Source: an uncultured Brachyspira sp. (lineage in GTDB: Bacteria; Spirochaetota; Brachyspiria; Brachyspirales; Brachyspiraceae). From it: 32,833 nt of DNA. Shown piece after piece: positions 1 through 32,833 of the stretch; position 1 is the stretch's first letter, and every line of letters starts with the position of its first letter. The DNA lies in assembly GCA_944392715.1 (NCBI GenBank), contig CALXXQ010000070.1, forward strand, positions 1 through 32,833. Direction: 5' to 3'. Made by a program: the position numbers and the translations under genes. The notes below the pieces were generated by a model. The model made no database searches and had not been told where the DNA came from. It saw only the letters and a program-made list of their open reading frames with translations.

Positions 1-238
1 TTTTATAAGCTTCTATATCAGTTTTTCTTAAATAGTTAAGAAGTTTTCTTCTTTTAGCAACCATTTTAAGAAGTCCCATTCTTGAATGATTATCTTTAGT
101 ATGAGTTTGGAAATGACCTTTTAAATAAGTTATACGATTAGTTAAAAGTGCTACTTGTACTTCTGTAGAACCTGTATCCTTTTCATTTTTACCAAATTCT
201 TTGATTATTTTTGCTTTTTCGTCTGCTGTGATAGACAT
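1..238 (-). CDS. rpsO: 30S ribosomal protein S15, 3' end cut by window edge
   Basis: Reading the minus strand from an ATG at 238 gives about 79 residues that begin [16 protein letters not shown] and contain the S15 signatures [15 protein letters not shown], [16 protein letters not shown] and [11 protein letters not shown]15 binds 16S rRNA in the platform of the small subunit. The usual length is about 88 residues, so only the last few codons lie outside the window. An AGGAG Shine-Dalgarno sits about nine bases before the ATG. The start lies inside the 3' end of ribF (34-bp overlap, same strand), which suggests co-transcription. Identification is firm. Confidence 0.97.
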
Positions 239-1140
239 TGTTTTGTTCTCCTTTTGAAATATTTTCTTATCTTTTTTTCATCATTTTCTAATAATTTTTT
301 AACTTCATCTATAGAATTAACCTTTATATTATCTCTAATATATTTAAGTAATATAACGGTTATTTTTTTACCATAAATCATTTTTGAGAAATCTAATATA
401 TGGCTTTCTACTCTAAGCTCTTTATTAATATTACTTATACCTATAAAAGTAAGAGCTTCATATGTAGTCTCTCCATTTCCTATAGTTACAGTAGAACTGT
501 ATACTCCCATTCTAGGTATAAAAATATTTTTAGGTATTTCTAAATTAGCAGTAGGGTAGCCTATTTTTCTACCTAAAGCATTTCCATGAACTACCAATCC
601 GCTCATAGAATATTCTCTTCCAAGCATTTTATTTACACTAGTCATATCTCCGTTAGAAAGACATTCTCTAATATTTGAACTTGATATTTTATTATTTTTA
701 TATTTAAGAAATTTAATGAAACTTACGCCTACACCGCATTCTTTTGAGTATTTTTTTAAAAACTCATTATCTCCCATTCTGTCTTTTCCAAAGGCAAAAT
801 CGGTGCCTACGGCAATATGTTTCATACGGTAATATTCTACAAGCTTATCAAAGAACTCTTTAGCCTCCATTTTATAAAATTCTGGTAAAAAGTCAATAAC
901 TATTATGTAATTAATGCCAAGAGCCTTAATAAATGCATTATTATCTTCTGTATTATATAAGGATAGATTTTTCTTTTTGATAACTATTGCTATAGAAATT
1001 AGATTATTTTTTTTAGCATATTCTACAGTGTATTTAATAAGTTTTTTTTTTTTTTTATGTACACTATCAAATTTTCCTATTGTTATTATACTATCTTTTT
1101 TTAAATCTATTTTGCAAAAATCATTTATAATCTGATTCAT
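205..1140 (-). CDS. ribF: Bifunctional riboflavin kinase / FMN adenylyltransferase with altered HxGH motif
   Basis: RibF makes FMN from riboflavin and then FAD from FMN. The 311-residue product has the family's normal length and two-domain order. The N-terminal FAD-synthetase domain shows GKFDSVH (22-28), [13 protein letters not shown] and ISSSNIR. The C-terminal flavokinase domain shows [11 protein letters not shown] (about 190-200). Oddly, the nucleotidyltransferase motif FDGxHxGH is read as [12 protein letters not shown]: residues 30-31, normally Gly-His, are Lys-Lys, encoded by an uninterrupted run of 15 A. The kinase half looks intact. The gene starts 23 bp after the upstream membrane-protein gene and overlaps rpsO, so it is probably part of one transcript. 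The family is sure; whether the adenylyltransferase half works is doubtful. Confidence 0.93.
1042..1056. repeat. 15-nt homopolymer (T on plus, A in ribF sense)
   Basis: A run of exactly 15 T on the plus strand reads as five AAA codons (K29-K33) in ribF, at the place of the GHxx part of the nucleotide-binding motif. Runs of this length are prone to slippage, and a one-base change would truncate ribF after about 35 residues. Confidence 0.9.
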
Positions 1141-1163
1141 TTTAGTATTCTTTTTCCATTTCC

Positions 1164-2168
1164 TTAATTATTCATTATTTTTTTATCGTTATTTAGTACT
1201 TTTTTCAAAATTAATGATATTAATATAATAGCCAATGATGATATAAATATATATAAATTCATACTCCAATAATTAATATTACGTACTATTAATTCTAATA
1301 AATTATGATTTTCTATATATATAGCTAATGATATTTTTATTATTCCATATAATACAAAGGCATTAAGTATATTATGATATATATATTGCCTTGAATTTAA
1401 TGATAATCCAAGCATATAAAAAGAGAAAAATAATATCCATAAATTAATAAATAATAAAATAATTGCATATACAGGCATATCTGTTAGAGTCACTATTTTT
1501 AATAATGCTACTATAATTGGGAATGTTTCAAATCCAAAAATGATATCAGCAGTAAAATTTGATAAATAATTACTGAAAGAATTTCTTTCAAATATACTTG
1601 ATGTCTTTTGTATCTTAGAGACCCCATTTATTTCCGTTACTTCATGTAAAGATATTTCTTTATCTGTAATATATATATAGTCGCCTACATACAATTTACC
1701 CATAACTGTAGGATCTATTAATATTACATTTTTATATGTATTATCTAATAGTTTATATCCGACTTTTATTAAATAATTATCTACTTTTGTGAAATATTTT
1801 CCGCTTTCATCTATAAGCATAGAACTTTTATCATTAAGCTCATTTCTTAAATAATCTATATTTTTATTAAATAATACAGTATAAGCAGGATATAAAGTTA
1901 TAAAAAATGATAATATTCCTATTGTTATTATAGTTGATAAACTGCCTGAAAATTTATTCATAGCACCTATTATTATTACAGATGATGTAGCTGCCACTAT
2001 AATAACGGCAAAGAAATAATGCTTCATTAATTTTTTTATTAAATCTAAATTAATATTTTGAGATATATTATTAGTGTCTAATACTTTAAAGAAATAAATT
2101 CCAAAATATACTATAAAAAATACTATAAAGAAAAGTATAAGGTTTTTCAAGTTTTTAATAATTTTCAT
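1164..2168 (-). CDS. Multi-pass membrane protein of unknown function
   Basis: No family was recognised. The 334-residue product has about seven hydrophobic segments: one near residues 8-28, two at about 50-95, then a polar stretch of roughly 105-205, and four more from about 208 to the C-terminus. The polar part contains YVGDYIYITDKEISLHEV, a beta-rich look. The arrangement of few N-terminal helices, a soluble domain and several C-terminal helices resembles transporter permease subunits such as LptF/LptG, but no diagnostic motif supports that. The ATG at 2168 has no strong Shine-Dalgarno. The gene lies 49 bp after the STAS gene and 23 bp before ribF, on the same strand. Confidence 0.75.
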   Translation of the reverse strand: MKIIKNLKNLILFFIVFFIVYFGIYFFKVLDTNNISQNINLDLIKKLMKHYFFAVIIVAATSSVIIIGAMNKFSGSLSTIITIGILSFFITLYPAYTVLFNKNIDYLRNELNDKSSMLIDESGKYFTKVDNYLIKVGYKLLDNTYKNVILIDPTVMGKLYVGDYIYITDKEISLHEVTEINGVSKIQKTSSIFERNSFSNYLSNFTADIIFGFETFPIIVALLKIVTLTDMPVYAIILLFINLWILFFSFYMLGLSLNSRQYIYHNILNAFVLYGIIKISLAIYIENHNLLELIVRNINYWSMNLYIFISSLAIILISLILKKVLNNDKKIMNN

Positions 2169-2217
2169 GGCTATATATTATATCTATAGGAATAAAAATT
2201 CAAGTATAAAAATAAAA

Positions 2218-2595
2218 TTAAGCAGATTTAATATCGGTTAATATTCCAAAATTATAAAAAGCACTATTAATATCATTATAAGATTCTAAATAGTTTGATA
2301 ATTCCATAGTATTATAATCGTTTTTTACAACACCATACATATTAACAATAACTATATCTCCGCTTTTATGTGATAATTCTTTTTTTAATTCTATGAAATA
2401 TTCCCATATATCTTTTTCAATAAAAAGACATTTTGATAAATCTAATATAATATTATTTATATTTTTTACTAAAAATTCTGATAATAATTCTTTTAATTGA
2501 GGAATATGTTCACTATATATATTATTGTAAAGAGATATAATGACAATAGAATTGTCTTTAAGAATGTAACTGCTTTCAAATGGGATATCTATCAT
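2218..2595 (-). CDS. STAS-domain protein, anti-sigma-factor-antagonist-like, no phospho-Ser
   Basis: The 125 residues form one STAS-like domain: a beta strand (SIVIISLYNNI), a helix (HIPQLKELLSEFL), the NNIILDLSKCLFIE strand, a helix (WEYFIELKKELS) and the DIVIVNMYG strand. STAS proteins of the SpoIIAA/RsbV type bind anti-sigma kinases and are controlled by phosphorylation of a Ser in a DLSxVxFxDSSG motif. Here the region reads DLSKCLFIEKDI, so the acceptor Ser/Thr is missing, and control by phosphorylation looks unlikely. No anti-sigma kinase gene is in the window. It lies between the Rieske gene (56 bp upstream) and a membrane protein. The fold assignment rests on pattern only. Confidence 0.65.
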   Translation of the reverse strand: MIDIPFESSYILKDNSIVIISLYNNIYSEHIPQLKELLSEFLVKNINNIILDLSKCLFIEKDIWEYFIELKKELSHKSGDIVIVNMYGVVKNDYNTMELSNYLESYNDINSAFYNFGILTDIKSA

Positions 2596-2651
2596 AGAAT
2601 TACTTTAACAAATTTTTATTTTTTAGTCAATGAATTTATTTTAATTTTAAT

Positions 2652-3632
2652 TTAATTATTAGATTTTTTTAATTTATCTCTTGTGCTTCTATAAACAATT
2701 ATAGGCTTATCTCCTGGTATTAATTTTTCTTCTTTCATTCCCAAATATGATTCCTTGCTTGACTGAGTTTTTACTACATTTTTATCCTGTTTAAGTACAA
2801 TATCTGAATATTTCCTGCCTATAAAATTAATAATATTTTTTAATATAGGTATATTCATAATTTTTTGATAGAATCTCATATATACAACTGTATTTTCATC
2901 GTCTACAGGTGCAAATACTCCGAATATTCTCATTTTTTCAAATATATAATTCTGCCAAGTATTAGGAAAATAAAAATATAAGAAATATTTAAAATCTTCT
3001 TTTTTCATTTCAGAGGCACTCAAAGCTTTTTGTCTGTTATCGGTAACATTATTTACATAAAATTTTAATATATTATCCTCTTCAGATTCAACTAAAGGTC
3101 CATTAACTACAGTTTTGTTTCCTCTGCCTATTGTATTGTAATGTACAAAAGATATATGAACCACATCAAGCTGATTTTCTATACATCTTGTATAATGATT
3201 ATTCCATTCATCTTTTATTGTAGAATAAGAAAATTTTTTATCTTTCAAATCATCAGGAAACATTATTCTTTCATTGATTTTATCTCTATCACCATACCAT
3301 ATCCATATAAATCCGTATAATTCTCTAACTTCATATCCTTCAACAAAGAAATTTTTATTGACTTCTGTATTTCTTCCATTGGCAGGAATCATTACAGTTT
3401 TTCCTGTTTTATCAAATTGAAAACCATGAAAAGGACATGCTATATTATTACCGCAAATTTTTCCATGAGATAATGAAGCTCCTCTATGACAGCATTTATC
3501 ATCTATGCAGCATATATTATTATTTGAATCTCTCCAAAACACTAGATTTTTATTTAATCTTTTAGCAAAAAGAGGTTTATTTCTTTTCACTTCTTTAGAA
3601 TCTAGTACAGCATACCACATATTATATATCAT
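2652..3632 (-). CDS. Rieske [2Fe-2S] non-haem iron oxygenase, alpha-subunit type
   Basis: The 326-residue product has a Rieske domain with C47-x-H49 and C66-x-x-H69 (CCHRGASLSHG, CPFHGFQFD), followed by the mononuclear-iron site ENQLDVVHISFVHYN, giving bridging D156 and ligands H159 and H164. A later QDKNVVKTQ segment (about residue 277) can supply the Asp ligand. This is the layout of vanillate O-demethylase or pheophorbide-a-type oxygenases, which use O2 and electrons from a reductase partner to hydroxylate or demethylate a substrate. No reductase or ferredoxin gene is next to it, and the substrate cannot be told. The ATG at 3632 has a strong GAGGTG six bases upstream. It is the first gene of the minus-strand cluster. 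An O2-using enzyme is notable in a presumed anaerobe. Confidence 0.88.
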   Translation of the reverse strand: MIYNMWYAVLDSKEVKRNKPLFAKRLNKNLVFWRDSNNNICCIDDKCCHRGASLSHGKICGNNIACPFHGFQFDKTGKTVMIPANGRNTEVNKNFFVEGYEVRELYGFIWIWYGDRDKINERIMFPDDLKDKKFSYSTIKDEWNNHYTRCIENQLDVVHISFVHYNTIGRGNKTVVNGPLVESEEDNILKFYVNNVTDNRQKALSASEMKKEDFKYFLYFYFPNTWQNYIFEKMRIFGVFAPVDDENTVVYMRFYQKIMNIPILKNIINFIGRKYSDIVLKQDKNVVKTQSSKESYLGMKEEKLIPGDKPIIVYRSTRDKLKKSNN

Positions 3633-3793
3633 AGTTTCACCTCGATATTTTATATTATTAATAATTATATATTTTTATTTTAATAAATAAACAGTTTATA
3701 AGATCATTTTTTATATTGAACTTTTTTGTATATAATTATTTTTTGTTTTAAACTATAAATTCAAATATTTTTTGTTATACATTTTTAATATAC

Positions 3794-3821
3794 TTGTTAT
3801 TAATATTTTTTAATATATAAT
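3794..3821 (+). promoter_or_regulatory. Candidate promoter for ychF
   Basis: TTGTTA (3794-3799) and TATAAT (3816-3821) are separated by 16 bp, about 60 bp before the ychF ATG. The surroundings are so AT-rich that chance matches are likely. The rest of the 250-bp divergent gap 3633-3883 shows no ORF or strong hairpin. Confidence 0.4.
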
Positions 3822-3883
3822 ATTTATAAAAATAATTCAGTTTTTTATTTAATTTTTAAAATTAATTTCAAGGAAATAAAAAT

Positions 3884-4984
3884 ATGGCTTTATCTATAGG
3901 AATAGTTGGACTTCCTAATGTTGGAAAATCTACACTTTTTAATGCACTTACAAATGCTCATGCTGAGGCAGCGAATTATCCATTTTGTACTATAGATAAA
4001 AATGAGGCTACAGCTATAATAAAAGATGAAAGAGTTGATAAATTAGCAGCACTTTTTAAATCAAAAAAGAAAGTTTATAATACAACAACATTTGTAGATA
4101 TTGCTGGACTTGTTAAAGGGGCTTCAAAAGGGGAGGGATTAGGCAATAAATTCCTTTCTCATATTAGAGAAGTTAATGCAGTTTTGCATGTTGTAAGAGT
4201 ATTTGAAGATGGAAATATTACTCATATTGGAGAAGTTGATCCTCTAAGAGATTTGGATATTATATTAACAGAACTTATGCTTGCAGATATTGAAACTATT
4301 AATGCAAGAATGGAAAAGCAAAAAAAAGCTGCAAAAGGAGCTAAAGTAAAATCTGCTGAAGAAGAAGTGGCATTATTAGAAAAAATACTTCCAGAATTAA
4401 ATAATTTTAAGCCTGTATTTAGCCTCGATTTAACAGATACTGAAAAAGAAATATTAAGACCTTTATTTTTATTAACTTCTAAAAGTATGATGATAGGTGC
4501 TAATTTATCAGAAAATGAACTTGCTAATCCAGAAAAAAATTCTAATTATGTAACATTACAAAAGTATGCAAATGAAAGAAATATTGAATTAATACCTTTC
4601 AGTACTAAAATAGAAGCAGATTTACAGGATTTAGATGAAGAAGAAAGATTAAGCTATTTGGAAGATTTGGGAGTTAAGGAATCTGGGGTGGCAAGACTTA
4701 CTAAAGCTGGACATAGATTATTAAAACTTTTAACTTTCCTTACTTCAGGAGAAGATGAGACTAGAGCTTGGACTGTTAGAGAAGGAGCTTATGCTCCAGA
4801 GGCTGCGGGAGTTATACATAGTGATTTTGAAAGAGGTTTTATAAGTGCTGAAGTAATAAATTGTGATAGGCTTTTAGAGCTTGGAAGTTTCGTAAAAGCT
4901 AAAGAGGCTGGTGCTATAAGACTTGAGGGTAAACAGTATTTGATGCAGGAAGGCGATGTTGTAACATTTAGATTTAATGTTTGA
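3884..4984 (+). CDS. ychF: Redox-regulated ATPase YchF (Obg-family P-loop NTPase)
   Basis: YchF/OLA1 is a universally conserved P-loop NTPase that binds ATP rather than GTP and associates with ribosomes. The 366-residue product has the usual length. It shows the P-loop GLPNVGKST (9-17), switch-II DIAGLVKGASKGEGLGNKFL, an insert with a coiled-coil look (about residues 130-165) and a C-terminal TGS domain (about 280-366, with AWTVREGAYAPEAAGVIHSD). In the NKxD position it carries NLSENE, in line with the relaxed nucleotide specificity of this family. The ATG at 3884 follows AAGGAA. It is 64 bp upstream of the ClC gene on the same strand. Confidence 0.97.
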   Translation: MALSIGIVGLPNVGKSTLFNALTNAHAEAANYPFCTIDKNEATAIIKDERVDKLAALFKSKKKVYNTTTFVDIAGLVKGASKGEGLGNKFLSHIREVNAVLHVVRVFEDGNITHIGEVDPLRDLDIILTELMLADIETINARMEKQKKAAKGAKVKSAEEEVALLEKILPELNNFKPVFSLDLTDTEKEILRPLFLLTSKSMMIGANLSENELANPEKNSNYVTLQKYANERNIELIPFSTKIEADLQDLDEEERLSYLEDLGVKESGVARLTKAGHRLLKLLTFLTSGEDETRAWTVREGAYAPEAAGVIHSDFERGFISAEVINCDRLLELGSFVKAKEAGAIRLEGKQYLMQEGDVVTFRFNV

Positions 4985-5048
4985 TTAATATGATATTAAT
5001 AAAAATAAATTAAAATAATAGTTTATAAAAACTATTAAAAACTGAATT

Positions 5049-6296
5049 ATGAAGATAAATTTTGAATTTAAGTATATAAAACTTTTCATATTGTCATCCT
5101 GTATAGGTGCTGTTGTAGGATTTATAATATCTATATATAGAATTATATTATATAAGCTTAGTGTTAATGTATTTTATGTATCAAATTTTATATTTGATAA
5201 ATGGTATTATCCAATTCTTCTTTTTATATTTCTTATAGGTATGGGCTGTCTTATAGGATATATACTTATATACTATCCTCAAATAAGAGGTGCTGGAGTT
5301 CCTCAGATAAAATATTATATATCTTTGCATGAGCCTAAAAATATATTCTTAGAAATTTTATTTAAGCTTATTGGAAGTATGATATCATTTGCAAGCGGAA
5401 TTTCTCTTGGAAGGGCTGGTCCTTCAATGCATGTAGGTATGCTTGTAGGGCTTTTTTTCCATAAGTATTTTTCAAAGCTTGCAAAATATAGAAGATATTT
5501 ACTTGTATCTGGAGCTTGTGCTGGTATGACTGCCACTTTCAGTGCTCCTTTTACAGGAATTGCATTCTCTTTTGAAGAGCTTGGAGAGAATAAAAACCAT
5601 ATAGTTTTTGTATGTATAGTTTTTTCTTCTATAGCTTCAATACTTGTAATAGAACATATAGTAGGGCAGGGCTTTATACTTAATTTTAATTTACCTAAAA
5701 TACTTGAAGTGAGACATTATATATCTCTTCTTCCTTTTGGAATAATATGCGGTATACTTGCTTCTCTTTTGAATTTTCTTATGAATTTCTTTTCTAAATT
5801 ATATCAGAAAATAAATAATGATATACTTAGACCAGTGCCTGCATTTTTACTTGCTGGATTTATGATAATGTTTTTTCCTTATGTTCTTGGAAGCGGTGAT
5901 TTGCTTATCGGAAGTATAGTAAAAGATAAATTTTCTGTATCTATGTTATTTATATTGATATTTGTGAAATTATTTTATACTTCTGTATGTTCTACTTCAG
6001 GAGCTGTGGGAGGAATATTTTTTCCTACTTTTATATTAGGGGCTTCTATAGGTTCTTTATATGATATATTTCTTATTAAATATTTTCCAGATTATGCAGT
6101 ATATGGAGATTTATTTATACTTCTCGGTATAACATCTCTTATGTCTGGTATAACTAGAACTCCTATAATGGTATGTATATTAATACTTGAAATATCAAAT
6201 TCTATTTCTAATTTTTCTGCTCTTGTTATAGTTGCTATAATATCATATATGGTTGCTAAAGTATTGGGAGTAACTTCTATATACGATCAGGATTAA
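5049..6296 (+). CDS. ClC-family chloride channel/transporter lacking the gating Glu
   Basis: The 415-residue protein has about ten membrane segments and the ClC selectivity-filter motifs GAGVPQ (helix D region), GRAGPSMHVG (helix F), GGIFFPTFILGA (helix N) and a C-terminal TSIYDQD with the pore Tyr. ClC proteins move Cl- across the membrane, either passively or in exchange for H+. In exchangers the helix-F motif is GREGP; here the external gating Glu is Ala (A123), checked at the codon level (GGA AGG GCT GGT CCT). The inner Glu pair SFEEL is kept. There are no cytosolic CBS domains. The ATG has almost no Shine-Dalgarno, and a small AATAGTTT/AAACTATT hairpin lies at 5017-5036 just before it. 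A passive, uncoupled pathway is inferred. Confidence 0.92.
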   Translation: MKINFEFKYIKLFILSSCIGAVVGFIISIYRIILYKLSVNVFYVSNFIFDKWYYPILLFIFLIGMGCLIGYILIYYPQIRGAGVPQIKYYISLHEPKNIFLEILFKLIGSMISFASGISLGRAGPSMHVGMLVGLFFHKYFSKLAKYRRYLLVSGACAGMTATFSAPFTGIAFSFEELGENKNHIVFVCIVFSSIASILVIEHIVGQGFILNFNLPKILEVRHYISLLPFGIICGILASLLNFLMNFFSKLYQKINNDILRPVPAFLLAGFMIMFFPYVLGSGDLLIGSIVKDKFSVSMLFILIFVKLFYTSVCSTSGAVGGIFFPTFILGASIGSLYDIFLIKYFPDYAVYGDLFILLGITSLMSGITRTPIMVCILILEISNSISNFSALVIVAIISYMVAKVLGVTSIYDQD

Positions 6297-6389
6297 TATT
6301 AGTTTTTATATGAAATAGAATTATATTTAATAATTTTCATTAATTAAGAATGTATTATTTTATTGTTGTTTAATAAAGAAATAAAAAAT

Positions 6390-6433
6390 AAATTATAGTT
6401 TGTGTATTTAATTTTTCCTACAAACTATAATTT
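6390..6433. terminator. Bidirectional intrinsic terminator
   Basis: A perfect 14-bp inverted repeat, AAATTATAGTTTGT (6390-6403) and ACAAACTATAATTT (6420-6433), with a 16-nt loop and A/T runs on both sides. It lies between the convergent ClC gene and the DUF2262-like gene, so it can end both transcripts. Confidence 0.85.
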
Positions 6434-6446
6434 TTATTAAATTATA

Positions 6447-6947
6447 TTATCCAGCAATATCGCCGTATTCTATATTTTTATCACCATCAACATAAACTAT
6501 TAATGAATGATGTTTAAAATAATCAGGTTCAAAAAGTATATGTAATGTAGTATCAGGTCTTGTTTCGTCTTCATCGAAGTCTATTAAGATTGTATCTATA
6601 TAAATAGCATTAAAAAAGTCTTCTTCTTTTATAGGAGTTGTAATTAATTCTCCTGATTGATTTTTATATGTATTTTCATCTACTTTTTCGCATGTTGTTA
6701 TCCATTCTTCTGCCAATTCCAAACACTGCTTGCTTATAAGAAAATCAGTAACATTTTTTTTATGTTCATCGATCCATTTTAATATATCATTTATTTTATC
6801 CATATATTTCATAAGCATTTCAGATTTGTTTGACTCTTCTCCAAAATCTATTAATAATGATATTTTTTCATCATTCCATAAATCGCAGTCCGATTCATAT
6901 GAAAAATAATCATTTTCATAGAAATCTTTTATAATTTTATTCTTCAT
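6447..6947 (-). CDS. DUF2262-like protein
   Basis: The 166-residue acidic, soluble product ends with EEDFFNAIYIDTILI, a short acidic loop, then YFKHHSLIVYVDGDKNIEYGDIAG. This order (E-E-x-FF, an ID strand, H-S-x-x-V, D-G, a final AG) matches what I know of DUF2262, a small domain often found near toxin-immunity loci. The N-terminal half is helical (about residues 35-85) and matches nothing I recognise. There is no signal peptide or membrane segment. The ATG follows GAGGAAATT. The gene is followed by a terminator and preceded by an 80-bp gap. Its function is unknown; an immunity role would be speculation. Confidence 0.7.
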   Translation of the reverse strand: MKNKIIKDFYENDYFSYESDCDLWNDEKISLLIDFGEESNKSEMLMKYMDKINDILKWIDEHKKNVTDFLISKQCLELAEEWITTCEKVDENTYKNQSGELITTPIKEEDFFNAIYIDTILIDFDEDETRPDTTLHILFEPDYFKHHSLIVYVDGDKNIEYGDIAG

Positions 6948-7028
6948 AATTTCCTCTTTAATTTATTATCATTTAATTTACTTTTACTATTTATTAAATA
7001 TAGTAATATATTATCAATTTTCAAGTAT

Positions 7029-7649
7029 TTATAATCTTTTTTTAATAGCTTCTATAATTATATTGCATATATTTTCCTCACTGAAATATCCGCTGTCTAT
7101 TGTTAGATTATAATTTATCATATTTCCCCATTCAGCCCCTGTGTAATATTTGTAATAGTTGGCTCTATATTTATCAGTATTTTTTAATTGAGTTTCAGCA
7201 TTTTCCATTTTTATTCCGTATACATTAGTAATTCTATCTATTCTGTTTTTATTTGGTGCATGTACAAATACATTAAAGCATTTATGTGAAGTTTCTTTTA
7301 ATATAAAATTAGCACATCTTCCTATTATTACACAGCTTCCCTTATTAGCTATATCCTTTATTACCTCACTTTGTATTTCAAACATTTTATCCAAAGTAGA
7401 ATATTTTATTTTATCTGAAAAAGGGCTTGAAAAATGTTCTTTATGGAATGCACTAAAGAATAGATTATCATTAGTGAATTTTTCTTCTTTATCTTCCAAG
7501 TATTCTTTATTAATACCCGTTCTTTTTGCCACTACCTCTATTAATTCTTTATCATAGAAATTTATGTTTAACTTGTCCGATATTAATTTTCCTATATTTC
7601 TCCCTCCGCTTCCATATTGCCTGCTTATAGTTATAATGATATTTTCCAT
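7029..7649 (-). CDS. Cytidylate-kinase-like P-loop protein
   Basis: From the ATG at 7649 the product is 206 residues and begins MENIIITISRQYGSGG, with the P-loop-like SRQYGSGGRNIG followed by KLNINFYDKELIEVVAKRTG. This is the signature of the cytidylate-kinase-like family (Cytidylate_kin2), which differs from the housekeeping Cmk in motif and context. A GRCANFIL segment and FVHAPNKNRIDRI, with an R-x-x-R-I pattern, resemble the lid region. The substrate of the family is not well defined, so nucleotide phosphorylation is inferred. A TTG at 7682 would add 11 residues, but the family normally begins at the MENII position. It is transcribed divergently from rubrerythrin. Confidence 0.87.
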   Translation of the reverse strand: MENIIITISRQYGSGGRNIGKLISDKLNINFYDKELIEVVAKRTGINKEYLEDKEEKFTNDNLFFSAFHKEHFSSPFSDKIKYSTLDKMFEIQSEVIKDIANKGSCVIIGRCANFILKETSHKCFNVFVHAPNKNRIDRITNVYGIKMENAETQLKNTDKYRANYYKYYTGAEWGNMINYNLTIDSGYFSEENICNIIIEAIKKRL

Positions 7650-7770
7650 AGTTTTCTCTGCCGTTTTATTAACATAATACAATATTTATATTATAATATA
7701 AAAAAAAATTAAATCTATATTATTAATATTCTTATTTTTCGTTTATTTTTTAAAAAATAGTTTGATTTTT

Positions 7771-7799
7771 TTTACATAATTGATATCATGTAGTAATAG
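7771..7799 (+). promoter_or_regulatory. Candidate rubrerythrin promoter
   Basis: TTTACA (7771-7776) and TAATAG (7794-7799) have a 17-bp spacer and give an expected start near 7806, about 47 bp before the ATG at 7853. Confidence 0.45.
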
Positions 7800-7852
7800 T
7801 AATTTAATAAAAATGGTTTTTTAATATAAATACAAATTTGGAGGAAATAAAT

Positions 7853-8392
7853 ATGGCTGCTAAAACATTAGAAGAAGTTTTATATCAAATATTTCAAGGT
7901 GAATCAAATGCCGCAAATAGATACAGTTCATTTGGTAAGGCATCTAATAATAAAGCTATTCAAAAGGTGTTCTCAACAACATCATTAGCAGAAAAAATAC
8001 ATGCTGAAAAAATGAGAAAATTAGCTCTAAGAAGCGGTTTAGATATGAGTAAATTTGTACCTGAACTTATGCCTGTAGAGCCTGCTAGCGATAAAGAAAA
8101 TTTAGAAGCAGGTATAAAAGGTGAGGTTTATGAGTCTACTATACTTTATCCTCAATTAGCACAGGTTGCAATAGAAGAAAAGAATAAATTAGTAAGTGAT
8201 ACTGTAAATTCTTTAGGTAAAGTAGAAACCGAACATGCTAAACTTTTCCAAGATATTATAGATAATTTCTTGAATAAAGACGGAGATGTTACTTTCTATC
8301 TTTGCCCAAGCTGTGGAAATATCTACAGAGATAAAGCGCCTGAAACTTGCGAGACTTGCGGCGGTTCTGGAAAGATGTTCCAAAAATATTAA
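7853..8392 (+). CDS. rbr: Rubrerythrin
   Basis: Rubrerythrin reduces hydrogen peroxide to water in anaerobes using a di-iron centre, with a rubredoxin-type iron passing electrons. The 179-residue product has a ferritin-like four-helix domain with E17 and an E47-x-x-H50 pair (LAEKIHAEKM), a second ETEH motif in the last helix, and a short C-terminal rubredoxin-like site with CPSCG and CETCG. The start is the ATG at 7853, preceded by a GGAGG at 7840-7844; a TTG at 7838 overlaps that site and is unlikely. The gene stands alone, between divergent promoters and rny. It fits an oxygen-tolerant anaerobe. Confidence 0.95.
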   Translation: MAAKTLEEVLYQIFQGESNAANRYSSFGKASNNKAIQKVFSTTSLAEKIHAEKMRKLALRSGLDMSKFVPELMPVEPASDKENLEAGIKGEVYESTILYPQLAQVAIEEKNKLVSDTVNSLGKVETEHAKLFQDIIDNFLNKDGDVTFYLCPSCGNIYRDKAPETCETCGGSGKMFQKY

Positions 8393-8435
8393 TGCAATAA
8401 ATTATTTTTTTTATAATCAATATATCAATATATTG

Positions 8436-8464
8436 TTGACTTTATAATAAAACTATGTTAATAA
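8436..8464 (+). promoter_or_regulatory. Candidate rny operon promoter
   Basis: TTGACT (8436-8441) and TAATAA (8459-8464) have a 17-bp spacer. An 8-bp inverted repeat (CAATATAT, CA, ATATATTG; 8418-8435) ends at the base before the -35 box and could be part of a regulator site or a weak end signal for rubrerythrin. Confidence 0.45.
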
Positions 8465-8504
8465 TATAATATTGTAAAAAATAATTAAAAATAACGAGGT
8501 GAAT

Positions 8505-10034
8505 ATGAATCCGATAATAATTATCACCTCTGTTGTAGTTGCGTTTGTTTTTGGATATATAACCCGTTTTATTATAGCTAAAATTAAGCTTAATTCTACG
8601 GAGATAATAACACATAAGCTGCTTCAAAGTGCCAGAGAACAAGCAGAAAATGAGAGAAAAACTATACTTTCTGAAGCCAATTCTGAAATACAAAAAGAAC
8701 GAAACAGATTGGAGAGTGAGAATAGGGATAGAAAAGCTGAAATTCAGAAATTAGAAAATAGAGTGCTACAACGAGAGGCCAATATCGATAAAAAGTCTCA
8801 ATATTTGGAGAATAAAGAGCATAATATTGAGAATAAAATGAGAAAAATAAAGGAGCAGGAAGAAAAACTTACTTCTGTAATTGAAGAGGCCGAAAAAGAG
8901 CTTGAAAGAATAGCTGGACTTTCAAGAGAAGAAGCTAAAGCTAATTTAATTAAAGATATAGAAGAAGATGCAAAAAAATCTGCTACTAAAATAGTTGATA
9001 ATATAGAAAAAAATGCCATAGAAACAGGAGAAAAAAAGGCAAGAGAAATTATAGTACAAACTATACAAAGACTTTCAAGTGAAGTAGCCCAGGAAACTTC
9101 TGTAACATCTGTATCATTACCTAGTGAGGAAATGAAAGGAAGAATCATAGGTAGAGAGGGAAGAAATATAAGAATGCTTGAAACTCTTACTGGTGTTGAT
9201 ATTATTATTGATGATACTCCAGAAGCTGTTGTAATATCATGTTTTGATCCTGTTAGAAAGCATATTGCTAAAGTTTCATTAGAAAAGCTCATATTAGATG
9301 GCAGAATACATCCTGCAAGAATAGAAGAAGTTGTTGAAAGAACTAAAAGAGAAGTTGAAGATTCTATAATGGAAGCAGGAGAAAATGCTATTGTTGATTT
9401 GAATCTTACAACTATGCATCATGAACTTATAAGACATATGGGCAGACTTCAGTATAGAACTAGCTATGGACAGAATATGCTTCTTCATAGTAAAGAAGTT
9501 GCTAATATTGCTGCTATGATAGCCGCTGAGATAGGAGCTAATGTAGAAATGGCTAAAAGAAGTGCATTTTTGCATGATATAGGTAAAGCTATAGAAACAG
9601 AAGGCGAGGGTTCTCATGCTATGAGTGGTGCCGATTTAGCTAAAAGATGCGGAGAAAAAGAAGAAGTGGTTAATGCTATAAGAGCACATCATAATGATGT
9701 TGATACTCAAACTGTTGAGGCTGTAATAGTAAAGGCTGCTGATGCTATAAGTGCTGCAAGACCTGGTGCTAGAAGAGAATCATTTGAAAGTTATATAAAG
9801 CGTTTAGATAATTTAGAAAAGATTGCTGATAGTATAGAAGGCGTTGAAAAATCATTTGCTATACAGGCAGGAAGAGAACTTAGAGTTATGACTAAAAGCG
9901 ATATAGTAGATGATGTTCAGGCTAAACAGATAGCAAGAGATATTGCTAAACGAATAGAAGATGAATTGAAATATCCTGGTATAATCAGAGTTACTGTTAT
10001 TAGGGAAACTAGAGCAGTTGAGGTTGCCAGATAA
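8505..10034 (+). CDS. rny: Ribonuclease Y
   Basis: RNase Y is a membrane-anchored endoribonuclease that starts mRNA decay. The 509-residue protein has an N-terminal membrane helix (about residues 2-24), a long charged coiled coil (about 35-170), a KH domain with GRIIGREGRNIRMLE (about 211-225) and an HD domain with FLHDIGKAIE (His-Asp near 355-357) and RAHHNDVD. Its length is typical. The ATG at 8505 is chosen over a GTG at 8499 because the CGAGGTG that contains the GTG is the Shine-Dalgarno. ymdB follows after 36 bp, the usual rny-ymdB pairing, and a membrane-protein gene follows that. Confidence 0.97.
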   Translation: MNPIIIITSVVVAFVFGYITRFIIAKIKLNSTEIITHKLLQSAREQAENERKTILSEANSEIQKERNRLESENRDRKAEIQKLENRVLQREANIDKKSQYLENKEHNIENKMRKIKEQEEKLTSVIEEAEKELERIAGLSREEAKANLIKDIEEDAKKSATKIVDNIEKNAIETGEKKAREIIVQTIQRLSSEVAQETSVTSVSLPSEEMKGRIIGREGRNIRMLETLTGVDIIIDDTPEAVVISCFDPVRKHIAKVSLEKLILDGRIHPARIEEVVERTKREVEDSIMEAGENAIVDLNLTTMHHELIRHMGRLQYRTSYGQNMLLHSKEVANIAAMIAAEIGANVEMAKRSAFLHDIGKAIETEGEGSHAMSGADLAKRCGEKEEVVNAIRAHHNDVDTQTVEAVIVKAADAISAARPGARRESFESYIKRLDNLEKIADSIEGVEKSFAIQAGRELRVMTKSDIVDDVQAKQIARDIAKRIEDELKYPGIIRVTVIRETRAVEVAR

Positions 10035-10070
10035 TATATAATTTTATAATAAATAAAAAAGGTAAATAGA

Positions 10071-10886
10071 ATGTCTGTAAAAAATATACTATGCATCGGA
10101 GATATTGTAGGTATTACTGGACGTTATGCTATAAGAAGACATTTAGAAGAAATAAAATTAGAAAACAATATAGACTTCGTAATAGCCAATGGGGAGAATG
10201 CTGCTAATGGAATAGGTATTACTAGAGATACATCTGCTGAATTATTTTCTTCAGGTATAGATGTACTTACTTCTGGTAATCATATATGGAATAATAGAGA
10301 TGTTTTTGCTTTAATAGGTAATGAGCATAGACTTCTTCGCCCATATAATTATCCTAGCGATGCCCCTGGACTTGGCTACTATATATATGATATGTTGGAT
10401 TGTAAGATTGGTGTAATTAATCTTATGGGAAGAACTTTTATGGATCCATTAGATTGTCCTTTTAAAAAAGCCAATCTTGCAATTAAGCATATAAAAGAAA
10501 AAACAAATATAATATTTATAGATTTTCATGCTGAAGCTACAGCTGAAAAGATAGCGTTTTCTTATTATCTTGAGGGGCAGGTTTCATGTATATTTGGAAC
10601 TCATACTCATGTTCAGACAGCAGATGAGAAGATATTATCATCACATACAGCTTATATATCAGATTTAGGTATGTGCGGAAGTTATAGTTCTGTTATAGGT
10701 ATGAAAAAAGATGCTGCTATTGCTAGATTCGTTACTAAAATGCCTCATAGATTTGAAGTGGAAACTACTAGCCCTATGATTAATGGTATCATAGTCCAAG
10801 TTGATAGTGATAATGGTAAGGCTGTTTCCATAAAACGTATAAATATAGTATACCATAATGATGTAGTAGAAAGACAAGAAAAATAA
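10071..10886 (+). CDS. ymdB: YmdB-family metallophosphoesterase
   Basis: The 271-residue protein has the TIGR00282/YmdB phosphoesterase metal-binding motifs in order: GDIVG (9-14), NGENAANGIG, TSGNHIWNNRD, DFHAEATAEK and GTHTHVQTADE. In Bacillus, YmdB is a phosphodiesterase active on 2',3'-cyclic nucleotides and it influences biofilm choice and RNase Y-linked gene expression; the same role here is inferred. The length matches the family. It lies between rny and a membrane-protein gene that starts 18 bp downstream, on one likely transcript. Confidence 0.95.
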   Translation: MSVKNILCIGDIVGITGRYAIRRHLEEIKLENNIDFVIANGENAANGIGITRDTSAELFSSGIDVLTSGNHIWNNRDVFALIGNEHRLLRPYNYPSDAPGLGYYIYDMLDCKIGVINLMGRTFMDPLDCPFKKANLAIKHIKEKTNIIFIDFHAEATAEKIAFSYYLEGQVSCIFGTHTHVQTADEKILSSHTAYISDLGMCGSYSSVIGMKKDAAIARFVTKMPHRFEVETTSPMINGIIVQVDSDNGKAVSIKRINIVYHNDVVERQEK

Positions 10887-10904
10887 TTTTTTTTGAGGCA
10901 GCTT

Positions 10905-11969
10905 ATGGAAAATGATAATAGCCCTAAAATTTTTCTTAGACATTTCTTTATTTTTTATATAAAAGTTGCTGTAATTCATACACTAACATATATATTTTTT
11001 GGTATAGTTTTTTCTAATATGTTTGATTATTCAAATATATACGACAATGATATAGTATCAAATTTTATGAGAGGATTTGAATCTCCTCTTACTGTTATAG
11101 GACCTTTTTTACAGCCTATAAAGGCTATATTTATAGCTATAGGATTATTTCCTATAAGAAAGATTATAATTACTAGATTCGGATGGTTCATATTATGGCT
11201 TATATTTGTATGTATTGCCATTATAGGATCTCCCTCATCAGCTCCAAGTTCTATAGAAGGTTTAATATATACTCAATTACCTATAAATTTCCATCTTATT
11301 AATTTACCTGAATTATTACTTCAGACTTTTAGTTTTTCTCTTATACTTTGGATCGTTGAATTACTGCCTCATACTGAAAAAGAATTTTCAAATAGAGTTT
11401 TTTTAACTAAAATATTATTTTCCATTGTATTTACTATGGTAGGTATATTTTTAACCTCTGTATCTGGAATAATTATAATGAATTTTTTGGAGTTTGATTA
11501 TAATAGTGCTAAATTAGATAGAGGAACTATATCTTATTTAAGTGCCATATCTATATTAACTATTATTATTTCATATTCATTTGCTGATAAAGTTTATAAA
11601 AATAAATTATGGCTTTTACTTACTATTCCATTAATTTTATTATTATATATAGGTTTTCCTTATGGATATAATTATTTATTTAATACAATTTATAATAATA
11701 AAATGTCTTTGATACCATATAGTTTATCTGCTGTTTTAATGTCTATTATATATTATGTTGTTTTTGTTATTGTTTATGGAAAATTAAAGAACTTTAATAA
11801 GAAATCTTCAGATACAGTAAAAACTGATAATAATGAAGATAAAGAAGATAAAAAAATAGAAGATAATAGAGATGATATAAAAGTTATTGATATTATACCT
11901 GATAAAGATAATGTTATAGAAATAAAGCCTGATGATAATAATGAAAATTCAGATTCTATAGAAAAATAA
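10905..11969 (+). CDS. Multi-pass membrane protein with acidic C-terminal tail
   Basis: No family was recognised. From the ATG at 10905 (GAGG eight bases upstream; a TTG at 10893 is less likely) the product is 354 residues. Hydrophobic segments appear near residues 12-40, 60-85, 90-115, 140-160, 170-200, 210-230, 240-260 and 275-300. The last 55 residues are hydrophilic and very rich in Asp, Glu, Asn and Lys (for example NNEDKEDKKIEDNRDD), probably a cytoplasmic or periplasmic disordered tail. It is the last gene of the rny-ymdB cluster. The 218 bp after it hold two TAAATGTAG copies and T-runs but no convincing terminator. Confidence 0.75.
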   Translation: MENDNSPKIFLRHFFIFYIKVAVIHTLTYIFFGIVFSNMFDYSNIYDNDIVSNFMRGFESPLTVIGPFLQPIKAIFIAIGLFPIRKIIITRFGWFILWLIFVCIAIIGSPSSAPSSIEGLIYTQLPINFHLINLPELLLQTFSFSLILWIVELLPHTEKEFSNRVFLTKILFSIVFTMVGIFLTSVSGIIIMNFLEFDYNSAKLDRGTISYLSAISILTIIISYSFADKVYKNKLWLLLTIPLILLLYIGFPYGYNYLFNTIYNNKMSLIPYSLSAVLMSIIYYVVFVIVYGKLKNFNKKSSDTVKTDNNEDKEDKKIEDNRDDIKVIDIIPDKDNVIEIKPDDNNENSDSIEK

Positions 11970-12187
11970 TAATATAAATAAGACATAATTTTCATAATGT
12001 TCATTAATTAGGCAACAATAAATATTAAATGTAGCTTTTTTTGTCTTAAATGTAGTGTAAAAATAAATTTTGGCTAATTTTTTAGGTAATTAGAACAAAT
12101 TTCTCATATATTCATTATATATTATATTTACTTAAATCGTTTTTAGTATATTATTATAAAAAATAACAATTAAATTAACTTTTAGAT

Positions 12188-12886
12188 ATGATTATGAAAA
12201 GAATATTTTTTTACACAGTACTTTTTTTATTAGTAAATAGTTTATTTATTTTTTCTAAAGATAATGTAGAGAGAGCTTCTACATATAATCCTAATTTCAG
12301 TTCTTCTAAATTTAAAGACTGGCTTTTAGTTGCTACATTCGATAAGGACAATATACCAAGTTTTGAATTTATAGAGAAAAGTGAAGATAAGTATTGGGAG
12401 CTTAATAACGAAGATACTAAAGAATATAAATATAGCGGCAAGAATTCTAAAGCTGGTATGTTCTTTATATCATCTATGACTTATTATCAATATAGAGGAT
12501 ATAACCCTTTATATACAGAAAAAAGAAATAGAGAGAATGCAGATATACTTAAACGTTTTTATTTTTATAGATTCACAGGAAAAGGCGGCGGAATAATATC
12601 ATTAGATAATACTTTAGTGGCAATAGATAGTTATACTAAATATGTATATATATATGGAATACCTGTAGAGGAAAATTATGTATTTGGAGTTGAAGTTCCG
12701 CTTAAATGGGGACCTTCAGATACAGTTTCCTATAAAGGTTCTGTTCTTCCATTTTATAAATATGATCCTGTAGGACATGTTACTGAAGATGGTACTGTTG
12801 TTTTATATCCGTCTTATCAAAATTCTTTTTTAGATAAAGAGAATAGATATCAGCCTTTATACAATAGCAAATATATTTATAGATAA
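12188..12886 (+). CDS. Exported protein of unknown function
   Basis: The 232-residue product opens with a clear signal peptide (MKRIFFYTVLFLLVNSLFIF from the second Met at 12194), with likely cleavage just before KDNVERAS. No lipobox Cys is present. The rest is rich in Tyr, Lys and Asp, with a beta-rich look, and includes GKGGGIISLDNT and VFGVEVPLKWGPSDTV. I recognise no family. Either ATG (12188 or 12194) may be used; neither has a good Shine-Dalgarno. It is a single-gene unit ended by the hairpin at 12911-12941, facing the DUF4384 gene. Confidence 0.75.
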   Translation: MIMKRIFFYTVLFLLVNSLFIFSKDNVERASTYNPNFSSSKFKDWLLVATFDKDNIPSFEFIEKSEDKYWELNNEDTKEYKYSGKNSKAGMFFISSMTYYQYRGYNPLYTEKRNRENADILKRFYFYRFTGKGGGIISLDNTLVAIDSYTKYVYIYGIPVEENYVFGVEVPLKWGPSDTVSYKGSVLPFYKYDPVGHVTEDGTVVLYPSYQNSFLDKENRYQPLYNSKYIYR

Positions 12887-12910
12887 TTTTAGATACAAAA
12901 AGTTTTATTA

Positions 12911-12954
12911 AAGCTATTACTTTGTTATAAGGTGATAGCTTATTTTTTATTTTT
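12911..12954 (+). terminator. Intrinsic terminator for the exported-protein gene
   Basis: Stem AAGCTATTAC (12911-12920) pairs with GTGATAGCTT (12932-12941), 10 bp with one G-U pair and an 11-nt loop, then a T-rich run (ATTTTTTATTTTTC) on the plus strand. It overlaps the 3' end of the opposing gene and may serve both directions. Confidence 0.8.
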
Positions 12955-14137
12955 CTTTGATAGATTGTAAGTATATTTTGGATATTTGCCAATTATCATT
13001 ATTCATAAATTTTAATTTAGATTTTAATTTAGAAGTAAATTCAGCAATTTTATTTTTATTGCATATTTTAAATCCATCTCCTGAAAAATATTCTCCTGCA
13101 ATCCAATCTTGTTCTTTTTTAGTATATACACAATAAAATGAATCTTCACCAAATGGAGGTCTTATTTTTATATTGAATTTAGAATTTTCAGGGGGTATTA
13201 TATAATTTTTTCTAGCTTCTATCTTATTATGATATTCATCATCAAAATAATTATTAAAATCATTTGGATGCATTAATATTACATTACCGTCATTTTGGAA
13301 TGCAAAAATATATAAATAACCTTCATTATTAGATCTGAAGTTTATTGTGAATGTTTCTCCTTCTATTATTTCTCCAGAATCATATATTATATTTGTTTTA
13401 TTTTCCAATGTGATTCTTTCTATTCTGGTATTTATATATATTCCATTTATAGGAGATTCTATATTATTTAATATAGATTTAGAAAAATAAAATTCTAGAT
13501 AATTACATATTTCCTGTATAGCTGATATGCTTTCATAATTACTTTTTAGTTCATATTCCTTAAGTACATTTTTAGTTTCCATATCTATAACTTTGAAATT
13601 ATATCTCATTTCATAAAGTTCTTGATCAGATTTTTCTTCGCTTGCCTTATCTATGCCTTCTGTTTTTTTACCTATGCCGTATTCTATTAAATCGCCTAAA
13701 TCTTTTATATCATTTGTAAGCTTTATATCATTGCTAAGCATATAATTAGTAATATTATAATTGCTTAATATTGTATTTATTTCATTTGAATTAATAGTTA
13801 TATTGTTTTTATTATTATTATTTGTATTTTTTAATACTCTTTCACTATCCATTATTATAACAGCTTTTACTTTTAAATTTGATGCTACAGTTAAACCTTG
13901 TTCAAATGTCAGTTCATTTGTTGAAAATAATTTTTTCTTTTCTCTATCTACAGAAATTGAAGTTTTTTGCTTTAAATATGCAAATCTATTAATAGTTCTT
14001 ACAAGCTCTTTTCTAAATGGTTCATTAGCTCTTAGACTATGGTCTAAATCAACAGTAGCTATTAGCATTCTTTCTCTTGAATAGAGATTTAATGATATTA
14101 TAGTTATAATTAAAATATATTTTAGTATGGATTTCAA
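12947..14137 (-). CDS. DUF4384-domain exported protein
   Basis: The 396-residue product has an N-terminal signal peptide (MKSILKYILIITIISLNLYS). An N-terminal domain (about 25-230) has LKVKAVIIMDSERV and a low-complexity Asn-rich stretch near residue 105. A C-terminal domain (about 250-365) matches DUF4384: GYLYIFAFQNDGNVILMHPND, IIPPENSKFNIKIRPPFGED, YCVYTKK. DUF4384 occurs on secreted or outer-membrane-linked proteins, and its activity is unknown. The start is a TTG at 14137: it has AGGAG with five bases of spacing, and no ATG lies near. That Shine-Dalgarno runs into the parB stop codon (14148-14146), so translation is likely coupled to parB. Why a surface protein follows parAB is unclear. 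Confidence 0.85.
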   Translation of the reverse strand: MKSILKYILIITIISLNLYSRERMLIATVDLDHSLRANEPFRKELVRTINRFAYLKQKTSISVDREKKKLFSTNELTFEQGLTVASNLKVKAVIIMDSERVLKNTNNNNKNNITINSNEINTILSNYNITNYMLSNDIKLTNDIKDLGDLIEYGIGKKTEGIDKASEEKSDQELYEMRYNFKVIDMETKNVLKEYELKSNYESISAIQEICNYLEFYFSKSILNNIESPINGIYINTRIERITLENKTNIIYDSGEIIEGETFTINFRSNNEGYLYIFAFQNDGNVILMHPNDFNNYFDDEYHNKIEARKNYIIPPENSKFNIKIRPPFGEDSFYCVYTKKEQDWIAGEYFSGDGFKICNKNKIAEFTSKLKSKLKFMNNDNWQISKIYLQSIKEK

Positions 14138-14145
14138 AATTGCTC

Positions 14146-15087
14146 CTAATATTCAAGAGTAGGTTTTACACCATTTTCTTTTTCATATAATTTTTCAAGC
14201 ATATCCATGATTCTTGATAAATCATCTGAACTATAGTATTCTATCACTATTTTACCTTCTTTTCCATTTTTATCTATAACATTAACTTTTGTAGAAAATA
14301 TTTTTTCCAAATCATTTTCAAGCTGTTTTATATTAGGGTCTTTTTTATTATCTTTTTTTATTTCATCTTGATTTTCTGAGGTCTCTTTAGATGTATTGTT
14401 TTTTCTTTCTTTTACTATTCTTTCACATTCTCTTACAGAATATCCGTTTTCTATTATTTCTTTGGCAAATTCTTCTCTTTCATTTTCATTGCTTAATGAT
14501 AATATTGCTCTAGCATGTCCTTCAGTTATTTTTGATTCTAGTATTAAATTTTGTATATTTTCGCTTAAATCCAATATACGCATAGAGTTTGCTATAGTAC
14601 TTCTGCTTTTTCCCACTCTTAATGCCAATTCTTCTTGTTTTATATTTAGATCATATATTAATTTTTTATAGCTTCTTGCGATTTCTATAGCATTTAAATC
14701 TGCCCTCTGTATATTTTCAACTAATGTAAGCTCAAGCATTTTTGAATCTGCTATATTTTGTAATACCAATGCAGGAACCTTATCTCTATTTAAAAATTTA
14801 AATGCTCTGAATCTTCTTTCTCCAGATATTATCTGATATTTTCCGTCTTTTTCTCTTAAAGTTATAGGATTTATAAGCCCATTTTCTTTTATGGATTCTG
14901 CAAGTCCTTGTATTTCTTCTTCATTGAATACTTTTCTAGGCTGATCTGGATTTACATCTATAAGAGATACATCTATTTCTAATACTCCATTTTTTTCTGC
15001 TTCTTCAGCTGCTTTTCTTATTTCTTTATCTGCTGATTTTATTAAGGCATTCATACCTTGACCGCCAAGTCCGCCTTTTCTACTCAT
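14146..15087 (-). CDS. parB: Chromosome-partitioning protein ParB
   Basis: ParB binds parS sites, spreads as a CTP-dependent clamp and works with ParA to segregate the origin region. The 313-residue product shows the N-terminal ParB/Srx domain (IDVNPDQPRKVFNEEEIQGLAESIKENG split across about 45-80), the CTP-binding SGERRFRAFKFL, LVENIQRADLN, a helix-turn-helix with QEELALRVGKSRSTIANSMRIL split across about 160-185, and a short C-terminal dimerisation segment. The ATG at 15087 follows AGAGGT. It lies 93 bp after parA. No parS consensus was found in the window. Confidence 0.96.
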   Translation of the reverse strand: MSRKGGLGGQGMNALIKSADKEIRKAAEEAEKNGVLEIDVSLIDVNPDQPRKVFNEEEIQGLAESIKENGLINPITLREKDGKYQIISGERRFRAFKFLNRDKVPALVLQNIADSKMLELTLVENIQRADLNAIEIARSYKKLIYDLNIKQEELALRVGKSRSTIANSMRILDLSENIQNLILESKITEGHARAILSLSNENEREEFAKEIIENGYSVRECERIVKERKNNTSKETSENQDEIKKDNKKDPNIKQLENDLEKIFSTKVNVIDKNGKEGKIVIEYYSSDDLSRIMDMLEKLYEKENGVKPTLEY

Positions 15088-15180
15088 AAAAACCTCTTAA
15101 TTATTATTTAATTAACATAATTATATTATTTATTTACAACTTTTTCAAATTTTAAAATTCTTCATAATAAAAAATCATAA

Positions 15181-15945
15181 TTATTTAGATTTTTCTACAA
15201 ACTCTTTAGCAAATTCCTTATAGCTTCTGGCTCCTACACAGTCTTTATCATAATCACCTATAGCTTTACCATATGAAGGAGCTTCACTTAATCTTACATT
15301 TCTAGGTATCATAGTTTTATAAGTTTTTTCTTTAAAGAAATTGGCAACCTCTCTTACTACATCAGCAGCTAATTTAGTTCTTGCATCATACATAGTAAGA
15401 AGTACGCCCTCTATTTTCAGTTCTTTATTAAGATTTTCTTTTACAAGTGCTATTGTATTATTAAGTTCTGCCACACCGTCTAAGGCATAAAATTCGCATT
15501 GTATAGGTATAAGTACTGAATCAGCAGCAGTTAAAGCATTAAGGGTTAATATACCTAAAGTAGGAGGACAATCTATAATTATATATTCATAGTCATTTTT
15601 TACAGTCTCTACAGCTTTTTTTAATTTATATTCTCTAGCTATTTCATTTACAAGTTCTATCTGAGCACCCACCAAATCAGAATCAGCAGGTATCAGGTAT
15701 AAATTTTCCTGATATGTAGGCATTATAACTTCTTTTGCTTCAGCTTGTCCTATTAATATATCATATACACTTTTTTGCATTTGATCTCTTGTAACTCCTA
15801 TACCCAAACAAGCATTAGCCTGAGGGTCTATATCTATAAGAAGTGTTTTATGACCCATTTTTGCTATACTGGCACTTAAATTAACGGCTGTAGTAGTTTT
15901 TCCAACTCCGCCTTTTTGATTGACTATAGCTATAACTTTAGACAT
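15181..15945 (-). CDS. parA: Chromosome-partitioning ATPase ParA/Soj
   Basis: The 254-residue protein has the deviant Walker A KGGVGKTTTAVNL (11-23), the DIDPQANACLGIG A'-like motif and the Walker-B-like IIIDCPPTLGILTLNAL, all typical of chromosomal ParA/Soj. It binds DNA as an ATP dimer and is stimulated by ParB. The length is that of short, chromosome-type ParA without an N-terminal helix-turn-helix. The ATG at 15945 follows GAGGA. It is the first gene of the parA-parB-DUF4384 unit, with a candidate promoter at 15986-16013. Such operons often lie near the replication origin, but no dnaA or gidAB is in this window. Confidence 0.96.
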   Translation of the reverse strand: MSKVIAIVNQKGGVGKTTTAVNLSASIAKMGHKTLLIDIDPQANACLGIGVTRDQMQKSVYDILIGQAEAKEVIMPTYQENLYLIPADSDLVGAQIELVNEIAREYKLKKAVETVKNDYEYIIIDCPPTLGILTLNALTAADSVLIPIQCEFYALDGVAELNNTIALVKENLNKELKIEGVLLTMYDARTKLAADVVREVANFFKEKTYKTMIPRNVRLSEAPSYGKAIGDYDKDCVGARSYKEFAKEFVEKSK

Positions 15946-15985
15946 ATATAAATCCTCAAATAAAAAACTATCATGAAATTATATT

Positions 15986-16013
15986 ATTATATCAAAATTG
16001 GGTATTTTATCAA
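15986..16013 (-). promoter_or_regulatory. Candidate parA promoter
   Basis: On the minus strand, TTGATA (16013-16008) and TATAAT (15991-15986) are 16 bp apart, about 40 bp before the parA ATG. Confidence 0.55.
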
Positions 16014-16055
16014 GTTTTTATTTTTTCAAAATTAAAATATATAAAATATAAATAA

Positions 16056-16201
16056 GCGACTATTATCAATTTCGATATTGCTTTAGAATTTAGATATAAA
16101 GTTGTATATGCAAAAAATGCCACAGCTTTAATATGTGCGTTTTTAATAATATAGAGGCTGTTAAAATGCTTATCAAGCTTGTTAATGCAGGTTCTAAATA
16201 A
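16056..16201 (+). pseudogene. Relic of an ankyrin-repeat gene, 3' end
   Basis: The plus strand from 16056 reads ATIINFDIALEFRYKVVYAK then NATALICAF. After one lost base in a T-run near 16138-16143 it continues NNIEAVKMLIKLVNAGSK and a stop at 16199-16201. The TALI-x-A, V-K-x-L-I and final AGSK pattern is that of a terminal ankyrin repeat, like the end of the intact gene at 32370-32825. There is no start codon or signal peptide left. I read it as the decayed tail of a second ankyrin gene. The frameshift placement is inferred. Confidence 0.55.
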
Positions 16202-16213
16202 TTATAAAATTAA

Positions 16214-16246
16214 AAGGCAGGAGCTTAATAAAAAATCTCTTGCCTT
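16214..16246 (-). terminator. Hairpin, possible minus-strand terminator
   Basis: AAGGCAGGAG (16214-16223) pairs with CTCTTGCCTT (16237-16246), 10 bp with one G-U pair. On the minus strand it is followed by TTAATTTTATAATT. It lies downstream of the proA fragment and may be that lost copy's original terminator, or the terminator of the ankyrin relic. Confidence 0.5.
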
Positions 16247-16294
16247 AAAAAATGTTTTATAATTTACTTACATTTAAAAAGCAATATTATAATC

Positions 16295-16354
16295 TTATTT
16301 TATCCTTTTATGTTTAAAACTAGCTCTGTGATTAACATAGTCTTTTATTATTGC
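16295..16354 (-). pseudogene. Duplicate of the proA 3' end
   Basis: The minus strand from 16354 to the TAA at 16297-16295 reads AIIKDYVNHRASFKHKRIK. The true proA end is QIVDDYVTHKSSFKHKRIK. Thirteen of nineteen residues agree and both end at the same point, so this is a diverged copy of the last codons of a proA gene. It lies beyond the proA terminator. Nothing upstream of these codons looks like proA; the terminator hairpin starts only a few bases away. Confidence 0.7.
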
Positions 16355-16356
16355 TA

Positions 16357-16420
16357 ATAAAAATTGTTAGTTAAATATCTCCTGCCATTCTAACGAATAG
16401 CAGGTACTAACAATTTTTAT
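16357..16420. terminator. Large hairpin terminator after proA
   Basis: An outer perfect 15-bp stem pairs 16357-16371 with 16406-16420 (core AAAAATTGTTAGT / ACTAACAATTTTT). Inside are CCTGC (16381-16385) with GCAGG (16400-16404) and ATTC (16387-16390) with GAAT (16395-16398). A/T runs flank both sides, so it can act in either direction. It starts 12 bp past the proA stop codon. Confidence 0.8.
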
Positions 16421-16432
16421 ATTGTTTATATT

Positions 16433-17731
16433 TTATTTTATTCTTTTATGCTTGAAGCTAGATTTATGAGTAACATAGTCGTCTACGATTTGATAGCTGC
16501 CAAAAATTTTGTACTTGTATATTGTTAAGCCTTCCAAACCTACAGGGCCTCTGGCATGAGTTTTGTTTGTTGAAATTCCTACTTCAGCACCGAAACCATA
16601 TCTAAATCCGTCTGAAAATCTTGTTGAAGCATTGCAGTATACATTGGCAGAATCAACGAATGTCATAAACTTTTCTATATTGTCTTTATTTTCTGATATT
16701 ATTGAGTCTGTATGATGAGAACCGTATTTGTTGATATGATTATATGCTTCTTCTGTGTCTGATACTATTTTTAATGATACTTCTTTTTCACCATATTCTA
16801 AATGCCATTCTTTCACTTCGACTATGTCTGATTGAGTAAGTATTTTTTTTACTTCAGCATCACCATTCATTTTTATTTCATTTTCTTTGAATAAATTATA
16901 AAGTTTTGGCAAGTATTCTGAAGCTATATTTTTGTTTATGAGTATAGTTTCAACGGCATTGCAGGCACTTGGATATTGGGCCTTTGAGTCTAAGCATATT
17001 TTTAATGCTTTTTCCTGATTAGCAGATTCATCTATATATAAATGACATATTCCATCAGCATGTCCTAATACTGGTATATTAGTATTTGCCTTTATATATT
17101 GTACTAAACTATTTCCGCCTCTCGGTATTATTAAATCAATATATTTATCCATTGATAATAATTCTTTTATATCCTCTCTAGTAAATACTAAATTAACAGA
17201 GTTCTTTGGAAATTCTTTTATATTATTTAAAGTTTCTTCTATTATATTGAATATAGCTTTATTAGTATTTTCTCCTTCGCTTCCTCCTTTAAGTATAACG
17301 GCATTAGATGATTTTATACATAAAGAAGATATTTGAGATATAACATCAGGACGAGCCTCAAATATTACAGCAATTAAACCAATAGGGCAGGATATTTTTT
17401 TTAATAATAAATTGTCATCAAGCTCTGTTTCTAATAATACTTTATTAATAGGATCTTCCAATTTTACAACATCTCTAATACCAGAAACAACATCTATTAA
17501 TTTGTTTTCATCTAATTTTAATCTGTTAAATATAGCTTTTGAAATTTTATTTTCATCAAGAAGCTTCTTTGCATATTCTAAATCTTTTTTATTAGCTTCA
17601 AATATTTTATCTTTATTTTCTTCAATTTTTTTTGCTATTTCAAGTAAAGCATTATTTTTTATATCTGTATTTAAAGATTGTAATTTATATGTAGCTTCTT
17701 TTGCATTTTTTACTAAATCTATTAATTGCAT
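16433..17731 (-). CDS. proA: Gamma-glutamyl phosphate reductase
   Basis: ProA reduces gamma-glutamyl phosphate with NADPH to glutamate semialdehyde in proline synthesis. The 432-residue protein is of usual length and shows VIFEARPDVISQI, ILKGGSEGENTNKAI, the catalytic-Cys motif YPSACNAVETILI (C257) and the C-terminal RGPVGLEGLTIYKYKIFG. The ATG at 17731 with GGGAGA upstream is preferred to a TTG at 17749. No proB or proC is in the window; the neighbours upstream are prmA (65 bp) and DUF4954 on the same strand. A second, fragmentary copy of its 3' end lies at 16295-16354. Confidence 0.96.
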   Translation of the reverse strand: MQLIDLVKNAKEATYKLQSLNTDIKNNALLEIAKKIEENKDKIFEANKKDLEYAKKLLDENKISKAIFNRLKLDENKLIDVVSGIRDVVKLEDPINKVLLETELDDNLLLKKISCPIGLIAVIFEARPDVISQISSLCIKSSNAVILKGGSEGENTNKAIFNIIEETLNNIKEFPKNSVNLVFTREDIKELLSMDKYIDLIIPRGGNSLVQYIKANTNIPVLGHADGICHLYIDESANQEKALKICLDSKAQYPSACNAVETILINKNIASEYLPKLYNLFKENEIKMNGDAEVKKILTQSDIVEVKEWHLEYGEKEVSLKIVSDTEEAYNHINKYGSHHTDSIISENKDNIEKFMTFVDSANVYCNASTRFSDGFRYGFGAEVGISTNKTHARGPVGLEGLTIYKYKIFGSYQIVDDYVTHKSSFKHKRIK

Positions 17732-17796
17732 ATAATTCTCCCTAATCAAATATAATTATATAAATTATAAAAATATTATCAATAATTTATATCTGT

Positions 17797-18666
17797 TTAA
17801 TCATTGAGCATTAAAGATACCCAATCATTTTTTCTTTTTCTTAATATAATATTAAGTCTATTTTCTCTTATTGCATTATTCATATATGATTCTTTTTCAA
17901 GTAATATACCTGATAATATTAATATAGCATTAGGTTTTAAAATAGATTTTAAATCTGAAAGTATATCTATCAGTATATCAGTTTCTATATTTGCAATAAC
18001 TAAATCAAATTGAGAATTTGAATTAATTAAATCTCCAGTACTTCCAAGTATAACATTATCTAACTTTATATCATTATAAGAAGCATTATCTAAAGTACAA
18101 TTAACAGCATCATTATCAATATCTATTGAAGTGATGTCTCTTGCTCCTAATTTATAAGCAAATAATGATAGTATGCCGCTTCCGCATCCTATATCAGCTA
18201 TACTTTTAGATTTAATATCATTATTGTTTGCATATTCATTAATCATTTCAAGGGCAAGAGATGTAGTTTCATGAGTACCTGAACCGAATGCATATTGCTT
18301 TGCTATATAAAGGGGATTTTCACATTCTTCATTATAAAAATCTTTTAAATTCGGCACTATTGTTACATTTCCAATATTAAATGGCTTTAAAAAATCCATA
18401 TATGAAGTTAAATATTCTTCAGATTTTAATTCTTCTATATTATAAGTATATTCAGCAATTCCTTTTATATTTTCTTCTATTATATTTAAATTATTTTTTA
18501 ATATATCTTCATTTTCATTGTATATATTTACTATTGAAATATTTTCTTCTTTTATAGGAAACTCTATATTAAAACCTAATATATTTAATACTCCGCTTTC
18601 TATAACAGCTTCAATTATATCTTCAAATCCTCTTTCCAATCTTATAGACAGTGAATATATAAGCAT
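17797..18666 (-). CDS. prmA: Ribosomal protein L11 methyltransferase
   Basis: PrmA trimethylates ribosomal protein L11 using S-adenosylmethionine. The 289-residue product has the PrmA hallmark FGSGTHETTSLALEMI followed by the SAM-binding motif I SIADIGCGSGILSLFAYKLG, DIDNDAV, and FDLVIANIETDILIDIL in place of the NPP-type motif. The N-terminal L11-recognition domain (about 1-110) is poorly conserved, as is normal. The ATG at 18666 follows GGGG. It starts 24 bp after DUF4954 and ends 65 bp before proA. Confidence 0.92.
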   Translation of the reverse strand: MLIYSLSIRLERGFEDIIEAVIESGVLNILGFNIEFPIKEENISIVNIYNENEDILKNNLNIIEENIKGIAEYTYNIEELKSEEYLTSYMDFLKPFNIGNVTIVPNLKDFYNEECENPLYIAKQYAFGSGTHETTSLALEMINEYANNNDIKSKSIADIGCGSGILSLFAYKLGARDITSIDIDNDAVNCTLDNASYNDIKLDNVILGSTGDLINSNSQFDLVIANIETDILIDILSDLKSILKPNAILILSGILLEKESYMNNAIRENRLNIILRKRKNDWVSLMLND

Positions 18667-18690
18667 AATAACCCCATAGTTTTTTGTATA

Positions 18691-20673
18691 TTATAAAATA
18701 TTAATAATATTATTGATATCATTAATTTTATTTTCCATATCTTTTTTATATTTTACTACAAAAGCATTATCATTAACAGTACCTCTTACAGCTTCAAAAT
18801 CTTTTTCCATAACAGATTTATCATCTATTCCAGCACTAACCATTTTTGATATATCATATTCTTTTTGAACATCTTTATAGAATATTTTATAAGTTTCTTC
18901 TAATAATGATATATGTCTTGTTAATAATTTATTTATAGTTTCTTTATTTATTTCTTTTATATTATACTTTGATTTGGCAGTATTTATAACCCATGATTTT
19001 TCATCTTCTGAGTATATATTATATAATTTTTCAAATTCTCCTATTAATGTTTTTATATCATTAATTTTATTATCTTCCAAATCTTTTATAACATTATCTA
19101 TTCTTTCTTTAGCACATATAAGTCCGCCTATATCAGCCCAATTTTCAAAAATATTATCTTCATTATATTTAAGAGCAGATATTATTTCATCAATATTTTT
19201 AGAATTACTAATATATGAAAGTATTTTATTATGCAAGTATAAATCTATTGCTATAGAATATCTTTTAGAATATTTATTTAAAGATGATTTTTTAATTATC
19301 ATTTTTTGATATTTTAAGAAATCTTTATTATTATCAATATTTTCTTTTTTTATATTCTCTAATATAGTTTCCGACCTTAACATTTTTGATACAGTATAAG
19401 GGCTAAATACATCGAATATTATTAAATCTTTTTTATCACCAACTCTTCTATCTCTATCTCTCCATTTATTTTCATCTCTTGAAAGTCCTACTCCAAAAAG
19501 ATTTAAAGCAGGTATAAGTCTAGTTTGATGATATCCATGTTCTGTTATATATGAGAAAGGAAAATCAGAAGTATCAACATTATCATAATGAGCACCTATA
19601 ACAGTAGAAAATGCTCCTATATGAGAAGGCCATAGAATATATGAATTACTTCCTGTTTTGCATCCTCTTTCCATAAATCCATGATGATAAGGTCCTAATT
19701 TGTACATATGGTTGCTTTGATTAGTTCCGCTTCCAGCATTAAAAAATGAGAAGTGGCTTGCTATTAAAAGTGTAGCTTTATGATGAGTAACTGTATAAGG
19801 ACCTGCAAATATAGAAAACATTTCTCCGTGCTCACCCTCACAGTTTGCAAATAGAAGAGAATCCTCGCATGAAAATTGTCTTCCAAGTTTAACTCCTTCT
19901 CCTATAAATGCTTTTTTTATTACAGTTCCATCAACTATATGTGCCCCTTTTAATACAATGGAATCTTTTAATATAACAGAAGTTCCTATATATGAAGGAC
20001 ATTCTTTTGTACTTATTATTGTTGTATTATTAATTTCATCAGTATTTTCTATTGTGGCATATGGATCTATTAATGAATTTTTTATGAGTCTTGCATTAAT
20101 TATTTTTGCATGCTTTTTTATTTTTCCGAATCTTCTAGTTTTTTGTTTAGCATATTCATCTATCATAGAATTAATTTTTTCACGCATTATTTTTTTATGT
20201 CTGTATATTGCTATTAAATATGCTATATGAGAATTAAGCCTATTAAATATTTTTACGCTTCTTCCATCTCCTTCCATAATAGGGGAAGTTTCAACAGCAT
20301 TTCCAAAGCTGCTTTTTCCTTCCATATATATAGAGCCTGCATTTTCTATTATAGCTCCGTTTTCTATTTTATAATTTGCTATAAATCTTCCTATATTATT
20401 TATATAAACATTTCCATTAATAAATACATCTATTAAAGTGGCTCTGTTTATAGAAGCCAATAACTTTACTTGATTATGATATTTTACCATACCATTAAGT
20501 GCATTTATTTTAATTTTTCCATGAAACTGCACATCTTTTATTCTGCTTAAATCTACATTCTTTATCAATATTTTTTCCCAAGACTGAGAAGAACATCCTT
20601 GAGATTTGAGAAAATTTATTTCTTCGCTTGTAAGGTTTCTATAGTCTTTATCCTGTTTTTTGAAAATATACAT
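18691..20673 (-). CDS. DUF4954 family protein with left-handed beta-helix region
   Basis: The 660-residue product matches the DUF4954 family of spirochaetes and Bacteroidetes. Residues about 40-290 have repeated short beta units typical of hexapeptide-type left-handed beta-helices (for example GTSVILKDSIVLKGAHIVDG, GEGVKLGRQ). A conserved core follows with HFSFFNAGSGTNQSNHMYKLG, HHGFMERGCKTGSNSYILWP and HIGAFSTVIGAHYDN. The last 200 residues are helical and charged. Such folds often carry acyl- or nucleotidyl-transferase activity, but no activity is established to my knowledge. There is no signal peptide. The ATG at 20673 has AGGGA about 12 bases upstream. An 18-bp palindrome lies 66 bp before it. 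It is the first gene ahead of prmA and proA. Confidence 0.88.
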   Translation of the reverse strand: MYIFKKQDKDYRNLTSEEINFLKSQGCSSQSWEKILIKNVDLSRIKDVQFHGKIKINALNGMVKYHNQVKLLASINRATLIDVFINGNVYINNIGRFIANYKIENGAIIENAGSIYMEGKSSFGNAVETSPIMEGDGRSVKIFNRLNSHIAYLIAIYRHKKIMREKINSMIDEYAKQKTRRFGKIKKHAKIINARLIKNSLIDPYATIENTDEINNTTIISTKECPSYIGTSVILKDSIVLKGAHIVDGTVIKKAFIGEGVKLGRQFSCEDSLLFANCEGEHGEMFSIFAGPYTVTHHKATLLIASHFSFFNAGSGTNQSNHMYKLGPYHHGFMERGCKTGSNSYILWPSHIGAFSTVIGAHYDNVDTSDFPFSYITEHGYHQTRLIPALNLFGVGLSRDENKWRDRDRRVGDKKDLIIFDVFSPYTVSKMLRSETILENIKKENIDNNKDFLKYQKMIIKKSSLNKYSKRYSIAIDLYLHNKILSYISNSKNIDEIISALKYNEDNIFENWADIGGLICAKERIDNVIKDLEDNKINDIKTLIGEFEKLYNIYSEDEKSWVINTAKSKYNIKEINKETINKLLTRHISLLEETYKIFYKDVQKEYDISKMVSAGIDDKSVMEKDFEAVRGTVNDNAFVVKYKKDMENKINDINNIINIL

Positions 20674-20738
20674 AACTAAAAAATTTCCCTTTTTATTTTT
20701 GATTTATTAATCATTATGTTAACTTATGAATTTTATAT

Positions 20739-20756
20739 GAATTTTGATCAAAATTC
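20739..20756. promoter_or_regulatory. 18-bp perfect palindrome upstream of DUF4954
   Basis: GAATTTTGATCAAAATTC is its own reverse complement and lies 66 bp before the DUF4954 start codon. It could be a dimeric regulator's operator. No clear promoter could be set around it. Confidence 0.4.
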
Positions 20757-20847
20757 GAAATTCGTTAAAAAATGACAAATATTACAGATTATATATTAAA
20801 ATTAAATAATTTGCTATTATTATATAAAATAAATTTGAATTTTTGTA

Positions 20848-20875
20848 TTGACTTTTTTTAATATAAATATACTAT
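20848..20875 (+). promoter_or_regulatory. Plus-strand promoter with no gene downstream
   Basis: TTGACT (20848-20853) and TACTAT (20870-20875, within TATACTATAGG) are 16 bp apart. It points into the non-coding gap between DUF4954 and the lipoprotein gene, both on the other strand. Confidence 0.5.
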
Positions 20876-20880
20876 AGGCA

Positions 20881-21041
20881 CAATTCAATTTTTTGTATGG
20901 CAGGGATAATTATATCCCCGCCAGCTAATGATTTTTAGTGAAAGATAAATAAAATATTTTTTGAATAAGAGCTACACATAATTTATTTTGTTATTTATAC
21001 ATTAGGTGCCGACATAATTTAATATGTAAGCACCATTTTTT
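20881..21041 (+). ncRNA. Candidate small RNA, about 160 nt
   Basis: The segment begins just after a promoter-like sequence and ends at a strong intrinsic terminator: GGTGC (21005-21009) pairs with GCACC (21030-21034), ACATA (21012-21016) with TATGT (21023-21027), followed by A and six T. Near its 5' end is a GC-rich hairpin, GGCAGGGATA with TATCCCCGCC (20899-20922, one A-C mismatch). It has no ORF of note. The target and function are unknown; the call rests on promoter, hairpins and terminator only. Confidence 0.45.
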
Positions 21042-21064
21042 AATTCAATTTTTTGTATGACAGG
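20882..21064 (+). repeat. 23-bp direct repeats, 160 bp apart
   Basis: AATTCAATTTTTTGTATG then G/A then CAGG occurs at 20882-20904 and 21042-21064 with one mismatch. The first copy is at the start of the candidate small RNA and the second follows its terminator directly, so the period is exactly 160 bp. Confidence 0.85.
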
Positions 21065-21092
21065 CATACTTTATATCAAAAAGCAGCCAAGA

Positions 21093-21638
21093 TTAATTAT
21101 CCCAAGTATTGTTGCTGCTATTAGTAGTTTTTATAGCTATTTTTATATTATTTTTTGAATCTTCTGGGAGCTTATATCCTTCTTTTGCTGATACTTTTAA
21201 TGTTACAGTACCAGTAGCAGAAGAATCTGTAACTGTATAATCTGTGCTGTCATCTAAAACTATACCAACTTTTTCTAACTCAGATTTTATGCTCGCTTTT
21301 TTACCTTCTAAAGAAGTTTTTGTAGTAGATTTTTTAGGCTTTGCTGTAGCTGCATCTACTTCTGCTGTGTATGTTCCTTTAGAATAAGTACCGTCTTTGA
21401 TTTTGTCTGTACTATTAACAGTCAAATCTTTAAGAGCGGTTTTTAAAGCATTTGCGATTTGTTCATCAGTAATGTTTTTTACTTCTGAACTTCCACCTGT
21501 AGGAGCAGATGGAGTTGTTTGTGTGTCTCCTGATGTTGGAGCAGATTCTGTAGGGTTTGTTGTTTTGTTGTTACAGCTTACTGCAAATATTGCTGATGCT
21601 GCAAGAACTAAAAATAATGTAAAAATTTTTTTGTTCAT
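21093..21638 (-). CDS. Lipoprotein of unknown function
   Basis: From the ATG at 21638 (GGAGT eight bases upstream) the product is 181 residues. It begins MNKKIFTLFLVLAASAIFAV followed by the lipobox SC (Cys22), so it should be lipid-anchored. A Thr/Ser/Pro/Gly-rich linker (about 24-45) follows, then a soluble domain of about 130 residues with ITDEQIANALKTALKDLTV and a Lys/Ser/Thr-rich beta-like part. I do not recognise the family; small variable lipoproteins of this build are common in spirochaetes. Another in-frame start 36 bases upstream adds non-signal residues and is unlikely. The mRNA leader may be about 200 nt long. Confidence 0.85.
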   Translation of the reverse strand: MNKKIFTLFLVLAASAIFAVSCNNKTTNPTESAPTSGDTQTTPSAPTGGSSEVKNITDEQIANALKTALKDLTVNSTDKIKDGTYSKGTYTAEVDAATAKPKKSTTKTSLEGKKASIKSELEKVGIVLDDSTDYTVTDSSATGTVTLKVSAKEGYKLPEDSKNNIKIAIKTTNSSNNTWDN

Positions 21639-21851
21639 ATTTTGAACTCCTTTATTGAAATTTATAATAAACATTATTTCTAATGCTTATTTGAAAAATT
21701 ATTTATAGAAACATTTATATTTTTTGATATGATATTTATTAAGAACTATTTGATTTTTTATTGTAAAAATTGATTTTTAGTTTGTGTAATCTAACTTTAC
21801 AACTGCATTGTCTTATTTTTTTATCAATGTTTCTAACTTAACTATACTAAA

Positions 21852-21880
21852 ATGCTAGAGGTCTTTATATTTTATGTCAA
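21852..21880 (-). promoter_or_regulatory. Candidate lipoprotein promoter with long leader
   Basis: On the minus strand, TTGACA (21880-21875) and TAGCAT (21857-21852) are 17 bp apart. The expected start near 21845 would leave an untranslated leader of about 205 nt before the ATG at 21638. I found no known riboswitch in the leader. Confidence 0.4.
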
Positions 21881-22187
21881 TACTTAGAAAATATTTTTTG
21901 TGTAAAAATATTATTTTTTATTTGTTTTTATTTATTTTTTTTATAAAAATATCTGATTTTTATTTATATGAATAAAAACTAAATAATTTCTCATATAGTT
22001 TTTTCTAAAAAATAAAAAAAATCATATTTTTAATTTGTAAATTGATGTATTAAAAAAATTATTATATGTAATATTTATTTGTAAAAAAATAAAAAACATT
22101 ATTAATTGTTAAATAATGTTTACTTTATACTTTACATAGTAATTTTTTGAATTTTAGTAAAATTAAAAAAAATTGTATTTTTTAACA
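21881..22187. other. Non-coding, extremely AT-rich stretch
   Basis: This 307-bp stretch between the lipoprotein promoter and the metal-efflux promoter is nearly all A and T, with many T- and A-runs. I see no ORF, hairpin of note or repeat in it. Confidence 0.6.
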
Positions 22188-22239
22188 TTGACTTAATTAT
22201 TATATAAGTATATTATTATATTATAATATACTTATATAA
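22188..22239 (+). promoter_or_regulatory. Promoter and operator of the metal-efflux operon
   Basis: TTGACT (22188-22193) and TATTAT (22211-22216) have a 17-bp spacer. A perfect inverted repeat with 17-bp arms (22200-22216 and 22223-22239; six-base centre) covers the -10 box and start site. Its arms contain ATAAGTATATTAT and ATAATATACTTAT. This is where an ArsR/SmtB dimer would block transcription until metal binds. It lies 12 bp before the repressor's ATG, so auto-repression is expected. Confidence 0.75.
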
Positions 22240-22251
22240 AGATGAGGCAAT

Positions 22252-22650
22252 ATGAAAAAGAATATAAAAAAAGATATTGAAGCTTCTGATGAAGAATATT
22301 TAAATAATGATGATGATTGTGAAATAAGCACAAAAGATGAAAATATATCATCATTAATACCGAAACTTCCAAATGATGAAGAGTTTTCTCTTTTAGCAGG
22401 ATTTTTTTCTGTATTTTCTGATCCTACGAGATTAAAGATAATATCTGCCCTGAGTGAGAAGGAATTATGTGTGCATGAATTATCATCTTTACTTGATATG
22501 AAGCAGCCTTCTGTATCGCAGCATTTAAAGATGCTTTGGCAGTCTAGGGTAGTAAAGAAAAGAAAAGTTGGGCTTCATGTTTTCTATAGATTAGATGATG
22601 AACATATAGAAAAAATTTATACATGGGGGTATGAACATGTTAAAGAATAA
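22252..22650 (+). CDS. ArsR/SmtB-family metal-sensing repressor, Zn-type
   Basis: The 132-residue winged-helix protein has FSDPTRLKIISAL, the alpha-3 segment ELCVHELSSLL and the recognition helix KQPSVSQHLKML. The C-terminal helix carries D116-x-H118 and H129-x-x-E132, the exact spacing of the alpha-5 zinc site of SmtB/CzrA (D104, H106, H117, E120). C73 and H75 in the alpha-3 segment are further possible ligands, but the CadC-type CxC is absent. The first 35 residues are acidic and unlike the core. The ATG at 22252 follows GAGG. The gene overlaps the downstream ATPase gene, so the two are co-expressed and the likely job is Zn(II)-relieved repression. Confidence 0.9.
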   Translation: MKKNIKKDIEASDEEYLNNDDDCEISTKDENISSLIPKLPNDEEFSLLAGFFSVFSDPTRLKIISALSEKELCVHELSSLLDMKQPSVSQHLKMLWQSRVVKKRKVGLHVFYRLDDEHIEKIYTWGYEHVKE

Positions 22651-24574
22651 AGAAAGACTTTTATTTTTATTAGAAATTTTTTTAGGACTTATAGTATTAA
22701 TATTATTATACACTTTACATAAAAATATACATGGAACTATAGAATATGTTATTTTCTTTATACCATATTTAATTTTAGGAAGAGATGTATTTAAGAATGC
22801 TGCTTTGGATTTTATTAAAGGAAAGTTCATGCGTGAAAGTTTTCTTATGAGTATTGCTACAGTTGGAGCCATTATACTTCATGAACTTCCTGAGGCATTG
22901 GCTGTACTAATGTTTTATAGAGTAGGTGAATATTTTGAGGATATGGCAGTTGATAAATCTAAACGTACAATAGCAGCATTAATGGCAATAAGACCAGATT
23001 CAGCAAATATTATAAGAGAAAATGGAAATGTTGAAAAAGTTGATATATCTGAAGTACATATTGATGACAATATTATAATTAATCCTTTTGAAAAAATACC
23101 TCTTGATTCTATTATATATGAAGGTGAAAGCTGGATTGATACTAAGGCTTTAACTGGTGAGAGTATGCCTAGAAGCGTTAAAGTTAATGATGAAATTTTG
23201 GCTGGAACTATAAACGGAGATAATACTATTAAGGCTAAAGTTATAAGGGATTATGGAGAATCATCTATAGCTAAAATATTAAAACTCGTTCAGGATTCAC
23301 AAAATAGAAAAGCAAATATTGAGCAGTTTATAAGCAGATTTGCAGGAGTATATACTCCTATAGTGGTATTCGGTGCAATTTTTCTTACTGTAATACCTAC
23401 TATAATATATGGCACAGAAGTTTTTGATAATTGGTTTAAGCGTTCTTTAACTTTATTGGTAGTTTCATGTCCTTGTGCATTTATGGTTGGTATTCCTTTA
23501 ACATATTTTGCTTCTATAGGAAGAGCCTCTAAATTCGGTATAATGGTTAAAGGCGGCATATTTTTAGATTTGCTTGCTAAAGTTGATAAAGTTATTTTTG
23601 ATAAAACAGGAACTCTTACAAAAGGAGAGTTTTCTATAAGAGAAATATACAATACAGGTTTATATGATAATGATACTTTACTTAAATATGCTGCTTATGC
23701 TGAAACAGGTTCTTCTCATCCTATTGCAGTATCAATAGTTGAGCATTATAAAAATCATCATAATGGTATTATAAATGACAGCTTAATTTCAAGTCATAAA
23801 GATATAAGCGGAAAAGGAGCTTTATCAATAGTAGATAATAAAAATATATTGATTGGAGGACTTGATTTATTAAAACAGAATAATATTGAAATATCAGAAA
23901 TTAAAGAAAATATTAATGTTCATATAGCAGTAGATTCAAAATATGCTGGCGGATTTTTTATTGATGACAGTGTGAAAGATGATACAAAGGAAGCTATTGA
24001 TTTATTAAATTCAATGAATATAAAAACTGCATTGATAAGCGGTGATAATGTTAATAGAGTAGAAGCATTTGCAAAAGAGATGAATATACAATCATTTAAA
24101 GGAGGCTGCTTACCTGAAGATAAAGTAAATGTATTAGAAGAAATGATGAAAGATTCTAAGGCTTCGGTATTTGTAGGCGATGGTATAAATGATGCTCCTT
24201 CTCTTGCTCGTGCTGATATAGGTATTGCTATGGGAGGACTTGGTTCCGATGCTGCTATAGAGAATGCTGATGTTGTTATTATGGATGATAAGCCTTCTAA
24301 AGTTTCTTTTGCTATAAAACTTGCTAAAAAAAATCATATTGTAGTTTTACAGAATATACTTTTAGCATTAGTAATAAAATTTGGGTCTATTATATTGGGT
24401 GCTTTAGGGCTTGCTAGTATGTGGCTTGCTATATTTGCAGATACTGGTGTTACTATGATAGTGGTATTGAATGCTTTGAGAATACTTTACCCATTAGGCG
24501 AAAAAGAAGAAGTACTTAATATAGATACAAAAAATTGCGATATAAAAATAAGCGATTGCGGATGCGAACATTAA
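22637..24574 (+). CDS. Heavy-metal (Zn/Cd) P1B-type ATPase
   Basis: The protein, 645 residues from the ATG at 22637, pumps metal ions out of the cytoplasm. It shows the ion-binding SCPCAFM (C278-P-C280), TGES, the phosphorylation site DKTGTLTKGE (D322), SSHPIA (HP motif), and GDGINDAPSLARADIGIAMG. CPC in helix 6 with the Zn/Cd-type regulator points to zinc or cadmium rather than copper. There is no N-terminal HMA domain; instead the C-terminus ends NCDIKISDCGCEH, a Cys/His tail that may bind metal. The ATG at 22631 sits one base from a GGGGG Shine-Dalgarno, so 22637 is the better start. It overlaps the repressor gene by 14 bp. Confidence 0.93.
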   Translation: MLKNKERLLFLLEIFLGLIVLILLYTLHKNIHGTIEYVIFFIPYLILGRDVFKNAALDFIKGKFMRESFLMSIATVGAIILHELPEALAVLMFYRVGEYFEDMAVDKSKRTIAALMAIRPDSANIIRENGNVEKVDISEVHIDDNIIINPFEKIPLDSIIYEGESWIDTKALTGESMPRSVKVNDEILAGTINGDNTIKAKVIRDYGESSIAKILKLVQDSQNRKANIEQFISRFAGVYTPIVVFGAIFLTVIPTIIYGTEVFDNWFKRSLTLLVVSCPCAFMVGIPLTYFASIGRASKFGIMVKGGIFLDLLAKVDKVIFDKTGTLTKGEFSIREIYNTGLYDNDTLLKYAAYAETGSSHPIAVSIVEHYKNHHNGIINDSLISSHKDISGKGALSIVDNKNILIGGLDLLKQNNIEISEIKENINVHIAVDSKYAGGFFIDDSVKDDTKEAIDLLNSMNIKTALISGDNVNRVEAFAKEMNIQSFKGGCLPEDKVNVLEEMMKDSKASVFVGDGINDAPSLARADIGIAMGGLGSDAAIENADVVIMDDKPSKVSFAIKLAKKNHIVVLQNILLALVIKFGSIILGALGLASMWLAIFADTGVTMIVVLNALRILYPLGEKEEVLNIDTKNCDIKISDCGCEH

Positions 24575-24595
24575 TGAATTATTTATAATATAATG

Positions 24596-24635
24596 AAAAT
24601 ATAGATGCATAATTTTTATTTTGCATCTATATTTT
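24596..24635. terminator. Bidirectional intrinsic terminator
   Basis: A perfect 14-bp inverted repeat, AAAATATAGATGCA (24596-24609) and TGCATCTATATTTT (24622-24635), with a 12-nt loop and T-runs on both strands. It lies between the convergent P-type ATPase and MFS genes. Confidence 0.9.
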
Positions 24636-25796
24636 TTATTTATTTTTTATAGTCTTTTTTATCATTAATTTATGCATGATAAACATCAATATCAAAATTA
24701 ATATCAAATAAAATGGTAATAATGATATTGATATATGATTTGCAATATATCCGAATAATGGCGGCATTATAGATGTACCTACATATGCACTAGCCATTTG
24801 TACTCCTATTATAGCCTGAGAATTTTCTGCTCCAAAATTATAAGGTGTTGAATGTATTATAGAAGGATATATAGGTGCACATCCCAAACCTATAATGATA
24901 AATCCTATTAAAGATACTATATTTATAGCGGGAATGATCATTAATATTATGCCTATCAAAATTAATGACTCGCCTAAAATTATCATCTGATTATCATTTA
25001 ATTTCATTGTAATGAATCCTGATATTACTCTTCCTGCAGTAATTCCAATATAAAATAAACTTCCGAATGAAGCGGCTGTTTTTATATCTGCTCCTTTATA
25101 TATATTTAAATAACTGCTTGCCCATAACCCAGTGGTAGCTTCTATAGCACAGTAGCAAAAAAAGCATATCATAATTTCTTTAGTTCCAGATATTTTTATT
25201 ATTTCTTTTAGACTTAAAACTTTTGTACTTATTTTTTCTTTATTTTCTTCATCATTTTTATTCCATAATGGAAAGCTTAAAAATAAAATAGCTGTGAGTA
25301 TAATCTGAATTATTGATATATATCTATATCCTGCATTCCAATTATTATTAGTAATAGTATATCCCATTATATACGGTCCAATAGCAGCACCTATTCCCCA
25401 CATACAATGAAGCCAGCTCATATGTTTACTTTTGTAATGAAGTGCTACATAATTATTTAAAGAAGCATCTACACTTCCAGCTCCTAATCCGTATGGTATA
25501 GCCCATATACAAAGAAGCCAATATGAGTGAGTTATAGAAAATCCAAAAAGTGCTATAGCGGTCATTGCGACACTAAATGCTGTTATTTTTCCTGTTCCAA
25601 ATTTTTTAGTTAATCTGTCGCTTTGCAAACTAGAAATTATAGTTCCTACAGATATGATCGCTGAAATTATACCAACATATGAAATTGGTACATTAAATTC
25701 TTTATACATACTAGGCCAAGCTGAACCAAGCAAGGCATCTGGAAGTCCTAAACTGATAAAGGATAAATATATAATAGCAAGAAGAAGATTAAACAT
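24636..25796 (-). CDS. Major facilitator superfamily transporter
   Basis: The 386-residue protein has about 12 membrane helices and MFS features: the loop-2/3 motif SDRLTKKFGTGKI (about 58-70), then IPYGLGAGSVDASLNNYVA and SWLHCMWGIGAAIGPYI, in the style of the fucose-permease-like (FHS) branch, whose members mostly move sugars by proton symport. The substrate cannot be told from the sequence. The ATG at 25796 follows GGAG. It is a single gene transcribed away from the O-acetylation cassette; its end touches the terminator at 24596-24635. Confidence 0.88.
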   Translation of the reverse strand: MFNLLLAIIYLSFISLGLPDALLGSAWPSMYKEFNVPISYVGIISAIISVGTIISSLQSDRLTKKFGTGKITAFSVAMTAIALFGFSITHSYWLLCIWAIPYGLGAGSVDASLNNYVALHYKSKHMSWLHCMWGIGAAIGPYIMGYTITNNNWNAGYRYISIIQIILTAILFLSFPLWNKNDEENKEKISTKVLSLKEIIKISGTKEIMICFFCYCAIEATTGLWASSYLNIYKGADIKTAASFGSLFYIGITAGRVISGFITMKLNDNQMIILGESLILIGIILMIIPAINIVSLIGFIIIGLGCAPIYPSIIHSTPYNFGAENSQAIIGVQMASAYVGTSIMPPLFGYIANHISISLLPFYLILILILMFIMHKLMIKKTIKNK

Positions 25797-25919
25797 ATTG
25801 AATCTCCATAAATTAATTTCTATAACTATAATATAAATAATTATTTATTCAATACTTATTATTATAAAAATAATTATTAATTATATATGTGAGTTTTGTA
25901 TTATTTCAATTATAATAAA

Positions 25920-25943
25920 AAATTGACAAATATTTTTATATTT
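25920..25943 (+). repeat. 24-bp direct repeat, left copy of cassette boundary
   Basis: A 24-bp sequence (core TTGACAAATATTTTTATATT) at 25920-25943 recurs without mismatch at 29834-29857. The two copies bracket the leader ORF, the MBOAT gene and its partner. In this copy the -35-like TTGACA has no -10 at the right distance. Confidence 0.85.
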
Positions 25944-25970
25944 GACTTTAAATAAAAAATATAATATTAT
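25942..25970 (+). promoter_or_regulatory. Promoter of the O-acetylation cassette
   Basis: TTGACT (25942-25947) and TATTAT (25965-25970) have a 17-bp spacer, giving a start near 25977 and a 35-nt leader before the ATG at 26012. Confidence 0.65.
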
Positions 25971-26011
25971 TCTCAAAAATTACTAATAACTAAAATTTGG
26001 AGAATATTATA

Positions 26012-26200
26012 ATGCAGGTAACCGCACCGCACCGCACCGCACCGCACCGCACCGCACCGCACCGCACCGCACCGCACCGCACCGCACCGCACCGCAATAT
26101 AATAATTAATTTATTATATGTTTCTACATGTTTAATAAAAAAAATATTTTTAAATAAAAAATTTATAGTCATGGAGTTATTATGTTATTTAGCTCTATGA
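26012..26200 (+). CDS. Repeat-bearing leader ORF upstream of the MBOAT gene
   Basis: An ATG at 26012 with GGAG at 25999-26002 (nine-base spacing) opens a 62-codon frame: MQV, five copies of TAPHR encoded by fifteen ACCGC units, then a hydrophobic tail (IIINLLYVSTCLIKKIFLNK and on) ending at a TGA at 26198-26200. The stop is 19 bp inside the MBOAT gene, in another frame. With a copy number not divisible by three, translation stops at 26100-26102 or 26107-26109 (present coordinates), 70-80 bases short of the MBOAT start. I infer a leader whose reading state sets MBOAT translation. It could also make a functional small peptide, or be untranslated. Confidence 0.6.
   Translation: MQVTAPHRTAPHRTAPHRTAPHRTAPHRNIIINLLYVSTCLIKKIFLNKKFIVMELLCYLAL
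26021..26095 (+). repeat. Pentanucleotide tandem repeat (ACCGC) x 15
   Basis: Fifteen perfect copies of ACCGC with no interruption. The repeat is 80% GC in a genome segment of roughly 25-30% GC. Because the unit is five bases, every plus-strand frame encodes the same TAPHR cycle. Adding or losing a unit leaves the peptide repeat as it is but shifts the downstream frame. Confidence 0.97.
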
Positions 26201-27594
26201 TTTTTTTATGGCTTTTTTTGCCGATAGTATTTTGCAGCTATTATATAATCGATAGAAAATTTAGAAATGTTTTTCTTTTAATAGCAAGTATTATATTTTA
26301 TGCTTGGGGCGGAGTAAGCTATACTTTAATAATGTTTTCTTCTATAATAATTAATTATATTTTTGCATTATTAATAGATAAGTCAATAGAAGAAAATAAT
26401 AAATTAAAGAAGAAAATATATTTAGCTTTATGTATAGTAATTAATTTATCTATATTGGGTTATTTCAAATATACAGATTTTTTTATATCAATAATAAATT
26501 CAATATCAGGTAAAGAAGTAATATCATTAAAAAATATAGTTCTTCCTATAGGAATATCTTTTTATACTTTTCAGGCATTATCTTATGTAATAGATGTTTA
26601 TAGAGAACAAAATAAAGCTCAGAGAAATATTATTAATTTAGCATTATATATATCTTTTTTTCCTCAGCTTATAGCAGGACCAATAGTTAAATATCATGAT
26701 ATAGATATTCAAATAATAAATAGAACAGAAAGTTTAGAAAATATAAGTTATGGTATAAAGAGGTTCATTTACGGACTATCAAAAAAGGTAATACTAGCCA
26801 ATATGTTTGCTTTATCCTGCGATGAAATATTAAAACAGCCTGTAGATGAACTTTCTACGATTTTAGCATGGCTTGCTGCTATTTTGTATACACTTCAGAT
26901 ATATTATGACTTTTCAGGTTATTCAGATATGGCTATAGGTTTAGGCCATATGTTCGGATTTAAATTTTTAGAGAATTTTAATTATCCTTATATATCGAAG
27001 TCTATTCAGGAGTTTTGGAGAAGATGGCATATATCTTTATCTACTTGGTTTAAGGAATATTTATATATCCCTTTAGGTGGAAATAGAAAGGGTAAATATT
27101 TTACTTATTTAAATTTGTTCATTGTATTTTTTGCTACAGGTTTATGGCATGGAGCTAGTTTTAATTTTATCCTTTGGGGCTTATGGCATGGATTATTTTT
27201 AGTAATAGAGCGTATATTTTTAGGAAAATTATTAGAAAAGAATAAATTAAAGTTTTTTAATCATATTTATGTAATATTTGTATTTGTATTAGGTTGGGTA
27301 CTTTTTAGAGCTAATGATTTAAAACATGCTTTAGAATTATATAAATTAATGTTCAGTTATAAAGAAAGTATTTTTACCGTAAGATATTTCTTTTATCCTC
27401 AAACACAAGTATGTTTTGTATTTGGTATATTATTTTGCGGCTTATTTCAGGGTATATTTCCAAAGATTAAAGCAGCAATATTTTCAAGTAGAGTATATGT
27501 ACTAGAAACTATTATTCAATTCATACTCCTATTTATCTGTATTATGTATTTAGTTAATGGTACTTATAACCCATTTATTTATTTTAGATTTTAA
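26182..27594 (+). CDS. MBOAT-family O-acyltransferase (AlgI-like)
   Basis: The 470-residue membrane protein has about ten or more helices and the MBOAT features of AlgI/PatA/DltB: FYAWGG near residue 40, YFKYTDFF, PIGISFYTFQALSY, AGPIVKY, YYDFSGYSDMAIGLG, FWRRWHISLSTWFKEYLYIPLGG, and the catalytic-His region GLWHGASFNFILWGLWHG (H323, H336). AlgI-type proteins pass an acetyl group across the membrane to a periplasmic partner that acetylates a polysaccharide. The ATG at 26182 follows GGAG with five-base spacing and lies within the 3' end of the leader ORF. The partner gene starts 12 bp downstream. The target glycan is unknown. Confidence 0.93.
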   Translation: MLFSSMIFLWLFLPIVFCSYYIIDRKFRNVFLLIASIIFYAWGGVSYTLIMFSSIIINYIFALLIDKSIEENNKLKKKIYLALCIVINLSILGYFKYTDFFISIINSISGKEVISLKNIVLPIGISFYTFQALSYVIDVYREQNKAQRNIINLALYISFFPQLIAGPIVKYHDIDIQIINRTESLENISYGIKRFIYGLSKKVILANMFALSCDEILKQPVDELSTILAWLAAILYTLQIYYDFSGYSDMAIGLGHMFGFKFLENFNYPYISKSIQEFWRRWHISLSTWFKEYLYIPLGGNRKGKYFTYLNLFIVFFATGLWHGASFNFILWGLWHGLFLVIERIFLGKLLEKNKLKFFNHIYVIFVFVLGWVLFRANDLKHALELYKLMFSYKESIFTVRYFFYPQTQVCFVFGILFCGLFQGIFPKIKAAIFSSRVYVLETIIQFILLFICIMYLVNGTYNPFIYFRF

Positions 27595-27606
27595 GAGAGT
27601 AGTTTT

Positions 27607-29835
27607 ATGAAAAATAAATTAATAAAAATTAATATGTTCATTATATTTATAGTTTTATCTGCATTTTTTATACTTTTTATATTAGGTAGAATTGAAAGAA
27701 TAGGATATTTATCTAGTATTTCATTGAATGTAGAAGAAACATTGAAAAATAATTCTTTATATACTAATGATTTAGAAATAAATGATATTAAAGGATATAT
27801 ATTGACTAATGATATGCTTACAAACTATGTTTATAATTTTAGAATAAGCTATTATAGTAAAATATTTAGAAATAGTGATATATATGGAGTCTATTTAAAT
27901 ACTAATAGTCTGCCTAATTATATAACTGAAATAAAATTTCAAAAAAAAGGAAGTCCTTTTGGTATTATAACTTCTGATAGAGAAATATTAGAAAATATAG
28001 ATAATGTGAAATATTCTTTACGCTTAAAGTTTTTCAATTTATTTATATATTTAATATTATTTTGTATATTTTTTATTTTATTGTATTTTTTTAGAAAATT
28101 TTTCTTTAATATTTTTCATTATTTAATTATTTTTTTATTTAAAAATAAAAAAATATTATTTATATATCTTGTAATTTATATATCTTTTTTTATTTCTTTA
28201 TTTCTTTTAGGTAAAGTTAGCAGAGTCGGATATTTGTCTGATATTTCTATTAATATTGATGATACTTTAAAATTAAATAGTATAGAAAATACTAAAAAAT
28301 TATTTTTTATGGATGATAATTTTTCATTAACTAATTATATTTTTACAAATAATAATATTTCAAAGTATATTTATAATTTTAGAATAAGCTATTATAGTAA
28401 GGTGTTTAGAAATAGTGATATATATGGAGTTTATTTAAATACTAATAGTTTACCTAATTATATAACTGAAATAAAATTTCAAGAAAAAGGAAGTCCTTTT
28501 GGTATTTTAAGTTCAGATAAAATTATAGAAGAAAATATAAATAATATTCAATATAGTTTAAGAATAAAATATAGTTTTTATATTATAATTTTATTAGTTT
28601 TTATATTTTTTAGTATTTTTGTTTATTTATTAAGAAATACTATATTCAGTGTATTAACTTTTTTATTATATAGAATAAAAAATATAAATAGATATGTTTA
28701 TATATTAATAATATTTTTATGTTTTTTAATCATGCCCAATATAATATACAAAGTATTTTATGATAAATTTGATCATACTAATTATGAAAATAGAAAATTT
28801 TCATCAAAGCCATATTTTTCAATAAAAGAAATTAATAAATATCCTTCAATGTATGAAACATATTTTAATGATTATATACCTTTTAGAAATGAGTTAGTAC
28901 AACTAAAAAATACTATAGATGTAACTATTTTTAATAATGCAGTTTCTGATACTGCTTTATTGGGAAAAAATAATTATATGTTTTATAATAGCTTTAATAT
29001 TATTAAAGATTATATTGGATTATATATTATAGATTATAATACAATGCATAGAATGAGAGATAATATAATTTCATTTAATAATGAGTTAAATAAAATAGGT
29101 ATAGATTTTATATTAATGATATGCCCTGATAAAAATTTTATATATCCTGAATATATGCCTAATTATATAAAAAGAAAATATTCTTATAATCAAACAGATA
29201 AATTTATAGATTATATGCAAAATACTACAAATATAAAGATAGTTTTTTCAAAAAAACAACTATTAGATTATAAAAATAAATATAGATTGTATTATAAATA
29301 TGATTCACATTGGAATAATTTATCTGGATATATTGGATATATTGATATAATGAAAATACTCAATAAAAGTTATGTAGAATTGAAAGATATCAGTATAAAA
29401 GAAATTATGATATCTGGAAACTTTCCTAAACAGGTGATAAATATTTTAAATTTATCAAAAATTAATAAATATAATTATGATATAGATTATGATATATCAA
29501 ATTATTCAAAAAATAAAATTACATATGTTAATCCAACAAATGATAGCATTACTATGCATCTCAAATCAGATTCCATTGACAATAGGAAAATACTTGTTAT
29601 TAGAGATTCATTTACAATAGTAGGAAATATGTATTATTATTTATCTCTATCTTTTTCTGAATCTTTTTTTATTCATATAGATGCAATTAATAATGGAACA
29701 TTAAACTCTTTAATTAGAGAGTTTAAGCCTAATATTATTATATATGAAACACTAGAGAGATATATAGAACCAAAATTTTTAAATATGTCTTATACCATAG
29801 AAGATATATCTGAAAGTTTAGAAGTAAATAATTAA
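27607..29835 (+). CDS. AlgJ/AlgX-like acetyltransferase partner with duplicated N-terminus
   Basis: The 742-residue protein has a C-terminal SGNH-like (AlgJ/AlgX, DHHW-type) domain at about 395-735: NYENRKFSSKPYFS, CPDKNFIYPEYMP (from C506), the DSHWNN motif (D566, H568) and RDSFT with the likely nucleophile S668. The first 360 residues are two 180-residue units, each a membrane helix, an exported segment with YNFRISYYSK and NSDIYGVYLNTNSLPNYITE, and another helix. Such partners move acetyl groups from the MBOAT protein to a glycan; most are 350-480 residues and lack the N-terminal units. It follows the MBOAT gene by 12 bp with an AGAGAG Shine-Dalgarno. The unit's function is unknown. Confidence 0.85.
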   Translation: MKNKLIKINMFIIFIVLSAFFILFILGRIERIGYLSSISLNVEETLKNNSLYTNDLEINDIKGYILTNDMLTNYVYNFRISYYSKIFRNSDIYGVYLNTNSLPNYITEIKFQKKGSPFGIITSDREILENIDNVKYSLRLKFFNLFIYLILFCIFFILLYFFRKFFFNIFHYLIIFLFKNKKILFIYLVIYISFFISLFLLGKVSRVGYLSDISINIDDTLKLNSIENTKKLFFMDDNFSLTNYIFTNNNISKYIYNFRISYYSKVFRNSDIYGVYLNTNSLPNYITEIKFQEKGSPFGILSSDKIIEENINNIQYSLRIKYSFYIIILLVFIFFSIFVYLLRNTIFSVLTFLLYRIKNINRYVYILIIFLCFLIMPNIIYKVFYDKFDHTNYENRKFSSKPYFSIKEINKYPSMYETYFNDYIPFRNELVQLKNTIDVTIFNNAVSDTALLGKNNYMFYNSFNIIKDYIGLYIIDYNTMHRMRDNIISFNNELNKIGIDFILMICPDKNFIYPEYMPNYIKRKYSYNQTDKFIDYMQNTTNIKIVFSKKQLLDYKNKYRLYYKYDSHWNNLSGYIGYIDIMKILNKSYVELKDISIKEIMISGNFPKQVINILNLSKINKYNYDIDYDISNYSKNKITYVNPTNDSITMHLKSDSIDNRKILVIRDSFTIVGNMYYYLSLSFSESFFIHIDAINNGTLNSLIREFKPNIIIYETLERYIEPKFLNMSYTIEDISESLEVNN
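27832..28508 (+). repeat. In-frame internal duplication, 540-bp period
   Basis: The block at 27832-27968 recurs at 28372-28508 with about 95% identity (seven differences in some 135 bp by eye). Identity drops sharply on both sides, although the wider 180-codon register holds across the whole unit. The sharp edges suggest recent gene conversion between the two units. Recombination between the blocks would delete exactly 180 codons in frame. Confidence 0.85.
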
Positions 29836-29857
29836 ATTGACAAATATTTTTATATTT
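29834..29857 (+). repeat. 24-bp direct repeat, right copy of cassette boundary
   Basis: Identical to 25920-25943. This copy ends one base before the partner gene's stop region is cleared and forms the -35 and spacer of the rsgA promoter, which suggests it is the original site and the left copy is derived. Confidence 0.85.
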
Positions 29858-29865
29858 AGTATTAT
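29837..29865 (+). promoter_or_regulatory. rsgA promoter
   Basis: TTGACA (29837-29842) and TATTAT (29860-29865) have a 17-bp spacer, about 34 bp before the proposed TTG start. The -35 and most of the spacer lie in the 24-bp repeat. Confidence 0.7.
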
Positions 29866-29898
29866 ATAATTGTATAATATATTTTGGGGATAAAAATA

Positions 29899-31002
29899 TT
29901 GAAAATAAAAGATATAGGCTTTGATGAATATTTTGAAAAATTAGCATTAGAAAGTTTAAAAATTAATTCTTTGGAAGAAATTAATAATGAAGCACTTGTT
30001 CCTGCAAGAGTTATAAGAATTAATAAGAGATATTATACTTTGTTTTCTGATGAAGGCGAGTTTTTAGCAAGAATAAAAGGAAAGATAAGATATAATTCAG
30101 AAATACAAAGTGAGCTTCCTGTAGTAGGTGATTGGGTGCTAATGAAAAAGTCTGATAATAATGCTTTCATAGATACTATACTTACTAGAAAAAATATTTT
30201 ATACAGAAAAGCCAATATTAAAAAAAATGATATTCAGGCTATAGTAAGTAATATAGATTATGCCTTTATTATAGTAGGAATTGATAATGAGATGCCAATG
30301 TCTGCTATAGCAAGATATTTATCTGTAGTTCATACTTCTGGAATTAAGCCAATAATTGCAATTAGTAAAATAGATTTGTATGAAGATGCTGAATATAAAG
30401 AATTGTTGGCTGCTATAAAGGAAACTTATCCTAATGAAACAGCATTTGCATATAGTTCAAAAACTGGAAAGAATGCTGATACATTTTTAAAATATATCAA
30501 GAAGGATACTTCATCGGTTTTTATAGGGGCATCAGGAGCAGGAAAATCTACTATTATTAATTATCTTTTAAAAGATGAAAAGATGAAAACTCAGGAAGTT
30601 AGAGAATATGATTTTAAAGGAATGCATACAACTACTCATAGAGAGCTTTTAGTTTTAGATAGCGGAGGTGTAGTTATAGATACGCCTGGTTTAAGAAATT
30701 TAGGTTTGTGGGAAGATGATAAAGGTATAAAGAAAACTTTTGAGGACTTAGAAGAGTATGCTAAAAAATGTAAGTTTAAAGACTGTACTCATCAGCATGA
30801 GCCTGATTGTTATATATTAGAATTAGTTGAAAATGATGAAATACCTTATGAGAGATACGATGCTTATATAACACTTCTTAATGAAAACAGAGAATTGCAG
30901 AAAAGTTCTATAGAGATAAAGAAAGATAGAAAGATGGCATTGAAAAAAATAACGAAGCATAGAAATAATTATAAGAAAATGAATGTAAAAAATAAAAAAT
31001 AA
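29899..31002 (+). CDS. rsgA: Ribosome small-subunit GTPase RsgA
   Basis: RsgA is a circularly permuted GTPase that checks late 30S maturation. The 367-residue protein has an N-terminal OB fold (about 30-95), then the permuted G-motif order: ISKIDLY (G4), FAYSSKTG (G5), GASGAGKST (G1, from G210), HTTTHRELL (G2) and DTPGLRNLGL (G3), followed by a zinc knuckle CKFKDCTHQHEPDC. The C-terminus is Lys-rich. The TTG at 29899, with GGGGA eight bases upstream, is the best start; the earlier TTG at 29884 overlaps that site. It has its own promoter inside the 24-bp repeat that bounds the O-acetylation cassette. Confidence 0.93.
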   Translation: MKIKDIGFDEYFEKLALESLKINSLEEINNEALVPARVIRINKRYYTLFSDEGEFLARIKGKIRYNSEIQSELPVVGDWVLMKKSDNNAFIDTILTRKNILYRKANIKKNDIQAIVSNIDYAFIIVGIDNEMPMSAIARYLSVVHTSGIKPIIAISKIDLYEDAEYKELLAAIKETYPNETAFAYSSKTGKNADTFLKYIKKDTSSVFIGASGAGKSTIINYLLKDEKMKTQEVREYDFKGMHTTTHRELLVLDSGGVVIDTPGLRNLGLWEDDKGIKKTFEDLEEYAKKCKFKDCTHQHEPDCYILELVENDEIPYERYDAYITLLNENRELQKSSIEIKKDRKMALKKITKHRNNYKKMNVKNKK

Positions 31003-31609
31003 TTTATTTTTATAATTGTTTTTATTAAAAAATAAGAGGCTGTTCTATATAATTTAAATTTGTTAAAATTTAAGTGTGAAATTCAGTAAATTAAGTCAAG
31101 AAAAACAATTAAAAATTAATGTGTAATTTAGCAAAAAGGAGTTTTTTTAGTTAGCAGGACATCCCCAATTTTTATTATATTACAAAATTTCACTATATGT
31201 GTGTTGAAAATATTTTAAATCTAATAAACGTTTTAATTTCTGATTATGTTTTTAAAATTAATTAATACAATAGAAATTCAAATTATAGTAATAAATCTTA
31301 AAGGATTGGCAAGTATAATTAAATTTTAAAAATTATTTTCATACCCACCCTTTAGGCTTAAAAATTTATTTTGTAATTTTTGATTTGTATTTGCTTATTA
31401 TTTTAATTAGATTTTTTAGCTGCCCACCCAAGTTTTATTTAAATTTATTGATTTCTCACCGCACGCAGAATATTATTATATTATTAAGTATATGATTATA
31501 ATTGCAATTATAATCATATATATGTTTTACTTACCGTGCGTTATAAAAACTCAAATAATTTTGCTTTTATATTAAAAATATAATATAGTTATTAATCATA
31601 GAGAGTTTA
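31003..31609. other. Gene-poor intergenic stretch
   Basis: This 607-bp stretch holds no convincing ORF. It contains scattered short C-rich islands (CATCCCC near 31162, ATACCCACCC near 31341, TGCCCACCC near 31421, CACCGCACGC near 31458) in AT-rich sequence, a CGCACG/CGTGCG pair, and the palindrome at 31489-31520. No clear terminator for rsgA was found. Confidence 0.6.
31489..31520. repeat. Perfect 32-bp palindrome
   Basis: The sequence centred on 31504/31505 (ATTATAATTGCAATTATAAT in the middle) equals its reverse complement over 32 bp. CGCACG near 31460 and CGTGCG near 31535 form an outer 6-bp pair around it. It is about 90 bp before the Imm17-like gene. Confidence 0.85.
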
Positions 31610-31834
31610 ATAAATTATATAAAAAAAAATCATCATTTATTTGGAATATTAGTAGGACTTTTATTTCTTTTGGCAGCAATTTTTAAATGGAATTGGCTTT
31701 TGGAACCTGTCGGTTCAAGATTTATGATGTTTATATATGAAATGTTTGGTGAGAGCGGAGTCAGAATAGTTACTGGTATTATAGGAACTATAATAATAAT
31801 ATTATTTATAATGGATTGGATAATAAGAAAATGA
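31610..31834 (+). pseudogene. Imm17-like small membrane protein without a standard start codon
   Basis: The frame ending at the TGA at 31832-31834 reads HHLFGILVGLLFLLAAIF, then KWNWLLEPVGSRFMMFIYEM, FGESGVRIVTGIIGTIIIIL and FIMDWIIRK: two membrane helices with a W-x-W-L-x-E-P-x-x-SRF loop and an FGxxGxRIxxGIxG signature. This is the pattern I know from Imm17, an immunity protein of about 70 residues for polymorphic toxins. The expected start, just after GAGAGTTTA, is ATA (31610) rather than ATG, and the frame back to the stop at 31586 has no ATG, GTG or TTG. It is either an inactive relic or uses a rare ATA start. No toxin gene is adjacent. Confidence 0.6.
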
Positions 31835-31860
31835 ATTCTAAAAATAAGAAGTAGTTTAAA

Positions 31861-32018
31861 GTGATAAACGAGCAGCTGATAACTGATTAGTAAATTATAA
31901 ATTAATTTATGATTATGAATAATACAAATAAAAAAATCGAGTGTCTGGTAAGAGATTGTAAACGAGATTTTTTATTATATAAATAAAGTTGTCAGCTAAT
32001 AATCGGTGAGTTTATCAC
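31861..32018. repeat. 158-bp inverted-repeat-flanked element, MITE-like
   Basis: GTGATAAAC (31861-31869) is the exact reverse complement of GTTTATCAC (32010-32018). Further in, a TCAGCT motif with neighbouring AGTTrTC recurs in inverted order. Inside, AAAAAATCG and CGAGATTTTTT can form a stem (about 31932-31972). Similar sequence flanks the element as direct repeats: ATGAATTCTAAAAATAAGAA (31831-31850) and ATGAATGTTAAAAATAAGAA (32035-32054). There is no ORF. It may be a small non-autonomous mobile element; no other copy is in the window. Confidence 0.45.
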
Positions 32019-32306
32019 TAGCAATAATAAAAATATGAATGTTAAAAATAAGAAATAATTATAAAATAACTAATCAATAAAATTATATATCAATAATATA
32101 TATTTCAAATTATATTTTTATATATAAATCAAATTCTAAGATTAAAAAATATGTAAATATTATGTTTGCTGTATTATGTTTCTTTACAATATTGCGGTTA
32201 ATAATAAAAACTTATCATAAAACTTTTGTTATGTATAAATTTAGTTTACATAAATATTGCATAATATATAAAGCGTAAAAATTAAATAAATTTTATTTAC
32301 AAAAAA

Positions 32307-32335
32307 TTGACAATGTCTATTATATTTATTATACT
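32307..32335 (+). promoter_or_regulatory. Promoter of the ankyrin gene
   Basis: TTGACA (32307-32312) and TATACT (32330-32335) have a 17-bp spacer, about 35 bp before the ATG at 32370. It is one of the best promoter matches in the window. Confidence 0.75.
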
Positions 32336-32369
32336 ATAATTATTCTATATTATTATACGGAGATTTTTT

Positions 32370-32825
32370 ATGGAAAATTTTAATTCTAAAATATTAATAT
32401 TTTCATTTGTTTTATTTTTAATATTTTGCCTGAATGCGTTTTCAAAAAGCAATATAGCAATAATTGATGCAGCAGGCAGAGGTGATATTAATAAGGTTAA
32501 AGAATTAATCAATAGCGGAGCCAATATAAATCAGCAGGATAGAATAGGGGAAAATGCATTGATAGAAGCAGCAGAAGGCGGACATATAGAAGTTGTAAAA
32601 TTGCTTATAGAAAATAAAGTAAATCTAAATCTTAAAAGTAAATGGGGCAGGACAGCATTGATGAGAGCTTCTTCAAAAGGCTATGCTAATATAGTGAAAG
32701 CACTTGTAGAAGCAGGAGCCGATTTGAATATAAAAGATAATAGAGGAAGAACTGCATTGAGTTATGCTAATCAAAGAGGACATCAAAATATAGTAAAAAT
32801 ATTAAAAGCAGCAGGTGCTAAATAA
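32370..32825 (+). CDS. Exported ankyrin-repeat protein
   Basis: The 151-residue product has a signal-type hydrophobic N-terminus (ILIFSFVLFLIFCLNAFS, about residues 8-25) and then four ankyrin repeats filling the rest: a first one with IIDAAGRGDINKVKELINSG, then NALIEAAEGGHIEVVKLLIE, TALMRASSKGYANIVKALVE and TALSYANQRGHQNIVKILKA, ending AGAK. Ankyrin repeats bind other proteins; export suggests a periplasmic or surface partner. A Cys in LIFCLNAFSKS hints at a possible lipoprotein, but it does not fit a lipobox well. The ATG follows ACGGAG with seven-base spacing. It is monocistronic within the window. A decayed relative lies at 16056-16201. Confidence 0.9.
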   Translation: MENFNSKILIFSFVLFLIFCLNAFSKSNIAIIDAAGRGDINKVKELINSGANINQQDRIGENALIEAAEGGHIEVVKLLIENKVNLNLKSKWGRTALMRASSKGYANIVKALVEAGADLNIKDNRGRTALSYANQRGHQNIVKILKAAGAK

Positions 32826-32833
32826 AGTTAACA

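What the first reader, a model, noticed from the sequence alone, without database searches (positions are those of the whole stretch)
25942..26200. Pentanucleotide-repeat leader ORF as a possible translational switch for an O-acyltransferase
Seen: fifteen ACCGC units inside an ORF with promoter (25942-25970), Shine-Dalgarno (GGAG, 25999) and ATG (26012). Every frame of the repeat encodes TAPHR, so unit gain or loss never breaks the repeat itself. At 15 units the ORF runs on to 26200 and ends 19 bp inside the MBOAT gene. With a remainder of one or two the stop comes at 26107-26109 or 26100-26102, some 70-80 bases before the MBOAT start. Known: simple repeats vary in copy number by slippage and drive phase variation; overlapping upstream ORFs can couple translation. 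Inferred: MBOAT, and so surface O-acetylation, is high when the copy number is divisible by three and low otherwise. I know of no described leader that works this way with a frame-neutral repeat peptide.
Basis: partly seen in the sequence, partly recalled or inferred. Interest (0 to 1): 0.85.

Follow-up and report, generated by a model that had tools for sequence, protein, structure and literature searches.

The report
Repeat-counting leader gates surface O-acyltransferase
In Brachyspira gut spirochetes, all 16 copies examined of this acyltransferase gene, which likely decorates surface sugars, have a short leader reading frame with a five-base repeat just ahead of them, and the leader is predicted to act as a genetic coin-flip: gaining or losing one repeat would decide whether ribosomes reach and open an RNA hairpin predicted to hide the gene's ribosome-binding site.

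Summary
The genus is Brachyspira. All 16 orthologues found in 26 genomes carry a 5-bp array in such a leader, but the unit differs (ACCGC, ACAGC, ATCGC, AATAC, AACAG, decayed ACCGA): period and place are kept, not sequence. In 16 of 16 the MBOAT frame is closed and the +1 frame runs to the MBOAT start; 9 leaders now read ON, 7 OFF. New: the MBOAT Shine-Dalgarno (SD) lies in a predicted hairpin in all 16 (SD unpaired 0.00-0.04 in 15; 0.37 in the one with a decayed array). A paralogue class shows the same pair (8 of 8); a third class has neither (0 of 22). Best reading: a slippage-driven switch in which a leader ribosome in the right frame opens the SD hairpin. A frame-neutral repeat peptide is a property of any unit not divisible by three. 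Switching and expression are untested.

The parts
25942..25970 (+). promoter-like site TTGACT-17-TATTAT
   Evidence: similar match at the same place in 16 of 16 orthologues
25999..26002 (+). leader Shine-Dalgarno GGAG
   Evidence: GGAG before the leader ATG in 14 of 16 orthologues (not G001, G020)
26012..26200 (+). leader ORF, 62 aa, stop TGA 26198-26200 inside MBOAT
26021..26095 (+). (ACCGC)15 array, frame-setting repeat
26100..26109 (+). stop codons of the two other leader frames (26100-26102, 26107-26109)
26168..26179 (+). 5' arm of predicted hairpin, holds the MBOAT SD
26173..26176 (+). MBOAT Shine-Dalgarno GGAG, predicted unpaired 0.00
26190..26201 (+). 3' arm of the hairpin (within MBOAT codons 3-7)
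26182..27594 (+). MBOAT O-acyltransferase, 470 aa
   Evidence: PF03062
27607..29835 (+). AlgX-like SGNH protein, likely cotranscribed partner
   Evidence: PF16822; starts 12 nt after MBOAT ends

Best explanation
The sequence holds a leader reading frame with a five-base repeat whose copy number would set the frame in which ribosomes leave the repeat, and this is predicted to act as a phase-variation switch for the downstream MBOAT/AlgX-like acyltransferase pair. Shown: the leader, the array, a closed MBOAT frame, at least one other frame that runs to the MBOAT start, and their conservation in 16 of 16 orthologues. Predicted: a hairpin that buries the MBOAT SD. Inferred: slippage changes the count by one unit. 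In an ON count the leader ribosome runs into the hairpin, opens it and ends at or just past the MBOAT start, so MBOAT is translated (translational coupling). In an OFF count it stops well upstream (75 or 82 nt before the start in the window), the SD stays buried and MBOAT is little made. The likely outcome is on/off O-acylation of a surface glycan.
For: Array in the leader of 16 of 16 orthologues with different units; G004 and G006 have flanks 93% (upstream) and 98% (spacer) identical, yet all units are ATCGC in one and ACCGC in the other. MBOAT frame closed 16 of 16, +1 frame reaching the start 16 of 16, +2 also in 6; over 85 nt upstream, the +1 frame is open in 1 of 22 class-3 genes and 2 of 19 other window genes. 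SD hairpin: MFE -9.3 to -18.7, at most 7 of 200 shuffles as low in any of 16; SD unpaired mean 0.027 against 0.225 in 22 array-free paralogues and 0.44 in 19 other window genes. Paralogue class 2: array and hairpin 8 of 8; class 3: neither, 0 of 22. The one orthologue with a decayed array (G018) also has the most open SD, 0.371. ON in 9, OFF in 7 of 16. With a modelled 31-nt ribosome footprint at the ON stop the SD goes from 0.00 to 0.45 unpaired; at either OFF stop it stays 0.00. Three more leader peptides in public data reach a similar end with fewer repeats (3 hits of 4 candidates; such a search can only show leaders that were predicted as proteins).
Against: No expression, ribosome or same-strain copy-number data. 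One genome per species was held, so copy number differs only between species here; a search with the G007 leader found no relative. Hairpin changes are mostly one-sided wobble changes: 1 of 12 pairs changes on both sides, and covariation equals the shuffles (93.5% against 93.2% of cells paired), although slid pairings fall to 33-45%. The 3' arm lies in codons of a conserved N-terminus, so part of its constancy is protein constraint, and classes 1 and 2 share that start region, so their hairpins may share an origin. Class-3 SDs are weak (TGAG) and themselves partly paired (0.11-0.37). In the window alone an open frame has P 0.08; over 45 nt, 7 of 22 and 8 of 19 control genes are also open in +1, so short spacers (all of class 2) say little. 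Two closed frames stop only 18-19 nt before the start (G016 frame 0, G001 frame +2), close enough to disturb the hairpin. In 11 of 16 a U-run follows the hairpin, so transcription attenuation is not excluded. Of six other pentamer-leader copies, four show no special start hairpin. The loci are related, so the counts are not independent.
Confidence: 0.72

Rival explanations
1. Transcription attenuation as in S. gallolyticus pil1: the hairpin is a terminator in the start of MBOAT and a leader ribosome in the ON frame prevents it. Same switch and same sign, different step.
For: In 11 of 16 class-1 orthologues seven T follow the hairpin; precedent with a GCAGA leader (PMC3894217); a pentamer leader followed by a strong hairpin with a T-run exists in another spirochete, G068.
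Against: The terminator scan finds none here (it allows loops up to 8, this one is 10, so this is weak); the T-run lies in MBOAT codons and is shorter or broken in 5 of 16; class-2 copies have the array and a hairpin but no T-run directly after it, while the buried SD is common to both classes.
Confidence: 0.15
2. Opposite sign: leader ribosomes that run over the MBOAT SD and start block initiation, so overlap means OFF and early stop means ON.
For: Leader stops mostly lie 8-16 nt past the start in the open frames, and elongating ribosomes can mask a start (general knowledge).
Against: With no ribosome on it the SD is predicted buried (unpaired 0.00), so the early-stop state should be the silent one.
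Confidence: 0.07
3. The array is a neutral slippage hotspot or a protein-binding array, without a role in gating MBOAT.
For: No functional data; tandem arrays are common typing markers (general knowledge; no call).
Against: Unit sequence is replaced while period 5, site after a leader start, closed MBOAT frame and open overlapping frame are kept in 16 of 16, and arrays go with SD hairpins across paralogues (24 of 24 against 0 of 22).
Confidence: 0.06

Closest known systems
S. gallolyticus pil1/pil3 phase-variable leader peptide (PMC3894217; abstract, sections 13 and 16 read)
   Same: Pentanucleotide repeat inside a leader ORF; out-of-frame unit changes move the leader stop from upstream of a hairpin into or past it; raises expression of a surface structure.
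   Different: There the hairpin is a transcription terminator upstream of a pilus operon in a Gram-positive. Here the hairpin is predicted to bury the target's own SD, the leader overlaps the target start, the target is an acyltransferase, and the unit has been replaced repeatedly across a genus.
In-ORF repeat contingency loci (H. influenzae tetranucleotide loci; PMC2651432, passages seen; Neisseria opa recalled)
   Same: Slippage of a unit not divisible by 3 near a start codon; same repeat peptide in every frame.
   Different: Here the repeat is not in the target's frame: MBOAT frame closed in 16 of 16.
Translational coupling by an SD-burying hairpin (general, recalled)
   Same: Upstream ribosomes open the hairpin and stop at the downstream start.
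   Different: Here coupling would be set by repeat copy number.
H. influenzae lex2A/lex2B (arrangement recalled; a repeat at lex2A seen in a table of PMC2651432)
   Same: Repeat-bearing short ORF before a glycan gene (recalled).
   Different: Coupling there not checked; no SD-hairpin comparison made.

Membership tests
Repeat-switched leader-peptide attenuator (pil1 type) | Leader ORF with a frame-shifting repeat | tested here: met
   16 of 16 orthologues
Repeat-switched leader-peptide attenuator (pil1 type) | Out-of-frame change moves the leader stop across a hairpin | tested here: met
   closed frames stop 18-171 nt before the start (24 of 26 of them 46 nt or more), open frames at -5 to +43, hairpin around the start
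Repeat-switched leader-peptide attenuator (pil1 type) | Hairpin is an intrinsic terminator | tested here: inconclusive
   T7 run in 11 of 16, scan finds none, class 2 lacks the run
Repeat-switched leader-peptide attenuator (pil1 type) | Copy number varies between clones and changes expression | not testable with these tools
   one genome per species held
Translational coupling by SD-burying hairpin | Downstream SD predicted paired | tested here: met
   unpaired at most 0.037 in 15 of 16, 0.371 in G018
Translational coupling by SD-burying hairpin | Upstream ORF ends at or overlaps the downstream start | tested here: met
   -5 to +43 nt in 16 of 16 for the +1 frame; the leader as it now reads does so in 9 of 16
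Translational coupling by SD-burying hairpin | Downstream translation depends on the upstream ORF | not testable with these tools
   needs a reporter
In-ORF repeat contingency locus | Repeat lies in the target's own frame | tested here: not met
   MBOAT frame closed 16 of 16 and 8 of 8 class 2 (in G006 only 6 nt before the start)
MBOAT family | PF03062 above cut-off | tested here: met
   112 bits, cut-off 27

The most novel reading that the evidence does not exclude
Brachyspira carries a genus-wide class of frame-gated phase switches: a leader ORF with an exchangeable pentanucleotide repeat whose copy number decides whether a ribosome opens an SD-burying hairpin, so a mutational counter drives translational coupling rather than transcription or the target's own frame. 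It flips two acyltransferase families, and related leaders sit before glycosyltransferase-like genes.
Probability: 0.6. Interest if true: 0.82.

Novelty: new variant of a known kind. Interest (0 to 1): 0.74.

Why it matters
If true, it gives Brachyspira a repeat-based phase-variation system for surface glycans, readable straight from reads (copy number modulo 3), and a second, apparently independent example of a switch in which repeat number acts through a leader ribosome and a hairpin. The repeated replacement of the unit at one site, with period and frame logic kept, would be a clean case of selection on frame alone.

Tried and rejected
Fusion of leader and MBOAT: rejected, MBOAT frame closed 16 of 16. 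Sequence-specific binding array: unlikely, the unit changes. Frame-neutral peptide as a special design: rejected, arithmetic. Covariation as support for the hairpin: not found. Rfam: no match up to E 1 in 25800-26400. Hairpin at other leader loci: only G002x/G021x (the G002 and G021 ATCGC copies) are low against shuffles (6 and 5 of 200 as low); G001x 42, G010b 199, G012a 86, G012b 83 of 200 are not. Open frame at those loci against shuffled spacers: P 0.0004 (G010b), 0.002 (G012b), 0.0068 (G012a), but 0.17 and 0.18 (G002x, G021x) and 0.33 (G001x). Viral contigs: 0 hits. The G007 leader found no relative.

Full report
What is there. The window is contig C70 of an unnamed, 86% complete genome. 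Another genome of the same genus, G007, carries a contig 97% identical to Brachyspira hyodysenteriae plasmid pBHWA1 over 5972 of the 6001 bases searched, so the genus is Brachyspira; the window's species is not known. MBOAT (PF03062) is followed after 12 nt by an AlgX-like protein (PF16822), which together resemble an alginate-type O-acylation pair (recalled); the substrate is unknown.

Orthologues. A protein search of 26 same-genus genomes listed 47 places in 25 genomes. Sixteen are orthologues by identity (75-100%; the rest are at most 45%). All 16 have a five-base array right after a leader ATG: ACCGC in G000, G002, G005, G006, G007, G012, G017, G021, G025; ACAGC in G014, G015, G016; ATCGC in G004; AATAC in G001; AACAG in G020 (whose MBOAT has an internal stop); decayed ACCGA, five units, in G018. 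G004 and G006 differ in every unit while the flanks are 93% (upstream) and 98% (spacer) identical: the unit was homogenised, as slippage turnover would do (inference).

Frames. Relative to MBOAT, frame 0 is closed before the start in 16 of 16, frame +1 reaches it (stop at -5 to +43) in 16 of 16, frame +2 also in 6 (G002, G007, G015, G017, G020, G021). Closed frames stop 18-171 nt before the start; two of them, G016 frame 0 and G001 frame +2, stop only 18-19 nt before it and might still disturb the hairpin. The leader as it stands reads ON in 9 (G000, G005, G007, G012, G015, G016, G017, G020, G021) and OFF in 7 (G001, G002, G004, G006, G014, G018, G025). Shuffled spacers give the same kind of openness with P 0.08 for the window and 0.0045 for G018; short spacers give about 0.4 and say little alone. 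At 85 nt, +1 is open in 1 of 22 class-3 genes and 2 of 19 window genes; at 45 nt in 7 of 22 and 8 of 19. Loci are related, so I multiply nothing.

Hairpin. In all 16 the MBOAT SD lies in a predicted hairpin with the start codon unpaired (unpaired 0.91-1.00). Pairs form in 93.5% of cells against 33-45% for slid pairings, but covariation is not above shuffles and only 1 of 12 pairs changes on both sides. Predicted SD accessibility is at most 0.037 in 15 of 16 and 0.371 in G018, whose array has decayed and whose SD reads GGAA. One of 19 other window genes is as closed (0.00; the next is 0.14).

Natural control. The other 31 places are 39-45% identical paralogues; one (G013) begins at a contig edge and was left out. 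Eight (class 2; G005, G006, G008, G010, G015, G017, G019, G024) have an AAACC array of 27-94 nt and an SD hairpin of -13.9 to -18.0 kcal/mol; in all 8 the gene frame is closed (in G006 only at -6) and another frame reaches the start. G024 begins inside its array, so its leader start is not seen. Twenty-two (class 3) have no array (longest period-5 run 12 nt within 420 nt upstream; only 101 nt were available for the G000 copy) and no hairpin (-1.2 to -5.5). Class-3 SDs are weak (TGAG) and partly paired (mean 0.225). Class 2 has no T-run directly after the hairpin, so what the two array classes share is the buried SD, not a terminator. That is why I prefer coupling to attenuation. Classes 1 and 2 have similar start regions, so their hairpins may share an origin.

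Other pentamer leaders in the genus. A GGAG-ATG-array pattern hit 19 of 26 genomes. Non-MBOAT targets: a GT61 glycosyltransferase (G001; array AACGC), a protein with a below-cut-off glycosyltransferase match (G002, and by its near-identical start G021; ATCGC), a 75-aa protein without a family (G010; ACAGC, open frame of 275 nt, P 0.0004), and, before G012 arrays found by the ACCGC search, a TM2 protein and a small Cys-rich protein with only below-cut-off zinc-finger matches (P 0.0068 and 0.002; no SD-ATG directly before these two arrays). P is not small for the G001, G002 and G021 copies (0.33, 0.17, 0.18). In G008 the leader ends 38 nt before the next gene, and in G003 the contig ends before any gene is seen. 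In G013, and in G023 where the contig begins inside the array, the array is in the frame of a long ORF, and in G020 a second array precedes a long open frame: ordinary in-ORF switches. Of 172 genomes outside the genus in a phylum draw of 198, five matched the pattern; by eye only G068 has arrays.

Literature. PMC3894217 (abstract and sections 13, 16 read) describes the same logic with GCAGA repeats and a terminator in S. gallolyticus. The searches listed no report of this switch in Brachyspira: Brachyspira with phase variation (9 papers), Brachyspira with tandem repeat (25 papers, 20 listed), Brachyspira/LOS/acyltransferase terms (5 papers), and leader, coupling and repeat terms (6 papers, 51 papers, 20 listed, 28 papers, 20 listed, 43 papers, 20 listed). 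I judged these by title and start of abstract. Beyond that I saw only passages matched by search terms: PMC5415613, PMC9611606, PMC3711429, the B. hyodysenteriae and B. pilosicoli genome papers PMC2650404 and PMC2897892, PMC2651432; the phase-variation review PMC11868660 held none of six terms. None of these passages mentions it. Only open-licence papers are held.

Shown, predicted, inferred. Shown: array, leader, frames, conservation, unit replacement, array-hairpin association. Predicted: hairpin, SD burial. Inferred: slippage within a strain, coupling, sign, glycan effect.

Noticed in passing
L265 (G068:C15), and L264 contig end: Another spirochete (outside the genus) has an SD-ATG leader with a few ATCGC-like units; its ATG frame stops inside a -24 kcal/mol hairpin followed by a T-run, while the other frames stop before it, ahead of a gene that looks lipoprotein-like by eye: resembles a pil1-type attenuator.
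   Followed up: partly
G012, G014, G017 leaders (L181, L184, L189): The array is a mosaic breakpoint: G012/G017 share upstream DNA (91%) but not spacer (69%); G012/G014 share spacer (92%) but not upstream (68%).
   Followed up: partly
L172, L173 (G019), L174, L175 (G021): Contigs of two genomes break at or just after near-identical leader arrays, suggesting several copies of the downstream sequence per genome.
   Followed up: no
L215 / L259 (G010): Two different pentamer arrays (GAACA x16, ACAGC x10) follow each other within about 400 nt, each after its own ATG.
   Followed up: partly
class-2 loci L194, L197, L204, L206: The class-2 leader ATG seems to sit about 10 nt after a TATAAT-like box, so it may be leaderless; seen by eye only.
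   Followed up: no
window 21093-21674: An ORF (193 aa, no Pfam match) whose start region also folds strongly (-10.4) and is probably the one closed SD among the 19 window genes; not examined further.
   Followed up: no
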